NCBI RefSeq assembly: GCF_900129495.1 | Contig: NZ_FQVX01000001.1 | Span: 62,001 to 126,000, forward strand | Reading direction: 5' to 3' | DNA: 64,000 nt | DNA from: Geodermatophilus nigrescens | GTDB taxonomy: Bacteria > Actinomycetota > Actinomycetes > Mycobacteriales > Geodermatophilaceae | Shown: positions 1 through 64,000 of the stretch, one piece after another | Numbering within the stretch: the first letter of the stretch is position 1 | How the letters are laid out: each line of letters begins with the position of its first letter | The notes under the pieces: generated by a model | What the model saw: the letters and a program-made list of their open reading frames with translations, nothing else | What the model was told of the DNA's origin: nothing | The model's database searches: none | Position numbers and translations under genes: made by a program

Positions 1-1594
1 CCCGCTCCAGCCAGGGGCGGTGGTCGGCCCCGACGGCGTGGTGGTGGGTGAGCGTGCCGCCGGCGGCCAGCAGCGCGTCGGTGGCCGCCCGCTTGGCGCC
101 GAGCCACTGCTGCAGCGGCAGGCCGTCGTCGCGGTCGGCGAGCACGGTGACGTAGAGGGACGCGCCGGTGGCGTAGCCGTGCGAGACGTGGCTCATCACC
201 AGCGGCTGCCGCCCCGGCGCGCCGAGCGACTCGCGCAGCGCCCGCCGGACGGCGTCGTACACCGCGGGCAGCGCGCTCCAGGTGGCCGCCGTCTCCAGCG
301 TCTCCACCAGGAGCCCCGCGTCCATGAGCCGGTCGCGCAGGTAGGGCGCGGCGAAGCGGTGCCGGCGCCACGACTCGCCCACCCGCCGGCCCACGCGGGC
401 CGCGCCGTGCTCGCGCAGCACCCCGACCGCCGCGCGCCGGCGGGCGCGCACCAGCGGCGGCAGCCCCTCCCAGCCGACGACCAGCAGGCACCCCTCGGCG
501 CGGCCGCGGGCCCGCAGCGCGCCGCGCAGCAGCCGCGCCCCGGCGCCGCCGGCGTTGAGCAGGTTGGCCCGGGTCTCCTCGGGGTCGGACAGCCGGACGA
601 CGTCGGGCAGCAGGTCGTGCCGGGCCAGCCGCTGCAGGCCGGCCAGCCCGTCCTCCCAGGTGCGGAACGACCAGCCCTCGTAGACGGCGGTCCGCGGGCG
701 GGGGCGCACCCGCAGCCGTACCTCGGTGATCACGCCGAGCGCGCCCTCCGACCCGAGCGCGAGGCCCAGCAGGTCGGGTCCGGCCGCCGACGCCGGCGGG
801 TGCCCGAGCTCCAGGACGCCCGACGGGGTGGCGAGGGTCAGGCCGGCCACGAGGTCGTCGAAGCGGCCCACGCCGGTGGACGCCTGCCCGGCCGAGCGGG
901 TCGCCGCGTAGCCGCCGACCGTGGCGAACTCGAAGCTCTGCGGCAGGTGCCCGAGCGTCAGCCCGTGCTCCGCCAGCGCCTCCTCCAGGGCCGGCCCGCG
1001 CATGCCCGGGCCCACGGTGACCAGGGAGGACGCCACGTCGACGTCGGACACCGAGGCCATCCGGGACAGGTCGACCGACAGCGACGGGCGGTCGTCGGGG
1101 TCGACGCCGGCCAGCCCGCCGACCACGCTCGTGCCGCCGCCGAACGGCACGACGACGACGTCGCGCTCGCTGCACAGCGCCAGCAGCACCGCGGTCTCGG
1201 CGGTGCTCCCGGGCAGCGCGACGGCGTCGGGGGCGTCGGAGGCGTCGCCCCCGCGGCGGCGCAGCAGGTCCAGGTAGCTCTTGCCGCCCGCGCGGCGCAG
1301 CCGCGACTCGCGGTCGGTGCGCACGTGCTCCTCGCCGAGCAGGCCCGCCAGCGCGGCCCGCACGTCGTCGGGCAGCCGGGACGGCGCCAGCCGGATCTCG
1401 CCGACGGCGACCGGCGGGGTGGCGCGCGGCGTCCAGCCCAGCTCCCGGGCCAGGTGCCGGCGGGCCGCCTTCGGCAGCGGCAGCTCCGGGTCGCGGGTGA
1501 GCTCCAGCCCGCCGCCGGTCTCCTCCGCTCCCTCCCCGGCGTCGGCCACGGTGGCCACGCGGGAGCTGCCGGGCCCCCATCCCTGGATGGTCAT
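1..1594 (-). CDS. FAD-binding oxidase, alkyl-DHAP synthase-like (3' end outside window)
   Basis: A flavoprotein of the VAO/PCMH-fold family resembling alkyldihydroxyacetonephosphate synthase and D-lactate/glycolate oxidases; 531 codons are visible and the C-terminus lies left of position 1. The FAD-binding half is clear: VVPFGGGTSVVGG, then SVDLSRM, VGPGMRGPALEEAL, and GHLPQSFEFATVGGYAATRSAGQ, the pattern typical of AGPS-type enzymes, followed by LALGSEGALGVITEV. A HHH-like motif (LTHHHAVG) near the visible end also fits AGPS. The start ATG at 1594 is used; an in-frame GTG at 1612 is possible. It is divergent from the glycerol-3-phosphate dehydrogenase 56 bp away, so a role in glycerol phosphate or DHAP metabolism is plausible. 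True ether-lipid synthesis is not shown; substrate is inferred. Confidence 0.82.
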   Translation of the reverse strand, partial: MTIQGWGPGSSRVATVADAGEGAEETGGGLELTRDPELPLPKAARRHLARELGWTPRATPPVAVGEIRLAPSRLPDDVRAALAGLLGEEHVRTDRESRLRRAGGKSYLDLLRRRGGDASDAPDAVALPGSTAETAVLLALCSERDVVVVPFGGGTSVVGGLAGVDPDDRPSLSVDLSRMASVSDVDVASSLVTVGPGMRGPALEEALAEHGLTLGHLPQSFEFATVGGYAATRSAGQASTGVGRFDDLVAGLTLATPSGVLELGHPPASAAGPDLLGLALGSEGALGVITEVRLRVRPRPRTAVYEGWSFRTWEDGLAGLQRLARHDLLPDVVRLSDPEETRANLLNAGGAGARLLRGALRARGRAEGCLLVVGWEGLPPLVRARRRAAVGVLREHGAARVGRRVGESWRRHRFAAPYLRDRLMDAGLLVETLETAATWSALPAVYDAVRRALRESLGAPGRQPLVMSHVSHGYATGASLYVTVLADRDDGLPLQQWLGAKRAATDALLAAGGTLTHHHAVGADHRPWLER

Positions 1595-1650
1595 CTCCGG
1601 CTGCTCGGGCACGGCTACAGTCTGCCGGTGCTCCGCCCGGGACCCCGCAC

Positions 1651-3168
1651 GTGACCGGCCCGGCCCCGCACGGTCCCGACCTCACCCCGGCCCGCCGCGC
1701 GGCCGACCTCGAGGCGCTGACCAGCACCGACGTCGACGTCGTGGTCGTCGGCGGGGGAGTGACCGGCGCCGGCGTGGCCCTCGACGCCGCGGCGCGCGGC
1801 CTGTCGGTGGCGCTGCTGGAGCGGGCCGACCTCGCCGCGGGCACCAGCCGCTGGTCGAGCAAGCTCGTGCACGGCGGGCTCCGGTACCTCGCGCACGGCG
1901 AGATCGGCCTGGCGCGGGAGAGCGCCCGCGAGCGCGCCGTCCTCATGCGCACCACCGCGCCGCACCTGGTGCGGGCGCTGCCGTTCCTCGTGCCCGACGC
2001 CGCCGGCCGCGACGTCAGCGCCGTCGGGGCGCTCGGCGGCCGGCTCGGCGACGCGGTGCGCCGCTCGGTGCGGGGCGGCCCGGGCTCGCTGCCGGGGACC
2101 CGGCGGGTGGGCGCGGCCGAGGTCGCGCGGCTGACACCCGCCGTCGTGCCCGGCCGCGGCGGCGCCGTCTTCTGGGACGGGCAGCTGTCCGACGACGCCA
2201 GGCTGGTCGTGGCGCTGGCCCGAACGGCCGCCGCGCACGGCGCGCGGGTGCTCACCGGCGCGCGGGTCACCGGCGTCGACGGGCGCGAGGTGTCCGCCGT
2301 CGTCGACGGGACGCCGGTGACGCTGCGGGCCGGCGCCGTGGTCAACGCGACCGGCGTGTGGGCGCAGGCGCTCGCGCCGGGGATCCGGCTGTCGCCCTCC
2401 CGCGGCTCGCACCTGGTGGTCCGCGCCGGCCGGCTCGGCGACCCGCTCGCCGCCCTCACCGTGCCGCTGCCGGGCTCCCGGTCCCGGTACGTTTTCGCGC
2501 TGCCGCAGCCGGGCGGGCTGGTGTACCTGGGCCTCACCGACGAGCCGGTCGACGGCCCGGTCCCCGACGGCGACCCGCTGCCGTCCGACGCCGAGGTGGA
2601 CCAGCTCCTCGGCACGGTGAACCGGGTGCTCGCGGTGCCGCTGACCCGCGACGACGTCGTCGGGGCCTACTCGGGACTGCGGCCGCTGGTGCTGCCGGAG
2701 TCGGCCGGGACGGGCCCCGGCGACGCCACCGCCGACCTCTCCCGCCGGCACCTGCTGCGGGAGGACGGACCGGTCCTCTCCCTGGTCGGCGGCAAGCTCA
2801 CCACGTACCGGGCGATGGCGGAGGAGGCGGTCGACGCCGTCGTCGCGCGGCTGGGCCGGGGCGCCCGCCGCTCGCCGACCGCGCGCCTGCCGCTGGTGGG
2901 CGCCGCGTCGCCGGCGGAGCTGGCGCGGGTGGCCGCGCCCGCCCGGCTGGTGGCCCGCTACGGCACCGAGGCGCCGCGGGTGGCCGCGCTCGGCGCCGGG
3001 CCGGTGGTCGAGGGCCGGCCGGAGACGGTGGGGGAGCTGCGCTTCGGGGCGCTGGCCGAGGGGGCGCGGACGGTCGCCGACCTGCTCGACCGCCGGGTGC
3101 GCCTGGGCCTGGTGCCGGCCGACCGCGAGCGCGCCGTGGCGGCCGCCGAGGACGCCCTGTCCCACTGA
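1651..3168 (+). CDS. glpD: Glycerol-3-phosphate dehydrogenase, FAD-dependent
   Basis: Membrane-associated flavoenzyme oxidising sn-glycerol-3-phosphate to dihydroxyacetone phosphate and passing electrons to quinone. 505 aa, normal for the family. The N-terminal dinucleotide-binding motif VVVVGGGVTGAGVALDAAARG (about residues 28-48) is followed by the GlpD signatures GTSRWSSKLVHGGLRYL and LSLVGGKLTTYRAMAEEAVD, and a DAO_C-like helical tail. The start is GTG 1651; no good ribosome-binding site precedes it, but a TACAGT box lies at 1616-1621 and could be its -10 element. It is divergent from the alkyl-DHAP-synthase-like gene, which could consume the DHAP that this enzyme makes. Confidence 0.93.
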   Translation: MTGPAPHGPDLTPARRAADLEALTSTDVDVVVVGGGVTGAGVALDAAARGLSVALLERADLAAGTSRWSSKLVHGGLRYLAHGEIGLARESARERAVLMRTTAPHLVRALPFLVPDAAGRDVSAVGALGGRLGDAVRRSVRGGPGSLPGTRRVGAAEVARLTPAVVPGRGGAVFWDGQLSDDARLVVALARTAAAHGARVLTGARVTGVDGREVSAVVDGTPVTLRAGAVVNATGVWAQALAPGIRLSPSRGSHLVVRAGRLGDPLAALTVPLPGSRSRYVFALPQPGGLVYLGLTDEPVDGPVPDGDPLPSDAEVDQLLGTVNRVLAVPLTRDDVVGAYSGLRPLVLPESAGTGPGDATADLSRRHLLREDGPVLSLVGGKLTTYRAMAEEAVDAVVARLGRGARRSPTARLPLVGAASPAELARVAAPARLVARYGTEAPRVAALGAGPVVEGRPETVGELRFGALAEGARTVADLLDRRVRLGLVPADRERAVAAAEDALSH

Positions 3169-3208
3169 CCGGGATCGTCGTTTCGCAGAGTGGGACGGCG
3201 GGAGCAGG

Positions 3209-4012
3209 ATGGCCGGCGTGGACACCTACACGCACGGCCACGCCGAGCCCGTGCTGCAGTCGCACCGGTGGCGCACCGCGGAGAACTCGGCGGCGTACCT
3301 GCTCCCGTACCTGCGACCCGGCCTCGACCTGCTCGACGTCGGGTGCGGGCCGGGCACGATCACCGTCGACCTCGCCCGCCGGGTGGCGCCGGGCCGGGTG
3401 CTCGGCCTCGACGTCTCGGCCGACCCGCTGGACGAGGCGCGGGCGCTCGCGGCCCGCGAGGGCGTGGCGGTGACCTTCGCCGTCGGCGACGGATACGCGC
3501 TCGACCTGCCCGACGACTCGGTCGACGTCGTGCACGCCCACCAGGTGCTCCAGCACCTGACCGACCCGGTGGCGGCGCTGCGCGAGATGGCGCGGGTGTG
3601 CCGGCCCGGCGGGCTGCTCGCGGTCCGCGACGTCGACTACGCCGCCACCACCTGGTACCCCGCCGACCCCGGCCTGGACCGGTGGCTGGAGCTGTACGGC
3701 CGCGTGGCCCGCGCCAACGACGCCGAGCCCGACGCCGGCCGGCGGCTGCTGTCCTGGGCGCACGCCGCGGGTCTGCGCGACGTCACCGCGTCGGCGTCGT
3801 CGTGGTGCTACGCGTCGGCGGCCGAGCGGGAGTGGTGGGGCCGCTCCTGGGCCGGCCGCGCGACGGCGTCGGCGTTCGCGGAGCAGGCCGTGGCGTACGG
3901 CCTGGCCACGCGGGACGAGCTCGGCGAGCTCGCCGCCGCGTGGCTGCGCTGGGCCGCCGCGGACGACGGCTGGCTCGGCATGCTGCACGGCGAGCTGCTC
4001 GTCCGCGTGTGA
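3209..4012 (+). CDS. Class I SAM-dependent methyltransferase
   Basis: 267-aa Rossmann-fold methyltransferase. Motif I is LDVGCGPGTITVDLA (about residues 43-57), followed by the acidic motif II LGLDVSADPLDEA, motif III VGDGYALDLPDDSVDVVHAHQVLQHL and a post-motif region REMARVCRPGGLLAVRDVDY. This is the Methyltransf_11/UbiE-like layout; small-molecule substrates are usual but the substrate cannot be told. ATG 3209 follows a GGAGCAGG ribosome-binding site. It lies 40 bp after glpD on the same strand and ends at a strong bidirectional terminator shared with the convergent MerR gene. Confidence 0.85.
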   Translation: MAGVDTYTHGHAEPVLQSHRWRTAENSAAYLLPYLRPGLDLLDVGCGPGTITVDLARRVAPGRVLGLDVSADPLDEARALAAREGVAVTFAVGDGYALDLPDDSVDVVHAHQVLQHLTDPVAALREMARVCRPGGLLAVRDVDYAATTWYPADPGLDRWLELYGRVARANDAEPDAGRRLLSWAHAAGLRDVTASASSWCYASAAEREWWGRSWAGRATASAFAEQAVAYGLATRDELGELAAAWLRWAAADDGWLGMLHGELLVRV

Positions 4013-4015
4013 GCT

Positions 4016-4051
4016 CCCCGGGAGCGGGGACGGCCGTCCCCGCTCCCGGGG
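4016..4051. terminator. Bidirectional terminator hairpin
   Basis: A perfect palindrome with 18-bp arms (GGGAGCGGGGACGG core against CCGTCCCCGCTCCC) fills the gap between the methyltransferase stop at 4012 and the MerR-gene stop at 4053. There is no U-tract, as is usual in high-GC actinobacteria. It can serve both converging genes. Confidence 0.8.
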
Positions 4052-4052
4052 G

Positions 4053-4805
4053 TCAGCCCTGCCGGGCGGCGTTGGCCTGGACGGCGGTGCTCACCCACTG
4101 CGCCAGGCCCGGCGCCACGGCCTCGTAGGTGGCGGTGAACCGCTCGTCCTCGACGTACATCCGGCCGAGCGCCGCGTGCATCTCCGGCGGGCAGTCGTAG
4201 AACCACCGGCAGATCTGCTGCCGCGCCTCCTCGGCGAGGTCCATGCCCGGCGCCGAGTCCGGCGCGACGCCGTCCCGCAGTGCCCGCGCCATCCGCCCGT
4301 TGAGGTCCTCGCCCTCGGCCTTGATCCGGACCCAGTCCTCCTTGGTGTAGGCCGCGGTGCGCCGCGAGGACTCGCGGTAGGCGTCGGTGTCGCCCCACCG
4401 CTCCTGCACCTCGGCCTCGTACCGCTCCGGGTCGTGCTCGCCGAACACCTCGAACCGCTCCTCGGGGGTCAGTGCGATCCCCATCTGCCTCGCCTCCATC
4501 TCCTTCTCGACGGCCGCGACCATCGCCCGCGTCCGCTCCAGCCGGTCCCGCAGCAGCCGGTGCTGCCGGCGCAGGTGCGCCGCGGGGTCGGCGGACGGGT
4601 CGTCGAGCAGCGCCGCGACCTCCTCGAGGGGGAACCCGAGCTCGCGGTAGAGCAGCACCTGGTGCAGCCGGTCGAGGTCCGCCGCCGAGTAGCGGCGGTA
4701 GCCGGCCGCGGTGCGTCCCGACGGCGACAGCAGGCCGATCCGGTCGTAGTGGTGCAGCGTGCGCACCGTGACGCCGGCCAGCGCCGCCACCTCGCCCACG
4801 TTCAT
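4053..4805 (-). CDS. MerR family regulator with TipAS ligand domain
   Basis: 250-aa TipA-like activator. Residues 1-70 form the MerR winged helix (MNVGEVAALAGVTVRTLHHY, DRIGLLSPSGRTAAGYRRY), residues about 75-110 the antiparallel coiled coil, and residues about 120-245 a TipAS antibiotic-recognition domain (AYTKEDWVRIKAEGEDLN, CRWFYDCPPEMHAALGRMYVEDERF). In Streptomyces TipA this domain binds thiopeptides, and related proteins sense multiple drugs. ATG 4805 follows a GGGAGGAGGG ribosome-binding site. Its promoter carries the classic MerR arrangement (separate entry), so autoactivation is likely; the divergent haloalkane dehalogenase may be a second target. The ligand is unknown. Confidence 0.9.
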   Translation of the reverse strand: MNVGEVAALAGVTVRTLHHYDRIGLLSPSGRTAAGYRRYSAADLDRLHQVLLYRELGFPLEEVAALLDDPSADPAAHLRRQHRLLRDRLERTRAMVAAVEKEMEARQMGIALTPEERFEVFGEHDPERYEAEVQERWGDTDAYRESSRRTAAYTKEDWVRIKAEGEDLNGRMARALRDGVAPDSAPGMDLAEEARQQICRWFYDCPPEMHAALGRMYVEDERFTATYEAVAPGLAQWVSTAVQANAARQG

Positions 4806-4833
4806 CCCGGGTCCCTCCTCCCTGACGGCGACG

Positions 4834-4864
4834 AGTGCACAGCCTGACGTCGCGTCAGGGTCAA
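4834..4864 (-). promoter_or_regulatory. MerR/TipA-type promoter-operator
   Basis: On the minus strand a -35 box TTGACC (4864-4859) is separated by 19 bp from a weak -10 TGCACT (4839-4834). A 19-bp spacer is the hallmark of MerR-activated promoters. Inside the spacer is a perfect inverted repeat CCTGACG-TCG-CGTCAGG (4843-4859). From memory it closely resembles the Streptomyces tipA promoter operator, which has a CCTCACG...CGTGAGG dyad. The gene it precedes encodes a TipA-like protein, so autoregulation is the simplest reading. Confidence 0.7.
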
Positions 4865-4926
4865 GCGCGATCGTCGCATCAGGGCCGAGCGCGATCGTCG
4901 CGTCAGGGCCGAGCGCGATCGTCGGA
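4849..4926. repeat. 24-bp tandem repeat upstream of MerR gene
   Basis: Two full 24-bp units (4863-4886 and 4887-4910, two differences) are flanked by partial copies at 4849-4862 and 4911-4926. The unit contains GCGCGATCGTCGCGTCAGGG, so every unit re-creates the CGTCAGG half-site of the adjacent MerR operator. The repeats lie between the divergent merR-like and dehalogenase genes and may supply extra half-operators or simply be slippage copies. Confidence 0.8.
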
Positions 4927-4975
4927 CGCCGTCCTCCGGACGGCGGCGGGGCGGCGGCTGGGCGAGGATGCCCGG

Positions 4976-5866
4976 GTGGCCGCTGAGGACGTCTCCCCCG
5001 AGGACCCCTTCCCCCGGCAGCGGGTGACCGTCCGCGGCACGGAGATGGCGTACGTGGACGTCGGGGAGGGGGATCCGGTCGTCTTCCTGCACGGCAACCC
5101 GACGTCGTCCTACCTGTGGCGCAACGTCATCCCGCACGTGCGCCACCTGGGCCGGTGCATCGCGCCGGACCTGGTCGGCATGGGGGAGTCGGGCAAGCTG
5201 CCCGACCCGCGGCGCGGCACCTACTCCTTCGCCACCCACGCGCAGCACCTCGAGGAGTTCCTCGACGCCGTCGGCGTGCACCGGCGGGTCACCTTCGTGC
5301 TGCACGACTGGGGCTCGGCGCTGGGCTTCGACTGGGCCCGCCGGCACCCCGAGCAGGTGCGCGGGCTGGCGTTCACCGAGGCGATCGTCACCCCGATGAC
5401 CTGGGCGGACTGGCCGCCCGACGCGCGCGGCATCTTCCGCACCATGCGCGGCGACGACGGCGAGACCGTGGTGCTGGACAAGAACGTCTTCGTCGAGCGG
5501 ATCCTGCCGGCCTCCACGCTGCGGGGTCTCAGTCCCGAAGCGCACGAGCGGTACCGGGCGCCCTTCCGCGAGCGCGAGGACCGCTGGCCCACCCTCGAGT
5601 GGCCCCGGCAGATCCCGCTGGACAACGTGCCGCCGCTGGTCCGCGACGTCGTCGCGCGGTACGGCGTCTGGTTGCGCGGCAGCGCCGTCCCCAAGCTGTT
5701 CCTGGACGCCGAGCCAGGCTCCATCCTGGTCGGCCGGCAGCGCGCGCTGGTCCGCAAGTGGCCCTCGGTCTCAGAGGTGACCGTGCCGGGCTCGCACTTC
5801 GTGCCCGAGGACTCCCCGCACGCGATCGGGCGGGCCCTGGCCGACTGGATCCCGACCCTGGCCTGA
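4976..5866 (+). CDS. Haloalkane dehalogenase (DhaA/LinB-like)
   Basis: 296-aa alpha/beta hydrolase of the haloalkane dehalogenase family, which hydrolyses carbon-halogen bonds to an alcohol and halide. The HGNPTSSYLWRN motif gives the oxyanion/halide-binding Asn; VLHDWGSALG holds the nucleophile Asp111 followed by the halide-stabilising Trp; the catalytic acid Glu is in GLAFTEAIVTPMTWADW, as in subfamily HLD-II (DhaA, LinB); the base His is in VPGSHFVPEDSPH. All catalytic residues are present. Start GTG 4976 is chosen because GAGGA sits 7 nt upstream; longer in-frame starts would run into the tandem repeats. It is divergent from the TipA-like regulator. Natural substrate is unknown. Confidence 0.9.
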   Translation: MAAEDVSPEDPFPRQRVTVRGTEMAYVDVGEGDPVVFLHGNPTSSYLWRNVIPHVRHLGRCIAPDLVGMGESGKLPDPRRGTYSFATHAQHLEEFLDAVGVHRRVTFVLHDWGSALGFDWARRHPEQVRGLAFTEAIVTPMTWADWPPDARGIFRTMRGDDGETVVLDKNVFVERILPASTLRGLSPEAHERYRAPFREREDRWPTLEWPRQIPLDNVPPLVRDVVARYGVWLRGSAVPKLFLDAEPGSILVGRQRALVRKWPSVSEVTVPGSHFVPEDSPHAIGRALADWIPTLA

Positions 5867-5874
5867 GCCGGGTC

Positions 5875-5909
5875 GCCCGCTCTTCCCGCACCGTTCACCG
5901 GGAGCGGGC
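5875..5909 (+). terminator. Possible weak terminator after dehalogenase gene
   Basis: Eight-bp arms GCCCGCTC (5875-5882) and GAGCGGGC (5902-5909) flank a 19-nt loop, just after the dehalogenase stop and before the glycosyltransferase start. The long loop makes it weaker than the other hairpins here. Confidence 0.4.
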
Positions 5910-5954
5910 CGCGCCGTCGACCTCCGCTCTCCCTGCGCCGCCCACGCTGGCGGC

Positions 5955-7088
5955 GTGCGCGTGGCAGTGGTCACCGAGTCCTTCCTCCCGCAGGTCAACG
6001 GCGTCACCAACAGCGTCCTGCGCGTCTGCGAGCAGATGCGGCGGCACGGCGTGCAGGTGCTCGTCGTCGCGCCCGGCCCGGGCCCCGGGGAGTACGCCGG
6101 CGCGACCGTCGTCCGGTCCCCGTCGGTGGCGCTCCCGCGCTACGCGGGCTTCCGCGTCGGCCGCCCGTGGCCGGGGCTCGGGCGGGTCCTGCGCGAGTTC
6201 GCCCCCGACGTCGTCCACCTCGCGAGCCCGGCGGCGCTCGGCGCCTCGGCCGCGCGGGTCGCCCGCCGCCTCGACGTCCCGGTCGTGGCCGTCCACCAGA
6301 CCGACCTGGTCGGCTTCGCCGCCCGCTACGGCCTGCCCGGCGTCGGCCGGATGGTGTGGGCGGGCCTGCGGCCGGTGTACGCCGGCGCCGCGGCGACCCT
6401 GGTCCCCAGCCACCCGGTGGCCGACGAGCTGCGCGCCCGGGGCGTGCCGCGCGTGCGGCTGTGGGCCCGCGGCGTCGACTCCGCCGCCTTCTCGCCCGCC
6501 CGCCGCGACCCCGCGCTACACGCCCGCCTCGCGCCCGGCGGGGAGGTCGTCGTCGGCTACGTGGGCCGGCTGGCCGCCGAGAAGGAGCTGCACCTGCTCG
6601 CGGGCCTGGACCGGGTCCCCGGCGTCCGGCTCGTGCTCGTCGGCGACGGCCCGCAGCGCGAGCGGCTGCAGCGGGCGCTGCCCGGCGCGGTGTTCGCGGG
6701 CTTCCGCGGCGGCGCCGAGCTCGGCGCCTGGACCGCCTCCCTCGACGTCTTCGTCCACCCCGGCTCGTCGGAGACCTTCTGCCAGGCGGCGCAGGAGGCG
6801 CTGGCCAGCGGCGTCCCGGTGGTCGCCCCGGCCGCCGGCGGGCCGCTCGACGTCGTCACCGCCGGCCGGACCGGCCTGTTCTTCACCCCCGGGTCGGCGG
6901 CCGACCTCCGCGCGCAGGTGGCCCGGCTGGTGGCCGAGCCGGACACCCGCGCCTGGATGTCCCGCGCCGCGCGGGCGAGCGTGCGCGGCCGCACCTGGGA
7001 CTCCCTCGGCGACCAGCTGCTCGGCCACTACACCGACGCGCTCGCCGGCCGCGCCGCCGCGCCCGCCGCCCCGGAGCGCGTCGCGTGA
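5955..7088 (+). CDS. GT4 glycosyltransferase, MgtA/PimB-like
   Basis: 377-aa GT-B fold glycosyltransferase family 4. The N-terminal ESFLPQVNGVTNSVLRVCEQ block and the HQTDLVGFAARYG segment are typical of the actinobacterial GDP-mannose-dependent alpha-mannosyltransferases MgtA (Rv0557) and PimB'. The nucleotide-sugar half has VVVGYVGRLAAEKEL, LVGDGPQRERL and the E-x7-E motif in SSETFCQAAQEALASGVPVV. It probably transfers mannose to a glycolipid at the inner face of the membrane; this substrate assignment is inferred. The start is GTG 5955. Its stop overlaps the start of the next gene (GTGA), so the three genes 5955-9006 form one coupled operon. Confidence 0.85.
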   Translation: MRVAVVTESFLPQVNGVTNSVLRVCEQMRRHGVQVLVVAPGPGPGEYAGATVVRSPSVALPRYAGFRVGRPWPGLGRVLREFAPDVVHLASPAALGASAARVARRLDVPVVAVHQTDLVGFAARYGLPGVGRMVWAGLRPVYAGAAATLVPSHPVADELRARGVPRVRLWARGVDSAAFSPARRDPALHARLAPGGEVVVGYVGRLAAEKELHLLAGLDRVPGVRLVLVGDGPQRERLQRALPGAVFAGFRGGAELGAWTASLDVFVHPGSSETFCQAAQEALASGVPVVAPAAGGPLDVVTAGRTGLFFTPGSAADLRAQVARLVAEPDTRAWMSRAARASVRGRTWDSLGDQLLGHYTDALAGRAAAPAAPERVA

Positions 7089-8200
7089 GCCGGGTCGTGC
7101 AGGTGGCCAACTTCGTCACCCCCACCTCCGGTGGCCTGCGCACCGCCCTCGCCTCCCTCGCCGCCGGCTACGCGGCCGCCGGCCACGAGGTGGTGCAGGT
7201 GGTGCCCGGCCCGCGCGCGGCGACCGAGGACACCGCCTGGGGACGGCGGGTGCAGCTGCCCGGCGTCCCGCTCCCGGGCACCGGGTACCGGCTGCTGCGC
7301 CCGGCGCCGGTGCTCGCGGCGCTGGCGGACCTGGCGCCCGACCGCGTCGAGCTGCACGACCGCACCACCCTGCGCGCGGTGGCCGGCTGGTCCCGGGACC
7401 GCGGGGTCCCGGCGCTGGTGGTCAGCCACGAGCGGCTCGACCGGTGGCTGCGGCAGTGGCTGCCGGCCGCACCCGGCGTGCCACGGGCGGCCGACCGGCT
7501 CGCCGACCGCGCCAACGCCGCGCTGGCCGCCGCCGGCCGCGTCGTCTGCACGACCGACTGGGCGGCCGAGGAGTACCGACGGGTCGGGGCGCCGGTGACC
7601 GTGGTGCCGCTCGGCGTCGACCTCGGCACCTTCACGCCCGCCCGCGCCGACGCCGGCCACCGTCGCGACGGCGGGGTGCTGCTGGTGACCGCCACCCGGC
7701 TGTCGCGGGAGAAGCGCCCCGACCTCGCCGTCGCCGCCACCGCGGAGCTCGCCCGCCGCGGCCTGCCGGTGCGGCTGCTGGTCGCCGGCGACGGGCCCGC
7801 GCGCGGGGCGCTGGCCCGCCGCGCCGCGGGCCTGCCCGTCTGGTTCCTCGGGCACGTGCCGGACCGGGCCGCGCTGGCGGGCCTGCTCGGCGCCGCCGAC
7901 GTCGTGCTCGCGCCCGGCCCCGTGGAGACGTTCGGCCTGGCCGCGCTGGAGGCGCTGGCCTGCGGCACGCCGGTCGTGGTGTCCGCGGACTCCGCACTGC
8001 CGTCGGTGGCCGGGCCGGCCGGGATGGCCGCCGCCGGCACCGCGGCCGCGCTGGCCGACGCCGTCGAGGCGCTGCTCGCGGTGAACCCCGGTGCACGCCG
8101 CGAGCGTGCCCGGCGGCGCGCGGAGCGGTTCCCGTGGACGGCGACGGTCGCGGGGTTCCTCGCCGCGCACGGCCTCGCGGCGCGGGAGCGGGCGGCATGA
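7085..8200 (+). CDS. GT4 family glycosyltransferase
   Basis: 371-aa GT-B glycosyltransferase. The N-terminal domain begins VVQVANFVTPTSGGLRTALASLA; the C-terminal domain has LLVTATRLSREKRPDLA, LVAGDGPARGAL and the E-x7-E motif VETFGLAALEALACGTPVV. The start GTG 7085 overlaps the preceding stop by four bases (GTGA), and its own stop overlaps the next ATG (ATGA), showing translational coupling. It is not a close copy of its neighbour. With the upstream MgtA-like enzyme it probably builds a glycolipid or other cell-envelope glycan; donor and acceptor cannot be assigned. Confidence 0.85.
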   Translation: MSRVVQVANFVTPTSGGLRTALASLAAGYAAAGHEVVQVVPGPRAATEDTAWGRRVQLPGVPLPGTGYRLLRPAPVLAALADLAPDRVELHDRTTLRAVAGWSRDRGVPALVVSHERLDRWLRQWLPAAPGVPRAADRLADRANAALAAAGRVVCTTDWAAEEYRRVGAPVTVVPLGVDLGTFTPARADAGHRRDGGVLLVTATRLSREKRPDLAVAATAELARRGLPVRLLVAGDGPARGALARRAAGLPVWFLGHVPDRAALAGLLGAADVVLAPGPVETFGLAALEALACGTPVVVSADSALPSVAGPAGMAAAGTAAALADAVEALLAVNPGARRERARRRAERFPWTATVAGFLAAHGLAARERAA

Positions 8201-9006
8201 GGATCGCGGCGCTCGGCGACAGCACCAGCTGCGGTGAGGGCGTGGGCGTGCGGGTGCCGGCCGCCCGCACCTGGCCGTCGGTGCTCGCCGCCGCCGTCCC
8301 GGGCGCCCGGCTGACCCTGCTGGCGCGGGCCGGCGCCCGCGTCCGCGACGTGCGCGCCGTCCAGCTGGCCGCCGCCGTCGCCGGGGCGCCCGACGTGGCC
8401 ACCGTGCTGGCCGGGCTCAACGACGTCTCGCGGTCCGACCTGGACCCCGCCGCGCTGGCCGACGACCTCGCCGCCGTCGTGTCCGGGCTGCGCGCCGCCG
8501 GGGCCGTCGTCGTGCTCGGCCGGCTGCACGACCCCGGCGGCATGCTGCCGCTGCCGGCGGGGGTGCGGGCCGCCGTCCGCGGGCGGGTGGCCGCGGTCAA
8601 CGCCGCGGTCGACGCGGCGGCGGCCGGCCCTGGCGTGCTGGTGCTGGACCTCGCGGCCGTGCCGTCCGTGACCGACCGCCGGGCCTGGGACGTCGACCGG
8701 CTGCACCCCACCGCGGCGCTGCACGCCCGGATCGCCGTGGTCGCGGGCGCGCTGCTCACCGCGGCCGGCCTGCCGGTCCGCGTGCCGGACGCGCCGTCGC
8801 TGCCGCCGGCGCCCGGCCCGGCGCGCGAGCTCGCCTGGGCGGCGCGTCACGGGCTGCCGTGGGTGGCCGCGCACCTCACCGGCCTGGTGGCCGCCGCCCG
8901 CGAGCTGGGCGACCCCCGGGCCGTCGGCTCCGCCCGCGACGGCGAGCCGGCGCCCGGCGGAGGACCCGGGGTCTGGCCCGCGCGGGTCAGCGGCGGGAGC
9001 GCTTGA
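8197..9006 (+). CDS. SGNH/GDSL-type hydrolase
   Basis: 269-aa SGNH-fold esterase or acyl hydrolase. The nucleophile block is ALGDSTSCGEGVG (Ser at about residue 9, GDST variant of GDSL), the oxyanion Gly/Asn are in VLAGLNDVSRSDL, and the Asp-x-x-His pair is DRLHPTAALHARIA. No signal peptide is seen, so it acts in the cytoplasm. It starts inside the stop of the preceding glycosyltransferase (ATGA) and probably removes or edits acyl groups on the same glycan or glycolipid. Its last 20 bp overlap the 3' end of the convergent GGDEF gene. Confidence 0.83.
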   Translation: MRIAALGDSTSCGEGVGVRVPAARTWPSVLAAAVPGARLTLLARAGARVRDVRAVQLAAAVAGAPDVATVLAGLNDVSRSDLDPAALADDLAAVVSGLRAAGAVVVLGRLHDPGGMLPLPAGVRAAVRGRVAAVNAAVDAAAAGPGVLVLDLAAVPSVTDRRAWDVDRLHPTAALHARIAVVAGALLTAAGLPVRVPDAPSLPPAPGPARELAWAARHGLPWVAAHLTGLVAAARELGDPRAVGSARDGEPAPGGGPGVWPARVSGGSA

Positions 9007-10417
9007 CCGCGTACATCGCGGCGTCGGCCCGGCTGAGCAGGGTGTCGGGGGTGTCGCCGGCGCGGGAGAGCGCCAGGCCGGTGCTCGAGCGCAGCGCCGG
9101 GCCGCCGTCGGCGGGGGAGGCGAGCGCGGCGGACAGCCGCTCGGCGAGCCCGCGCGCGGCCGCCTCCGTCGCCGTGCCGGGGCACAGGACGACGAACTCG
9201 TCGCCGCCGATGCGGGCCACCGTGTCGCCCGGGCGGACGACGGAGGTCAGCGCGGCGGCCATCCGCACCAGCGCGGCGTCGCCCGCGGCGTGGCCGAGGG
9301 TGTCGTTGACCTGCTTGAACCCGTCGAGGTCGCAGTAGAGGACCGCCGCGGGGAGCCCCTCGCGCTCCTGCACCCGCAGCGCCTGCTCCGTGCGGTCGAG
9401 CAGCAGCGCCCGGTTGGGCAGGCCGGTGAGGGCGTCGTGCAGGGCGGCCTCGCGCAGCCGGGCCTCCAGCTCGACCTGCGCGGTCACGTCCATCATCGCC
9501 ACGACCGCGCCGGTGGGGCGGCCGGCGTCGTCGCGGATCCGCGTCCCCGACGCGCGGAGCACGCGCAGCGGGTGCCCGGGCAGGTCGATGGCCATGTGCG
9601 CGTCGCGCACCCGGTCCTCGGTGTAGACGCGGGCGAGCGGCACCTCCGCCAGCGCCAGCCGGCGGCCGTCGGGGGTGCAGAGCCCGAAGCGCTCGACGAC
9701 GTCCTCGGTGAGTTCCGCGCCGGCCACCTGGTCGGCGTGCTCCTCGGGCAGGCCGTGCCACTGCCGGCCGAGCCGGTTGAACAGGGTGATCCGCCCGTCG
9801 GCGTCCGCGGCCACGACCCCGACCGGCAGCGCCTCGAGCAGCGCCCGCGTGAAGGCCTCCGACCGCGCCGCGTGCGACGCCGCGGCCTGCGCCTGGTCGC
9901 GGTCGGCGGCGCGGGCGGCGGCGAGGACGGCGAGCTGCCGCGCCTGGCGGCGGCGCTGGAACAGGGCGACGACGACGCCGGCGAGGTCGGCCAGCCGGTC
10001 GCCGGCGTCGGCCGGGAAGGCGTGCGGGGCGGTGTCGAAGACGCACAGCGTGCCGACCGCCAGCCCGTCGACGAGCAACGGCGCGCTCGCGTAGGCGCGC
10101 ACCGACGACCGCCGGCCGTCCACCCACGGGTTGTCCGCGTAGCGGGGGTCGGTCGAGAGGTCCGCGTACACCCGCACGCGCGGGCCCTCGGCGGTCATCG
10201 TCGCGCACAGCGACTCCTCGGCCGGCGAGGAGCAGCCCGGGAAGCCGTGCGGCACGAGCTGGTGCTGCTCGCAGGCGTCGAGCAGGTTGAGCGTCGCGCA
10301 CGGCACCCCGGTGACCGCGGCGGCCACCCGTACGACGGCGGCGAGCTCGGCGTCGCGGCCGAGCTCGGCGAGGTCGAGGGCGCCGGTGGCGCGGTCGGGG
10401 GTCGTGGTCGTGCTCAT
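8987..10417 (-). CDS. Diguanylate cyclase, GAF-PAS-GGDEF
   Basis: 476-aa soluble c-di-GMP synthase. An N-terminal GAF domain (about 25-155: FDTAPHAFPADAGDRLADLA end block) is followed by a PAS domain (about 188-315: ALLEALPVGVVAADADGRI) and a GGDEF domain (about 328-476). The active site RIGGDEFVVL (G404-F408) is intact, and the allosteric I-site RPGD (395-398) sits exactly five residues before it, so activity with product inhibition is expected. There is no membrane segment, so the signal is cytoplasmic; the GAF ligand is unknown. It is convergent with the SGNH hydrolase gene, overlapping it by 20 bp. Confidence 0.92.
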   Translation of the reverse strand: MSTTTTPDRATGALDLAELGRDAELAAVVRVAAAVTGVPCATLNLLDACEQHQLVPHGFPGCSSPAEESLCATMTAEGPRVRVYADLSTDPRYADNPWVDGRRSSVRAYASAPLLVDGLAVGTLCVFDTAPHAFPADAGDRLADLAGVVVALFQRRRQARQLAVLAAARAADRDQAQAAASHAARSEAFTRALLEALPVGVVAADADGRITLFNRLGRQWHGLPEEHADQVAGAELTEDVVERFGLCTPDGRRLALAEVPLARVYTEDRVRDAHMAIDLPGHPLRVLRASGTRIRDDAGRPTGAVVAMMDVTAQVELEARLREAALHDALTGLPNRALLLDRTEQALRVQEREGLPAAVLYCDLDGFKQVNDTLGHAAGDAALVRMAAALTSVVRPGDTVARIGGDEFVVLCPGTATEAAARGLAERLSAALASPADGGPALRSSTGLALSRAGDTPDTLLSRADAAMYAVKRSRR

Positions 10418-10478
10418 GACCGGGACAACGGCCGGTGCGGGACCGGTCCGCAGGAGCCGCCGCCGCGCCGTCCCCCGA

Positions 10479-11078
10479 TCAGGTGAGGACGCGGACGGTC
10501 TCCACGGCGGCCACGACGGCGAAGACGACGAACAGCACCGCGGCCGCGCGGCGGATGAGCGCCACCGGCAGCCGGTCGGCCAGCGCCTTGCCGAGGAACA
10601 CCGCGAGCGCGGAGACGGTGAGCAGCGCCGCCCACGCCCCGATGAAGACCGACACGGGGGAGTCCAGGCGCGCGGCCAGGCCCGCGGTGGCCAGCTGCGA
10701 CAGGTCGCCCCACTCGGCGGCGAACAGCACGCCGAAGGAGACCGCGGCCGCCCGCAGGAACGACGTCCGCTCCCGGGTGTCGGCGGCCTCCCCGCCGTCC
10801 TCGGGGCCCTCCGCCGCGCTGCGCCACAGCAGCACCGCGCCGACGAGGAACAGCACCGCCACGACCCCGCTGACCAGGGCCTGGGGGAGGAGCGACAGCA
10901 GGCTGCCGGCGGTCACCGCGATGGCCACCTGCAGGCCGAAGGCGGTGCCCACGCCGACGAACACCGGCAGCGGCGGGAACCGGGTGGCGAGCACCAGGCT
11001 GGCGAACAGCGTCTTGTCCGGCAGCTCCACCGGCAGGACGAGGACGAACGCCGTCGCGACGACGGACAGGACGATCAC
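10479..11078 (-). CDS. TMEM165/GDT1 family (UPF0016) Mn2+/Ca2+ transporter
   Basis: 199-aa six-helix membrane protein with the two duplicated signature motifs of the family: ELPDKTLFASLVLATR (first E-x-G/P-D-K-[ST] repeat) and AEWGDLSQLATAGLAAR (second E-x-G-D-[KRS]-[ST] repeat). Bacterial members such as MneA of Vibrio export manganese. The start is GTG 11078, with GGAAGAGAG upstream. An earlier in-frame GTG at 11171 is rejected because that stretch is the conserved 3' part of a yybP-ykoY riboswitch. A Mn2+ riboswitch upstream supports Mn2+ export as its role. Confidence 0.9.
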   Translation of the reverse strand: MIVLSVVATAFVLVLPVELPDKTLFASLVLATRFPPLPVFVGVGTAFGLQVAIAVTAGSLLSLLPQALVSGVVAVLFLVGAVLLWRSAAEGPEDGGEAADTRERTSFLRAAAVSFGVLFAAEWGDLSQLATAGLAARLDSPVSVFIGAWAALLTVSALAVFLGKALADRLPVALIRRAAAVLFVVFAVVAAVETVRVLT

Positions 11079-11148
11079 GGGCTGGCTCTCTTCCGCTCGG
11101 CACCGCCGGGCGGGGGCGCACGCCTCCGACCGGCAGCGCACACGACTG

Positions 11149-11270
11149 CTCCGGTCGAAGGTCTCGCCCACCCGCGCTCGCGCACGGGCCCGCTGACCGG
11201 GCCGCCCCCGGGGGACGTGCCAGCGTGTCGACCAGCGGACGGGGGGCTACTCCCCTTCTCGGCCGCAGAG
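11149..11270 (-). ncRNA. yybP-ykoY manganese riboswitch
   Basis: Read on the minus strand, the region has the conserved segments of the Mn2+-sensing yybP-ykoY riboswitch in order: GGGGAGTAGC (11255-11246), GTCGACACGCTGGC (about 11231-11218), a GC-rich arm GGCCCGG...GCGGGCC, and the 3' signature GCGAGACCTTCGACC (11167-11153). The flanks CTCtgcGGcCGA and TCGaCCgGAG can close helix P1. Mn2+ binding normally turns on expression of exporters; the downstream gene belongs to the GDT1 family, a common partner of this riboswitch. No U-tract terminator is visible, so control of translation through the downstream ribosome-binding site is the likelier mechanism. Confidence 0.88.
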
Positions 11271-11321
11271 CCTAGCCGAGCCGGCGCGACAAACCCGGTG
11301 CGCGCTGGTGTGCTGCTCGTT

Positions 11322-11347
11322 ACGGTCGCGCCGTGCCCTTCCGTTGA
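11322..11347 (+). promoter_or_regulatory. TACGGT box plus four-codon leader ORF before MFS gene
   Basis: TACGGT (about 11321-11326) followed six bases later by GTG 11333 matches the leaderless-promoter pattern seen repeatedly in this window. The GTG opens only GTG CCC TTC CGT TGA (MPFR-stop, ending 11347), in the same frame as the MFS gene that starts at 11402. It may be a short upstream ORF, or the original start of the transporter cut by a nonsense change. Confidence 0.45.
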
Positions 11348-11401
11348 CGCCCGTCCCCCGCCCCGCTTCCGCCGGCCGCCCGGGCCCTCGCCCGGCTGGC
11401 C

Positions 11402-12526
11402 GTGGCCTGGACCGCGCTGTCCGGCCTCGCCCCGGTGTACCCGCTCTACGCGCTGCTGTTCCTGGACACCGGGCTGACCGAGCCGCAGGTCTCCGCGCTG
11501 TTCGCGCTGTGGTCGCTCACCGCGCTTGTGGCCGAGGTGCCCACCGGCGTGCTCGCCGACCGCTGGTCCCGCCGCGGCGCGCTCGTGCTCGGCGGCGTCC
11601 TCGAGGCCGTCGGCTTCGTGCTGTGGACCGTCACGCCGGGCCTGGCCGGCTTCGCCGCCGGCTTCGTCGTCTGGGGCGTGGGCGGCGCGCTGGTGTCCGG
11701 CGCGGCCGAGGCCCTGGTCTACGACGGGCTGGCCGCGGCCGGCGCCGAGGACGCCTACGTCCGGGTCAACGGCGCCATGACCGCGGCCGAGCTGCTCGTG
11801 CAGGTGCCCACCGCCGTGCTGGCCGGCCTCCTCGTGCAGGCCGGCGGCTACGCGCTGGTCGGCTGGGTGAGCGTCGGCACCTGCCTGGCCGCCGCCGGGC
11901 TCGCCACACGCTTCCCCGAGCCGCCGCGCACCGCCGACGACGACGGGCCGGAGGTCCCGCTGCGGACCGCCGTCGGGACGGCGCTGCGCCGCCCGGGGGT
12001 GCTGCTCGCGGTGGCCGCCGTCGCGCTGCTCGGCTCGCTCGACGCGATCGAGGAGTACTTCCCGCTCATGGCCCGCGACCAGGGCGTGCCGACGGCGGTG
12101 GTGCCGGCCGCGGTCCTCGTCGTCGCCCTGACCGGTGCCGCGGGCGCGGCGCTCGCCGGCCGGGCGGCGCGGCTGCCCTCGCGGGCGTTGCCGCTGCTGC
12201 TGCTCGCCTCGGCGGTGCTGCTCGCCGCCGGCGCGCTGGCCGACGGCCTCCCCGCCGTCGCCGCCGTCGCGGTGTCCTACGGCCTGTACCTGGCGGTGCT
12301 GGTCGTGGGGGAGGCCCGGCTGCAGGAGCGGCTGCCCGCCGCCGTCCGCGCGACGGTCACCTCGGTGGCGGGGCTGGGCATCGAGCTCGGCGCGCTGCTG
12401 GTGTTCGCCGCCTGGGCCCTCGACGGCGCCCTCGCCGTGGCGGTCCTCTTCGCGTTGGTCGCGGCCGTCACATCGTCGGCCTTCCGGCCGACACCGCGGC
12501 CAGGTGCCGTCCCCGACCGGCGCTGA
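11402..12526 (+). CDS. MFS transporter
   Basis: 374-aa major facilitator superfamily protein with about 11-12 hydrophobic helices. The loop 2-3 signature is EVPTGVLADRWSRRGALVLG (a D-x-x-x-R-R/K variant), placed after helix 2 as expected. Helix 1 begins only a few residues after the chosen GTG 11402, and no ribosome-binding site precedes it. The nearest promoter-like box leads to a GTG at 11333 that is followed by an in-frame TGA, so the true start is uncertain. Substrate is unknown; the family mostly exports drugs or takes up small metabolites. It converges on the GGDEF-LarB gene. Confidence 0.82.
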   Translation: MAWTALSGLAPVYPLYALLFLDTGLTEPQVSALFALWSLTALVAEVPTGVLADRWSRRGALVLGGVLEAVGFVLWTVTPGLAGFAAGFVVWGVGGALVSGAAEALVYDGLAAAGAEDAYVRVNGAMTAAELLVQVPTAVLAGLLVQAGGYALVGWVSVGTCLAAAGLATRFPEPPRTADDDGPEVPLRTAVGTALRRPGVLLAVAAVALLGSLDAIEEYFPLMARDQGVPTAVVPAAVLVVALTGAAGAALAGRAARLPSRALPLLLLASAVLLAAGALADGLPAVAAVAVSYGLYLAVLVVGEARLQERLPAAVRATVTSVAGLGIELGALLVFAAWALDGALAVAVLFALVAAVTSSAFRPTPRPGAVPDRR

Positions 12527-12582
12527 GCCCTGCCACGCCGTCCCGGCCGGGAGCCTCCGGCCCCGCGGCCGGTCCGCCGTCC

Positions 12583-15312
12583 CTACCTCCCGGTCCTCCG
12601 GGCGATGCGGGCGGCGAAGACGCCGGCGGCGTGGCCGTTGTCGATGTTGCTGACGACGACGCCCGGCGACGCCGAGTTGAGCATCGTGAGCAGCGAGCCG
12701 AAGCCGCCGAAGGAGCCCGGCTGCCCGGTCGAGGTGGGCACCGCGACGATCGGCACGTCCGTCATCGCTCCGACCGTGCCGGCCAGCGAGGCGTCGAGGC
12801 CCGCGACCACGACCAGGCAGTCGACGTCGTCGAGCAGCGTCCGGTCGGTGAGCAGCGGCCGCAGCCGGCTGCCGCCGACGTCGTCGACCCGCACGACCTC
12901 GGTGCCGGTCACCCGGGCGACGAACGCGGCCTCGGCGGCCACCGACGCGTCGGCGGTGCTGGCGCACAGCACGCCCACCCGCCCGACCGGCTCGGGCACC
13001 GGGCCGACGGCGGCCGACATCGCCGCGGCGTCGACTGTGGAGCCCGGGTGCGCGGACGCCAGCGCGACGAGCGTGTCGGCGCTCGCGCGCACCACCAGCG
13101 CCGGGCGGTCGGGGTGCGCGTCGCGGGTCTCGCGGACCAGCGCGAGCACCTGCTCGGTGGAGCGGCCCACGCCCCAGATGACGTCGGGCTCGGCCGGGCG
13201 CGCGGGCGGCGCCGCGGGCCCGGGCGCCAGCGCCGGCTCACCCGGGCCGCCGAGCGACAGCGGCGGGTCGGCCGGCCGGGCGGGCGCCGCGAGCAGCGCG
13301 GCGAAGCCGCCGACGGGGTCCAGCGGCGACGTCTGCACCGGCGGCACCTGCACCGACGCCGTCGCGGGCCCGGCGGGCGGCGCCTGCTCGGCCTCCGGGG
13401 CGGCGTCGGGCGCGCGGGTCTGGGTGACCGCCGAGAGGCGGACGACGCGGTCGCGGCCGCTGCGCTTGGCGTCGTAGAGGACGCCGTCGGCCGCGGCGAA
13501 CAGCGTGCGCCGGTCGTCGCCGCGGGTGGCGGAGGCGATGCCCACGCTGATCGTCACCGGCAGGGTCAGGCCCAGCGCGGCCCAGTCGTGGGCGGCCACC
13601 GCGCGGCGCACCCGCTCCAGGGCCCGCTCGGCCTGCTCGGCGGTGGTGTCGGGCAGCAGGACGACGAACTCGTCGCCGGCCCACCGGCACACCTCGTCGG
13701 TGTCGCGGCAGCCGGCGATGAGCAGCTCGGCGACCGCCCGCAGCACCGCGTCGCCGCCGGGGTGGCCGACGGCGTCGTTGATGGCCTTGAACCGGTCGAC
13801 GTCGACGACGGCCAGCGCGGGCGTGGTGCCGGCGCCGAGCAGCCCGTCGAGGCGGGCCTCGGCGTAGCGCCGGTTCGGCAGGTGGGTGAGCGGGTCCTCG
13901 TAGGCCTGCCGGCGCAGCTGCCCGGCGGCGCGCTCGTTCTCCAGCAGGCTCTTGCGCCGGCCGAACAGCTCCACCCAGCGGGTGCGCCGCTCGTCGACCC
14001 GGTCGAGCTCGTCGGCGAGGTAGGCCTGCAGGTAGGGCAGCGCCCGGCCGGCGTCGTCGAGCTCGGCGTGCAGCGTGCACAGCTCGCGCAGCGCCGACCG
14101 CCGCAGCCGGGGCAGGCCGTGCTCGGTGGCCAGCGCCAGCGCCTTGGCCAGCTGCTGGTCGGCGCCGCGGCCGTCGTCCTGGCGGCGCAGCGCGCGGCCC
14201 AGCGCCAGCAGCGCGGAGGCCAGCAGCGCGCGGTCGCCGCGGGCGCTGGTGGTGCGGACGGCGGCGCGCAGCGGGCCGGTGGCCGCGGCGTGCTCGCCCA
14301 GGCCGACCAGCGCCCAGCCGTGCACCACCTGCGCGGCCACGACGCCCTCGGCGTCGGGTGGCAGCTGGGCCAGCGCCCGCTCGGCCAGCCCGCGCGCCTC
14401 GGCGAACCGCGGCAGCGCGGCGTCGGGGTCGCCGTCGTCGAGCAGCGCCTCGCCCAGCTCCGCGCACAGCTCACCGAGGCAGGTGGCCGCGCGGGCGGCG
14501 AGCACGTCGGGGTCGACGCCGGCGTCGAGCACGCCCGCGTCGGCGGCCGCGGCGGCGGTCTCCAGCGCGCGGCGCTGGTAGTCCAGGGCCAGCGGCATCA
14601 GCTCGAGGTCGGCCAGGACGCCGGCGAGGGTGCCCAGGGTGTCGACGAGCAGGGCGCTCGGGGGCAGCGCGGGGTCGAGCAGGCTGGCCGCCTCGACCGC
14701 CTCGTCCATCGCCGCGTCGATCCGGCGGGACAGCAGCTCGATGCGGGCGTGCCGGGCGAGGCCCGCGGCGCGCTGCAGCTCGTCGTCGCTGGCGTCGAAG
14801 GCGGCCTTGGCCGAGCGCACGAGGGCGATCGCCTCGGCGGCGTGCGCGGCCGAGGCCGACCGCGGGTCGCCGTCGCCGCCGTCGAGCAGCCCGGCGACGC
14901 CGGCGTGCAGGTCGAGGGACTCGGTGGCCTCGGGAGCGTCGAGCGGCTCGCCGACCAGCGTGAAGCCGGCCACGCGCAGCCGGCGCACCAGCAGCTCGGC
15001 GCGCAGGGTGTCGGCCCAGGCTCGGCCGAGGGTGGGCGCGTCGTCGCGGTCGTCGGACCCGGGGGCGCCGGCCTCGGCGGGGGCTGCGTAGGGCGTCGAG
15101 GAGTCGACGACCGACAGCAGGCGCTCGGCGTCGTCGAGCTGCCAGTTGGCGAGGGCGGCGGTCACCCGGTGGTGCAGGGCTCCCGGTGGCACCAGGGCAC
15201 TGTGCACGCCGTCGGGGCCGGATCCGGGCATCCCGGCGCGGGCGCGTCGTGTGGCGGAGGTCCCGTCGCCCGTTCCGTCACTGCCGTCCCAGCTGGGCCG
15301 GGCGCCGGTCAC
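12583..15312 (-). CDS. TPR-GGDEF-LarB-like fusion protein
   Basis: 909-aa protein with three parts. Residues about 40-455 are Ala/Leu-rich helical TPR-like repeats. Residues about 465-630 are a GGDEF domain whose active-site motif is RWAGDEFVVL (A545-F549; first Gly is Ala, a common variant) with an I-site RDTD five residues before it. After a Pro/Ala linker (about 630-707), residues about 708-905 match LarB, the PurE-superfamily carboxylase of nickel-pincer-nucleotide synthesis: VIWGVGRSTEQVLALV, VGVLCASTADASVAAEAAF, VVVAGLDASLAGTVGAM, VAVPTSTGQPGSFGGFGSLL and VVSNIDNGHAAG. Typical LarB reads MLNSC at the site of its covalent Cys; here it is MLNSA (Ala881), so LarB chemistry is doubtful. GTG 15312 overlaps the upstream stop (GTGA). 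Function is inferred: a c-di-GMP enzyme with a nucleotide-binding LarB-like module. Confidence 0.88.
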   Translation of the reverse strand: MTGARPSWDGSDGTGDGTSATRRARAGMPGSGPDGVHSALVPPGALHHRVTAALANWQLDDAERLLSVVDSSTPYAAPAEAGAPGSDDRDDAPTLGRAWADTLRAELLVRRLRVAGFTLVGEPLDAPEATESLDLHAGVAGLLDGGDGDPRSASAAHAAEAIALVRSAKAAFDASDDELQRAAGLARHARIELLSRRIDAAMDEAVEAASLLDPALPPSALLVDTLGTLAGVLADLELMPLALDYQRRALETAAAAADAGVLDAGVDPDVLAARAATCLGELCAELGEALLDDGDPDAALPRFAEARGLAERALAQLPPDAEGVVAAQVVHGWALVGLGEHAAATGPLRAAVRTTSARGDRALLASALLALGRALRRQDDGRGADQQLAKALALATEHGLPRLRRSALRELCTLHAELDDAGRALPYLQAYLADELDRVDERRTRWVELFGRRKSLLENERAAGQLRRQAYEDPLTHLPNRRYAEARLDGLLGAGTTPALAVVDVDRFKAINDAVGHPGGDAVLRAVAELLIAGCRDTDEVCRWAGDEFVVLLPDTTAEQAERALERVRRAVAAHDWAALGLTLPVTISVGIASATRGDDRRTLFAAADGVLYDAKRSGRDRVVRLSAVTQTRAPDAAPEAEQAPPAGPATASVQVPPVQTSPLDPVGGFAALLAAPARPADPPLSLGGPGEPALAPGPAAPPARPAEPDVIWGVGRSTEQVLALVRETRDAHPDRPALVVRASADTLVALASAHPGSTVDAAAMSAAVGPVPEPVGRVGVLCASTADASVAAEAAFVARVTGTEVVRVDDVGGSRLRPLLTDRTLLDDVDCLVVVAGLDASLAGTVGAMTDVPIVAVPTSTGQPGSFGGFGSLLTMLNSASPGVVVSNIDNGHAAGVFAARIARRTGR

Positions 15313-17027
15313 GGCGCGGCCTCCGGCGGGGCCTGGTCCCCGGCCGCGGTGCCGGCCCCGCCGTCACCGTCGACGAGTCCCGGCGCCCGCACCCGGTTGC
15401 GCCCGCCGCGCTTGGCGGAGAACAGGTGCAGGTCGGCGGTGTCGAACAGCGACCGCCAGCCGACCGGCACGGACCGGTCGTCGGCGGCGGCCGGGGCGGT
15501 GGCCACCCCGATGCTCACGGTGATCGGCTCGCTCAGCGGCAGGTCGGCCCAGTCCGCCTCGGCCACGGCGGCCCGCAGCCGCTCCACGGCGGCCAGCGCC
15601 TGCCCCTGGGTGGCCGCGGGGAGCACGACGAGGAACTCGTCGCCGGCCCACCGGTACACCTCGTCGCCGGCCCGGCTGTGCTCGCGCAGCAGCGCGGCGA
15701 CCCGGCGCAGCACCTCGTCGCCGTGGGTGTGCGAGGTGTCGTCGTTGACCTCCTTGAACCGGTCGACGTCGACGACGGCCAGCGACAGCGGCTCGGCGCC
15801 CAGCCGCAGCCCGGCCAGCCGGCGCTCGGCGCTGCGCCGGTTGCCCAGGCCCGTGAGCGGGTCCTCCAGCGCGTGCCGGCGCAGCACCGCGGCCTGCCGC
15901 TCGGCCTCGCGCAGCCGGCTGCGGCGGACGAACATCTCCGCCCACAGCTCCCGGCTGCGGGCGTGCGCGCGGCCGGTGTCGGAGCGGTAGGCGTCGAGCC
16001 AGTACAGGGCCTCGGCGGGCCGGCCCATCGCGGCGGTGGCCTGGCCGAGCTCGAGCAGGCACTGCCGGTAGCGGCGCCGGTCGGCGGTGGCGGCGAAGGC
16101 GCCCGCGGCGTCGACCAGCAGGCCGGCGGCCTCCTCGCCGCCCCCGCCGCCGCTGTGCTCCTGCGACAGCCGGGTGAGCAGCCGGGCCAGGGCCAGGTCG
16201 GCGTAGCCGCGCAGCCAGGTGCTGCCGCTGCGGTGCACCCGCCGGTGCACCGACCGCAGCGGGCCCAGCGCGTCGTCGGGCTCGCCGTGGCAGGACAGGG
16301 CCCAGGCCTGGACGACGTCGAGCTGGTCGGAGTCGTCGGGGTCGGGCTCGACCGCCAGCGCGCGGGCGTCGGAGGCGGCGGCGATCGCGGCGCCGGCCAG
16401 CTCGCGGGCGCGGGCGGCCTGCCCGCGGCGGCGCAGCGTCTGGGCGAGCTCGACCCGCTGCTGGGCGCACAGCCGCAGCAGCTGCCAGCGCTCGCCGAGG
16501 TCGGGCAGCCGCTCCGCCACCGCGCAGCCCCGCTCCGCCTGTGCGACGGCGAGCTCCTCGAGGTCGAGCGCGGTGAGGGTGAGCGAGAGCCACAGGTGCG
16601 CCTGGACCACCTCGGGTGAGGGGGTGCCCGCGGCGGGCTCGGCGGGCGCGAGCTGCTCGGTCAGCAGGCTGGCGTCGACGGCGAGCAGCATCGCCGCGTC
16701 GAGGCGGTCGGCGGTGGCCTCCACGTGCGCCAGGTAGGCCAGCACCAGCGCCGTGGACGCCGAGGGGGCGCAGGCGCCGAGCGCCTTGCGGGCCGCGGTC
16801 ACCCCGTCCGCGGCGGCGTCGCGGTCGCCGTCGAGCAGGGCGCGGCGGGCGGCCAGCGCCGCGCGCCAGGCGGCCCAGCGGGGCTCCGCGGCGGCGGCCA
16901 GCGCGGGCTCGGCGTCGTCGAGCCCGGCGCGGAAGGCCGCGTCGTCGTCGCGCCGGTCGGCGGCCAGCAGGAGCCGCAGCGCAGCCTCCAGGTGACCGTC
17001 AGTGACGGGAGGGGAGCCGGGGGTCAC
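15309..17027 (-). CDS. TPR-GGDEF protein, probable diguanylate cyclase
   Basis: 572-aa cytoplasmic protein. Residues about 10-370 are TPR-like helical repeats (e.g. LLELGQATAAMGRPAEALYWL), followed by a coiled linker and a GGDEF domain at about 385-545. The active site is RWAGDEFLVVLP (A461-F465), with an I-site RAGD at 452-455 and the substrate-binding [10 protein letters not shown]. It is paralogous to the following gene over both TPR and GGDEF parts but lacks a LarB-like tail. Its stop overlaps the GTG of the downstream fusion gene, so the two are translationally coupled and may act together. A short Pro/Ala/Gly tail ends the protein. Confidence 0.88.
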   Translation of the reverse strand: MTPGSPPVTDGHLEAALRLLLAADRRDDDAAFRAGLDDAEPALAAAAEPRWAAWRAALAARRALLDGDRDAAADGVTAARKALGACAPSASTALVLAYLAHVEATADRLDAAMLLAVDASLLTEQLAPAEPAAGTPSPEVVQAHLWLSLTLTALDLEELAVAQAERGCAVAERLPDLGERWQLLRLCAQQRVELAQTLRRRGQAARARELAGAAIAAASDARALAVEPDPDDSDQLDVVQAWALSCHGEPDDALGPLRSVHRRVHRSGSTWLRGYADLALARLLTRLSQEHSGGGGGEEAAGLLVDAAGAFAATADRRRYRQCLLELGQATAAMGRPAEALYWLDAYRSDTGRAHARSRELWAEMFVRRSRLREAERQAAVLRRHALEDPLTGLGNRRSAERRLAGLRLGAEPLSLAVVDVDRFKEVNDDTSHTHGDEVLRRVAALLREHSRAGDEVYRWAGDEFLVVLPAATQGQALAAVERLRAAVAEADWADLPLSEPITVSIGVATAPAAADDRSVPVGWRSLFDTADLHLFSAKRGGRNRVRAPGLVDGDGGAGTAAGDQAPPEAAP

Positions 17028-17122
17028 GCTTCCCTCCTCCTCGTCGCCGGTCGTCCGGCCACGCCTGGCCGACGGCGAGGCAGTTCCCCCCGGACGGGAT
17101 CTCGACCCCTGCCCGACCGCAC

Positions 17123-17128
17123 TACCCT
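17123..17128 (+). promoter_or_regulatory. -10 box of pheA, leaderless arrangement
   Basis: TACCCT lies six bases before GTG 17135, and no Shine-Dalgarno sequence is present. This TANNNT-N6/7-start spacing places the transcription start at or next to the start codon, a leaderless mRNA as is common in actinobacteria. Confidence 0.6.
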
Positions 17129-17134
17129 CGTCGG

Positions 17135-18070
17135 GTGCTCCAGACGCCTCCGACGCGGTTCGCCTATCTCGGGCCCGAGGGTACCTTCGCCGAGGCGGCG
17201 CTCAGCAGCGCCGTACCCCCCGGCGAGGGGGTGCGGCAGCCCGTCGCCAGCGTCCCGGCGGCGCTGGCCGCCGTCCGGGCGGGCGAGGCGGACGCCGCCC
17301 TGGTGCCGTTCGAGAACTCGGTCGAGGGCTCGGTCCCGACCACCATGGACGGCCTGGCCGACGGCGACCCGCTGGTGGTCGTGCGCGAGGTCTTCCTCAC
17401 CGTGGCCTTCGTCCTCGCCGCCCGTCCGGGCACCGCCCTCGCCGACGTGCGGACCGTCGTCAGCCACCCGCACGCCCTCGCGCAGACCGCGCGCACGGTG
17501 GCCGGGCTGCTGCCCGACGTCCCCGCGCTGCCCGCCTCCTCCACCGCGGTCGCCGCCCGCGCGGTCGCCGACGGCGAGTACGACGCCGCGGTCTGCGCGC
17601 CGATCGCCGCCGAGCGCTACGGGCTGGTGCCGCTGGCCGAGGACGTCGCCGACCACCCCGGCGCCGTCACCCGCTTCGTCCTGGTGTCCCGGCCGGGCGC
17701 GCTGCCCGAGCCCACCGGCAACGACAAGACCTCGCTCGTGGTGGTCGTCGCCGACCGCACCGGCGCGCTGCTCGACGTGCTGCGCGAGTTCACCGTCCGC
17801 GGCATCAGCCTGACCCGGATCGAGTCCCGGCCCATCCGCGACCGGCTGTGGGTCTACTCCTTCTCCCTCGACTGCGAGGGGCACGTGGCCGAGGCGCGGG
17901 TGGGCGAGGCCCTGGCCGCGCTGCACCGGGTGAGCGAGGACGTGCGCTTCCTCGGCTCGTACCCGCGCGCCGACGGCCGCACCAACCGGCCGGTCCCCGG
18001 CGAGGCGGCCGACGCCGCGTTCACCGAGGCCGGCTCGTGGCTGGCGCGGCTGCGCGCCGGCGAGGTCTGA
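17135..18070 (+). CDS. pheA: Prephenate dehydratase
   Basis: 311-aa monofunctional prephenate dehydratase converting prephenate to phenylpyruvate in phenylalanine synthesis. The catalytic domain (about 8-190) starts FAYLGPEGTFAEAAL, has LVPFENSVEGSV, and ends with the catalytic VTRFVLVSR (TRF) motif. The C-terminal ACT domain (about 205-285) contains GNDKTSLVVVV, the regulatory GALLDVLREF and ESRP motifs that bind phenylalanine for feedback inhibition. No chorismate mutase domain is fused. Translation is probably leaderless. It stands alone between the convergent MMPL gene and the divergent GGDEF pair. Confidence 0.95.
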   Translation: MLQTPPTRFAYLGPEGTFAEAALSSAVPPGEGVRQPVASVPAALAAVRAGEADAALVPFENSVEGSVPTTMDGLADGDPLVVVREVFLTVAFVLAARPGTALADVRTVVSHPHALAQTARTVAGLLPDVPALPASSTAVAARAVADGEYDAAVCAPIAAERYGLVPLAEDVADHPGAVTRFVLVSRPGALPEPTGNDKTSLVVVVADRTGALLDVLREFTVRGISLTRIESRPIRDRLWVYSFSLDCEGHVAEARVGEALAALHRVSEDVRFLGSYPRADGRTNRPVPGEAADAAFTEAGSWLARLRAGEV

Positions 18071-18088
18071 GGCCGACCTCCGCGGACC

Positions 18089-20185
18089 TCAGGCGGGTTC
18101 CAGCTCCCGCTCGGGCTCCGGGTCGCGCCGGCGGGACAGCCGGCTCGGCCACCACGTGCGGTCGCCGAGCAGCGCCACCGCGGCCGGCACCACCAGCGAG
18201 CGGACGACGAAGGTGTCCAGCAGCACGCCGAAGCCCACCAGGAAGGCCAGCTGCGTCAGGAACAGCAGCGGCAGCACCGACAGCGCCCCGAACGTCGCGG
18301 CCAGCACCAGCCCGGCCGAGGTGATGACCCCGCCGGTGACCGCCAGCGCCCGCAGCACGCCGTCGCGGGTGCCGTGCCGCACGGACTCCTCCCGGGCCCG
18401 CGTCATGAGGAAGATGTTGTAGTCGATCCCCAGGGCGACGAGGAACACGAACCCGATGAGCAGGATGCCGGGGTCGCTGCCGGGGAAGCCGAAGACGCCG
18501 TCGAACAGCAGCGCCGCGACGCCGACCGTCGCCGCCACGCTGAGCACCACCGTGGCCATGAGCAGCAGTGGCGCCACGAGCGACCGCAGCAGCAGGGCCA
18601 GGACGATCGTGATGACCACCAGCACGCTCGGCACGATGACCCGCAGGTCGCGGCCGGCGGTCTCGCGGGCGTCGAGGTTGCTCGCGGTGTCCCCGCCGAC
18701 CAGCGCCCCGGGGTCGGCGTCGTCGAGCGTCTCCCGCAAGCCGGAGACGACGTCGAAGGCCTCGGTGCTGTCGGCGGCGACGGCGAGGGTGACGTCGAGG
18801 CGCACCAGCCCGTCGGCCACGACCGGGTCGCCGCCGGGCGGGCCGCCGGTGAACGGCACGACCGACGCCACGCCCTCGGCCGCCGCGGCGGTCTCGGCCA
18901 CCTCCTGCCAGCTGTCCTCCGGCGTCACCACGACGGTCGGGCTGCCGGAGCCGGCGTCGAAGTGGCGGGCCAGGGCCTCCTGCCCGTCCACGGCGTTCGA
19001 CTCGCCCCGGATCGCGTCGCTGAAGGTGATGCCCGAGGCGTCGTAGCTCGGGGCGAACACCGCCGCGGCGACCAGCGCCAGGACGCTCGCGGCGAGCACC
19101 CGGCGCGGCCGGCGGCCGACGAGCGCGGCGACCCGCGGCCAGCCGCGGCCCTGCCGGGGCTGCTGCCCGACGTGCGGGCGGAACGGCCAGAACGCCGCGC
19201 GGCCGAGCAGCGCGAGTGCCGCGGGCAGGAAGCTCAGCGCCGCGACGACGGCGAGGGCCACGCTCACCGCCGAGATCGGCCCGAGCCCGCGGTTGGAGGC
19301 CAGGTCGGAGAACAGCAGGCACAGCACGCCGAGGACGACGGTCGCGCCGGAGGCGACGATCGGCTCCCAGGAGCGGCGCAGCGCGGTGCGGATCGCGACG
19401 AAGCGGCTCTCCTCGCGCTGCAGCTCCTCGCGGAACCGGGCGACCAGCAGCAGCCCGTAGTCGGTGGCCGCGCCGACCACGAGGATCGAGGCGATGCCCT
19501 GGCTCTGCCCGTTCACGGTGATCCAGCCCTCGCGGGCCAGCAGGTAGGCGACGGCGTTGCCGGCGGTGAGCGCCAGGCCCGCGGTGCCGATGACCAGGAA
19601 CGGCAGGATCGGGCTGCGGTAGACGACGAGCAGGATGAGCAGCACGACGCCGAAGGCCGCGGCCAGCAGCAGGCCGTCGATGCCGGCGAAGCCGTTGGCG
19701 AAGTCGGCGAAGATGCCGCCGGGCCCGGTGACGAAGCTGTCGGTGCCCTCGACCTCGACGGCGGCGCGCAGGTCCTCGACGACGGCGACGATCTCGTCAC
19801 CGAGCTCAGGGCTCAGGGGCAGCACGGCCTGCACCGCCTCGCCGTCCTCCGACGGGATCGGCGGGGAGGGCTGCCCGGCCAGGGCGCCGGCCTCGTCCGC
19901 GACGGCGGCGGCCTCCTCGAGCGCCTGCCCGACCGACGCCAGCGTCGCCTGGTCGAGAGGGCCGTCGCCCTCCCACAGCAGGATCGCCGGGATGGCCTCG
20001 GTGGGGCTGAACGCCTGCGCCAGCTCCGCGACCCGGGTGGACTCCGCGCTGTCGGGGAGGAAGGCGGCGTTGTCGTTCTCCTGCAGCCCGGTCAGCTGCC
20101 CGCTGAGCGAGCCGAGCGGCGCCGCGGCCCCCAGCCAGGCGAGGAGGACGACCAGGGGGAGCAGCCAGCGGACCCGGCGGGCCAT
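18089..20185 (-). CDS. MMPL/RND family exporter
   Basis: 698-aa integral membrane transporter with two homologous halves, each an extracytoplasmic loop (about 25-165 and 375-510) followed by five or six helices. Typical MMPL motifs are GAATDYGLLLVARFREEL in half 1 and FLVALGIDYNIFLMTRAREE in half 2, with the proton-relay GxxxDY pattern in both. Such proteins export lipids or drugs using the proton gradient. ATG 20185 is preferred because GAGAGGA stands 7 nt before it; the upstream in-frame ATG 20212 lies in a regulatory palindrome. The divergent marR gene and shared operator indicate repression by that regulator. Confidence 0.92.
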   Translation of the reverse strand: MARRVRWLLPLVVLLAWLGAAAPLGSLSGQLTGLQENDNAAFLPDSAESTRVAELAQAFSPTEAIPAILLWEGDGPLDQATLASVGQALEEAAAVADEAGALAGQPSPPIPSEDGEAVQAVLPLSPELGDEIVAVVEDLRAAVEVEGTDSFVTGPGGIFADFANGFAGIDGLLLAAAFGVVLLILLVVYRSPILPFLVIGTAGLALTAGNAVAYLLAREGWITVNGQSQGIASILVVGAATDYGLLLVARFREELQREESRFVAIRTALRRSWEPIVASGATVVLGVLCLLFSDLASNRGLGPISAVSVALAVVAALSFLPAALALLGRAAFWPFRPHVGQQPRQGRGWPRVAALVGRRPRRVLAASVLALVAAAVFAPSYDASGITFSDAIRGESNAVDGQEALARHFDAGSGSPTVVVTPEDSWQEVAETAAAAEGVASVVPFTGGPPGGDPVVADGLVRLDVTLAVAADSTEAFDVVSGLRETLDDADPGALVGGDTASNLDARETAGRDLRVIVPSVLVVITIVLALLLRSLVAPLLLMATVVLSVAATVGVAALLFDGVFGFPGSDPGILLIGFVFLVALGIDYNIFLMTRAREESVRHGTRDGVLRALAVTGGVITSAGLVLAATFGALSVLPLLFLTQLAFLVGFGVLLDTFVVRSLVVPAAVALLGDRTWWPSRLSRRRDPEPERELEPA

Positions 20186-20205
20186 GATGGGGTCCTCTCG
20201 ACGAC

Positions 20206-20226
20206 CGATCATCTCGATGATCGAGA
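20206..20226. promoter_or_regulatory. MarR operator palindrome
   Basis: Two nested perfect inverted repeats lie between the divergent MMPL and marR genes: CGATCAT-CTCG-ATGATCG (20206-20223) and TCTCGAT-G-ATCGAGA (20212-20226). The second has the size of typical MarR-dimer sites. It sits 27 bp from the MMPL start and 19 bp from the marR start, so one bound dimer could block both. Confidence 0.75.
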
Positions 20227-20244
20227 GATTACGGGGGTGAGGGG

Positions 20245-20700
20245 ATGACCCGCAACGTGGACCAGCGTGTCGACGTCGCGCTGCTGCTGCGCCGGCTCAC
20301 CGTCGAGCTCGACGCGGTGGGGGAGCGGTTCGCCGAGGCGCACGGGCTCGGCCGCACCGACGTCCGCGCGGTCATCGCGATCATGGACGCCGCGCGCCGC
20401 GGCGAGCCGCTCACCGCCGGCGGGCTGGGCGCGGCCGTGCGGCTGAGCTCGGCGTCGGTGACCGCGCTGGTCGACCGGCTGGAGCGGGCCGGGCACGTGC
20501 GCCGGGTGCGCGACCCCGCCGACCGCCGTCGCGTCGTCCTGGAGATGACCGAGCCGACGATGGCCGCCGGCGGCGCCTACTTCGGCGGGCTGCAGCGGGG
20601 CCTGCTCGCCGCGATGGAGGGCTACACCGACGACGACCTCGCCGTCGTCCGCCGCTTCCTCGCGGGCATGACCGACGTCGTGGTCGCCCACGAGGCATAG
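20245..20700 (+). CDS. MarR family transcriptional regulator
   Basis: 151-aa winged-helix repressor. The recognition-helix region is GGLGAAVRLSSASVTALVDR, followed by the wing RVRDPADRRRVVLEMT, the standard MarR pattern; flanking helices form the dimer interface. ATG 20245 follows GTGAGGGG. It is divergent from the MMPL exporter with a palindromic operator between them, the usual layout of a drug- or lipid-responsive MarR-efflux pair. The inducing ligand cannot be told. Its final two codons and stop (GCA TAG) lie in the left arm of the 61-nt palindrome that follows. Confidence 0.9.
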   Translation: MTRNVDQRVDVALLLRRLTVELDAVGERFAEAHGLGRTDVRAVIAIMDAARRGEPLTAGGLGAAVRLSSASVTALVDRLERAGHVRRVRDPADRRRVVLEMTEPTMAAGGAYFGGLQRGLLAAMEGYTDDDLAVVRRFLAGMTDVVVAHEA

Positions 20701-20753
20701 GAAGCGATACGCACGTCCCTGACGCCCAGACGTGCGTGTCGCTTCCTATGCCT
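20693..20753. terminator. 61-nt palindromic bidirectional terminator, copy 1
   Basis: A 61-nt inverted repeat beginning AGGCATAGGAAGCGATACGC and ending GCGTGTCGCTTCCTATGCCT, with a stem of about 25 bp (one G-T pair). It supplies the stop codons of both convergent genes: marR ends at 20700 in the left arm and the DUF6624 gene ends at 20746 in the right arm. A second copy of identical length with compensatory changes is at 38493-38553. Confidence 0.85.
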
Positions 20754-21258
20754 GGACGTAGCGGGCCAGGTGGACGGCGAGCGGCTCGAGGCCCACGGTC
20801 GCGCGCCGGTCGTCGAGCCGGTCGGGGTCGGCCACCGGCCACAGCACCGGCCGCCCGTCGACGACGTCGGCCACCTGCGTCCCGTAGGTCTGGTGCCGGC
20901 CCTCGGTGACGGCGACCCGGTCGTCGAGCATCGCGAGCTGCTGGGCCGGCGCCCGCCCGTGCTCCACCGCCTCGCGCAGCAGCCGCAGGGCCAGGCGCTG
21001 CACCGACAGCTGGGTGTCGGCGTGCTGGGCGACCAGCCAGGCGCCGCGCGCGGCGACCTCCCCGACCCGGTCCGCGGTGGGCCAGCCGCCGGCGAGCAGC
21101 TGCTCGAGCCGGTCGGCGTGCCGCACGAAGACCGCGCGCCGCTCGCGCCGGGCCTCCACCGGCGCCTGCTCCACCGCGCCGCCGCCGGTGCGGGCCATCA
21201 GCTCCCGCTGCTCGCCCGCCATCGCCTCGAGTTCGGCGCGCAGGGCCTCGTCGTCCAT
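20746..21258 (-). CDS. DUF6624 domain protein
   Basis: 170-aa soluble protein of unknown function. The conserved stretch is GGWPTADRVGEVAARGAWLV, then AQHADTQLSVQRLALRLLREAV and DRVAVTEGRHQTYGTQV, the pattern found in DUF6624 proteins that occur singly in many bacteria. The remainder is charged and helical, with no signal peptide or membrane segment. ATG 21258 is chosen for the GGGGAGG six bases upstream; an upstream GTG at 21279 is less likely. It converges on marR and shares the 61-nt terminator. No function is assigned. Confidence 0.7.
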   Translation of the reverse strand: MDDEALRAELEAMAGEQRELMARTGGGAVEQAPVEARRERRAVFVRHADRLEQLLAGGWPTADRVGEVAARGAWLVAQHADTQLSVQRLALRLLREAVEHGRAPAQQLAMLDDRVAVTEGRHQTYGTQVADVVDGRPVLWPVADPDRLDDRRATVGLEPLAVHLARYVQA

Positions 21259-21323
21259 CCGGAGCCTCCCCGTGTGCACGTACCGCGCCGCAGCCTGCCC
21301 GGTCGCCGCGCTGCGTGCACACG

Positions 21324-21358
21324 GCGTCAGAACTAGGGCGTCAGGGCCACGGCGTCAG
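21324..21358. repeat. Three GCGTCAG repeats at 14-bp spacing
   Basis: GCGTCAG occurs at 21324, 21338 and 21352, exactly 14 bp apart. The third copy contains the stop codon of the GroES-like gene on the minus strand. A longer inverted repeat (CGTGTGCACG at 21270-21279 and CGTGCACACG at 21312-21321) lies just beside it. The purpose is unknown. Confidence 0.6.
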
Positions 21359-21699
21359 AGGTAGAGGCCGGTGGACTCCTCGATCCGCTCGGCGGCGACG
21401 GCGTGCACGTCGCGCTCGCGCAGGATGACCAGCTCCTCGCCGTGCACCTCGACCTCGTGCTGGTCCTCGGGGGAGAACAGCACCTGGTCGCCGACCTTCA
21501 CCTGGCGCACGCTCGCGCCGACGCCGCGGGCCTCGCCCCACACCAGCCGCTTGGCCACCTGGGCGGTCGCCGGGATGAGGATGCCGCCGGTGGAGCGGCG
21601 CTCGCCGTCCTCCCGGCGCAGGGCGACCAGGACCCGGTCGTGCAGCATCTTGATCGGCAGCCCGCTGCCCCTGGCGACGTCGGATGGCACGGCGGTCAC
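21355..21699 (-). CDS. GroES-like co-chaperonin family protein
   Basis: 114-aa Cpn10-fold protein. KMLHDRVLVALRREDGERR, TGGILIPATAQVAKRLVWGEARGVG and ELVILRERDVHAV align with the beta-barrel of GroES, including the mobile-loop position and the C-terminal strand, but the sequence differs from canonical GroES. No groEL is adjacent, so this is probably a paralogous GroES-family protein rather than the main co-chaperonin. The start is uncertain between GTG 21699 and GTG 21690; no strong ribosome-binding site separates them. It lies 12 bp downstream of the zincin gene on the same strand and could be in one operon with guaB1. Confidence 0.8.
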   Translation of the reverse strand: MTAVPSDVARGSGLPIKMLHDRVLVALRREDGERRSTGGILIPATAQVAKRLVWGEARGVGASVRQVKVGDQVLFSPEDQHEVEVHGEELVILRERDVHAVAAERIEESTGLYL

Positions 21700-21711
21700 G
21701 GTACGCGGGCG

Positions 21712-25676
<3,965 letters not shown>

Positions 25677-25680
<4 letters not shown>

Positions 25681-26603
25681 GCGGGACCGCGCCCCGGGCG
25701 GTCCTCTCCGGGCACGTGCCCTCCCCGGACGCCACCCGGGTCGTGGACCTCGGCGACCTGCTCGGGGAGCTCGGCGACTGGCGGCCGAAGCTGGTCGCCA
25801 CCGACCTCGACGGCACCCTGCTGTCCTCCGAGGGCGTGGTCAGCCCGCGCACCCGCGCCGCGCTGGAGGCCTGCTGGGCGGCCGGCGTCCCCGTCGTCGG
25901 CGTCACCGGCCGCGGCCCGCGGCTGCTCGACAGCGTGCGCACCGCGCTGGCCGGGCGCGGCATCGCGGTGCTCGCGCAGGGCGGCTTCGTCGTCGACCTC
26001 GAGCGCGACGAGGTGCTGCGCACCGTCGGCCTGCCGCGCGAGCAGGCGGAGGCGGTCATCGCCCGCATCGAGGACGCCGCCGGCGACCTGATCCTGGCCG
26101 TCGAGGACGCCGCCGAGCAGGGCGAGGCGCTCGCGCCGCTGCGGGTGCAGCACGGGTTCGAGTGGCCCTACCCCGAACCCGCGCACCTGCTGCCCCGGCA
26201 CGCGGTCATCCCCGAGGGCGCGGTGCTCAAGGTGTTCCTGCGCTCCTCCACGCTGGGCCAGGACGAGCTGCTCGCCCGCGCCCGCCGGGTCACCGACCCG
26301 GCCGACGCCGAGGTCACCCACGCGGGCCTCGGGTTCATCGAGGTCCTCCCGCCCGGCATCACCAAGGCCACCGGCCTCGCCGTCGCCCTCGACCGGTACG
26401 GCGTCGGGTTCGGCGACGTGCTCGTCTTCGGCGACATGCCCAACGACCTGCCGATGATCGGCGCGGTCACGGACGCCGGCGGGCGCGCGGTCGCCGTCGC
26501 CAACGCCCACCCCGCCGTGCGGGCCGCCGCCGGCGGGCTGACCAGCGGCCACGACGCCGACGGCGTGGCCCGCTACCTCGAGGCGGTGCTGGCCGGTGTC
26601 TGA
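25677..26603 (+). CDS. HAD superfamily Cof-like phosphatase
   Basis: 308-aa HAD hydrolase with a type IIB (Cof) cap. Motif I is [15 protein letters not shown] (nucleophile Asp), motif [12 protein letters not shown], the motif III Lys is in [12 protein letters not shown], and motif IV is [13 protein letters not shown] 38-residue N-terminal extension precedes motif I. It probably dephosphorylates sugar phosphates or flavin/PLP-type cofactors; the substrate is unknown. It starts within the serS stop codon (ATGA) and ends inside the next HAD gene, so the three genes are translationally linked. Confidence 0.88.
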
Positions 26604-27399
26604 CTGGCGACCGCGGCTGATCGCCAGCGACATGGACGGCACGCTGCTGCACTCCGACGACACCGTCGGCGAGGCCACCGTCGCCGAGCTCCGGCGCTGG
26701 GCGGACGACGGCGTCCCGCTGGTGCTGGCCACCGGCCGCCCGCCGCGGTGGATGCGCCGGATCCGGGAGGTCGTGCGCACCGGCACCGCCGTCTGCTGCA
26801 ACGGCGCGGTGCTGCTCGACCTCGGCCGCTTCGAGATCCTCGAGGAGGACGCGCTGCCGCCGGCCGTCCTCGCCGACGTGACCGCCGGCCTGCGCGCCGA
26901 GCAGCCGGGCACCTGGTTCGCCGTCGAGTACGGCCTGGAGTTCCGGCACGAGCCGGTCTACCGGCCGCGGTGGGACCTCGACGCGCCCGGCGTGGCCGAG
27001 GCGACGCTCGAGGAGATCGTCTCCGCCCCCGCGGCCAAGCTGCTGGCCCGGCACGAGGACCTGCCCCGCGACGAGTTCATGCGGCTCGTCGAGCGGGTGG
27101 TGGGGGACCGGGCGACGGTCACCAACTCCTCCTCGGACGCGCTCGCCGAGATCTCCGCCAGCGGGGTCACCAAGGCCACCGGCATCGCCAAGGTCGCCGC
27201 CCGCCACGGCGTCGGCCCGGAGGACGTCGTCGTCTTCGGCGACATGCCCAACGACATCGCCGCCTTCGACTGGGTGCGCGAGGCCGGCGGGCGGGCGGTG
27301 GCGATGGCGCACGCCCACCCGGACCTGCTGGCGGCGGCCACCGACGTCACCGGCACGAACGACGACGACGGCGTCGCGGCCTTCCTCGCCTCACTCTGA
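26596..27399 (+). CDS. HAD superfamily Cof-like phosphatase (second copy)
   Basis: 267-aa HAD-IIB phosphatase paralogous to the preceding gene. Motif I is [15 protein letters not shown], motif [12 protein letters not shown], motif III Lys in [12 protein letters not shown], and motif [19 protein letters not shown] 26596 overlaps the previous stop by 8 bp. The tandem pair follows serS as in other actinobacteria, where one homologue is Rv3813c. The different cap sequences suggest different substrates. No metabolic partner is visible nearby. Confidence 0.88.
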
Positions 27400-27404
27400 C
27401 CCGG

Positions 27405-27432
27405 CTCAAGACCGCCCGGCGCCTGCCGATGT
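27405..27432 (+). promoter_or_regulatory. Sigma-28 (FliA/WhiG)-type promoter of MCP gene
   Basis: TCAAGACC (27406-27413), an 11-bp spacer, then GCCGATGT (27425-27432) match the motility sigma-factor consensus TAAAGTTT-N11-GCCGATAA in spacing and in the -10 core. It lies about 50 bp upstream of the chemoreceptor ATG at 27485. This ties the receptor to a flagellar regulon encoded elsewhere. Confidence 0.7.
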
Positions 27433-27484
27433 GGTTCCCGGACGGCACCACGCCGACCGGAACCCCGGCCACGGAAGGCGATCG

Positions 27485-29104
27485 ATGAGCCAGACCCCGC
27501 CCCGCGCCGCTGCAGCGGTGCCCGCCGACTCCTCCTCCGGCTGGAGCCTGCACACGCGGATGCTCGGCGCCATCCTCGTGGTCGCGCTGACCACCCTGGG
27601 CGTCGGCCTGTTCGGCATCGCGCGCATGGCGGTGCTCGCCGACAAGGCCGACCAGGTCTACAGCGAGGGCGCCGCCCCGCTCGACGGGCTGCGGACCCTG
27701 CAGGTGGACTGGTGGGAGCTGGCCGCCCAGACCGCGCGCGCCGCGATCCCGACCCTGCCGCCGGCCAGCATCCAGGACGCGCAGCGCGACGCCGCCGAGG
27801 CCGCGGAGGCCATGGCCGCGCACGCGGAGGCCGTCGACGGCATGCCGCTGTCCGACGACGCCCGCGCCGCCTTCACCGAGTTCCGGGCCGCGTCGGAGAC
27901 CTACCTGACCGCGCTGGCGCAGCTGCAGGCCCTGCCGCTCGGCTCGCCGAACGCCCTCCCGCTGCTGCAGACCATGACGCAGGACGAGACGGTCATCGAG
28001 GAGTCGCTGGCCGCGGCCACCACCTCGGCCGCCGCGGACGCCGAGCAGACCGTCGCCGAGGCGCGCGACGCCTACGCCTCGGCCCGCACCCTGACGATCG
28101 TCGTGGTCGTCCTCGGCCTGGTGGTCGCCGTCGTGCTCGCCGTCCTCGTGGCGCGCAGCGTCACCGGCCCGGTGCAGCGGATCCGCGAGGTGCTCGGCAA
28201 GGTCGCCGCCGGTGACCTGCGGGTGCGCGCCGGTGCCACCGGCGGCGGCGAGCTCGGCGAGGTCGCCCGCTCGCTCGACGAGACCCTCGACAGCCTCGGC
28301 GGCGTGCTGACCCTGGTCCGCGAGTCCGCCGACCGCCTGCAGGGCGCCTCCACGCAGCTCGACACCGCGGCCGGCAGCATCGCCGAGTTCTCCCGCGCCG
28401 CCTCCGACCAGACCGACGTCGTCGTCGCCTCGGCCGGCGAGGTCGCCGCGAGCGTCGACACCGTGGCCACCGGCTCCTCGCAGATGGAGACGGCGATCCG
28501 CGAGATCGCGCACAACGCCACCGAGGCCGCCCGCGTGGCCGGCCAGGCCGTGGGCGTCGCGGAGAACACCACCCGCACCGTGGGCAAGCTCGGCGACTCG
28601 TCGCAGGAGATCGCCACCGTCGTGAAGCTGATCAACGGCATCGCCGAGCAGACCAACCTGCTGGCCCTCAACGCCACCATCGAGGCGGCGCGCGCCGGGG
28701 AGGCCGGCAAGGGCTTCGCCGTCGTGGCCAGCGAGGTCAAGGAGCTCGCGCAGGAGACCGCCCGCGCCACCGAGGACATCTCCCGCCGCGTGGAGGCCAT
28801 CCAGGCCGACACCGCGGGCGCCGTGGACGCGATCAGCCGGATCAGCTCGGTGATCGGCGAGATCAACGACTTCCAGGCCACCATCGCGGCCGCGGTCGAG
28901 GAGCAGACGGCGACCACCAACGAGATGAACCGCAACGTGGCCGAGGCCGCCGGCGGCACCCGTCAGATCGCCGCGGCGATCACCGGCCTGGCCGACGGGA
29001 CGCAGCAGACCAACGCCCGCGTCGGCGACGCCCGCCAGGCCGCCGCCGAGCTCGCCCGCATGAGCGGCGAGCTGCAGGACGCCGTCCGCCGCTTCACCGT
29101 CTGA
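27485..29104 (+). CDS. Methyl-accepting chemotaxis protein
   Basis: 539-aa transmembrane chemoreceptor. TM1 is about residues 26-48 ([20 protein letters not shown]), a periplasmic four-helix-bundle-like sensor follows (about 49-200), then TM2 (about 203-225, [20 protein letters not shown]), a HAMP domain ([21 protein letters not shown]) and a cytoplasmic signalling rod. The hairpin tip is [40 protein letters not shown], which binds CheA/CheW. ATG 27485 follows GGAAGG. No che or fli genes are in the window. The promoter looks sigma-28 dependent. The ligand is unknown. Confidence 0.95.
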
Positions 29105-29128
29105 TCCCGGCCACCGACACAGCGGCCT

Positions 29129-29160
29129 GGTCCCGCCGTCCGTGCGCGGATGGCGGGACC
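29129..29160. terminator. Bidirectional terminator hairpin
   Basis: GGTCCCGCC-GTCCG-TGCG-CGGAT-GGCGGGACC forms a 14-bp stem (one G-T pair) with a four-base loop. It lies between the stop codons of the convergent MCP and bpa genes. Confidence 0.8.
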
Positions 29161-29173
29161 GGGCCGTCGTCGT

Positions 29174-29716
29174 CTACAGGTACTGGCCCCCGCCGGGGCG
29201 GGGCTCGGCCGCGCTCGGGCCGCCCGGCAGCGCCCGCCCGCGCCGGATCTCCTCCAGCTGCGCGCGGGCGGCCATCTGCTGGGCGAACAGCGCCGTCTGG
29301 ATGCCCTGAAAGACGCCCTCGAGCCACCCGACCAGCTGGGCCTGGGCGATGCGCAGCTCGGCGTCCGACGGCGTCGACTCGTCGCTGAACGGCGAGGTGA
29401 TCCGCCGCAGCTCCTCGGAGAGCTCGGGCGCGAGGCCCTGCTCGAGCTCGCGGATCGAGGAGGCGTGGATGTCGCGCAGGCGGGTGCGGCTGGCGTCGTC
29501 GAGAGGCGCCGCCCGCACCTCCTCGAGCAGCTGCTTGATCATCGTGCCGATCCGCATGACCTTGGCCGGCTGCTCCACCATGTCGCCGAGGCCGGGGTGC
29601 CCGTCGCCGTCCTCCTGGCCCGCCGCGGGCACCGGCATCGCGCCCACCGGCCGGCCGTCGGGGCCGACGACCAGCACCTGCTGCGGACGTTCGCTGCCGT
29701 TCCCGAGTGCCGTCAT
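29174..29716 (-). CDS. bpa: Bacterial proteasome activator
   Basis: 180-aa homologue of Bpa/PafE (Rv3780), the ATP-independent ring that opens the actinobacterial 20S proteasome. The helical core runs from MVEQPAKVMRIGTMIKQLLE through QLVGWLEGVFQGIQTALFAQ to about residue 155, and the protein ends in GGGQYL, the C-terminal gate-opening motif of the family. The N-terminal segment is disordered and Gly/Pro-rich. The start is ATG 29716. It is divergent from the class V aminotransferase-fold gene; with the quinone oxidoreductase this reproduces the M. tuberculosis Rv3777-Rv3780 neighbourhood. Confidence 0.93.
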   Translation of the reverse strand: MTALGNGSERPQQVLVVGPDGRPVGAMPVPAAGQEDGDGHPGLGDMVEQPAKVMRIGTMIKQLLEEVRAAPLDDASRTRLRDIHASSIRELEQGLAPELSEELRRITSPFSDESTPSDAELRIAQAQLVGWLEGVFQGIQTALFAQQMAARAQLEEIRRGRALPGGPSAAEPRPGGGQYL

Positions 29717-29815
29717 GCCCTCCATCCTGCCCCGCCCGGTCCCGGGCCATACGCGGGCCGGTGCGGCGGGGCGGGCGGGTGGGGAGGACAACGGCGGGCG
29801 GGTGGGGAGGGCAAC

Positions 29816-29821
29816 TAGGGT
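29816..29821 (+). promoter_or_regulatory. -10 box, leaderless arrangement
   Basis: TAGGGT ends seven bases before ATG 29829 without a Shine-Dalgarno sequence, matching the leaderless-promoter pattern. Confidence 0.55.
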
Positions 29822-29828
29822 CGCCCGC

Positions 29829-31052
29829 ATGCACCCGGGGGAACACAGGCTGGACGTCGCGCGCGTCCGCGGCCAGTTCCCGGGGCTCTCCGACGGCTTC
29901 GTGCACACCGACGCGCCCGCCGGCACGCTGATGCCCGAGAGCGTCGTGCACGCGGTCTCCTCGGCCATGCGGGTGCCGGTGGCCAACCGCGGCGGGGTGT
30001 TCCCCGCCTCGGCGCGCACCGAGAGCCTGGTGTCCAGCGCCCGGGCGGCCGTGGCCGACCTCGTCGGCGGCCTGTCCTCCGGCGTCGTCCTCGGCCCGAA
30101 CACGACGTCGCTGACCTACGCCTTCGCCCGCGCCCTGTCGCGCACCTGGCGCTACGGCGACGAGGTGGTGGTCAGCCGCCTCGACCACGACGCGAACATC
30201 CGGCCCTGGGTGACGATGGCCGAGCGCGCCGGCGCGGTGGTGCGCTGGGCCGAGGTGGACATCGAGACCGGCGAGCTGCCCGCCTGGCAGTACGACGAGC
30301 TGATCACCTCGCGCACCCGGCTGGTGGCGGTCACCGCGGCGAGCAACGCGATCGGCACCCGGCCCGACGTCGCCGCCATCTCCGCCCGCGCCCACGCGGT
30401 GGGCGCGCTGGTCTACGTCGACGCCGTCCAGGCCGCGCCGCACGTCTACCTCGACAAGACGGCGCTCGGCGCGGACTTCGTCGCCGTCTCCGCCTACACC
30501 TGGTGCGGCCCGCACGTGGGTGCCGTGGTGGCCGACCCGGCGCTGCTCGCCGAGCTCGACCCCGACCGGCTGGTGCCCACCCCCGACCGGGTGCCCGACC
30601 GGCTGGAGACCGGCACGCCGCCCTTCGAGCTCTACGCCGGGGTGACCGCCGCCGTCGACCACCTGGCCGGCCTGTGCGAGGACGCCACCGGCAGCCGCCG
30701 CGACCGGCTGCACGCCTCGATGACCGCGGTCGCGGCCTACGAGGGCAGCCTGTTCGAGTGGCTGGACCAGGCGCTGCGGGCCATGCGGCACGTGCAGGTG
30801 GTCGGCTTCCCGGAGCACACGACGCCGACGCTGTCGTTCACCGTCCCCGGCATGCGCCCGCGGCAGGTGGCCGCGGAGCTGTCCCGCCGCGGCATCTGCG
30901 CCTGGGACGGCGACTTCTACGCCCGCGAGCTGTTCGACGCGCTCGGCGTCAACGAGCTCGGCGGCGCCGTCCGGCTGGGCCTCGCCCACTACAACACCGC
31001 CGAGGAGGTCGGCTACGTGATCGACTCGGTGGCGGCGCTGCGGGCCCTCTGA
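29829..31052 (+). CDS. Cysteine desulfurase-like class V aminotransferase-fold protein lacking the PLP lysine
   Basis: 407-aa fold-type I protein of the cysteine desulfurase-like family that includes Rv3778c. GPNTTSLTYAFARAL (cofactor phosphate region), SRLDHDANIRPW, and VYVDAVQAAPHVYLD (the Asp that contacts the pyridine N) are present. In most relatives the Schiff-base Lys lies in SAYKxxGPH; here the sequence is SAYTWCGPHVGAVV, with Thr224 (codon ACC). Without the lysine, normal PLP catalysis is unlikely unless another residue substitutes. Translation is probably leaderless from ATG 29829. It lies between bpa and a convergent quinone oxidoreductase, a conserved actinobacterial order. Confidence 0.85.
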   Translation: MHPGEHRLDVARVRGQFPGLSDGFVHTDAPAGTLMPESVVHAVSSAMRVPVANRGGVFPASARTESLVSSARAAVADLVGGLSSGVVLGPNTTSLTYAFARALSRTWRYGDEVVVSRLDHDANIRPWVTMAERAGAVVRWAEVDIETGELPAWQYDELITSRTRLVAVTAASNAIGTRPDVAAISARAHAVGALVYVDAVQAAPHVYLDKTALGADFVAVSAYTWCGPHVGAVVADPALLAELDPDRLVPTPDRVPDRLETGTPPFELYAGVTAAVDHLAGLCEDATGSRRDRLHASMTAVAAYEGSLFEWLDQALRAMRHVQVVGFPEHTTPTLSFTVPGMRPRQVAAELSRRGICAWDGDFYARELFDALGVNELGGAVRLGLAHYNTAEEVGYVIDSVAALRAL

Positions 31053-31062
31053 CCGCGGGCCG

Positions 31063-32055
31063 TCAGGCGTCGGGGAGCAGCAGCACCTTCCCGACGTGCT
31101 CGCTGGCCTCCACCACGCGGTGCGCCTCGGCCGCGCGGGACATCGGCAGCCGCCGGTCGACGATCGGCCGCACCACGCCCCGCTCGACGTCGGGCCACAC
31201 CTCGGCCCGCACCGCCGCGACGATCGCGTCCTTGCCGCCGGGCCCGGTGCTCGGGCGGGAGCGCAGCGCCGTCGCGGCCACCGACGCCCGCTTGGCCAGG
31301 AGCTTGCCGAGGTCGAGCTCGGCCTTCGTCCCGCCCTGCATGCCGATGACCACCAGCCGCCCGCCGACGGCGAGGGCGTCGACGTTGCGGGCCAGGTACT
31401 TCGCGCCCATGTTGTCCAGGACGACGTCGGCGCCCGCCCCGCCGGTGACCTCGCGGACCCGCTCGACGAAGTCCTCCTCGCGGTAGTCGATGGTCACGTC
31501 GGCGCCGAGCTCCCGGCAGGCGGCCCGCTTGGCCTCCGTGCCGGCGGTGGTGACCACCCGCGCGCCGGCCCGGGCGGCGAGCTGGATGGCCATCGTGCCG
31601 ATGCCGCTGGACCCGCCGTGGACGAGGAACGTCTCCCCGCGCCGCAGGCCGGCGAGCTGGAAGACGTTCGACCAGACGGTGCAGGTGACCTCCGGGAGCG
31701 CGGCCGCGGTGGCCAGCTCGACGCCGGCCGGGCGGGGGAGCAGCTGCACCGCCGGGACGGCGACCCGCTCGGCGTAGCCGCCGCCGGCCAGCAGCGCGCA
31801 CACCTCGGCGCCCACCGACCAGCCGGTCACGCCCTCGCCGACCTCGCTGACGATGCCGCTGCACTCCAGGCCGAGGACCTCGCTGGCGCCCCGCGGCGGC
31901 GGGTAGTTGCCGGCCCGCTGGAGGAGGTCGGCCCGGTTGACCGCGGTGGCGGCCACGTCGACGACCACCTCGCCCGGGCCGGCCACCGGGTCGGGCACCT
32001 CACCCCAGCCGAGCACCTCGGGTCCGCCGGGTCCGCTCGTGGTCACCGCTCGCAT
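31063..32055 (-). CDS. NAD(P)H:quinone oxidoreductase (zinc-free MDR family)
   Basis: 330-aa medium-chain dehydrogenase/reductase without the catalytic zinc site. The GroES-like N-terminal domain has VLGWGEVPDPVAGPGEVVV and RADLLQRAGNYPPPRG; the Rossmann motif is VHGGSSGIGTMAIQLAARAG (AxxGxxG type), specific for NADPH in related enzymes. It resembles PIG3/QOR enzymes that reduce quinones by one or two electrons. A TAGGGT box (32067-32062) ends six bases before ATG 32055, so the mRNA is probably leaderless. Its start overlaps the 3' end of the upstream SDR gene by 56 bp. It is the counterpart of Rv3777. Confidence 0.9.
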   Translation of the reverse strand: MRAVTTSGPGGPEVLGWGEVPDPVAGPGEVVVDVAATAVNRADLLQRAGNYPPPRGASEVLGLECSGIVSEVGEGVTGWSVGAEVCALLAGGGYAERVAVPAVQLLPRPAGVELATAAALPEVTCTVWSNVFQLAGLRRGETFLVHGGSSGIGTMAIQLAARAGARVVTTAGTEAKRAACRELGADVTIDYREEDFVERVREVTGGAGADVVLDNMGAKYLARNVDALAVGGRLVVIGMQGGTKAELDLGKLLAKRASVAATALRSRPSTGPGGKDAIVAAVRAEVWPDVERGVVRPIVDRRLPMSRAAEAHRVVEASEHVGKVLLLPDA

Positions 32056-32773
32056 GCCCCGACCCTAGGAGGGGCGACGGGGCCGGGTCTCCCGCGGCAG
32101 GCGCAGCCGCGCCCGACACGGCCAGGCAGCGCCCGCCCGCGTCGCCGGCCCGGGTGGCGAGGTCGGCCAGCACGCCGCCGACCGCCCGCCGCGAGACGTG
32201 CATCCCCTGGACGTCGCCGGCCGGGGACGTCGCGGCTGCCTCGTCCCCGTCGGTCAGGTACACCGGCTGGACGATCGTCCAGTCCAGGCCGCTGTCGCGG
32301 ACGACCCGCTCCTGCCGCTCGTGGTCGACGATCTGCGGCCGCAGCAGCAGCGCGAACACCAGCTTCGACGACAGCGGCAGCCGGTCCCGCGTCTCCCCGA
32401 CGCCGTAGGAGGACTGCACCACCAGCCGCGGCACGCCGTGCTCGCGCATGGCCGCGACCAGCGCCGCCGTCCCGCGCGAGCGCACGTCCATCGGCGTGCC
32501 CCGGCTTCCCCGCAGCCGCACCACGAGCGGGTGCTCGCTGATCCCCAGCGCCACCACGACGGCGTCCTGCCCCCGCACGGCCCGGCCGACGTCGGCCGGC
32601 CGGGTCGCGTCGCCGTCCACCGTCCGCACCGCCGTGTCCCCCCGGGAAGCGTCCTCCCGGAAGGCGGCCCCCGCCCGCCGCGCGAACGCCGTCACCTCGT
32701 GTCCCCGCGCGGTCAGCGCCTCGACCGCCGCCCGTCCCGATCCACCCGTCGCACCCACCACCAGCACGCGCAC
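32000..32773 (-). CDS. NAD(P)-binding atypical SDR (NmrA/NAD(P)H-binding family)
   Basis: 257-aa Rossmann protein. RVLVVGATGGSGRAAVEALT at the N-terminus is the GxxGxxG motif of atypical short-chain dehydrogenases; DGDATRPADVGRAVRGQDAVV and RLVVQSSYGVGETRDR follow, then SGLDWTIVQPVYLTDG, a pattern of NmrA-like and NAD(P)H-binding (PF13460) proteins. Start GTG 32773 follows GGGAGGAGCAGG. The last 30 or so residues are Gly/Pro/Arg-rich and overlap the start of the quinone oxidoreductase gene, which suggests that an older stop codon was lost. It is divergent from an AraC regulator, its likely controller. Confidence 0.82.
   Translation of the reverse strand: MRVLVVGATGGSGRAAVEALTARGHEVTAFARRAGAAFREDASRGDTAVRTVDGDATRPADVGRAVRGQDAVVVALGISEHPLVVRLRGSRGTPMDVRSRGTAALVAAMREHGVPRLVVQSSYGVGETRDRLPLSSKLVFALLLRPQIVDHERQERVVRDSGLDWTIVQPVYLTDGDEAAATSPAGDVQGMHVSRRAVGGVLADLATRAGDAGGRCLAVSGAAAPAAGDPAPSPLLGSGHASGDHERTRRTRGARLG
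32062..32067 (-). promoter_or_regulatory. -10 box of quinone oxidoreductase gene
   Basis: TAGGGT on the minus strand ends six bases before ATG 32055. It lies within the 3' end of the SDR gene and gives the oxidoreductase its own leaderless promoter. Confidence 0.5.
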
Positions 32774-32957
32774 GTCCCTGCTCCTCCCGGTCCCGCCGGC
32801 CCCGTCGGCCGGTCGGGAACGAGGCTGGCCGACCGCGCCGCGGCGGCCCATGACCGCGCGTCCGCCGTCCGTGCCCGTTCGTCCGGCGACCCTGGACGCC
32901 CGGTACGGGACGCAGCAGGCTGGCGCCGTGGACGGGAGCGGCGACGTCGGGGTCCGG

Positions 32958-33932
32958 GTGAGCACGCCGGTCGGGGTGCCGACCGGCGCGGACGCGGCCC
33001 GGCCGTGGACACCGGTCGACCCGGTCGGCGACCTGCTCGCCGACCTGCGCATCCACGGCACCTTCTACTGCCGGTCGGAGGCGACGGCGCCCTGGGGCGT
33101 GGAGATGCCCGCCTTCCCGGGCTGCATGGCCTTCCACGTCGTCACCCGGGGCACCGTCGTGCTCGAGGTCGGCGGCGAGCAGCTGACCCTCGGCGTCGGC
33201 GACCTGGCCCTGGTCCCGCACGGCCGCGGCCACCTGCTGCGCAGCGCGGTGGGGGCGCCGGTCGCCGGGCGGGCCGACCTCCTGCCGCAGCAGCAGGTGG
33301 GGGAGCACTACTCGGTGCTGCGGCTCGACGGCGGCGGCGCGGCGGCCGGGATGGTGTGCGGCGTCGTCGAGCCGGCCCGGCCGGGTGCGGCGCACCTGCT
33401 GGACCTGCTGCCGCCGGTGCTCGTGGTCGACGGTCGAGACCCGCGCCGCGGCGGGTGGCTGCCGCTGCTGCTGCAGGTGATCTCCGACGAGGCCGCCGAG
33501 GACCGCCCGGGCGCGGAGGCGGTGATCACCCGGCTGGCCGACGTCGTCGTGCTGCAGGCCGTCCGGACGTGGCTGGACACCGCGGCCACCGGCCCCGGGT
33601 GGCTGCGGGCGCTGCGCGACCCGCAGGTGGGCCAGGCCGTGGCGCTGCTGCACCGCGAGCCCGGGGCGGCGTGGACGCTCACCCGGCTGGCGCGGGAGGC
33701 CCGCATGTCGCGCTCGTCGTTCGCCGCCCGGTTCACCGAGCTGGCCGGCGAGCCGGTGATGCGCTACCTGGCGCGGTGGCGGATGCACCTGGCCACCGTG
33801 GCGCTCGCGGAGGGGGCGCAGGTGGGTGAGCTGGCCGGGCGCCTGGGCTACGAGTCGGAGGCCGCGTTCTCCCGCGCGTACAAGCGCATCGTCGGCGTCC
33901 CCCCGACCATGGCCGGGCAGTCCGCGCGGTAG
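32958..33932 (+). CDS. AraC family regulator with cupin sensor
   Basis: 324-aa transcription factor. The N-terminal Cupin_6-type domain runs from DPVGDLLADLRIHGTFYCRS through GCMAFHVVTRGTVVLEVGG. The C-terminal AraC DNA-binding domain (about 225-320) has two helix-turn-helix units: WTLTRLAREARMSRSSFAARF and VGELAGRLGYESEAAFSRAYKRIVG. GTG 32958 is chosen as the closest start before the cupin domain; GTG 32928 and ATG 32850 are in frame and cannot be excluded. Members with this sensor usually regulate an adjacent oxidoreductase, here the divergent SDR gene. The ligand is unknown. Confidence 0.85.
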   Translation: MSTPVGVPTGADAARPWTPVDPVGDLLADLRIHGTFYCRSEATAPWGVEMPAFPGCMAFHVVTRGTVVLEVGGEQLTLGVGDLALVPHGRGHLLRSAVGAPVAGRADLLPQQQVGEHYSVLRLDGGGAAAGMVCGVVEPARPGAAHLLDLLPPVLVVDGRDPRRGGWLPLLLQVISDEAAEDRPGAEAVITRLADVVVLQAVRTWLDTAATGPGWLRALRDPQVGQAVALLHREPGAAWTLTRLAREARMSRSSFAARFTELAGEPVMRYLARWRMHLATVALAEGAQVGELAGRLGYESEAAFSRAYKRIVGVPPTMAGQSAR

Positions 33933-33937
33933 CCGCC

Positions 33938-33956
33938 GGGCCGCTCCAAGCGGCCC
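33938..33956 (+). terminator. Terminator hairpin after AraC gene
   Basis: GGGCCGCT-CCA-AGCGGCCC is a perfect 8-bp stem with a three-base loop, six bases past the AraC stop. Confidence 0.6.
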
Positions 33957-33995
33957 GCAAGCTGCCTGCAGGAGCCGGGCGGCACCGTCCCGGTC

Positions 33996-34724
33996 ATGAC
34001 GACGACGCTGCCGCCGACCCGGACCGCCTCCGCCTCCCGCGGCGCGGTGACCGAGCTGACCGACCACGCGCTCCTGCACCGGGCCCTGCGCTCGGGCCTG
34101 CGGATGGCCGGCCGGGCGGTCACCGGCGTCGCCCTCGACGACCCGTGCGACCCCGCCCGGCAGCGCGAGCTGGTGCGCTGGACGGCGGGCGTGCTGGTCG
34201 AGGTCCGCGCGCACGCCGCGCTGCGCCGGGAACTCGAGGCCGCGGTGTCCCGCGCGGTGCTGCCCGGCGCCGGGGACGACCGCGGCGCGGCCTCCGACAC
34301 AGGCACGGCCTCCGACGCCGGCACGGCCTCCGACGCCGCCCTCGACGCCTCGCTCGCCCGGGCCCGCCGGGCGCTGCTCGTCTTCGCCCGCGACGCGAGC
34401 GCCGGGGCCCCGCTGCTCGCCGTCGCCCTGACCGAGCTCGCCGCCCTGGTCGACGACCGGCTCGACGCCGAGGAGGCGGGCGTCCTGCCGCTGGTGGACG
34501 CGCACGTCCCCGCGGCCGAGCGCGACCGCGCCGTGCGGACCGCCCGGCGCCTGCTCCCCGCCGGCCAGGACGCGTTCACGCTGCCGTGGCTGCTCGACGT
34601 CTGCCACCCCGCCGAGCGCGTGACGGTGCTGCGGACGGCGTCCCGGTCGGCGCGGCTGGTGCTGCGCTTCGCGGGTGCGCGGCACGGCCGGATGCGCGAC
34701 GCCGTCCTCGGCCTCCCGTGGTGA
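33996..34724 (+). CDS. Hemerythrin-like protein with lost iron ligands
   Basis: 242-aa, almost entirely helical protein. The order TDHALLHRALRSGLR, then LTELAALVDDRLDAEEAGVLPLVDAHV and DAFTLPWLLDVCHPAERVTV follows actinobacterial hemerythrin-domain proteins. The expected HHxxED iron-binding stretch is replaced by RAHAALRRELEAA, and the His before LDxEE is replaced by Asp/Arg, so the di-iron site is probably gone. A low-complexity GTASDAGTASDAALDA stretch interrupts the bundle. ATG 33996 is the chosen start. It may have kept a structural or regulatory role; function is unknown and the family call is moderate. Confidence 0.55.
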   Translation: MTTTLPPTRTASASRGAVTELTDHALLHRALRSGLRMAGRAVTGVALDDPCDPARQRELVRWTAGVLVEVRAHAALRRELEAAVSRAVLPGAGDDRGAASDTGTASDAGTASDAALDASLARARRALLVFARDASAGAPLLAVALTELAALVDDRLDAEEAGVLPLVDAHVPAAERDRAVRTARRLLPAGQDAFTLPWLLDVCHPAERVTVLRTASRSARLVLRFAGARHGRMRDAVLGLPW

Positions 34725-34737
34725 CCTGCGCGGACGA

Positions 34738-34775
34738 CGGGAGGCCGGCTCCCCCGGAGGGGAACCGGCCTCCCG
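34738..34775. terminator. Bidirectional terminator hairpin
   Basis: CGGGAGGCCGG pairs with CCGGCCTCCCG around an inner TCCCC-CGGA-GGGGA stem, giving about 16 paired bases. It lies between the convergent hemerythrin-like and acyl-CoA ligase genes. Confidence 0.85.
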
Positions 34776-34781
34776 CCGGTC

Positions 34782-36380
34782 TCAGGCGCGGGCCTTGAGG
34801 TCCTTGCGCAGGATCTTGCCCGCTGCGGACTTGGGCACCTGCTCGATGAACTCCACCGCGCGGATCTTCTTGTGCGGGGCGAGCCGCTCGGCGGCGTAGT
34901 CCATGACCTCCTGCTCGGAGATCTCCGCGCCGGGCGCCCGCACGACGAAGGCCTTGGGCAGTTCCTCGCCGCTCTCCTCGTCCTTGACGCCGATGACCGC
35001 GGCGTCGGCGATGGCCGGGTTGTTGATGAGCACGGCCTCGAGCTCGGCCGGGGCCACCTGGTAGCCCTTGTACTTGATCAGCTCCTTGACCCGGTCGACG
35101 ACCGTGTAGCAGCCGTTCTCGTCGACGATCGCCACGTCGCCGGTGTGCAGCCAGCCCTCGGCGTCGAGGGTGTCGGCGGTCGCCGTCGGGTTGTTGAGGT
35201 AGCCCTTCATCACCTGCGGCCCGCGCACCCACAGCTCACCGCGCTCGCCGGGGGCGGCGTCCTGGCCGGTCGAGGGGTCGACCAGCCGGCACTCGGTGTT
35301 CGGCAGGGCGAGGCCGACCGAGCCCTTCGGCACCGAGCTGACGCCCTCGGGCAGCCGGTTGGCGTCCGGCGTGGTGTGCGAGACCGGCGACAGCTCGGTC
35401 ATGCCGTAGCCCTGGGCGACGACGACGCCGTCGGCCGCGCCCTTGCGCAGCCGGTCCTGGGCGGCCTGGGCCAGCGCCTCGTCCAGCGGCGCGGCGCCGG
35501 AGGTGATGCTGCGCAGCGACGAGAGGTCGAACTGGTCGACCATCGGGTGCTTGGCCAGCGCCAGCACGATGGGCGGCGCGACGAACGCGCGGGTGATCTT
35601 CTGGTCCTGGATCGTGCGCAGGAACTGCTCGAGGTCGAAGCGCGGCAGCGTGACCACCGTGCCGCCCCACTGCAGGCCCTGGTTCATGAGCACGGTCAGG
35701 CCGTAGATGTGGAAGAACGGCAGGACGGCGATGATCCGCTCGTCGCCCTCGACCAGCTCCACCAGCGGCCGGGACTGGCTCACGTTGGCCACCAGGTTGC
35801 GGTGGGTGAGCATGACGCCCTTGGGCAGCCCCGTGGTGCCGCTGGAGTAGGGCAGCGTGACCAGGTCGGCCGCCGGGTCGATGTCGACGTCGACCGACGG
35901 GGCGTCGCTGGTGATCAGGTCGAGCAGCGAGGCGTGTCCCTCGGCGCCGTCCATGACGATGACCTCGTCGACCGGCGTCTGCTCGGTGGCCTCGAGCGCG
36001 CGGTCGAGGAACGGCGAGACGGTGACCAGCACCTTCGCGCCGGAGTCCTTGAGCTGGAAGGCCACCTCGTGGGCGGTGTAGAGCGAGTTGATCGGGCTCA
36101 TCACCAGGCCGGCGCGGGCGATGCCGTGGAAGACGACCGGGTACCACATGGTGTTGGGGCACAGGACGGCGACGACGTCGCCCTTGCGCAGCCCGCGGGA
36201 GGCGAGCGCGGCGGCCACGCGGTCGACGTAGGTGGCCAGCTGCCCGTGGCTGATCGAGTCGCCGGTCAGGCCGTCGACGAGCGCGGGCGCGTCGGGGCGC
36301 GAGGCCCCGCCGGCGAGGACGAACTCGGGGACCGACTGGTCGGGGATCTCGACGTCGGGGTAACGACTGGCCAGAGCCAC
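34782..36380 (-). CDS. AMP-binding acyl-CoA ligase, 4-coumarate-CoA ligase-like
   Basis: 532-aa member of the ANL adenylating superfamily. The P-loop is LPYSSGTTGLPKGVMLTHRN, the A5 motif QGYGMTELSPVSHTT, the hinge and A8 region GWLHTGDVAIVDENGCYTVVDRVKELIKYKG, and the catalytic Lys is in KSAAGKILRKDLKARA. It activates a carboxylic acid with ATP and couples it to CoA; the closest resemblance is to plant and actinobacterial 4CL-type enzymes, so an aromatic or medium-chain acid is plausible. ATG 36380 follows a GAGGAGCACC ribosome-binding region. The downstream hotdog thioesterase-type gene is upstream on the same strand, 89 bp away. Confidence 0.92.
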   Translation of the reverse strand: MALASRYPDVEIPDQSVPEFVLAGGASRPDAPALVDGLTGDSISHGQLATYVDRVAAALASRGLRKGDVVAVLCPNTMWYPVVFHGIARAGLVMSPINSLYTAHEVAFQLKDSGAKVLVTVSPFLDRALEATEQTPVDEVIVMDGAEGHASLLDLITSDAPSVDVDIDPAADLVTLPYSSGTTGLPKGVMLTHRNLVANVSQSRPLVELVEGDERIIAVLPFFHIYGLTVLMNQGLQWGGTVVTLPRFDLEQFLRTIQDQKITRAFVAPPIVLALAKHPMVDQFDLSSLRSITSGAAPLDEALAQAAQDRLRKGAADGVVVAQGYGMTELSPVSHTTPDANRLPEGVSSVPKGSVGLALPNTECRLVDPSTGQDAAPGERGELWVRGPQVMKGYLNNPTATADTLDAEGWLHTGDVAIVDENGCYTVVDRVKELIKYKGYQVAPAELEAVLINNPAIADAAVIGVKDEESGEELPKAFVVRAPGAEISEQEVMDYAAERLAPHKKIRAVEFIEQVPKSAAGKILRKDLKARA

Positions 36381-36469
36381 GGTGCTCCTCCTCGGGGGTG
36401 CGGCAGTGGCGCCAGTCTCACACCCCGGGTGTGTCGCGCGACACGCGGGTTACCCGCCGGTCACCTCGC

Positions 36470-36895
36470 TCATCCGCGCGGCCACAGCACCGACTGGGTG
36501 CAGCGGAACAGCGCCAGCGTCCTGCCCTCGCCCGAGCTGACGACGGCGTCCCACACCTGCGTCGTGCGGCCGGCGTGCGCGTTGGTGGCGACCGTGCGCA
36601 GCTGTCCCTCGCGGACGGTGCCGAGGAAGTTGCTCTTGAGCTCGATGGTGGTGAACCCGGCCGAGCCCTCCGGCAGCAGCGCCCGGGTGGCCAGGCCGCA
36701 GGCGGTGTCGGCCAGCGCGACGACGGTGGCCGCGTGCAGGTAGCCGTTGGGCGCGAGCAGGTCGGGGCGGACCTCGAGTGCCGCCTCCAGCCGGCCGGGC
36801 TCGTGCGCGGTGACGGTCAGCCCGAGCAGACCCGGCAGCGTGCCCGGCAGCAGCGCGTTGAGCTCGTCGGCGGTGTGGAACCCCGTGGCGGCCAT
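36470..36895 (-). CDS. PaaI family hotdog thioesterase
   Basis: 141-aa single-hotdog protein. LAPNGYLHAATVVALADTAC and TIELKSNFLGTVREGQL are the catalytic-helix and strand signatures of PaaI/YbgC-like acyl-CoA thioesterases. It probably hydrolyses a CoA thioester (aromatic or short acyl). TACGGT (36908-36903) ends seven bases before ATG 36895, suggesting a leaderless mRNA. It precedes the 4CL-like acyl-CoA ligase on the same strand by 89 bp, so the pair may handle the same acid. A region rich in inverted repeats lies upstream. Confidence 0.88.
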   Translation of the reverse strand: MAATGFHTADELNALLPGTLPGLLGLTVTAHEPGRLEAALEVRPDLLAPNGYLHAATVVALADTACGLATRALLPEGSAGFTTIELKSNFLGTVREGQLRTVATNAHAGRTTQVWDAVVSSGEGRTLALFRCTQSVLWPRG

Positions 36896-36902
36896 GCCGG
36901 CG

Positions 36903-36908
36903 ACCGTA
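36903..36908 (-). promoter_or_regulatory. -10 box of thioesterase gene, leaderless arrangement
   Basis: TACGGT on the minus strand ends seven bases before ATG 36895. The flanking inverted-repeat region begins two bases upstream of it. Confidence 0.55.
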
Positions 36909-36909
36909 G

Positions 36910-37005
36910 CCCCGCACGATCAGGCCGCCTGGTCGTGCCGCGTCCTGGCTCACCGCCGACGGTGAGCCTGGACGCGCCACGGTGAGCCCGCCTGATCGTG
37001 CGGGG
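36910..37005. repeat. Nested inverted repeats with alternative pairings
   Basis: An outer pair CCCCGCACGATCAGGC (36910-36925) and GCCTGATCGTGCGGGG (36990-37005) is perfect. Inside it, GCGTCCTGGCTCACCG pairs with CGGTGAGCCTGGACGC (36940-36975, one mismatch). The left outer arm can instead pair with the adjacent CCTGGTCGTGC (36928-36938, one mismatch). The two foldings exclude each other. It lies just upstream of the thioesterase promoter. Confidence 0.75.
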
Positions 37006-37040
37006 TCCGCTCGGGGACCAGGCCCCGACCGCGGGCCGTG

Positions 37041-37076
37041 GTGCCCGCCCTCGTGCTGTAGCGCGAGGTCGGGCAC
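37041..37076 (-). terminator. Probable terminator of folP2-like gene
   Basis: A 16-bp stem with one mismatch and one G-T pair (arms beginning GTGCCCG and ending CGGGCAC, four-base loop) stands 12 bp past the folP2-like stop on the minus strand. Confidence 0.6.
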
Positions 37077-37088
37077 GACACGACGAGG

Positions 37089-37949
37089 TCAGGCCAGGCC
37101 GCGGGTGGTGCGGGCGGGCGGCCGGTCGCCGCGGATGGACGCCACCATGTCCAGCGTCTGCCGGGTCGCCGCGACGTCGTGGGCGCGGAACACCCGGGCG
37201 CCCAGCCACGCGCTCACCGCCGTCGCCGCGAGCGTGCCGGTGAGCCGCTCCTCCAGCGGGACGTCGAGGGTCTCCCCGACGAAGTCCTTGTTCGACAGCG
37301 CCACCAGCACCGGCCAGCCGGTGGCCACCAGCTCGTCCAGCCGCCGGGTGGCCTCCAGGGAGTGCCGGGTGTTCTTGCCGAAGTCGTGGCCCGGGTCGAC
37401 CAGCACCCGCTCGCGCTCCACGCCCGCGGCCACCGCCGCCTCGGCGAGCGCCGTCGTCCGCGCGACGACGTCGGCCACCACGTCGTCGTAGCGCACCCGG
37501 TGCGGGCGGGTGCGCGGCGGCAGCCCGCCGGCGTGGGTGCACACGATCCCGGCACCGGCCTCCGCGGCCACCTCGGCCAGCTCCGGCTCCACGCCGCCCC
37601 ACGCGTCGTTGACGACGTCGGCGCCCGCGGCGAGCACCTCGCGGGCCACCTCGGCGCGCCACGTGTCGATCGAGATCGGCAGCGCCGGGTGGGCGGCGCG
37701 GATGGCGGCCACCAGGTCGGCGGTGCGGCGGATCTCCTCGGCGGCGTCGACCTCCTCGCCGGGCGCGGCCTTGACCCCGCCGACGTCGACCATGTCCGCG
37801 CCCTCGGCCACCACCCGGTCCACCCGCTCGACGGCGGCGGCCAGCTCGTAGGTGGCGCCGCGGTCGTAGAACGAGTCGGGCGTGCGGTTGACGATGGCCA
37901 TCACCACCAGACCGCCGTCGGGCACGTCCAGCCGGCCCAGTCGCAGCAC
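37089..37949 (-). CDS. folP2: Dihydropteroate synthase-family protein, FolP2-like
   Basis: 286-aa pterin-binding TIM barrel. VMAIVNRTPDSFYDRGATY, MVDVGGVKAAPGEEVD, DVVNDAWGGVEPELA and PGHDFGKNTRHSLEATRRL are the pattern of actinobacterial FolP2 (Rv1207), which differs from true dihydropteroate synthase (MGxLNVTPDSFSDGG, DIGGESTRPG). The FolP2 of mycobacteria does not complement for dihydropteroate synthesis, so the reaction here is open. The start is GTG 37949 after a G-rich stretch; no other folate gene is nearby. It is divergent from the MaoC-type hydratase. Confidence 0.85.
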   Translation of the reverse strand: MLRLGRLDVPDGGLVVMAIVNRTPDSFYDRGATYELAAAVERVDRVVAEGADMVDVGGVKAAPGEEVDAAEEIRRTADLVAAIRAAHPALPISIDTWRAEVAREVLAAGADVVNDAWGGVEPELAEVAAEAGAGIVCTHAGGLPPRTRPHRVRYDDVVADVVARTTALAEAAVAAGVERERVLVDPGHDFGKNTRHSLEATRRLDELVATGWPVLVALSNKDFVGETLDVPLEERLTGTLAATAVSAWLGARVFRAHDVAATRQTLDMVASIRGDRPPARTTRGLA

Positions 37950-38024
37950 CCGTGGCCCCCGTCCCCGTCAGCGGTGTGGTGGAGTCAGCCAACCAGACCC
38001 CCAGCGGACACAGGAGGACAGGCG

Positions 38025-38486
38025 ATGGCGCAGACCACCGTGGACGGCGTCGAGGGCGTGCAGTCGCTCGTCGGTCAGCACCTCGGGTACAGCGACTGGG
38101 TCCAGGTGACCCAGGAGCAGGTGCAGCAGTTCGCCGACGCGACCGGCGACCACCAGTGGATCCACGTCGACGTGGAGCGCGCCAAGAGGGAGAGCCCCTT
38201 CGGCGGGCCGATCGCGCACGGCTACCTGACGCTGTCGCTCATCCCGTCGCTGCTGCCGGAGATCGTCGAGATCAGCGGCTTCCGGATGGGCGTCAACTAC
38301 GGCACCGAGAAGGTGCGCTTCCCCTCGCCGGTGCCGGTGGGCAGCCGGGTGCGCGCGGGCGCCACCCTCGCGTCGGCGACGCCGTTCGAGGGCGGCATCG
38401 CGATGAACATGGACGTCACCGTGGAGATCGAGGGCGGCACCAAGCCGGCGATGGTCGCCACCGTCGTCTACCGCCGCTACCTCTAG
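38025..38486 (+). CDS. MaoC family (R)-hydratase
   Basis: 153-aa hotdog-fold enoyl-CoA hydratase. The hydratase 2 motif is DATGDHQWIHVDVERAKRES PFGGPIAHGYLTLSL, with the catalytic Asp and His (D-x-x-x-x-H) and the Gly-rich helix. It matches the HtdZ (Rv0130)/NodN-like single-domain subfamily, which hydrates trans-2-enoyl-CoA to the (R)-3-hydroxy form. ATG 38025 follows AGGAGGACAGGCG. It ends before the 61-nt palindrome shared with the convergent serine hydrolase gene. The pathway is not shown by its neighbours. Confidence 0.92.
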   Translation: MAQTTVDGVEGVQSLVGQHLGYSDWVQVTQEQVQQFADATGDHQWIHVDVERAKRESPFGGPIAHGYLTLSLIPSLLPEIVEISGFRMGVNYGTEKVRFPSPVPVGSRVRAGATLASATPFEGGIAMNMDVTVEIEGGTKPAMVATVVYRRYL

Positions 38487-38492
38487 GCGCCC

Positions 38493-38553
38493 AGGCATGG
38501 GAAGCAATTCCCACGTCCTGAGCGCCAGGACGTGGGTGTTGCTTCCCATGCCT
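38493..38553. terminator. 61-nt palindromic bidirectional terminator, copy 2
   Basis: A 61-nt inverted repeat beginning AGGCATGGGAAGCAATTCCC and ending GGGTGTTGCTTCCCATGCCT, between convergent genes. Against the copy at 20693-20753 it has the same length and 13 differences, six of which form three compensatory base-pair changes (positions 7/55, 14/48 and 19/43). This supports a conserved hairpin. Confidence 0.85.
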
Positions 38554-38560
38554 CAGTCAG

Positions 38561-39817
38561 TCAGGCGATGATCGCCTGGTTGACCAGCGCGCGCAGGTAG
38601 GCGCGGATCGGCAGCGTGCTCGAGGGCAGCAGCTGCGTGTAGAAGGTGACGACGACGTCCTCGACCGGGTCGACGTAGAACGCCGTCGACGCCGCCCCGC
38701 CCCAGCTGTAGTCGCCGGCGCTCGCGACGCCGCCGTAGCGCGCCGGGTCCAGCACCATCGAGAAGCCCAGCCCGAAGCCCACCCCGCGCAGCGGCGTCTC
38801 GGCGAACAGGGGCCGGCCGAAGGTCTCGAGGTCGGCGTCGCCGGGCAGGTGGTTGCGCACCATGTGGGCGAGCGTGCGCGGGCCGAGCAGCCGGCCGCCG
38901 TCGTAGGAGCCGCCGCGGCGCAGCATCTCGCAGAAGCGCAGGTAGTCCGCCGCCGTCGAGACCAGCCCGCCGCCGCCGGACAGGAACGTCGGCTTGCGGT
39001 GCGCCGCCTCGCCCATGGCGTCGATCGGGGCGAACGACGTCGGCGCGCCGGCCGGCTGCCCCGGGACGGCGGCGTAGAGGCGGGCGAGGGAGTCGACGTC
39101 GTCGCCCTCGCGCAGGCCGAAGGACGTGTCGGTCATCCCCAGCGGGCCGAACACCCGCTCCTGGAAGAAGACGTCGAGCGTCTGCCCGGAGACCACCTCG
39201 ACCAGCCGGCCGAGGACGTCGGTGGAGACGCCGTAGTTCCACTCCGAGCCGGGCTGGAAGACCAGCGGGACCGACGCCCACTGGCGGCAGGCCTCGGCGG
39301 AGTCGACGCCGGGCGGGGTGCCCCACTCGTGGCCCATCGCCCGGTACATCGCGTCGACGGGGTGGGCGTGGTGGAACCCGTAGGTCAGCCCGGACATGTG
39401 GGTGAGCAGGTGCCAGATCCGGATCGGCTCCACCTGCGGCTGGGTGACCGGCTTCTGCGCCGACCCGGCCACGTACACGCGGGTCTCGGCGAACTCCGGC
39501 AGCCAGCGGGCGATCGGCTCGGTGAGCTCGAAGGCCCCCTCCTCGTACAGCATCATCGCCGCGACCGAGGTGACCGGCTTGGTCATCGAGAAGATCCGCC
39601 AGCGGGTGTCCTCCTCGACCGGCCGGCCGTTCTCGACGTCGCGCGCGCCGTACCGGCCCACGTGCGCCAGCCGGCCGTGCCGGGACACCGTGACGAGGAA
39701 GCCGGGCAGCTGACCGCCGTCGACCCAGCGGGCCAGCCGCCGGTCGAGGCGCTCGAGCCGGGCGCCGTCGAGGCCGACCTCCGCCGGGTCGGTGTCCAGG
39801 GTCAGTGCGCTGCTCAC
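38561..39817 (-). CDS. Serine hydrolase, beta-lactamase/class C family esterase-like
   Basis: 418-aa protein of the beta-lactamase (PF00144) family. The S-x-x-K nucleophile motif is IFSMTKPVTSVAAMML (about residue 80), the Tyr motif is EWNYGVSTDVLGRLVE, and the third element is near the C-terminus in YSWGGAASTAFYVDP. The last lacks a canonical KTG, as in family VIII esterases and LpqK-like enzymes. It probably hydrolyses small esters or amides rather than beta-lactams. GTG 39817 follows GGAGG. No signal peptide is evident, so it is cytoplasmic. It converges on the MaoC hydratase gene. Confidence 0.88.
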   Translation of the reverse strand: MSSALTLDTDPAEVGLDGARLERLDRRLARWVDGGQLPGFLVTVSRHGRLAHVGRYGARDVENGRPVEEDTRWRIFSMTKPVTSVAAMMLYEEGAFELTEPIARWLPEFAETRVYVAGSAQKPVTQPQVEPIRIWHLLTHMSGLTYGFHHAHPVDAMYRAMGHEWGTPPGVDSAEACRQWASVPLVFQPGSEWNYGVSTDVLGRLVEVVSGQTLDVFFQERVFGPLGMTDTSFGLREGDDVDSLARLYAAVPGQPAGAPTSFAPIDAMGEAAHRKPTFLSGGGGLVSTAADYLRFCEMLRRGGSYDGGRLLGPRTLAHMVRNHLPGDADLETFGRPLFAETPLRGVGFGLGFSMVLDPARYGGVASAGDYSWGGAASTAFYVDPVEDVVVTFYTQLLPSSTLPIRAYLRALVNQAIIA

Positions 39818-39962
39818 GCGTGCCTCCGTCCCGGTGCCGTCCCCGTCGGGCGGCGCCTGCCTGCGCATCCTGACCCACCCGGCGTGGGCGGGATCACAGG
39901 GGGGCAGGCGCCACCCCGGGCGGGCGGCCGGTCAGGCCGGCGCGTCGCCGGGGCCCGGCGGA

Positions 39963-40247
39963 TCACACCGGGACGTTGGAGGCGGCCTTCTTCAGGTTCG
40001 AGCCGGCGGTGACCTTGACCGTGTTGGCGGCGGGGATCTCGATGGACTCGCCGGTCTGCGGGTTGCGGCCGGTGCGGGCGGAGCGCTGGGTCCGCTCGAC
40101 GGTCAGCAGCCCGGAGACGGCGACCTTCTCGCCGCGGGTGATCGCCTCGACGAGCTCCTCCTGGAGCCCGGACAGGACGGCGTCGACGGTCGCGCTGGGG
40201 ACGTCGGCGCGCTTGGAGATGGCGGTGACGAGTTCGGCCTTGTTCAC
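39963..40247 (-). CDS. HU family DNA-binding protein
   Basis: 94-aa histone-like protein. MNKAELVTAISKRADVPSAT forms the helical dimer body; the DNA-binding beta arm is RTGRNPQTGESIEIPAANTV, with the intercalating Pro in NPQTG, and it ends VKVTAGSNLKKAASNVPV. It lacks the long Lys/Ala-rich tail of actinobacterial HupB, so it is the short bacterial form. GTG 40247 follows GAGAGGAACC. A 226-bp region separates it from the divergent aldo/keto reductase and must carry its promoter, though no clear -35/-10 pair was recognised. Confidence 0.93.
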   Translation of the reverse strand: MNKAELVTAISKRADVPSATVDAVLSGLQEELVEAITRGEKVAVSGLLTVERTQRSARTGRNPQTGESIEIPAANTVKVTAGSNLKKAASNVPV

Positions 40248-40461
40248 AGAGGTTCCTCTCGGACGTCGCGGCCGCGCGGTCTCGGCGGCCGCAGGATGGG
40301 GGTCCCGGGCGGTCGCCCGGGACGGACCGTTCCCCCTGCGGGGTCCGGCCCGGGGCACCGTGACACGCCGACCGGACATCTGGCCAGTCCACGGGCCTGG
40401 TGCCGACCCTACGGACCCGCGGGTCCCACCCGTCCCGGGGGCGGGGTCGCGGCCCCCGGCA

Positions 40462-40467
40462 TAGCGT
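40462..40467 (+). promoter_or_regulatory. -10 box of aldo/keto reductase gene, leaderless arrangement
   Basis: TAGCGT ends six bases before GTG 40474, with no ribosome-binding site between. It fits the leaderless pattern of this window. Confidence 0.55.
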
Positions 40468-40473
40468 GGGCGC

Positions 40474-41397
40474 GTGCCGCAGCTCCCCGGGACCGACCTG
40501 ACCGTCAGCGACCTGTGCCTGGGCGGCAACGTCTTCGGCTGGACGGCCGACGAGGCGACGTCGCACGCGGTGCTCGACCGCTTCGTCGACGCCGTGCCCA
40601 GCACGCAGAGCCCGTTCGTCGACACCGCGGAGATGTACGGCGACGGCCGCTCCGAGCAGATCCTCGGCGGCTGGATGGCCGAGCGCGGGCTGCGCGACCG
40701 GATGGTGGTGGCCACCAAGGCCTCGCCGGGGCAGAAGGAGCACCCGCTGTCGTCCCGCGAGGTGAAGGCGGCCGCCGAGCGGAGCCTGCGCAACCTGCGG
40801 ACCGACCGGATCGACCTCTACTACGCCCACTACGACGACGCGACGACGCCCCTCGAGGAGACGCTCACCGCCTTCGACGAGCTGGTGCGCGAGGGCAAGG
40901 TGCGCCACGTCGCGGCGTCGAACTACTCGCCGGCGCGGCTGACGGAGGCCCTGGAGACCTCCGAGCGGCTCGGACTCGCCCGCTACGTGGCGCTGCAGCC
41001 GCACTACAACCTGGTCGAGCGCCCGGCCTACGAGGACGGGCTGCGCGACGTCGTCGCGACCAACGGCCTGGGCTGCCTGCCCTACTTCGCGCTGGCCAAG
41101 GGCTTCCTGACCGGCAAGTACCGCGCCGGCGAGCGGGTCGACTCGCCGCGGGCGCAGGGCGCGCAGGCCTACGTGGGGGAGCGCGGCGACCGGGTGCTCG
41201 CGGCCCTGGCCGAGGTGGCCTCCGCGCACGGGGTGGGCCAGGCCGCGGTGGCGCTGCGCTGGCTCGCCGACCAGCCCACCGTCACCGCGCCGATCGCCAG
41301 CGGCCGCGACGTCGACCAGCTCGCCGACCTGCTGCCCATGCAGGACCTCGTGCTCACCGACGACGAGCGCGCGGCGCTCACCGCCTCCGCCGGGTAG
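40474..41397 (+). CDS. Aldo/keto reductase
   Basis: 307-aa (beta/alpha)8-barrel NADPH oxidoreductase. The catalytic tetrad is visible: Asp and Tyr in FVDTAEMYGDGRSE, Lys in VVATKASPG, and His in LYYAHYDDATTPLEE. The cofactor-binding end is TAPIASGRDVDQLADLL. It reduces aldehydes or ketones; within the family it is closest to the bacterial AKR groups with broad substrates. The gene stands alone, divergent from HU and convergent with the EAL gene only 10 bp away. Translation from GTG 40474 is probably leaderless. Confidence 0.92.
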   Translation: MPQLPGTDLTVSDLCLGGNVFGWTADEATSHAVLDRFVDAVPSTQSPFVDTAEMYGDGRSEQILGGWMAERGLRDRMVVATKASPGQKEHPLSSREVKAAAERSLRNLRTDRIDLYYAHYDDATTPLEETLTAFDELVREGKVRHVAASNYSPARLTEALETSERLGLARYVALQPHYNLVERPAYEDGLRDVVATNGLGCLPYFALAKGFLTGKYRAGERVDSPRAQGAQAYVGERGDRVLAALAEVASAHGVGQAAVALRWLADQPTVTAPIASGRDVDQLADLLPMQDLVLTDDERAALTASAG

Positions 41398-41407
41398 CCC
41401 GCCCGCG

Positions 41408-42583
41408 TCAGCGGACGGCGGCGGCCGAGGCCAGGTCCTCCACCCGCAGCAGCCCGAGGACCGCGCCGTCGGGCCCGGTGCACACGACCGGGTCGAAGCG
41501 GTGCGCCGGCGGACGGGTGAGCGCGCGCTGCAGCGTGGCGACGACGGCGTCGCCCGGGGCGGCGCACAGCGAGACCGGCGCGGTGTGCACCGAGCCCGTC
41601 CGCGGGTCGGACAGCCGCAGTGCCAGCGGTGCGCCGTCGGGCGCCACGAGCGCGACGGGCGGGACGCCGGGCAGCGGGTCGCCCGCGTCCACCTGGCGGA
41701 CGGGGCGCACCAGGCCGGCGACGGTGTGCGCGGAGCGGGCGCGGGCGGTGCTGCTGCGCACCAGCGCGGCGACGTCGGGGTCCAGCGGGGCGAAGCCCGG
41801 CGCGGGGCGGCCGAGCAGCCAGCCCTGGGCGAGCGGGACGCCGAGCCGGGCGAAGGCGGCCAGCTCGCCGCGCGTCTCGATGCCCTCGGCGACGAGCAGG
41901 GCGTCGATGCGGGCGGTGAAGGCGCCCACGGTCTCGGCCAGCGCCAGGCGCACCGGGTCCGCGTCCGCGCCGCTGACCAGCGAGCGGTCGAGCTTGACGA
42001 GCTGCGGGCGCAGCGCGGCCAGCTGGCGCAGCCCCGACCAGCCGGAGCCCGTGTCGTCGAGCGCGACCACCGCGCCGCGGGCCCGCAGCGCGGCCACCTG
42101 CACCCGCAGCGCCCCGAGGTCGGGCACGGGCACGTGCTCGGTCAGCTCGACGACGACACCGCGCAGGTCCGGCCGGCTCGCCAGCGCGGCCTGGACGGGG
42201 GCCGAGCCGAGCAGGTGCGGGCCGACGTTGACCGTGAGGAAGGTGTCCGCGGGCAGCGCCGGGACGGCGTCGAGCGCCTTCCGCACGGCCAGCGCGTGCA
42301 GCTCGGCGGCCACGCCGGAGTCCTCGGCGGCGGCGAACCACACGTCGGGCCCGGCGGTGCCGGGGAAGCGGGCCAGTGCCTCGTACCCCGCGACGCGGGC
42401 GCGGGCGAGGTCGACGATGGGCTGGAAGACGAGCGTGAGGTCGTCCGGGTCGGCCAGCAGCGGACGGCAGTCCGGCAGCCGGCGGGTGAGCATCGCCGTC
42501 ATGGAGGGGGGATCGGCGTCCGGCGGCGAGGGGTGCAGGCCGCCGGCGCCGGCCGTCACCCGGCGGGGTGACACTTCCGTCAC
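41408..42583 (-). CDS. EAL-domain c-di-GMP phosphodiesterase with C-terminal CBS-like region
   Basis: 391-aa soluble protein. The EAL domain (about 45-280) has all usual metal and substrate residues: YEALARF, FLTVNVGP, VVVELTEH, ALDDTGSGWSGL, VKLDRSLV, VAEGIET and LAQGWLLGRP. It should hydrolyse c-di-GMP to pGpG. The last 110 residues (HTVAGLVRPVRQVDAGDPLP to VLGLLRVEDL) look like a degenerate CBS pair that may sense a nucleotide. The start is GTG 42583 or, better placed before the domain, ATG 42502; neither has a good ribosome-binding site. It is divergent from a SpoIIE-type phosphatase. Confidence 0.88.
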   Translation of the reverse strand: MTEVSPRRVTAGAGGLHPSPPDADPPSMTAMLTRRLPDCRPLLADPDDLTLVFQPIVDLARARVAGYEALARFPGTAGPDVWFAAAEDSGVAAELHALAVRKALDAVPALPADTFLTVNVGPHLLGSAPVQAALASRPDLRGVVVELTEHVPVPDLGALRVQVAALRARGAVVALDDTGSGWSGLRQLAALRPQLVKLDRSLVSGADADPVRLALAETVGAFTARIDALLVAEGIETRGELAAFARLGVPLAQGWLLGRPAPGFAPLDPDVAALVRSSTARARSAHTVAGLVRPVRQVDAGDPLPGVPPVALVAPDGAPLALRLSDPRTGSVHTAPVSLCAAPGDAVVATLQRALTRPPAHRFDPVVCTGPDGAVLGLLRVEDLASAAAVR

Positions 42584-42584
42584 C
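42567..42584. promoter_or_regulatory. Inverted repeat in EAL/SpoIIE divergent region
   Basis: GGTGAC-ACTTCC-GTCACC is a perfect 6-bp inverted repeat overlapping the earliest EAL start, followed by a second, CCGTC-ACCG-GACGG (42577-42590). It could be an operator for the divergent pair; the regulator is unknown. Confidence 0.4.
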
Positions 42585-42668
42585 GGACGGTTCCGTCTGT
42601 TCAGGGGGTGCCCCGTGGCACCATGGTCGGGCGCGGCCGCCGGGGCCGGGTGCGCTCGAGGAGGAACC

Positions 42669-45413
42669 GTGACCGTTCCTCCGTCCCCGACCCCTGCCGG
42701 TGCCCTGCGGGACGCCCACCGCGTCGCCGCCGCGCGCCGCCTCTTCCTCGAGGTGTCGGGCCCGGCCGCCTACGACCGGCTGTCGGCGCTCGCCGCGCGG
42801 CTGCTCGCGGCCGGACACGCCAAGGTCACGCTCTTCACCGACCAGGACACCGTCGTCGGTGGGCACGGCCTGCCCCCGGGCGTCGTCGGCGGCCGGGCGC
42901 TGCTGACCGGCGCCCTGTCGGCGAGGGTCGTCGCGGACGCCCGGCCGCTGGTGGTGCCCGACGCCCGGCTCGACCCGTCGCTGGCGGACCTGCCGGCGGT
43001 CACCTCCGGGCAGGTGGTCGCCTACCTCGGCACGCCGCTGGTCGCGGCGTCCGGGCTGGTCGTGGGCGTCCTCGCCGTCTACGACCCCGCGCCGCGGGAG
43101 TGGCACGCCGACGAGGGCGAGCTGCTCGAGCACCTCGCCGCCTCGGTCGTCGCCGAGCTCGAGCTCTCCGCCGCCCGCTCGGTCATCGGCGCCTCGCGGA
43201 CCCGGCTGGAGGTCGCGCTCGAGGCCAGCTCGGTCGGCATCTGGGAGCAGGACCTGCGCACCGGCGTCCTGCACTGGGACGAGCGCGGCGCGGCACTGCA
43301 CGGCCTCGAGGGCCCGCTGGAGATCACCGACGTCGACGCCATGATCGCGGCGAGGCTGCACCCCGACGACCGGGACGCCGTGCGCCGGGCGATGGCCGAC
43401 GCGCTGGCCGGCTCCGGGGAGTACGTGGCGGAGGCCCGGGTCCTGCACGCCGACGGCAGCACCCGGTGGACGGTGTCCCGCGGCCGCGTCGTCCGCGACG
43501 CCCAGGGCAGCGCCGTCCGGGTGCTCGGCACCGTCGTCGACGTCACCGACGCCCGCGAGGAGGCCGCCCGGCGCATGGCCGCGACGCAGCGGGCCGCGGC
43601 CGTGGCGGAGGTGGCCGCCCAGCTGGCCAACGCCACCGCGCTGTCGGAGCTGGCCGAGATCACCCTGCGCGGCGCACGGGTGCTCGGCGCCTCCTCCAGC
43701 GCGCTGGCCGCCTTCGACGCCGACGGCGCGCTGCGGCTGCACCTGGGCCGGCGGCTCGCCGACACCGTCGCCGCGGCCGCCGCCGAGGCCGACGTGGAGG
43801 CGCCGCAGGACCTCGTCGTCGAGCTCGACGACACCCTCCCCACGCAGTACACCGCCCGGCACGGCGAGCGGTTCCTGTTCGCCGACCTCGACGACGCGAT
43901 CGCCCGCTTCCCCGCCATGGCCGAGGTGGGCACGGCGCTCGGCCTGCACGCGCTGGCCTCGCTTCCGCTGCGGGTCGAGGGGCGGCTGCTCGGCAGCTTC
44001 GTCGTCATCTGGGACACCGCGCACGTCTTCGACGACGACGACGCCGAGCTGCTCGACGCGCTCACCGCCCAGATCGCGCTGAGCGTCTCCCGGCTGCGCG
44101 CCGACGCCGAGCGGGACGCCGCGGTGGCGGCCATGGCCGAGGCCAACCGGCGGCTGCAGCTGCTCGCCGACGCCGGCCGGGTCCTGTCGGGCAGCCTCGA
44201 CACCGCCGAGCAGCTCGACCGGCTGGCCGACCTGGTCGTGCCGGCGCTCGGCGACTGGTGCTGGATCGTCGTCACCGACGACCACCGGCGGCTGCACGAC
44301 GCCGCCGTCGCCCACCGCCGCCCCGAGCGGCGGGCGGACGTCGCCGCCTACGTGCGCGCCATGGCGCACGCCATGACCAGCGAGCACGCCGCGCAGGTGG
44401 TGCTGCGCACCGGCCGTCCGCTCGTGGTGCCCGAGATCGACGCCGACCGCATCACCGCGGCGCTCGCCGACCCCGCGGCGCGGGAGGCGCTGTCCCGGCT
44501 GGAGCCCCGCGCGGCCGCCGTCGTGCCGCTGCTCGCGCGCGGGGAGGTCGTCGGCGCGCTCGGCCTGGCCAACGACGCCGGCCGCGGGGCCCACACCCCC
44601 GCCGAGGTCGAGGCGGCCGTGGAGATCGGCCGCCGGGTGGGCCTGTCCCTGCAGGCGGCGCGGCTGTTCGCCCAGCAGCGCGACCTCGCCGAGGCGCTGC
44701 AGCACAGCCTGCTCACCGAGCCGCCGCGCCTGGAGGGCTGCGAGGTGGTCGTCCGGTACGTCCCGGCGTCCGAGGGCGCCGACATCGGCGGCGACTGGTA
44801 CGACGCGTTCCCCGGCGGCGACGGCGAGACGGTGCTCGCCATCGGCGACGTCGTCGGGCACGACCGGCACGCCGCGGCCGCGATGGGACAGCTGCGCGGC
44901 CTGCTCCGCGGCATCGCCTACGCCGACGCCGCGACGCCCGCCGAGCTGCTCACCCGCCTCGACCGCGCCGCCTCCGGCCTGGCCGTGGGCGCGATGGCGA
45001 CCGCGCTGCTGGCCCGCCTGTCCCGGCCCGGCCCCGACGGCGCGGTGCTGCACTGGTCGAGCGCCGGGCACCCGCCGCCGGTCGTCGTCGACCCCGGCGG
45101 GGACGTGCGCGTCCTCGCCGCGGAGCCCGCCGACCTGCTGCTCGGTGTCGAGCCGGGCCGCCCGCGCACCGACCGCGTCGCCGAGCTGCCGGCCGGCAGC
45201 ACCGTGCTGCTGTACACCGACGGGCTGGTCGAGCGGCGCGACCGCGACCTCGAGGCCGGCACCGCCGACCTCGTCGCCGCGCTGCGCGGCTGCGACGGGG
45301 CGCCGCTGGACGAGCTGTGCGACGTCGTCCTGCGGCGGATGTTCCTCCCCGGCGCCGAGGACGACGTCGCCCTCCTGGCCGTGCGGGTCGGTCAGGCCTC
45401 GACCACGTCGTAG
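42669..45413 (+). CDS. GAF-PAS-GAF-GAF-SpoIIE/PP2C phosphatase
   Basis: 914-aa cytoplasmic multi-sensor Ser/Thr phosphatase. An N-terminal GAF (about 20-165, VVAYLGTPLVAASGLVVGVL) is followed by a PAS/PAC (about 175-305, HPDDRDAVRRAMADAL), two more GAF domains (about 325-475 and 490-665) and a SpoIIE-type PP2C domain (about 680-905). The metal-binding motifs are EGADIGGDWYDAF (about residue 705), IGDVVGHDRHAAAAMGQLR, and GAEDDVALLAVRV. Such RsbU-like proteins dephosphorylate anti-sigma-factor antagonists. GTG 42669 follows GAGGAGGAACC. No partner STAS or kinase gene is adjacent. It is divergent from the EAL protein and overlaps the next, convergent gene by 22 bp. Confidence 0.92.
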   Translation: MTVPPSPTPAGALRDAHRVAAARRLFLEVSGPAAYDRLSALAARLLAAGHAKVTLFTDQDTVVGGHGLPPGVVGGRALLTGALSARVVADARPLVVPDARLDPSLADLPAVTSGQVVAYLGTPLVAASGLVVGVLAVYDPAPREWHADEGELLEHLAASVVAELELSAARSVIGASRTRLEVALEASSVGIWEQDLRTGVLHWDERGAALHGLEGPLEITDVDAMIAARLHPDDRDAVRRAMADALAGSGEYVAEARVLHADGSTRWTVSRGRVVRDAQGSAVRVLGTVVDVTDAREEAARRMAATQRAAAVAEVAAQLANATALSELAEITLRGARVLGASSSALAAFDADGALRLHLGRRLADTVAAAAAEADVEAPQDLVVELDDTLPTQYTARHGERFLFADLDDAIARFPAMAEVGTALGLHALASLPLRVEGRLLGSFVVIWDTAHVFDDDDAELLDALTAQIALSVSRLRADAERDAAVAAMAEANRRLQLLADAGRVLSGSLDTAEQLDRLADLVVPALGDWCWIVVTDDHRRLHDAAVAHRRPERRADVAAYVRAMAHAMTSEHAAQVVLRTGRPLVVPEIDADRITAALADPAAREALSRLEPRAAAVVPLLARGEVVGALGLANDAGRGAHTPAEVEAAVEIGRRVGLSLQAARLFAQQRDLAEALQHSLLTEPPRLEGCEVVVRYVPASEGADIGGDWYDAFPGGDGETVLAIGDVVGHDRHAAAAMGQLRGLLRGIAYADAATPAELLTRLDRAASGLAVGAMATALLARLSRPGPDGAVLHWSSAGHPPPVVVDPGGDVRVLAAEPADLLLGVEPGRPRTDRVAELPAGSTVLLYTDGLVERRDRDLEAGTADLVAALRGCDGAPLDELCDVVLRRMFLPGAEDDVALLAVRVGQASTTS

Positions 45414-46615
45414 GTGTGGCCGGCGACGCGCAGCCGCTCCACCAGCACGTCCCCCAGTGCCGTCGACGGGGTGAGCGAGCCCGCCCGGTCGGGCAGCCGG
45501 TCGCCGTCGAGGGCCAGGCCCAGCGCCACCTGGCCGAGCATCACCGACGTCGCCTTGTAGCCGGGGTCGCCGGGACCCGCCGCCGTCGCGCGGTAGTGCC
45601 GCCCGCCCTCGGTGTCGGCGTCGACGACCATCCGGAAGAAGCCCTTCTCCCGGGCCGCCTCCGACGGGCCGGTGCCGGGCGCGGGCAGCACCCGGTCGAC
45701 CAGCGCCCGCGTCGGCCCGAACGCCATCGCGCCGAACGCCGCCGCCAGGCCGGTGGTGATGCCCGCGGCGGTCAGGGCGCCGGTGACGCCGCGGCCGGCG
45801 CTCATCGACTCGCCGTAGCGCAGGCCGCGCCCGTAGGCCCAGTCCTGGAGGGCGTTGCTGCGCCGCACGACCCGGGTGTTGAACGGCGCCATGACGAAGG
45901 GCGCGGTCCAGCGGCCGTCCGCGGCCAGTGCGGGCGGGGCGACGTCCGGGGGCTGGCGCGTGCCGGGCTCGGCGGCGCGGTCGGGGGAGAGGGCGTACGG
46001 GTCGCCGATGACCCGGCGCAGCGAGCGGTCGGTGGCCATCTGCTCGATCTGCGCGCGCATCGAGTCGACCGTGCCGCCGCTGAACCCGCCCTTGAGGCTC
46101 GCGACCAGCCGGACGTCGGTGAGCCCGCCGGCGCCGTCGGCCCGGGCGCGCTCGGCCAGCAGGAACACCGACAGGTCCGAGGGGATGGAGTCGTAGCCGG
46201 CCGCGTGCACGAGCCGGGCCCCGGTCTCCCTCGCCACGGCGTCGCAGCGGTCGATCGCCTCGCGGACGAAGAGCACCTCGCCGGTGAGGTCGGCGTAGTG
46301 CGTGCCGGCGCGGGCGCACGCCTCGACCACCGGCAGGCCGTAGCGCTGGTAGGGGCCGACGGTCGTGACCAGCACCCGGGTGGACGCCGCCAGCCGCTCC
46401 AGCGACCCCACGTCGCCGGTGTCGGCCTCCAGCAGCGGCCACCGCTGCGCCGCGCCCGGCAGGTCCGCCGCGGTGGCGGTCAGCTTCTCCCGTGACCGGC
46501 CGGCCAGCGCCACCCGCAGGTCGGGCGGCGCGGCCTCGGCGAGGTAGGCGGCGACCAGCCGGCCGACGAAGCCGGTGGCACCGAAGAGGACGACGTCGTG
46601 CTCCCGCTCGGACAT
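45392..46615 (-). CDS. Saccharopine dehydrogenase-like / trans-acting enoyl reductase family
   Basis: 407-aa NAD(P)-binding protein. The N-terminal Rossmann motif is DVVLFGATGFVGRLVAAYLA, followed by GRSREKLTA and VVEACARAGTHYADLTGE, characteristic of the saccharopine-dehydrogenase-like family that includes the mycobacterial trans-acting enoyl reductase Rv2953 and Rv2449c. A hydrophobic patch near residue 280-310 (TGALTAAGITTGLAAAFGAM) is also typical. The exact reaction is unknown; reduction of a lipid precursor is possible. ATG 46615 is chosen because GGAGG is nine bases upstream; ATG 46624 overlaps that site. Its end overlaps the convergent SpoIIE gene by 22 bp. Confidence 0.88.
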   Translation of the reverse strand: MSEREHDVVLFGATGFVGRLVAAYLAEAAPPDLRVALAGRSREKLTATAADLPGAAQRWPLLEADTGDVGSLERLAASTRVLVTTVGPYQRYGLPVVEACARAGTHYADLTGEVLFVREAIDRCDAVARETGARLVHAAGYDSIPSDLSVFLLAERARADGAGGLTDVRLVASLKGGFSGGTVDSMRAQIEQMATDRSLRRVIGDPYALSPDRAAEPGTRQPPDVAPPALAADGRWTAPFVMAPFNTRVVRRSNALQDWAYGRGLRYGESMSAGRGVTGALTAAGITTGLAAAFGAMAFGPTRALVDRVLPAPGTGPSEAAREKGFFRMVVDADTEGGRHYRATAAGPGDPGYKATSVMLGQVALGLALDGDRLPDRAGSLTPSTALGDVLVERLRVAGHTYDVVEA

Positions 46616-46642
46616 GCCGGTCATCCTCCGGGCGGCCCCGCC

Positions 46643-47374
46643 TCAGCGCATCCGGCGGCGGAGGACGCGTCGGCGGTCCCCGGGACGGGCGGACCGGTCC
46701 CGCGCGGCCAGCCGGCTGCGGGCGCGCCCGGGGAGGTCGACGGCCACCGGCGCCGCCCAGCCGCGCCAGACCGACAGCACCCGCAGCGCCGCGACGAAGA
46801 CGATGACCAGCAGGGCCACGGGGATCGGGTCGAGGCCGGCCGGCCCGGCCAGCAGCGTGAGCAGGGTGGCGCCCAGCAGCGCGGCGACGGCGTTGTAGGG
46901 GCCCGGCTGCACGATGTCGGCGCGCTGGGCGAGCAGCATGTCGCGGATCACCGCCCCGCCCACGGCGGTGAGCGTGCCGATGAAGACGACCGAGGCGCTG
47001 GGCAGTCCGGCCAGCTGCGCCTTCTGCGCGCCGATGACGGTGAACAGGCCGAGGCTGAGCGCGTCGAGCCCCACGAGCAGCGTCGTCAGCCGCGACAGCC
47101 AGCCGGAGAAGTAGAAGGTCACCATCGCGGTGATCGCGACGGCGGGCAGGTAGGCGCGGTTGGTCAGCGCCACCGGCGCCCCCTGCGCCAGCAGCACGTC
47201 GCGGATGAGCCCGCCGCCGAGGCCGCCGGTGACGGCGAGCAGCAGCACGCCGGAGATGGCGAAGCCCTCCCGGGCCGCGAGCAGCCCGCCGGTGAGCGCC
47301 CCGACCACGATCGCGGCGAGGTCGACGGCGGCCGGCACGCGGAGGGTCTCGACGGTCGCCGCGAGGGTGCTCAC
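46643..47374 (-). CDS. TRIC cation channel family protein
   Basis: 243-aa membrane protein made of two UPF0126 repeats of three helices plus a final helix. The duplicated glycine-rich motifs are GGLGGGLIRDVLLAQ and AVGGAVIRDMLLAQR, the pore-bending segments of prokaryotic TRIC channels. These form trimers, each with its own K+-selective pore. A basic tail (ARSRLAARDRSARPGDRRR) ends the protein. The start is GTG 47374. It is on the same strand as the preceding dehydrogenase-like gene, with 27 bp between them, and divergent from the GGDEF-EAL gene. Confidence 0.93.
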   Translation of the reverse strand: MSTLAATVETLRVPAAVDLAAIVVGALTGGLLAAREGFAISGVLLLAVTGGLGGGLIRDVLLAQGAPVALTNRAYLPAVAITAMVTFYFSGWLSRLTTLLVGLDALSLGLFTVIGAQKAQLAGLPSASVVFIGTLTAVGGAVIRDMLLAQRADIVQPGPYNAVAALLGATLLTLLAGPAGLDPIPVALLVIVFVAALRVLSVWRGWAAPVAVDLPGRARSRLAARDRSARPGDRRRVLRRRMR

Positions 47375-47475
47375 GGCCGACCATCCTCCCGCGCCCGACC
47401 CGGCCGTCCGGGACGTCCCACCCCGACGGGTGAGACCACGGTTGACCTGCGGGCCCGCCCGGCCGATCAGGAGGC

Positions 47476-49473
47476 ATGACCCGGTCCCGCAGCGCCACCG
47501 CGGCCGGCACCCGGCTCTTCGCCGCCTACGCCGCGGCCAGCCTGGTGCCGGTGGTCGTGCTGGGCGCCGTCCTGTCCAGCGGCTCCCGCCAGGACGCCGT
47601 CGACCGCGCCCTGGAGTACGGCCGCGCCCAGGCCGCCGTCGTCGAGGAGACGGCGATCGCCCCGGCCCTGCGCGGCCAGGACCTCGGCACCGGGCTGACG
47701 GCCGCCGAGCGCGAGCGCCTGCAGATGGCCACCGACCTCGCCGTCTTCCGCGGGTCGCTGCTGCGGCTGCGGCTGCGCGACTTCACCGGCGTGGTGCTCT
47801 TCGCCGACGACGGCGCCACCGGCCCCGAGGCGGCCCTGCCCGACTACCCCGCCGGGGAGGACGTCGCCCCGTCCACCGGCGCCGCCTTCACGACCGCCGC
47901 GGCCGGCGGCACCGACGTGGCCCTGCTCGACGGCGACGGCCTCGCGGTCGGCCGGATGATCCGGGTGCTGCAGCCGATCGTGGCCGACACCTCGGGCCGC
48001 TCGATCGGCGTGCTGGAGCTGCTGCTGCCCTACGACACCGTCGCCGCCGAGGTCGAGGCGGCCACCACGCGCACCCACTGGCGCCTCGGCGCCGGCCTCG
48101 GCGTCCTCTACGTGGTGCTCGCCGGGATCTCCTGGTCGACCACGCGCCGGCTGCGCCGCCAGGCCGCGCAGGCCGAGCACGACGCGCTGCACGACCCGCT
48201 GACCGGCCTGGCCAACCGCGAGCTGTTCGCCCGCCGGGTGGCCGCGGAGCTGGAGCGCGGCGCGCCGGGTGCCGTCGTCCTGGTCGACCTCGACCGGTTC
48301 AAGGAGGTCAACGACACCCTCGGCCACCACGCCGGCGACCAGCTGCTCGTCGAGGTCGGCCGGCGCCTGGCCGCGACCGTCCGCGGGGAGGACACCGTCG
48401 CGCGCCTCGGCGGGGACGAGTTCGGCCTGCTGCTGCCCGGCATGGACGACGGCGCCGCCGCCCGCGACCTCGTGCTGCGGGTGAGCGACGCGCTCGCGGC
48501 CGAGACGGTCGTCGAGGGCGTGCCGCTCGCGGTCGAGGCCAGCTGCGGGATCGCCGTCTTCCCGGCCGACGCCACCGACGTCGAGACGCTGATGACCTGC
48601 GCCGACGCCGCCATGTACCAGGGCAAGCGCGGCGCGACCGGCGTCGTCGTCTTCGACCCGCGCGCCGCCGCGCCGACCGCGCACTCGCCGTCGCTGCAGC
48701 ACGACGTCCGCCGCGCCCTGGAGGACGGCGACCTGCGCCTGCACTACCAGCCGCAGGTGGACCTGGCCTCCGGCCGGACCGTCGGCGTCGAGGCGCTGCT
48801 GCGCTGGCAGCACCCGGTGCGCGGGCTCATCGGCCCCGGGGACTTCCTGCCGGCCCTCGAGCAGTCCGGCGTCATGGGCGCGCTCACCGGGTGGGTGCTG
48901 CGCCGGGCGCTCGCCGACTGCGCCGCGTGGACGGCGGCCGGCGAGGACTGGACCGTCTCGGTCAACGTCTCGGTGCGCAACCTCGAGACGCCGGGCTTCG
49001 CGGCCACGGTGGCGCGGCTGGCCGCCGAGGCCGGGGTGGCGCCGTCGCGGCTGCACCTGGAGGTCACCGAGACCGCGCTGCCGGCCGACCTGGCCGCCGC
49101 CGCGGCGTGCCTGGCCGAGCTCACCGCGGCCGGGTTCGGCGCCGCGCTGGACGACTTCGGCGTCGGCTTCGCGAGCCTGTCGCACCTGCGCTCGCTCACC
49201 CTCACCGAGGTGAAGGCCGACCGGGCCTTCGTCACCGGTGTCGACGTCTCCGCCGAGGACGCCGCCGTCGTGCGGGCCCTGGTGGAGCTCGCGCACGGCC
49301 TGGGTCTGTCGGTCTGCGCCGAGGGCGTGGAGACGCCCGAGGTCGCGGCCTGGCTCCGGGCGGTCGGCTGCGACCGCGCCCAGGGCTGGTTGTTCTCCCG
49401 GCCGCGCCCGTGGCCGGAGCTCTCGCGCGCGGCCGCAGGGGTGTCCGCGCCCTCCGTGGAGGTCCTCGCGTGA
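47476..49473 (+). CDS. Membrane GGDEF-EAL protein with extracytoplasmic sensor
   Basis: 665-aa bifunctional c-di-GMP enzyme. TM1 (about 13-34) and TM2 (about 203-221) enclose an extracytoplasmic domain of about 165 residues with no recognised family; there is no HAMP. The GGDEF domain (about 235-390) has an intact [11 protein letters not shown] (G312-F316) and an I-site RGED at 303-306. The EAL domain (about 410-650) keeps [45 protein letters not shown] and AQGWLFSRP, so both activities may work. ATG 47476 follows CAGGAGG. Its stop overlaps the GTG of a solute-binding lipoprotein, which is probably its ligand-sensing partner. Confidence 0.92.
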
Positions 49474-50396
49474 CCCGCACCCGCACCCGCACCCGCACCC
49501 GCACCCGCCGCGCCGTCCCCGGCGCCGTCCTCGCCGTCGCCGTCCTGCTCACCACCGGGTGCGGCGCGGGGGAGGAGGCCGCGGCCGCCGCGGGCCCCAC
49601 CGCCGACGTCGCCGTGGACGAGGCGCTGCACGCCGCGCTGCCCGACGACGTGCGGGAGGCCGGCGTGCTGACCGTGGCCAACGACCCGTCCTACCCGCCG
49701 GCGTCCTCGTTCGGCCCGGACGGGCGCACGATCGTCGGCTTCGAGCCCGACCTCGGCGCCGCACTGGGCGACCTGCTCGGGGTCGAGGTGCACTTCGAGG
49801 CCTCGCCGTTCGACGGGCTGCTCGACGAGCTCGGCGCCGGCCGCTTCGACCTGGTGATGAGCGCGGTCACCGACACCGCCGAGCGCGAGCAGCAGGCCGA
49901 CTTCGTCAACTACTTCCGCGCCGGCTCCTCGATCGTCGTCGCCCGGGGCAACCCGCTCGGCGTCCACGACCTCGCCGGGCTGTGCGGCCGCAGCGTCGCC
50001 GTCGAGGCCGGCACGGTGCAGGTCGGGCTGCTGGAGCGGGCGCAGGCGTCGTGCGCGCTGCGCATCGACGTCCACGAGCTGCCCACCAACGACGACGCCC
50101 TGCTCGAGCTGCGCACCGGCCGGGCCGACGCCGTGCTCGCCGACTACCCGCCGGCGGTCTTCGTGACCACCGACCCGCGGACGCAGAACAGCTACCAGCT
50201 CGTCTCCGACACCCAGTACGAGCCGGGCCTCTACGGCATCGCCGTCGCCCCGGAGCGCACGGAGCTGCGCGACGTCGTCACCGAGGCCCTGCAGCGCCTG
50301 GTCGACGACGGCGTCTACCAGGAGCTGCTCGACCGCTGGGAGGTCGGGCACGGCGCCGTCGCCGCGGTGACCGTCAACGGCGCCCTGCCCGCCTGA
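49470..50396 (+). CDS. Family 3 solute-binding lipoprotein coupled to GGDEF-EAL gene
   Basis: 308-aa extracellular binding protein. A positively charged Thr-Arg n-region, a hydrophobic core and the lipobox LLTTGC give a lipoprotein signal. The mature part is an SBP_bac_3 amino-acid-type binding protein: [56 protein letters not shown] and [16 protein letters not shown]. No ABC permease or ATPase gene adjoins it. GTG 49470 overlaps the stop of the GGDEF-EAL gene (GTGA), so both are made together; a sensory role for that enzyme is inferred, like the NspS-MbaA pair of Vibrio cholerae. The n-region is coded by a hexanucleotide repeat. Confidence 0.88.
49473..49508 (+). repeat. (ACCCGC)6 microsatellite in signal-peptide coding region
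   Basis: Six exact copies of ACCCGC encode Thr-Arg six times directly after the start codon of the solute-binding lipoprotein. Gain or loss of units keeps the frame and changes the positive charge of the signal peptide by one per copy. Confidence 0.95.
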
Positions 50397-50447
50397 CCCA
50401 CACTGCCCGCCTGACCCACACTGCCCGCCTGACCCACACTGCCCGCC
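50385..50447. repeat. 18-bp tandem repeat, 3.5 copies
   Basis: Three exact copies of CTGCCCGCCTGACCCACA (50385-50438) and a partial fourth follow one another. The first copy contains the stop codon of the lipoprotein gene. The array ends four bases before the stop of the convergent fadE5-like gene. It has no hairpin potential of note, unlike other convergent junctions here. Confidence 0.95.
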
Positions 50448-50450
50448 GGG

Positions 50451-52502
50451 TCACTGCCCCGGCGGCACGTCCAGCGCGACGGCCGTGTCGTCCGGCGCGG
50501 CCGAGCCCGCCTCGGTGGTGAGCCGCGCGTCCTCCGCGGCCATGGCCTCCTGGCGGGCGGCCTCCTCCTCGAGGACCGCCGCGTTCTTCCACGCGTGCGG
50601 GATCCCGAAGCCGTCGACGAGCGTGACCGCGTGCGGCCGCAGCTCGCCGAGCAGGGCGTTCACCGTGCCGGTCAGCGCCTTGGACCGGGCCGGGGTGAGC
50701 TGGCCGTGCTCGAGGAACCAGCCCTTGTCGGCCTCGATGGTCGACAGCGCGTAGAGGTCGCACAGGACCTCGAGCAGGGCCCGCGCGGCGGGGTCGGTCG
50801 TGCGCTCGATGCCCGCGACGAACGCCTCGAGGACGACGCGGTCGATGTGCGTGGACGCCGTCCGCAGCACGTGGTCCTGGACGCTGTTGAACACCGTGAA
50901 GGGCTCCATGCCGTCGGTCGCGGCGTTCCGGCGCAGCCGGCGGATGGCGCCCTCGAGGGTGTGTCGCTCGCGGAACTCGAACATCCGCAGCTGCCAGCCG
51001 CGGTCGCGCAGCGGCACGTCCTCGTCGCGGCCGGGGACGGCGTCGACGAGCCGGGCGATGAGCCCGCGGGCCGCCGTCCGCTCCAGCACCGTCTCGCGGA
51101 CCATGTCGGCGACGAACGCCACCCGGCCCCAGCCGTCGAGGGAGCCGAACGCGTCGCGGTAGCCGGTGAGCAGGCCCTTGGCGACCAGCTGCAGCAGGAC
51201 GGTGTTGTCGCCCTCGAACGTGGTGAAGACGTCGGTGTCGGCCTTGAGCTGCGGCAGCCGGTTCTCCGCCAGGTAGCCGGCGCCGCCGAGCGCCTCGCGG
51301 CACGTCTGGATGGTGCGGGTGGCGTGCCAGGTGGTGGCGGCCTTGAGGCCGGCGGCGCGCGACTCGAGCTCGCGCTGGGCGGCCTCGTCGACCTCCTCGC
51401 CGTGCTCGTGCACCGCCGTGTGCAGGTCGTGCATGGTGCCGACCAGCTCCTCCTGGGCGAAGGCCAGGGCGTAGGAGGTGGCCAGCGCGGGGAGCAGCTT
51501 GCGCTGGTGGACCAGGTAGTCGTTGAGCACGATCTCCCGGTCGCGGCCCGGGGCGGCGAACTGGCGGCGCACCTCGCCGTAGCGGACGGCGATGTCGAGG
51601 GCCATCCGGGTGGCCGAGCCGGCCGAGCCGCCGACGCTCACCCGGCCGCGCACCAGCGTGCCGAGCATGGTGAAGAAACGGCGGGTCTCGTTGGCGATCG
51701 AGCTGCTGTAGGTGCCGTCCTCTGCCACCTGGCCGTAGCGGTCGAGCAGCATCTCCCGCGGCACGCGGACGTGGTCGAAGGACAGCCGGCCGTTGTCGAC
51801 GCCGAGCAGCCCGGCCTTGGGGCCGTCGTCGCCGATGGTGACGCCGGGCATCGCGTTGCCGTCCGCGTCGCGGATCGGCACCAGCCAGGCGTGCACGCCC
51901 TGCTTCCGTCCCTGGGTGACCAGCTGCGCGAAGACGACGGCCATCCGCCCGTCCTTCGCGGCGTTGCCGATGTAGTCCTTGCGGGCGGCCTCGTGCGGGG
52001 TGTGCAGGTCGAAGGTCCGCGTCTCGGGGTCGTACGTGCAGGTGGTGCGCAGCTGCTGCACGTCGGAGCCGTGGCCGGTCTCGGTCATGGCGAAGCAGCC
52101 GGGCAGGGCGAAGCTCATGATGTCGGGCAGGTACGCGTCGTGGTGGCGCTCGGTGCCGAGGAGCTGGACGGCGCCGCCGAACAGGCCCCACTGGACGCCG
52201 GCCTTGACCATCAGCGACAGGTCGCCGTAGGCCAGCATCTCGATGGAGGTCACCGAGCCGCCGGCGTCGGCCTCGCCGCCGTACTGCTTGGGGAAGCCCA
52301 GCCCGACGCGGCCGGTGGCGGCCAGCTCGCCGGCCAGCCGGGTGATCCGCTCGCGGGCCTCCTGCACCGACTCGCCGTAGACCGGCGCGTACTTCGGGTC
52401 GCCGAGTTGCTCGCGGGCGTCGCGGCGGACGTGCGCCCACCGCCCGTCGAGCACCTCCTGCAGGCGCGCCGGGTCCACGGTGCGGGGGAGGGTGGAGGTC
52501 AC
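50451..52502 (-). CDS. fadE5: Acyl-CoA dehydrogenase, FadE5-like
   Basis: 683-aa acyl-CoA dehydrogenase/oxidase-type flavoprotein, larger than the usual 380 aa because of an extended C-terminal domain as in FadE5 (Rv0244c) and acyl-CoA oxidases. FGFPKQYGG-like GRVGLGFPKQYGGEAD, the FAD motif CFAMTETGHGSDVQQLRTTC, and the substrate/FAD C-terminal TCREALGGAGYLAENRL and TTFEGDNTVLLQLVAKGLL are present; the catalytic Glu is in FEGDN. It performs the first step of beta-oxidation on a broad range of acyl-CoAs. GTG 52502 overlaps the stop of the TetR gene (GTGA). The divergent fadA2-fabG4-htdX genes complete a conserved actinobacterial lipid module. Confidence 0.9.
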   Translation of the reverse strand: MTSTLPRTVDPARLQEVLDGRWAHVRRDAREQLGDPKYAPVYGESVQEARERITRLAGELAATGRVGLGFPKQYGGEADAGGSVTSIEMLAYGDLSLMVKAGVQWGLFGGAVQLLGTERHHDAYLPDIMSFALPGCFAMTETGHGSDVQQLRTTCTYDPETRTFDLHTPHEAARKDYIGNAAKDGRMAVVFAQLVTQGRKQGVHAWLVPIRDADGNAMPGVTIGDDGPKAGLLGVDNGRLSFDHVRVPREMLLDRYGQVAEDGTYSSSIANETRRFFTMLGTLVRGRVSVGGSAGSATRMALDIAVRYGEVRRQFAAPGRDREIVLNDYLVHQRKLLPALATSYALAFAQEELVGTMHDLHTAVHEHGEEVDEAAQRELESRAAGLKAATTWHATRTIQTCREALGGAGYLAENRLPQLKADTDVFTTFEGDNTVLLQLVAKGLLTGYRDAFGSLDGWGRVAFVADMVRETVLERTAARGLIARLVDAVPGRDEDVPLRDRGWQLRMFEFRERHTLEGAIRRLRRNAATDGMEPFTVFNSVQDHVLRTASTHIDRVVLEAFVAGIERTTDPAARALLEVLCDLYALSTIEADKGWFLEHGQLTPARSKALTGTVNALLGELRPHAVTLVDGFGIPHAWKNAAVLEEEAARQEAMAAEDARLTTEAGSAAPDDTAVALDVPPGQ

Positions 52503-53158
52503 TTCGTCTCCTCGGGGGTCGGTCCGGCCGGGTCGAGGCTCGAGAGCCCGGCCCAGGCGAGGTCGGTGAGGTGGTCGGCGAGGGCGGCGCGCGGCATCGG
52601 TCGCTCGGCGCGCAGCCACCAGTCGGCGGCGGCGCGCACGAGGCCCACGAGGCCGTGGCCCCAGGGGGCGGCGGCGGCCGGGTCGCGACCGGCCTGCTCC
52701 AGCGCGACGGCGACCAGCGCGGCGGCCTGGTCGCCCACGAGGTCGGACAGCGTGCTGACCGGGTCGGCGTCGACCGGCCGGTCCAGCAGCGGGTGGGCGA
52801 CGACGAAGCGGTACAGCTCCGGGTCGGCCTCCAGGAACGCCAGGTAGGTCTCGACGGCGGCGGCCACCATCCGGCGCGGGTGGTCGGTGCTGGTCATCGC
52901 CGCGCGGAGCTTCTCGGTCAGCTGCGCCGCGACCCGGTTGCAGACGGCGACGTAGAGCTCGCTCCGGTCGGCGAAGTGCCGGTAGACGACGGTCTTGCTG
53001 GTGCCGGCCTCGGCGGCGATCTCGTCCATGCCGACGCCCGCGCCGTACCTGCCCACCGCGGCGACGGTGGCGTCGACGAGCTGCTCGCGGCGGGCGCGGC
53101 GGTGCTCGTCCCACCGCGAGTCCCGGCGGTCGCGCCGCGACGTCGGCTCGGCTTTCAT
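52499..53158 (-). CDS. TetR family transcriptional regulator
   Basis: 219-aa repressor. The N-terminal helix-turn-helix is MDEIAAEAGTSKTVVYRHFADRSELYVAV, preceded by EQLVDATVAAVGRYGAGVG. The C-terminal ligand domain (about 90-210) is Ala-rich and has the conserved WGHGLVGLVRAAADWWL helix. It heads a coupled unit with the fadE5-like gene (GTGA overlap) and is divergent from fadA2. A palindromic operator lies 4-28 bp upstream of its ATG, so it probably represses both directions and is released by an acyl-CoA or related lipid; the ligand is not known. Confidence 0.92.
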   Translation of the reverse strand: MKAEPTSRRDRRDSRWDEHRRARREQLVDATVAAVGRYGAGVGMDEIAAEAGTSKTVVYRHFADRSELYVAVCNRVAAQLTEKLRAAMTSTDHPRRMVAAAVETYLAFLEADPELYRFVVAHPLLDRPVDADPVSTLSDLVGDQAAALVAVALEQAGRDPAAAAPWGHGLVGLVRAAADWWLRAERPMPRAALADHLTDLAWAGLSSLDPAGPTPEETK

Positions 53159-53161
53159 GTA

Positions 53162-53186
53162 ACCGACAGTACCGTGTACCGTCGGT
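53162..53186. promoter_or_regulatory. TetR operator palindrome
   Basis: ACCGACAGTAC-CGT-GTACCGTCGGT is an inverted repeat with 11-bp arms and one mismatch, starting three bases upstream of the tetR ATG (53158) and 63 bp before fadA2. Size and position fit a TetR-family operator controlling the divergent fad genes. Confidence 0.75.
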
Positions 53187-53248
53187 ACCGGCCACTCCGT
53201 CAGCCGTCCGCGTGCGAACGGCGCACCAGGGACCCCTGGAGGTCACCG

Positions 53249-54538
53249 ATGAGCCCGACCCAGCCCCGCCGGGCCGCCGTCCTCGGCGGCAACCGCATCC
53301 CCTTCGCACGGTCGAACTCCGCCTACGCGCAGGCCTCCAACCAGGACATGCTCACCGCGACCCTCGACGGCCTGGTCGCCCGCTTCGGCCTCCAGGGCCG
53401 GCAGGTCGGCGAGGTCGTCGCCGGCGCCGTCCTCAAGCACGCGCGCGACTTCAACCTGACCCGCGAGTCGGTCCTCGGGTCGCGGCTGTCGGCCGCCACC
53501 CCCGCCTACGACGTGCAGCAGGCCTGCGGCACCGGCCTCGAGGCGACCGTGCTGGTCGCCAACAAGATCGCCCTCGGGCAGATCGAGTCCGGCATCGCCG
53601 GCGGCGTCGACACGACGTCGGACGCCCCGCTCGCCGTCGGCGACGACCTGCGCCGCGCGCTCATCGCCCTGAACAACGCCAAGACCCTCGGGCAGCGGCT
53701 CAAGGCGCTCGGTCGCATCCGTCCCGGCTCGCTGGTCCCGGAGATCCCGCGCAACGCCGAGCCGCGCACCGGCCTCGCGATGGGCGAGCACCAGGCGATC
53801 ACCGCCCGGGAGTGGGGGATCGGCCGGGAGGAGCAGGACGAGCTGACCGTCCGCTCGCACCGCAACCTCGCCGCCGCCTACGAGCGCGGCTTCCTCGACG
53901 ACCTGGTCACGCCCTACCTGGGCCTCACCCGCGACCAGAACCTGCGGCCGGACACGACCGTCGAGAAGCTGGCGAGGCTGAAGCCGGTCTTCGGCACGGA
54001 CGACCCCGCGGCCACGATGACCGCCGGCAACTCCACGCCGCTGTCCGACGGCGCGTCGGCCGTCCTGCTCTCCTCCGACGAGTGGGCCGCCGAGCACGGC
54101 CTGCCGGTGCTCGCCCACCTCGTCGACGCCCAGACCGCCGCCGTCGACTACGTCCACGGCGGCGAGGGCCTGCTGATGGCGCCGGCCTACGCCGTGCCGG
54201 TGCTGCTCGCCCGCAACGGGCTGACGCTGCAGGACTTCGACTTCTACGAGATCCACGAGGCCTTCGCGTCCACCGTGCTCGCCACCCTCAAGGCGTGGGA
54301 GGACCCGGCGTTCTGCAAGGAGCGCCTCGGCCTCGACGCCCCGCTCGGGCCGATCGACCGGTCGAAGCTGAACGTCAACGGCTCCTCGCTCGCGGCCGGG
54401 CACCCGTTCGCCGCGACCGGCGGCCGGATCGTCGCCTCGCTGGCCAAGCAGCTGCACGAGGCCGGTCCCGGCAGGCGCGGGCTGATCTCCGTCTGCGCGG
54501 CCGGCGGCCAGGGCGTCGTCGCGATCCTCGAGTCCTGA
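53249..54538 (+). CDS. fadA2: Acetyl-CoA acetyltransferase (thiolase), FadA2-like
   Basis: 429-aa thiolase. The acyl-accepting Cys is in YDVQQACGTGLEATVLVAN, the catalytic His in NGSSLAAGHPFAATGGRIV, and the second Cys in SVCAAGGQGVVAILES. It cleaves 3-ketoacyl-CoA with CoA, or condenses acetyl-CoA units. The N-terminus GGNRIPFARSNSAYAQASNQ is typical of the FadA2 (Rv0243)/FadI-like group. ATG 53249 follows CTGGAGG. It starts an operon with fabG4 and htdX in the same order as in M. tuberculosis, divergent from tetR-fadE5. Confidence 0.93.
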   Translation: MSPTQPRRAAVLGGNRIPFARSNSAYAQASNQDMLTATLDGLVARFGLQGRQVGEVVAGAVLKHARDFNLTRESVLGSRLSAATPAYDVQQACGTGLEATVLVANKIALGQIESGIAGGVDTTSDAPLAVGDDLRRALIALNNAKTLGQRLKALGRIRPGSLVPEIPRNAEPRTGLAMGEHQAITAREWGIGREEQDELTVRSHRNLAAAYERGFLDDLVTPYLGLTRDQNLRPDTTVEKLARLKPVFGTDDPAATMTAGNSTPLSDGASAVLLSSDEWAAEHGLPVLAHLVDAQTAAVDYVHGGEGLLMAPAYAVPVLLARNGLTLQDFDFYEIHEAFASTVLATLKAWEDPAFCKERLGLDAPLGPIDRSKLNVNGSSLAAGHPFAATGGRIVASLAKQLHEAGPGRRGLISVCAAGGQGVVAILES

Positions 54539-54552
54539 AGGAGCTGCACCCC

Positions 54553-55908
54553 GTGAGCGACTGGTACACGTCCTTCGCCAACTCCGGCGTCGGGTCCTCC
54601 CTCGTCCAGCAGTTGGGCCTGCCCCGGCCGGCCGTGCTGCGCCGGTACGAGCCGGGTCAGCCGGTGCTGCCCGGCCCGGCCGTCGTCGGCTCGGCGGGGG
54701 AGGGGCGCCTCCGGGAGACGCTCACCGCCGTCCTCCGCGACGCCGGCGTCGTCGTCCTCCCGCCGTCCGCCGACGGCCCCGAGCGGCCCGCGGCCGTGGT
54801 CCTCGACGCCACCGGCGTCACCGGCCCGGCGCAGCTCGCCGCGGCGCGCGACCTGCTCGCCCCCGCGGTGAGGCGGCTGCGGCCCACGGGCCGGGTGCTC
54901 GTGCTCGCCGACCCGCCCGCCGACGCCAGGTCCCCGGCCCAGGCCGCGGCCCGGCAGGCGCTCGAGGGCCTGGTCCGCTCGCTGGCCAAGGAACTGCGCG
55001 CGGGCTCCACCGCGAACCTCGTGTACGTGCCCGAGGGCGCCGAGGCGTCGGTCGCGAGCCCGGTGCTGTTCTTCCTGTCCGGGCGGTCGGCCTACGTCGA
55101 CGGCCAGGTGCTCACCGTGTCGCCGGCCGACGTCCCCGGCGCGGGCGACGATGAGGGCGACGACGAGCGCCCGCTCGCCGGCAAGGTCGCCGTCGTGACC
55201 GGCGCCGCGCGCGGCATCGGCGCCGCGATCGCCCGCGTCGTGGCCCGCGACGGCGCGCACGTCGTGGCCGTCGACGTGCCCGCGGCGGGCGAGGCGCTCG
55301 CCGCCGTGGCCAACGAGGTCGGCGGGACGGCGTTCCAGCTCGACATCACCGCGCCCGATGCCGCCCAGCGGCTGGTCACGCACCTGCGCGAGCGGCACGG
55401 CGGGGTCGACGTCGTCGTGCACAACGCCGGCATCACCCGCGACAAGCTGCTGGTCAACATGGACGCCGCCCGGTGGGACGCGGTCATGGCGGTCAACCTG
55501 CAGGCCCAGCTCGACCTCACCCAGGCGCTGCTCGACGCCGACGGCGTGCTGCGGCCCGGCGCCCGCGTGGTGGCGGTGAGCTCGCAGTCGGGCATCGCGG
55601 GCAACCGCGGCCAGACGAACTACGCGGCGAGCAAAGCCGGCGTCATCGGCATGGTGCGTGCCTGGGCGCCCGCCTTCGCCGAGCGCGGCGCCACGATCAA
55701 CGCGGTCGCGCCCGGGTTCATCGTCACCGAGATGACGGCGAGGATGCCCTTCGGCACCCGCGAGGTCGGCGCCCGGATCAACTCGCTGCAGCAGGGCGGG
55801 CTGCCGGTCGACGTGGCCGAGACGATCGCCTGGCTGGCGCAGCCCGGCACTGCCGGCGTGAACGGCCAGGTCGTGCGGGTGTGCGGCCAGTCGATGCTGG
55901 GGGCCTGA
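54553..55908 (+). CDS. fabG4: High-molecular-weight 3-ketoacyl reductase, FabG4-like
   Basis: 451-aa two-domain reductase. Residues about 1-195 form a flavodoxin-like N-terminal domain (VVLDATGVTGPAQLAAARDL, FFLSGRSAYVDGQVLTVS) found only in the long FabG type. Residues about 212-451 are a classical SDR: VAVVTGAARGIGAAIARVVA, HNAGITRDKLLVNM, the catalytic SSQSGIAGNRGQTNYAASKAG (Ser, Tyr-x-x-x-Lys) and VAPGFIVTEMTARM. FabG4 (Rv0242c) reduces 3-ketoacyl-CoA with NADH. GTG 54553 follows AAGGAG. Its stop overlaps the htdX ATG (TGATG). Confidence 0.93.
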   Translation: MSDWYTSFANSGVGSSLVQQLGLPRPAVLRRYEPGQPVLPGPAVVGSAGEGRLRETLTAVLRDAGVVVLPPSADGPERPAAVVLDATGVTGPAQLAAARDLLAPAVRRLRPTGRVLVLADPPADARSPAQAAARQALEGLVRSLAKELRAGSTANLVYVPEGAEASVASPVLFFLSGRSAYVDGQVLTVSPADVPGAGDDEGDDERPLAGKVAVVTGAARGIGAAIARVVARDGAHVVAVDVPAAGEALAAVANEVGGTAFQLDITAPDAAQRLVTHLRERHGGVDVVVHNAGITRDKLLVNMDAARWDAVMAVNLQAQLDLTQALLDADGVLRPGARVVAVSSQSGIAGNRGQTNYAASKAGVIGMVRAWAPAFAERGATINAVAPGFIVTEMTARMPFGTREVGARINSLQQGGLPVDVAETIAWLAQPGTAGVNGQVVRVCGQSMLGA

Positions 55909-56759
55909 TGGCGGCCACCGTGCTCGACGCCGCGCCGGACCTGGGCGCGCTCTACGCCCGGGCCGCCCTGACGGCGTGGGGCCGCGGCGGCGACCTGCCG
56001 GCCACCCGGCCGGCGCGCACCGGCGTCGCCGTCGACCGCCCGCACCTGGCCGCCTACGCGCGGGTGTGCCGGCTGCCGCTCGCCGACGTGCTGCCGGCGA
56101 CCTACCCGCACGTGCTGGCGTTCCCGCTGCAGATGGCGCTGATGGCCGACCGCGCGTTCCCGCTGGCGCTGCCCGGGCTGGTGCACGTGCGCAACACCGT
56201 CGAGGTGCTCGCCCCGTTCGGCGCGGACGCCCCGCTGGACCTCGAGGTGTGGGCCGAGCGGCTCGCCGCGCACCGCAGCGGCGCGACCGTCGACCTGTGC
56301 GCGAGCGTGTCGGCCGGCGGCGCGGAGGTGTGGCGGTCGCGCTCCACCTACCTCGCCCGCGGGGCCCGTGCGCCGGAGGGCGCGCCGGCGTCCGACGTCG
56401 AGGTGCCCGTCGGGGACCTGCCGCGCGCCGTGGCCACCTGGCGGGTGCCCGCCGACGCCGGCCGGCGCTACGCCCGGGTCTCCGGCGACGTGAACCCGAT
56501 CCACCTGGGGCGGCTCCCCGCGCGGGCGTTCGGCTTCCCCCGCGCCATCGCGCACGGCACGTGGACCGCGGCGCGGGTGCTCGGGGCGCTGGCCGGGCGG
56601 CTGCCCGACGCGTTCGTGTACGACGTCGCCTTCCGCAGGCCGCTGCTGCTGCCGTCGACGGTGCGGCTGGCCACGTCGCCGGCCGGCGGCGGCTGGGACG
56701 TGGCCGTGCGGGACGTGAGGGGCGGCGAGCACCTGGCCGGCACCGTCCGGCCGCGCTGA
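55908..56759 (+). CDS. htdX: Double-hotdog MaoC family dehydratase, HtdX-like
   Basis: 283-aa double-hotdog hydratase/dehydratase. The N-terminal hotdog (about 25-155) lacks the catalytic motif; the C-terminal hotdog has YARVSGDVNPIHLGRLPARAFGFPRAIAHGTWT, the hydratase 2 motif with Asp and His. HtdX (Rv0241c) dehydrates (R)-3-hydroxyacyl thioesters. With fadA2 and fabG4 it can run ketoacyl-CoA to enoyl-CoA, and with fadE5 on to the saturated chain, so the cluster can work as either a degradative or an elongating lipid module. It ends at a strong terminator. Confidence 0.9.
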   Translation: MAATVLDAAPDLGALYARAALTAWGRGGDLPATRPARTGVAVDRPHLAAYARVCRLPLADVLPATYPHVLAFPLQMALMADRAFPLALPGLVHVRNTVEVLAPFGADAPLDLEVWAERLAAHRSGATVDLCASVSAGGAEVWRSRSTYLARGARAPEGAPASDVEVPVGDLPRAVATWRVPADAGRRYARVSGDVNPIHLGRLPARAFGFPRAIAHGTWTAARVLGALAGRLPDAFVYDVAFRRPLLLPSTVRLATSPAGGGWDVAVRDVRGGEHLAGTVRPR

Positions 56760-56772
56760 CATCCGTGCTCCC

Positions 56773-56806
56773 GGAGCCGCCGTCCCCTCCCCGGGGCGGC
56801 GGCTCC
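56773..56806 (+). terminator. Terminator of fadA2-fabG4-htdX operon
   Basis: GGAGCCGCCG and CGGCGGCTCC form a perfect 10-bp stem extended by CCCC/GGGG pairs around a small loop, 14 bp after the htdX stop. Confidence 0.85.
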
Positions 56807-56853
56807 CTCCGTCGGCGGCCAGGTCACCGTCCGGTCTCCGGGGCGCCACCCCC

Positions 56854-56890
56854 TTGACACGGGATATGTAAGTAACCTTTCCTGACAAAT
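56854..56890 (+). promoter_or_regulatory. Promoter-operator of ROK regulator gene
   Basis: A consensus -35 TTGACA (56854-56859) is 18 bp before a weak -10 TTTCCT (56878-56883), which ends seven bases before GTG 56891; there is no Shine-Dalgarno, so translation is probably leaderless. The unusually AT-rich spacer holds an imperfect inverted repeat GTAAGTAAC-C-TTTCCTGAC (56868-56886), a likely operator for the ROK repressor itself. Confidence 0.6.
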
Positions 56891-58072
56891 GTGACCGCCG
56901 ACGCAGCGCCGCCCGTCCCGCGTCGCCGTCCGCTGCGCCCGACGCGCAAGGTGCTGCCCGAGCACGCCCGGGCGCACCACCGCTCGATGGTGCTGCAGCA
57001 CCTGTTCCACTCGGGTCCCCGGTCGCGCGCGGACCTCGCCCGCGCGACCGGGTTGACCCGGGTGACCGTCTCCGACCTCGTCTCCTCGCTGCTCGCCGAG
57101 GGCCTGGTCTCCGAGCTCGGCGTCCGCGCCGAGGCGCGGGTGGGCAAGCCGGCCACCCTGGTCGGCCTGCGCACCGACGCGTTCTCCATCGTCGCGGTCG
57201 ACCTCGCCGACGACGAGCGCATGCACGGCGCGGTGCTGGAGCTGTCCGGCACCGTCCGCGAGCGCCGGTCGGCGTCCGTGCGGGGCCTCACCGGCGCCGC
57301 CGCCGTCGAGGCGCTCACGGCGCTGTGCCGGGAGCTCGCCGAGGCGTCCCCGCTGCCGGTCCTGGGGGTCGGCGTCGGCTCGCCCGGCGTCATCACCCCC
57401 GCCGGCTGCGTCGTGCAGGCCCCCAACCGCGGCTGGTACGACCTGCCGCTGGCCGCCCGGCTCACCGAGGAGCTCGGCCTGCCGGTGCACGTGGCCAACG
57501 ACGCCAACACCGCGGCGCTGGGCGAGTTCACCTACGGCGACGCCACCGGCGGCGGGCTCATGGTGCTCACCGTCGGCGGGGGCGTCGGCGCCGGCATCGT
57601 CCTCGACGGGGCGCTGGTGCACGGCGACTCCCACGCGGCCGGTGAGCTCGGCCACGTCACCGCCGTCGACGAGCGGGACGACGTCGACGGCGCCCCGCTC
57701 GGCCGGCCCGCGCCCTGCGCCTGCGGGCGCACCGGCTGCCTGGAGACCGTGCTCTCGGTCCCCGCTCTCCGTCGTCGCGTCGAGGGCCTGGCCCCGGCCG
57801 ACGCCGCCGCGGCGCTGGCCCAGGTGGGCCGGCGGCTCGGCATCGTGCTCGCCCCCGTGGTGAGCGCGCTCAACCTCCCGGAGGTCGTGCTGCGCGGCCC
57901 GCGGGAGCTCCTGGACGGCCCCCTGCGGGAGGCGGCCCTGGCCGCCCTCCGCGAGCGGACCATGCCGGTCATCAGCGGCACGGTGCAGCTGCGGATGACC
58001 TCGCTCGACGAGGACGGCGCCCTCTCCGGGGCGGCCGTGCTCGTGCTGTCCGGCCAGCTCGGGGTGACGTGA
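56891..58072 (+). CDS. ROK family transcriptional repressor (NagC-like)
   Basis: 393-aa regulator. The N-terminal winged helix (about 30-85) has RSRADLARATGLTRVTVSDLVSSLLAEGLV. The ROK sugar-binding half has GVGVGSPGVITPAG, ANDANTAALGEF, VGGGVGAGIVLDG, and a zinc site CACGRTGCLE following GHVTAVD; the ATP-binding DxGxT motif is absent, as expected of a non-catalytic regulator. It heads an amino-sugar uptake locus, so its inducer is probably GlcNAc, GlcNAc-6-phosphate or GlcN-6-phosphate. It probably controls the downstream ABC genes, which start 65 bp after its stop. Confidence 0.9.
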   Translation: MTADAAPPVPRRRPLRPTRKVLPEHARAHHRSMVLQHLFHSGPRSRADLARATGLTRVTVSDLVSSLLAEGLVSELGVRAEARVGKPATLVGLRTDAFSIVAVDLADDERMHGAVLELSGTVRERRSASVRGLTGAAAVEALTALCRELAEASPLPVLGVGVGSPGVITPAGCVVQAPNRGWYDLPLAARLTEELGLPVHVANDANTAALGEFTYGDATGGGLMVLTVGGGVGAGIVLDGALVHGDSHAAGELGHVTAVDERDDVDGAPLGRPAPCACGRTGCLETVLSVPALRRRVEGLAPADAAAALAQVGRRLGIVLAPVVSALNLPEVVLRGPRELLDGPLREAALAALRERTMPVISGTVQLRMTSLDEDGALSGAAVLVLSGQLGVT

Positions 58073-58137
58073 CCACCCCGAGCCGGCCAGGTGCACGTCG
58101 GAGGACCCAACCCGCGCGAACGAGGAGGAACCCCAAC

Positions 58138-59463
58138 ATGAGAAGAGTACGCACCGGCGGGCTGGCCGCCGCTGCGGTCGCCTCGCTGCTCGCCGTCTCC
58201 GCCTGTGGCGGAGGCTCGACGGCGGAGGCGTCCGGGGACACCGAGGTCCGGCTCTGGCTCAACGGCACGGACACCCCGCAGGAGCTGCGCGACTACCTCG
58301 TCGAGACCTTCGAGGCCGACCACGAGGGCATGACGCTGGTCATCGAGGAGCAGGACTGGAGCGGCCTCGTGCCGCGCCTGCAGACGGCGCTGGCCAGCGA
58401 GGACCAGACGCCCGACCTGGTCGAGATCGGCAACACGCAGAGCCCGACGTTCACCTACGCCGGCGCCTTCAGCGACCTGTCGGACATGTACGACGAGCTC
58501 GGCGGCGACGACCTGCTGCCCGGCTTCGTCGAGGCCGGCACCGTCGACGACACGCTGTACGCGGTGCCCTACTACTCGGGCGCCCGCGCGGTCTTCTACC
58601 GCAAGGACCTCTTCGAGCAGGCCGGCGTGGCCGTGCCGCAGACCCTCGCGGAGTTCCGCACCGCGGCCATCGCGCTGCAGCAGGCCAACCCGGCGCAGGA
58701 CTTCAGCGGGTTCTGGTTCCCCGGGCAGGACTGGTACAACGGCATCGCCTGGCTGTTCACCGGCGGCGGCGAGCTCGCGGTGCAGGAGGGCGACCGCTGG
58801 GTCGGCGCGCTGTCGAGCCCCGAGTCGCAGGCGGCGCTCACCGAGGTCCAGGACCTGTTCACCAACGCCACCCGCGCGCCGCGCGACGCCGACTCCAACG
58901 AGCCGTGGGTCGCGTTCAACAACGGCCAGGCCGCCATGTTCTCCGCGCCCACCTGGGCCCGGTGGAGCATCGCCCTGCCCGAGTGCGACAAGGGCGTCGA
59001 CCCCGACGACACCTCGCCCGAGGCCGAGGCGCTGCTCGCCGAGCAGCAGGCCTGCAACGAGGAGCGCACCGGCGTCTTCCCGCTGCCCGGCGCGCAGCCC
59101 GGCACCCCGGCCACGGTCTTCGCCGGCGGCTCGAACATCGCCGTCCCGACGATGTCCCAGCACCAGGAGGAGGCCCGCGACCTGCTGCGGATCATCTACT
59201 CCGAGGAGTTCCAGACGATGCTGGCCGAGAACGGGCTCATCCCCGGCAACAGCCAGTACGCCGGCGCCCTCGGGGACGACCCGTACGCGCAGGCCGCGCT
59301 CGCCGCGGCGGTCGACGCGAAGCTGACGCCGGCCGCCGAGCGGTGGGCCGACGTCGAGGGCGCCCGCATCCTGGAGGACTTCTTCCAGCAGATCGCCAGC
59401 GGGACCGACGTCGCGCAGGCCGCCGCCGAGGCCGACCGGCTCCTCGAGGAGACGCTCAACTGA
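58138..59463 (+). CDS. Sugar ABC transporter substrate-binding lipoprotein, NgcE-like
   Basis: 441-aa CUT1-family extracellular binding protein. The signal peptide ends in the lipobox LLAVSACG. The mature part shows VRLWLNGTDTPQELRDYLVE, DLVEIGNTQSPTFTYAGAFSDL, YYSGARAVFYRKDLFEQAGV and FAGGSNIAVPTMSQHQEEAR, close in pattern to NgcE, the N-acetylglucosamine/chitobiose-binding protein of Streptomyces. ATG 58138 follows GAGGAGGAAC. It is followed by two permease genes and the GlcNAc catabolic genes, so an amino sugar is the likely cargo. The exact oligomer length it binds cannot be told. Confidence 0.92.
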   Translation: MRRVRTGGLAAAAVASLLAVSACGGGSTAEASGDTEVRLWLNGTDTPQELRDYLVETFEADHEGMTLVIEEQDWSGLVPRLQTALASEDQTPDLVEIGNTQSPTFTYAGAFSDLSDMYDELGGDDLLPGFVEAGTVDDTLYAVPYYSGARAVFYRKDLFEQAGVAVPQTLAEFRTAAIALQQANPAQDFSGFWFPGQDWYNGIAWLFTGGGELAVQEGDRWVGALSSPESQAALTEVQDLFTNATRAPRDADSNEPWVAFNNGQAAMFSAPTWARWSIALPECDKGVDPDDTSPEAEALLAEQQACNEERTGVFPLPGAQPGTPATVFAGGSNIAVPTMSQHQEEARDLLRIIYSEEFQTMLAENGLIPGNSQYAGALGDDPYAQAALAAAVDAKLTPAAERWADVEGARILEDFFQQIASGTDVAQAAAEADRLLEETLN

Positions 59464-59525
59464 CCGCCCGACCGGGGAGGGCGCGGCCCGCGCCCTCCCC
59501 GGTCCCGGACGCCCGGAGCGCCCCC

Positions 59526-60512
59526 ATGGCCGCACCACCCCTGCCGCCGGAGACGGCGGCGCCCCCGCGCGACCCCGCGCCCCCCGGCCCCGCCCCGGCG
59601 CCGCCCCGCCGGGTCCCCCGGCGGGCCCCCTGGCGGGCGCGCCTCAACCCCTACCTGCTGCTCGTCCCGGCGCTCGTGCCGATCGCCGTCGGTCTCGGCT
59701 ACCCGCTGGTCCGCCAGTTCCTGCTCTCCTTCCAGGAGTACGGCCTGGCGCAGCAGTTCGGCCGGCCCGCCGAGTGGGTGGGCCTGCGCAACTACACGGA
59801 GCTGCTGAGCGACCCCTACGTCTGGGGCGTCATCGGCCGGTCGGTGGCGTTCTGCCTGGTCAACGCCGGGCTCACCATGGCCGTCGGCGTCGGGCTCGCG
59901 GTGCTGATGAGCAAGGTCGGCCGCGCCGCCCGGATCACCCTGCAGGTCGGCATGCTGCTGGCCTGGGGCACGCCGGTGCTGGCCACCCTCACCGTCTGGC
60001 AGTGGCTGTTCGACTCCCAGTACGGCGTCGTCAACTGGGTGCTCGCCGGCCCGCTCGGGCTCGCCGAGTTCCGCGGCCACTCCTGGATCATCGAGCCGGC
60101 GTCCTTCTACCTCGTCGCCACGGTGATCGTGGTCTGGATGAGCGTGCCGTTCGTCGTCTTCACCACCTACGCCGCCCTGCTGCAGGTCCCGGCCGAGTGC
60201 GTGGAGGCCGCCCAGCTCGACGGCGCCGGCGCCTGGCAGCGCTTCCGCCACCTGTCGGTGCCCCTGATCAAGCCCGTGCTGCTCATCGCCGCCCTGCTGC
60301 AGGTCATCTGGGACCTGCGGGTCTTCACCCAGATCCACGTGCTGCAGAAGGCCGGCGCCCCGACCCGGGAGACCCACCTGCTCGGCACCTACGTCTACTC
60401 GCTGTCCCGGGAGTTCTCGATGGCCGGCGCCATGGCCACGGTCATGCTCGTCCTCACCCTGTGCCTCACCGGCTTCTACATCCGCCGCATGCTGCGGGAG
60501 GAGGAGCTGTGA
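59526..60512 (+). CDS. Sugar ABC transporter permease, NgcF-like (MalF type)
   Basis: 328-aa CUT1 inner-membrane permease with about six helices after a Pro-rich N-terminal tail. The ATPase-contacting EAA loop is ECVEAAQLDGAGAWQRFRHLSVPLIKP. NPYLLLVPALVPIAVGLGYPL is TM1 and a periplasmic loop containing YGLAQQFGRPAEWVGLRNY follows, as in MalF-type permeases. ATG 59526 is 62 bp after the binding-protein stop. Its stop overlaps the next permease start (GTGA). No ATPase gene is in the cluster, which suggests that a shared MsiK-type ATPase powers it. Confidence 0.92.
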   Translation: MAAPPLPPETAAPPRDPAPPGPAPAPPRRVPRRAPWRARLNPYLLLVPALVPIAVGLGYPLVRQFLLSFQEYGLAQQFGRPAEWVGLRNYTELLSDPYVWGVIGRSVAFCLVNAGLTMAVGVGLAVLMSKVGRAARITLQVGMLLAWGTPVLATLTVWQWLFDSQYGVVNWVLAGPLGLAEFRGHSWIIEPASFYLVATVIVVWMSVPFVVFTTYAALLQVPAECVEAAQLDGAGAWQRFRHLSVPLIKPVLLIAALLQVIWDLRVFTQIHVLQKAGAPTRETHLLGTYVYSLSREFSMAGAMATVMLVLTLCLTGFYIRRMLREEEL

Positions 60513-61426
60513 GCGCCGCCGTCCCGCCGGCGGTCGCCGTCCCGCCGGCCGCCCGCGGCGCCCGGCCCGCGCCCCGCCCGCGGCGGCGGGTCCGCCCGCG
60601 CACCCGCGCCGCGCGCTGGCTGCTCGGCGGCCTCGCCGTCGTCGTCGCGCTCGTCTGGGCCTTCCCCATCTACTGGATGGTCAGCAGCGCCTTCCTGCCG
60701 ACGGCGCGGCTGCAGCGGCCAGAACCGACCTTCGTCCCCGTCGACGGGACGCTGGCCAACTTCCGGCAGGTGCTGACCGACGAGTCCTTCTACGCCTCGT
60801 TCCGCGTCTCGCTGGCGGTCACGGCCATCACCCTGGCCGGCGCGGTGCTGTTCGCGTTCGTCGCCGCACTCGCGATCAGCCGATTCCGTTTCCGCGGCCG
60901 GAAGTCGTTCATCGTGACCATTCTCGTGGTGCAGATGATCCCCGCGGAGGGACTGTTCATCTCGCAGTACGCCGTGCTCGACGGATGGGGGCTGGTGAAT
61001 TCCGTCCTGGGGCTGTCCATCGTCTACGTGGCCGCCATTCTGCCGTTCACCGTGTGGATGCTGCGCGGATTCGTGAACGGCGTCCCGCTGGAACTGGAGG
61101 AGGCGGCGATGGTCGACGGGCTGTCGCGCACCCGCGCCTTCTTCCGCATCACCTTCCCGCTGCTCGCACCCGGCCTCGTCGCCTCCGGCGTCTACGGGTT
61201 CCTGCAGGCGTGGAACGAGTACACGCTCGCGCTGGTCGTCATGACCGAGCCGGGCGAGCGGACCCTGCCGCTGTGGCTGCAGGGCCTGGTCGAGGCCAAC
61301 CGGGCCACCGACTGGGGCGTGGTCATGGCCGGGTCGACGCTCATCGCCGTGCCGGTCATCGGCTTCTTCCTGCTCGTGCAGAAGCGGATGAGCGCCGGTC
61401 TGGTGGCCGGGGCGGTGAAGGGGTGA
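60509..61426 (+). CDS. Sugar ABC transporter permease, NgcG-like (MalG type)
   Basis: 305-aa CUT1 permease with six helices. The EAA loop is ELEEAAMVDGLSRTRAFFRITFPLLAPGL. The N-terminus is a basic, Pro-rich cytoplasmic tail before TM1 (LLGGLAVVVALVWAFPIYWM). GTG 60509 overlaps the preceding stop, and its own stop overlaps the kinase start (GTGA). The stretch at about 60880-61080 uses several A/T-ending codons (CGA, CGT, ATT, GGA, AAT) that are rare in neighbouring genes, a hint of a recently exchanged segment. Confidence 0.92.
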   Translation: MSAAVPPAVAVPPAARGARPAPRPRRRVRPRTRAARWLLGGLAVVVALVWAFPIYWMVSSAFLPTARLQRPEPTFVPVDGTLANFRQVLTDESFYASFRVSLAVTAITLAGAVLFAFVAALAISRFRFRGRKSFIVTILVVQMIPAEGLFISQYAVLDGWGLVNSVLGLSIVYVAAILPFTVWMLRGFVNGVPLELEEAAMVDGLSRTRAFFRITFPLLAPGLVASGVYGFLQAWNEYTLALVVMTEPGERTLPLWLQGLVEANRATDWGVVMAGSTLIAVPVIGFFLLVQKRMSAGLVAGAVKG

Positions 61427-62388
61427 CCGGGACCGCGGGGAGCTGGTCGGCGGGTCTGGACATCGGGGGCACCAAGGTCCTCGGCGTGCTGGTCGACGGC
61501 GCCGGGACCGTCCGGGGCAGCGTGCGGGTGCCCACCCGCCGCGGCACCGAGGGCGTGGTGGCCGCGGCCGCCGAGGTGGTGGAGCGGCTGTGCGCCGACG
61601 CCGGCCCCGGCGTGGGCGCGCTCGCGGCCGTCGGCGCCGGCGTCCCGGGGCTGGTCGACCCCGTGTCGGGGGAGGTGTCGCACGCGGTCAACCTCGGCAT
61701 CGACGACCGCGGCGTGGCCCTGGCGCCGCTGCTGTCCGCCCGCCTCGGCGGGGTGCCGGTGACGGTGGAGAACGACCTCAACGTGGCCGCCGTCGGGGCC
61801 GCCCGGGTGCTGGGGCTGCGCGGCGACCTCGCGCTGCTGGGCCTGGGCACCGGCGTGGCCGCCGGCCTGCTGCTGGGCGGCGGGCTGCGGCGCGGGCACG
61901 GCGGCGGGGCGGGGGAGATCGGCCACGTGCCGCTCGACCCGCACGGCCCGCCCTGCCCGTGCGGCCAGCGCGGCTGCCTGGAGCTCTACGCCTCCGGCTC
62001 GGCGCTCGACGCCGCCTGGCCGGCGCCGGACGGGGTGCCCGCCGCGGCTGCCGTCTTCGCCGCCGCGGGGGCGGGGGACGCCGCGGCGGTGCGCGTCCGC
62101 GACCGGTTCGCCGGCGCGGTGGCGGCCGCCGTGCGCCTGCTGGTGCTCACCTGCGACGTCGAGCACGTGGTGCTCGGCGGTGGTGTGGCCGAGGTGGGGG
62201 AGCCGCTGGTCGCCGCGGTGCGCGACCGGCTGGAGCGGCAGGCCGACGGGTCGCCGTTCCTGCGCAGCCTGGGCATGCCGGCGCGGGTGCAGGTGGTCCC
62301 GCGCGGGGTGCCGGTGGCCCCGGTCGGGGCCGCGCTGACCGCCCGGGAGGCGGCCGGCCCGCGGCTCGCCGAGCCGCTCGCCCTGTGA
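61423..62388 (+). CDS. nagK: ROK family sugar kinase, probable N-acetylglucosamine kinase
   Basis: 321-aa ROK kinase. The phosphate-binding motif is AGLDIGGTKVLGVLVDGAG, the catalytic Asp is in VENDLNVAAVGAARVLG, the second Gly-rich motif is LGLGTGVAAGLLLGGGL, and the zinc site is GEIGHVPLDPHGPPCPCGQRGCLE (His and three Cys). Its ATP site separates it from the regulator 56891-58072. Position between the NgcEFG-like importer and nagB indicates that it makes GlcNAc-6-phosphate from imported GlcNAc; glucokinase activity is an alternative. GTG 61423 overlaps the permease stop. Confidence 0.85.
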   Translation: MTGTAGSWSAGLDIGGTKVLGVLVDGAGTVRGSVRVPTRRGTEGVVAAAAEVVERLCADAGPGVGALAAVGAGVPGLVDPVSGEVSHAVNLGIDDRGVALAPLLSARLGGVPVTVENDLNVAAVGAARVLGLRGDLALLGLGTGVAAGLLLGGGLRRGHGGGAGEIGHVPLDPHGPPCPCGQRGCLELYASGSALDAAWPAPDGVPAAAAVFAAAGAGDAAAVRVRDRFAGAVAAAVRLLVLTCDVEHVVLGGGVAEVGEPLVAAVRDRLERQADGSPFLRSLGMPARVQVVPRGVPVAPVGAALTAREAAGPRLAEPLAL

Positions 62389-62407
62389 GCGCCGGGGAGG
62401 CGGGCAC

Positions 62408-63190
62408 GTGGAGGTGATCGTGCTGCCGGGGCCCGACGACGTCGCCCGGGTGGCCGCCGACGTCGTCGCCGACGTCGTGCGGCGGCGCCCGGACGCGGTG
62501 CTCGGGGTGGCGACCGGCTCCTCGCCGGTGGGCGTCTACGCCGAGCTGGCCCGCCGGGTCACCGCCGGCGACCTGGACCTGTCCGGCGTCACCGCCTTCG
62601 CCCTCGACGAGTACGTGGGCCTGCCGGACGGGCACCCGGAGTCCTACGCGGCGGTGGTCGCCCGCGACGTCACCGGGCCGCTGCGGCTGGACCCCGCGCG
62701 GGTGCACGTGCCCGACGGCCGGGCGGCCGACCTGGAGGCCGCCGCGGAGGCCTACGAGCGGGCGATCGCGGACGCCGGCGGGATCGACGTGCAGCTGCTG
62801 GGCATCGGCGCCAACGGGCACGTCGGCTTCAACGAGCCCACGTCGTCGTTCGGGTCGCGCACCCGGATCAAGACGCTCACCGCCCGCACCCGGGCCGACA
62901 ACGCCCGCTTCTTCGCCTCGCCGGAGGAGGTGCCGCTGCACTGCCTCACCCAGGGGCTGGGCACCATCCTCGAGGCCCGCCGGCTGCTGCTGGTGGCGCA
63001 GGGGGAGGCGAAGGCCGACGCGGTGGCGGCCGCCGTCGAGGGGCCGCTGACCAGCATGTGCCCCGGCTCGGCGCTGCAGCTGCACCCGCGGGCGACCGTC
63101 GTCGTCGACGAGGCGGCGGCCGCGGGGCTGACGCTGCTCGGGCACTACCGGGAGGTGTACGCGGCCAAGCCTGCCTGGCAGCGTCCCTGA
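62408..63190 (+). CDS. nagB: Glucosamine-6-phosphate deaminase
   Basis: 260-aa NagB converting glucosamine-6-phosphate to fructose-6-phosphate and ammonia. VLGVATGSSPVGVYAELARR binds the phosphate, FALDEYVGLPDGHPESYAAV holds the catalytic Asp, and VQLLGIGANGHVGFNEPTSSF holds the His/Glu catalytic pair. The allosteric-lid residues are also present. GTG 62408 follows GGGGAGGCGGGC. It is the last gene of the import operon and converges on nagA, supplying the final step of GlcNAc entry into glycolysis. Confidence 0.95.
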   Translation: MEVIVLPGPDDVARVAADVVADVVRRRPDAVLGVATGSSPVGVYAELARRVTAGDLDLSGVTAFALDEYVGLPDGHPESYAAVVARDVTGPLRLDPARVHVPDGRAADLEAAAEAYERAIADAGGIDVQLLGIGANGHVGFNEPTSSFGSRTRIKTLTARTRADNARFFASPEEVPLHCLTQGLGTILEARRLLLVAQGEAKADAVAAAVEGPLTSMCPGSALQLHPRATVVVDEAAAAGLTLLGHYREVYAAKPAWQRP

Positions 63191-63200
63191 CGGCAGGGGC

Positions 63201-64000
63201 TCAGCGCACGCGCGTGCCGGCCGCCCAGACCGCCGTGACGGACCGGTCCGGATCGAGGGCGACGACGTCGGCGGCGAACCCGGGCGCCAGCCGCCCGAGC
63301 CGGTCGCCCAGGCCCAGCGCGCGGGCCGGCACGCTGGTCAGCGCCGCCACCGCCGGCACCAGGCCGATGCCGGCGGCGAGCGCGTTCCGCAGCGCCGCGT
63401 CCTGGGTGAGCGTCGAGCCGGCGATCGTGCCGGTGCCGGCGAGCACGGCCCGGCCGCCGCGGACGGTGACGTCGAGGGCGCCGATGCGGTGCGCGCCGTC
63501 GGGTCCGCCGGCCGCGGCCATCGCGTCGGTGACCAGCGCGACCCGGCCGGGCGCCCCGGCCACCAGCAGCGCCGCGACGACGGGGTGCACGTGCACGCCG
63601 TCGAGGACCAGTTCGAGGGTGACCCGCGGGTCGGCCAGCGCGGCGCCCACCGGGCCCGGCTCCCGGTGGTGCAGGCCGGGCATGGCGTTGAGCGCGTGGG
63701 TGAGCAGCCGGGCGCCGGCGTCGACGGCCGCGGCGGTGAGCGCGGCGTCGGCCTCGGTGTGCCCGACCGCGACGACGACCCCGGCGGCGCTGAACGCGCG
63801 GACGGCCTCCAGGGCGCCGGGCAGCTCGGGCGCGACGGTGACCTGGCGCAGCGCGCCCCGGGCGGCGGCGAGCAGCCGGGCGACGTCGTCCGGCGCGGGC
63901 GCGCGCAGGTGACGCGGGTCGTGCGCGCCGCAGCGGGCCGGCGCCAGGAACGGGCCCTCGAGGTGCGCGCCGAGCACGGTGGGGTCCTCGGCGGCGAGGT
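63201..64000 (-). CDS. nagA: N-acetylglucosamine-6-phosphate deacetylase (5' end outside window)
   Basis: The C-terminal 265 or so residues of NagA; the N-terminus lies beyond position 64000. LGAHLEGPFLAPARCGAHDP gives the metal-binding Glu and the substrate loop; VVAVGHTEADAA and LLTHALNAMPGLHHREPG give the metal-binding His residues; VTDAMAAAGGPDG contains the catalytic Asp. The enzyme removes acetate from GlcNAc-6-phosphate. It is convergent with nagB, ten bases apart, so it has its own promoter outside the window. Confidence 0.93.
   Translation of the reverse strand, partial: LAAEDPTVLGAHLEGPFLAPARCGAHDPRHLRAPAPDDVARLLAAARGALRQVTVAPELPGALEAVRAFSAAGVVVAVGHTEADAALTAAAVDAGARLLTHALNAMPGLHHREPGPVGAALADPRVTLELVLDGVHVHPVVAALLVAGAPGRVALVTDAMAAAGGPDGAHRIGALDVTVRGGRAVLAGTGTIAGSTLTQDAALRNALAAGIGLVPAVAALTSVPARALGLGDRLGRLAPGFAADVVALDPDRSVTAVWAAGTRVR

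Follow-up and report, generated by a model that had tools for sequence, protein, structure and literature searches.

A GGDEF protein of Geodermatophilaceae with a C-terminal LarB-like domain lacking the catalytic cysteine

LarB is the NaAD carboxylase/hydrolase of nickel-pincer nucleotide synthesis. PurE and LarB folds form oligomers, and GGDEF domains work as dimers. The protein described here resembles several of these systems in part. Like LarB (NF033503; PDB 7mj0–7mj2), it has the LarB fold over its full length and descends from the larB of a pheA / larB-larC locus. Unlike LarB, its LarB-like domain lacks Cys221 and Ser127, belongs to a group in which His158 is mostly replaced, scores below the family cut-off, forms the C-terminal domain of a putative cyclase and is kept without the pathway. 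With diguanylate cyclases (PF00990) such as VCA0965 it shares a GGDEF domain scoring over the cut-off, an RxxD I-site and the AGDEF motif; it differs from them in its C-terminal LarB fold. A literature search found no precedent for this arrangement and no paper linking GGDEF and LarB, in line with a sequence-only reading of the locus that knew of no described fusion of the two.

Domain architecture of the fusion gene

The window analysed here comprises 64,000 nt of Geodermatophilus nigrescens (contig NZ_FQVX01000001.1, assembly GCF_900129495.1). The fusion gene occupies positions 12583..15312 as a single open frame with a GTG start, encoding 909 residues plus stop; the sequence-only reading had placed this frame correctly at 12583..15312 and had left its strand, minus, unstated. 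All features of the gene given below lie on the minus strand. The N-terminal half is modelled by AlphaFold2 as entirely helical, with a TPR-like solenoid that ends in one long helix (13933..15204, residues 37–460; pLDDT 83). The best Foldseek matches of the solenoid are the TPR proteins LGN/Pins and Rap, at low TM values of no more than 0.45 by query length, and Pfam TPR_7 reaches 16 bits, under its cut-off of 27.9. The GGDEF domain follows (13447..13905, residues 470–622) with a Pfam score of 129.3 bits against a cut-off of 23.8. An I-site, RDTD (536–539), and the active-site motif AGDEF (545–549) can be read directly from the sequence at 13666..13707, in agreement with the GGDEF and I-site assignments of the sequence-only reading. 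Across the 93 genomes whose GGDEF and LarB domains share a frame, the active-site motif is AGDEF in 88 and AGDEY in 5, while the I-site reads RDTD in 85, RDSD in 5 and RGND in 3. VCA0965, an AGDEF cyclase with an RXXD site, is reported to make c-di-GMP in vitro (PMC3974145). From the AGDEF motif and the intact I-site, we infer that the GGDEF domain of the fusion makes c-di-GMP as well.

A variable Pro/Ala-rich linker (13201..13419, residues 632–704; mean identity 43%) leads into the LarB-like domain (12598..13200, residues 705–905), modelled with a pLDDT of 91. NCBIfam LarB (NF033503), the family to which the sequence-only reading had matched these roughly 200 residues, fits residues 705–905 over positions 8–208 of the 209-position model with an E-value of 3e-45 and 154.4 bits, below the curated cut-off of 175. 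The top PDB sequence matches are the LarB entries 8soq and 7mj0, both at about 1e-33. Foldseek ranks 1–27 of the modelled domain are all LarB chains, with TM values of 0.80–0.87 and identities of 37–39%. Like PurE/AIR carboxylase (PF00731), the domain has a related fold, and Pfam AIRC scores 41 bits, over its cut-off of 30. Unlike PurE, it reaches only 27.6 bits with the NCBIfam purE profile, far under the cut-off of 149.6. Together with a separate AIRC match elsewhere in the genome (212 bits), likely PurE itself, this score led us to reject PurE as the identity of the domain.

Loss of catalytic residues and selection on the fused domain

In the alignment with L. plantarum LarB, Ala881 (12670..12672) occupies the position of the adduct cysteine, which we take to be Cys221, in agreement with the 7mj0 numbering. 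STAD (12949..12960, residues 785–788) aligns with the phosphate motif GTSD, and Ser127 is replaced. Both substitutions had been recognised from the sequence. The sequence-only reading had asked whether the cysteine is always lost in such proteins: none of the 93 distinct fused domains has it, whereas all 49 standalone LarBs do, and we discarded the idea of a one-off loss. These 93 domains are drawn from loci up to L202, ahead of 44 later loci, with identical rows, the partial loci L164/L175 and L002 dropped; L208, the locus of G107, was read by eye. Ser127 is likewise absent from the fused domains, with Ala127 occurring naturally in 44 of 93. By its sequence, the fused LarB cannot perform the published LarB chemistry via a cysteine adduct.

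The domain is nonetheless, judging by its substitution pattern, under purifying selection. By the Nei-Gojobori method, which is rough in high-GC genomes, the median dN/dS is 0.37 for LarB, half the 0.76 of the linker, and 0.25 for GGDEF. Between the window and the close relatives L104–L106, matched to genomes G055, G041 and G042, the LarB value falls to 0.15–0.16, and these three genomes hold no LarC, LarE or standalone LarB. The fused domains share a mean pairwise identity of 74% with 99% of positions aligned.

What is conserved has changed. For active-site loops that we selected by conserved LarB/PurE motifs rather than by ligand contacts, the entropy in standalone LarBs is 0.27 bits against 1.22 in the rest of the domain, whereas in the fusions it is 0.88 against 0.66. 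In matched subsets, the ratio of loop to rest is 0.08–0.16 for three standalone sets, two of which share the L014 row, and 1.06–1.35 for three fusion sets. We had initially expected a conserved ligand pocket; neither the loop conservation nor the pocket positions, several of which vary, bore this out. In standalone LarBs no part varies more than the N-terminal subdomain, while in the fusions its conservation roughly matches or exceeds that of the core. This subdomain holds 14 of the 22 sites newly constrained among fusions, and helix α1 (13117..13158, residues 719–732) belongs to the newly constrained part. The C-terminal helix is also conserved in standalone LarBs and thus gives no sign of a new role.

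Origin and distribution

Directly upstream of the fusion lies a TPR-like-GGDEF paralogue of 572 residues (15309..17027, minus strand), whose stop codon and the GTG called as the start of the fusion overlap in GTGA. It resembles the fusion in layout up to the GGDEF domain, with AGDEF and RxxD; it differs in having no LarB, and identity is about 42%. All 37 fusion loci that are not cut short have such a second GGDEF gene directly upstream. The syntenic anchor pheA, a prephenate dehydratase gene assigned by Pfam/NCBIfam matches (17135..18070, plus strand), is present at 37 of 40 fusion loci, the remaining three being cut by a contig end. On the other side, a 56-base gap (12527..12582) marks the site where many relatives carry larC, absent here. 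It is followed by the syntenic flank of an MFS transporter (11402..12526, plus strand), also found in L208 and L209, and a GDT1-type cation antiporter (10479..11171, minus strand), also in L209 and weakly in L208. For this comparison L215 supplied the LarC query only, and L213, L216 and L217 were left out. The synteny indicates a change of order from pheA / larB-larC to pheA / [TPR-GGDEF]-[TPR-GGDEF-LarB]-larC. In a quick tree search, in which the sister is a fork, 15 fusion rows form one clade (SH-aLRT 100) inside one group of standalone LarBs, and we discarded independent fusions on this ground. On this sequence evidence, a tandem TPR-GGDEF pair entered the space between pheA and the larB-larC operon in an ancestor of the crown Geodermatophilaceae, and its second gene joined in frame to larB.

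Of 112 genomes from the soil- and stone-dwelling Geodermatophilaceae, 102 carry this LarB type. In 93 of these a single frame spans GGDEF and LarB; in two of the other nine (G046, G091) the frame changes within the linker and so splits the gene, and seven are cut at a contig end. Among the named loci, 72 of 78 have both domains in one frame. A stop or frameshift in the linker had been raised as a concern; in the window the frame runs through the linker without interruption, and the family-wide frame led us to reject a sequencing or frame artefact. The fusion gene is missing from G080, a 99% complete genome. In a search across the order, 55 genomes outside the family matched and 17 were opened; no fusion was seen among the 19 loci opened outside the family. 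A phylum-wide search matched 255 genomes besides the window's own, from which the best matches were listed and none opened.

Possible roles of the LarB-like domain

We propose a diguanylate cyclase with an exapted, catalytically dead C-terminal LarB acting as an assembly or docking module, a proposal we consider about evenly balanced between right and wrong. Cys221 and Ser127 are gone from the fused LarB domain, as is His158 in most copies; the domain is retained under purifying selection and persists in genomes without larB, larC and larE. The TPR solenoid would receive an input, probably a protein or peptide partner, the GGDEF domain would produce c-di-GMP, and the LarB fold would no longer serve as an enzyme. 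Given oligomeric PurE/LarB folds and dimeric GGDEF domains, a LarB oligomer would determine the pairing of the cyclases. Since the loops lost their extra conservation and the gain in relative constraint is largest in the N-terminal subdomain, an NaAD sensor is weakened and an assembly or docking module favoured. Against this proposal stand polar pocket residues that are nearly invariant in the fusions (Asp128, Glu134, Asp151, Thr200, Ser201, Asp231), which may be more than a mere scaffold requires, the split of the gene in the linker in two genomes, and its absence from G080. Judging from its sequence record, an old metabolic enzyme seems to have found a second use in signalling. This would be a clean natural example of such a transition, with the ancestral operon, the fusion, the cysteine loss and the absence of the parent pathway all readable in present-day genomes. 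Should the cyclase be under the control of its LarB domain, this would be an additional input or assembly domain, one not described in the papers we found on c-di-GMP signalling.

Alternatively, the dead LarB pocket might still bind NaAD, NAD, AMP or another nucleotide and gate c-di-GMP synthesis, a possibility we consider less likely. The fold is intact and the nearest LarB structures include AMP- and NAD-bound ones; Asp128, Glu134, Asp151, Pro-Thr-Ser (199–201), Asp231 and Gly233 are retained, as is the basic character of position 57 (Lys in all 49 standalone LarBs, Arg in all 93 fused domains), so some nucleotide may still be bound. PDB entry titles name LarB S127A variants crystallised in complexes, the substitution that nearly half of the fusions carry, and the supply of NaAD and NAD is independent of the lost lar genes. 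However, the loops are no longer conserved above the rest of the domain, positions 125–127, 155, 158–159 and 204–206 vary, and in the G107 copy the phosphate-loop motif and the stretch after it are gone while the remainder is kept. The sequence-only reading had suggested that the dead domain could be competent to bind NaAD or NAD; in that form the suggestion lacks support, given the loop conservation and the G107 deletion, although some pocket residues persist. That a LarB/PurE-fold pseudoenzyme, taken over in place, has become the sensor of a pyridine or adenine nucleotide and links NAD metabolism with c-di-GMP across the whole family is a bolder idea, and a doubtful one.

It is improbable that the fusion regulates the nickel-pincer pathway, working with LarC, another LarB or pathway intermediates. 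In 61 of 72 larC-bearing fusion genomes, larC lies no more than 4.8 kb behind the fusion and in the same orientation, in 42 of them within 300 bases (the LarC tally covers 81 of 82 LarC genomes, G073, in pieces and without a fusion, being left out). An ancestral larB-larC operon would leave this order as a relic, which weakens the adjacency as proof of a present pathway role. Moreover, LarB, LarC and LarE are all missing from 28 of the 100 fusion genomes tallied (a set without G097 and G107), the window's included, and these genomes still keep the fusion. The observation that the window holds no larC or larE extends to the whole genome, in which we found no LarC, LarA or standalone LarB, and no LarE over the cut-off (best 8e-8).

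A new enzyme, its remodelled pocket running another nucleotide reaction without the cysteine, has little support and is very improbable: Arg156 is re-fixed in 89 of 93 fusions where 49 of 49 standalone LarBs have Gly, but the active-site loops largely drift, no conserved new nucleophile was seen in them, and the G107 copy does without the phosphate motif. Equally remote is a functionless, decaying tail, to which the deletions in G107, G005, G019 and G020, the gene loss in G080 and the two split genes would point, and against which the LarB dN/dS, the identity and the near-complete alignment argue. For annotation, a LarB or AIRC match in a GGDEF protein of Geodermatophilaceae should not be read as nickel-pincer synthesis; the fusions of G090 and G093 even exceed the NF033503 cut-off.

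Domain architecture of the fusion

The fusion is encoded by a single frame of 909 codons on the minus strand, running from a GTG at position 15312 to a stop codon ending at 12583. Its GGDEF domain (residues 470–622; Pfam, 129 bits) has the I-site RDTD and the active site AGDEF, and its LarB-like domain (residues 705–905) covers model positions 8–208 of 209 in NCBIfam NF033503 with 154.4 bits (E 3e-45), under the curated cut-off of 175. This near full-length match upholds the LarB assignment of the sequence-only reading. The AlphaFold2 model of the domain has a pLDDT of 91, and a Foldseek search with it returned LarB chains at all of ranks 1–27 (TM 0.80–0.87 by query length, identity 37–39%). 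By sequence, the nearest solved proteins are LarB 8soq and 7mj0. The N-terminal half gave only a sub-threshold match to a TPR profile. Its model shows a solenoid of helices, the last of them long, that most resembles the TPR proteins LGN/Pins and Rap in structure, with low TM values of at most 0.45.

Compared with LarB, the fused domain keeps the full-length fold but lacks Cys221, falls below the family cut-off and forms the tail of a cyclase. We place the protein among the diguanylate cyclases, with a new arrangement of domains, rather than among the LarBs. That no such fusion had been described agrees with the open-licence literature, in which we found no published link of GGDEF with LarB or with AIR carboxylase; the accessible parts of PMC7583248 and PMC8305020 yielded nothing on LarB fusions. 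An upstream paralogue with the same layout, without LarB, overlaps the fusion by four bases. A third cyclase-type gene nearby (GAF-PAS-GGDEF, 476 aa, 8987–10417, minus strand) places three within about 8 kb.

Distribution and relation to the lar genes

A profile built from the fused domain (alignment A1) gave a strong fusion-type match in 100 of the 112 Geodermatophilaceae genomes searched. In genome G107 the fusion is present but its LarB part carries deletions, and the incomplete genome G097 has a fusion-type fragment at a contig end; no fusion-type match was found in nine genomes of genera g5, g6 and g7 (G066–G074) or in G080 (99% complete). GGDEF and LarB share one frame in 93 of the 102 loci opened, which confirms the uninterrupted frame first read from the window. 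In seven loci the LarB part runs up to a contig end, and in two (L037 of G091, L056 of G046) the domains lie in different overlapping frames, split in the linker through either a genuine frameshift or an error in the sequence. The named relatives come from Geodermatophilus, Modestobacter, Blastococcus, Klenkia, Goekera and Trujillonella; nearest to the window, which is from a Geodermatophilus-like genome, is Geodermatophilus obscurus (95% across the LarB domain). Of 78 named loci, 72 have both domains in a shared frame, and the remaining six begin at a contig end. In L048, a locus of G032, the frame is broken just ahead of the GGDEF domain and the N-terminal half lies in another frame. Locus L155 (SPQJ01000021.1), titled 'UNVERIFIED_ORG: Bacillus sp. 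AZ43', also has a fusion-type LarB domain and is probably from a misnamed Geodermatophilaceae genome.

Outside the family, no fusion was seen among the loci opened, and fusions may exist elsewhere. The order sample (298 genomes) contained 55 genomes outside the family with a match, the top score being 243.7 bits; the 17 such loci opened, and likewise two Nocardioides loci, all hold a standalone LarB with the Cys present, and GGDEF was not found in them. In the phylum sample (396 genomes, 256 with a match), judged by score alone, nothing apart from the window's own gene exceeded 152.4 bits. Since divergent family fusions score 228–244 bits, fused and standalone domains are indistinguishable by score alone.

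The fusion is INDEPENDENCE from the nickel-pincer pathway, in which, according to the accessible parts of two papers, LarB carboxylates NaAD and AMP is released (PMC11796402, PMC9283937). Standalone LarB exceeds the cut-off in 73 of the 112 genomes (75 pass, two of those via the fusion) and LarE is present in 72, the two differing only in G100; LarC occurs in 82 and LarA in 35. Counted over the 100 fusion genomes, standalone LarB is present in 62, and LarB, LarC and LarE are all absent from 28. The window's genome is among the latter, so that the lack of larC and larE noted for the window extends to the whole genome, standalone LarB included. Because the fusion persists in genomes without the pathway, we conclude that it has another job.

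In five nearly complete genomes (G002, G011, G013, G015 and G018) larC follows the fusion at a distance of between 41 bases and 3.6 kb (for example at locus L061), with standalone LarB and LarE not found over cut-off. Their LarC scores 312–362 bits, against about 400–446 for most others, and is possibly orphan or repurposed. G091 has two LarC genes and five LarB matches, of which one is partial. In many family genomes, standalone larB and larE are convergent neighbours, apart from larC.

Active site, constraint and proposed role

The cysteine replacement seen in the window as Ala881 holds across the set: none of 93 distinct fused domains has Cys at position 221 (Ala 77, Ser 9, Thr 4, Gly 2, Pro 1), versus 49 of 49 distinct standalone LarBs. 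The role of this cysteine was reportedly established by Rankin et al. 2021, judging by the title; its number, which we take to be 221, agrees with the chain numbering of the matched LarB structure. Ser127 is replaced by Gly (47), Ala (44) or Pro (1), with a gap in one domain, Ala127 also occurring in 2 of 49 standalone LarBs, and His158 is mostly Arg (76; His 9, others 8). Asp128 (92), Glu134 (93) and Asp151 (92) are retained, as are Pro-Thr-Ser 199–201, Asp231 and Gly233 (93 each). Several pocket residues thus remain, in line with the main rival to the role proposed here, in which the LarB pocket would act as a ligand sensor, perhaps of NaAD or NAD.

Median pairwise dN/dS (70 full-length sequences, Nei–Gojobori, rough at such GC content) was 0.38 for the N-terminal part, 0.25 for GGDEF, 0.76 for the linker and 0.37 for LarB. 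For the window against L104–L106, loci matched to the lar-less genomes G055, G041 and G042, the LarB value was 0.15–0.16. On these values, the LarB domain is not simply decaying. Constraint within it has moved. With an active-site loop set of our own choice, entropy in the loops and in the rest was 0.27 and 1.22 bits in standalone LarBs versus 0.88 and 0.66 in fusions; in matched sets, the loop-to-rest ratio was 0.16, 0.08 and 0.13 in three standalone groups, and 1.06 in Modestobacter, 1.10 in Geodermatophilus and 1.35 in Blastococcus fusions. Standalone sets vary most in the N-terminal subdomain (0.57–1.01 bits versus 0.25–0.56 for the rest of the core); in the three fusion sets this subdomain is about as conserved as the core or more so (0.20/0.17, 0.41/0.43 and 0.49/0.75). 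It holds 14 of the 22 sites newly constrained in fusions; the 30 relaxed sites include 125–127, 155, 158–159, 204–206 and 221–222. Fused and standalone LarBs alike conserve the C-terminal helix. In G107, the fused LarB has lost the phosphate loop and a stretch beyond it; its N-terminal subdomain is still present.

The evidence best supports a working cyclase with a dead-enzyme LarB tail that would serve assembly, docking or allosteric control. The sequences bear out the fusion, its descent, the cysteine loss, selection on the tail and the relaxed loops. On the precedent of VCA0965, which has AGDEF and an RXXD site and makes c-di-GMP according to the accessible part of PMC3974145, we infer that the GGDEF domain makes c-di-GMP; input would enter via the TPR solenoid, and the LarB tail may be oligomeric. 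A likely receiver of c-di-GMP in Geodermatophilaceae is the twin-motif RsiG, a c-di-GMP-dependent anti-sigma factor described, in the accessible part of PMC8325347, from 16 of 16 species surveyed.

Origin in a larB–larC locus

In 16 standalone loci from early-branching genera and other families (L203–L207, L183–L187, L188–L193), larC always adjoins larB, and pheA is present in 12 (not found in L203, a 5.6-kb contig, L187, L189 and L192). The order in fusion-bearing genera is pheA | TPR-GGDEF, TPR-GGDEF-LarB and, in many loci, larC. Thirty-seven of 40 fusion loci contain pheA, and in the same 37 a second GGDEF gene sits immediately upstream of the fusion; contig ends truncate the remaining three. 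In 61 of the 72 fusion genomes with LarC, larC follows on the fusion's strand, no more than 4.8 kb downstream (no more than 300 bases in 42); in the other 11 it is elsewhere. This adjacency is most simply a relic of a larB–larC operon. The window has the same order minus larC, with a gap of only 56 bases between the fusion and an MFS gene; in loci L208 and L209 the MFS gene comes after larC.

A quick-search tree built from 65 LarB domains puts all 15 fusion rows in a single clade (SH-aLRT 100), nested in a group (support 90) with standalone LarBs of g6 and g7 (L014, L025) and of other families (L183–L187, L190, L192); the search did not settle the exact sister. Standalone LarBs from fusion-bearing genomes sit in two other groups. 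Pairing with pheA also occurs outside the group that holds the fusions, in L188, L191 and L193, which sit in other parts of the tree, and so probably reflects the original gene order at this locus.

In genus g5 (G066 and G067; loci L210 and L211), larC lies beside pheA or a GDT1 gene and larB was not found at that place; LarB is on another contig, near LarE. The divergent fused LarBs of L200, L201 and L209 (G005, G019, G020) and of L208 (G107) have deletions around the former active site, and larC lies directly behind the fusion in all four loci.
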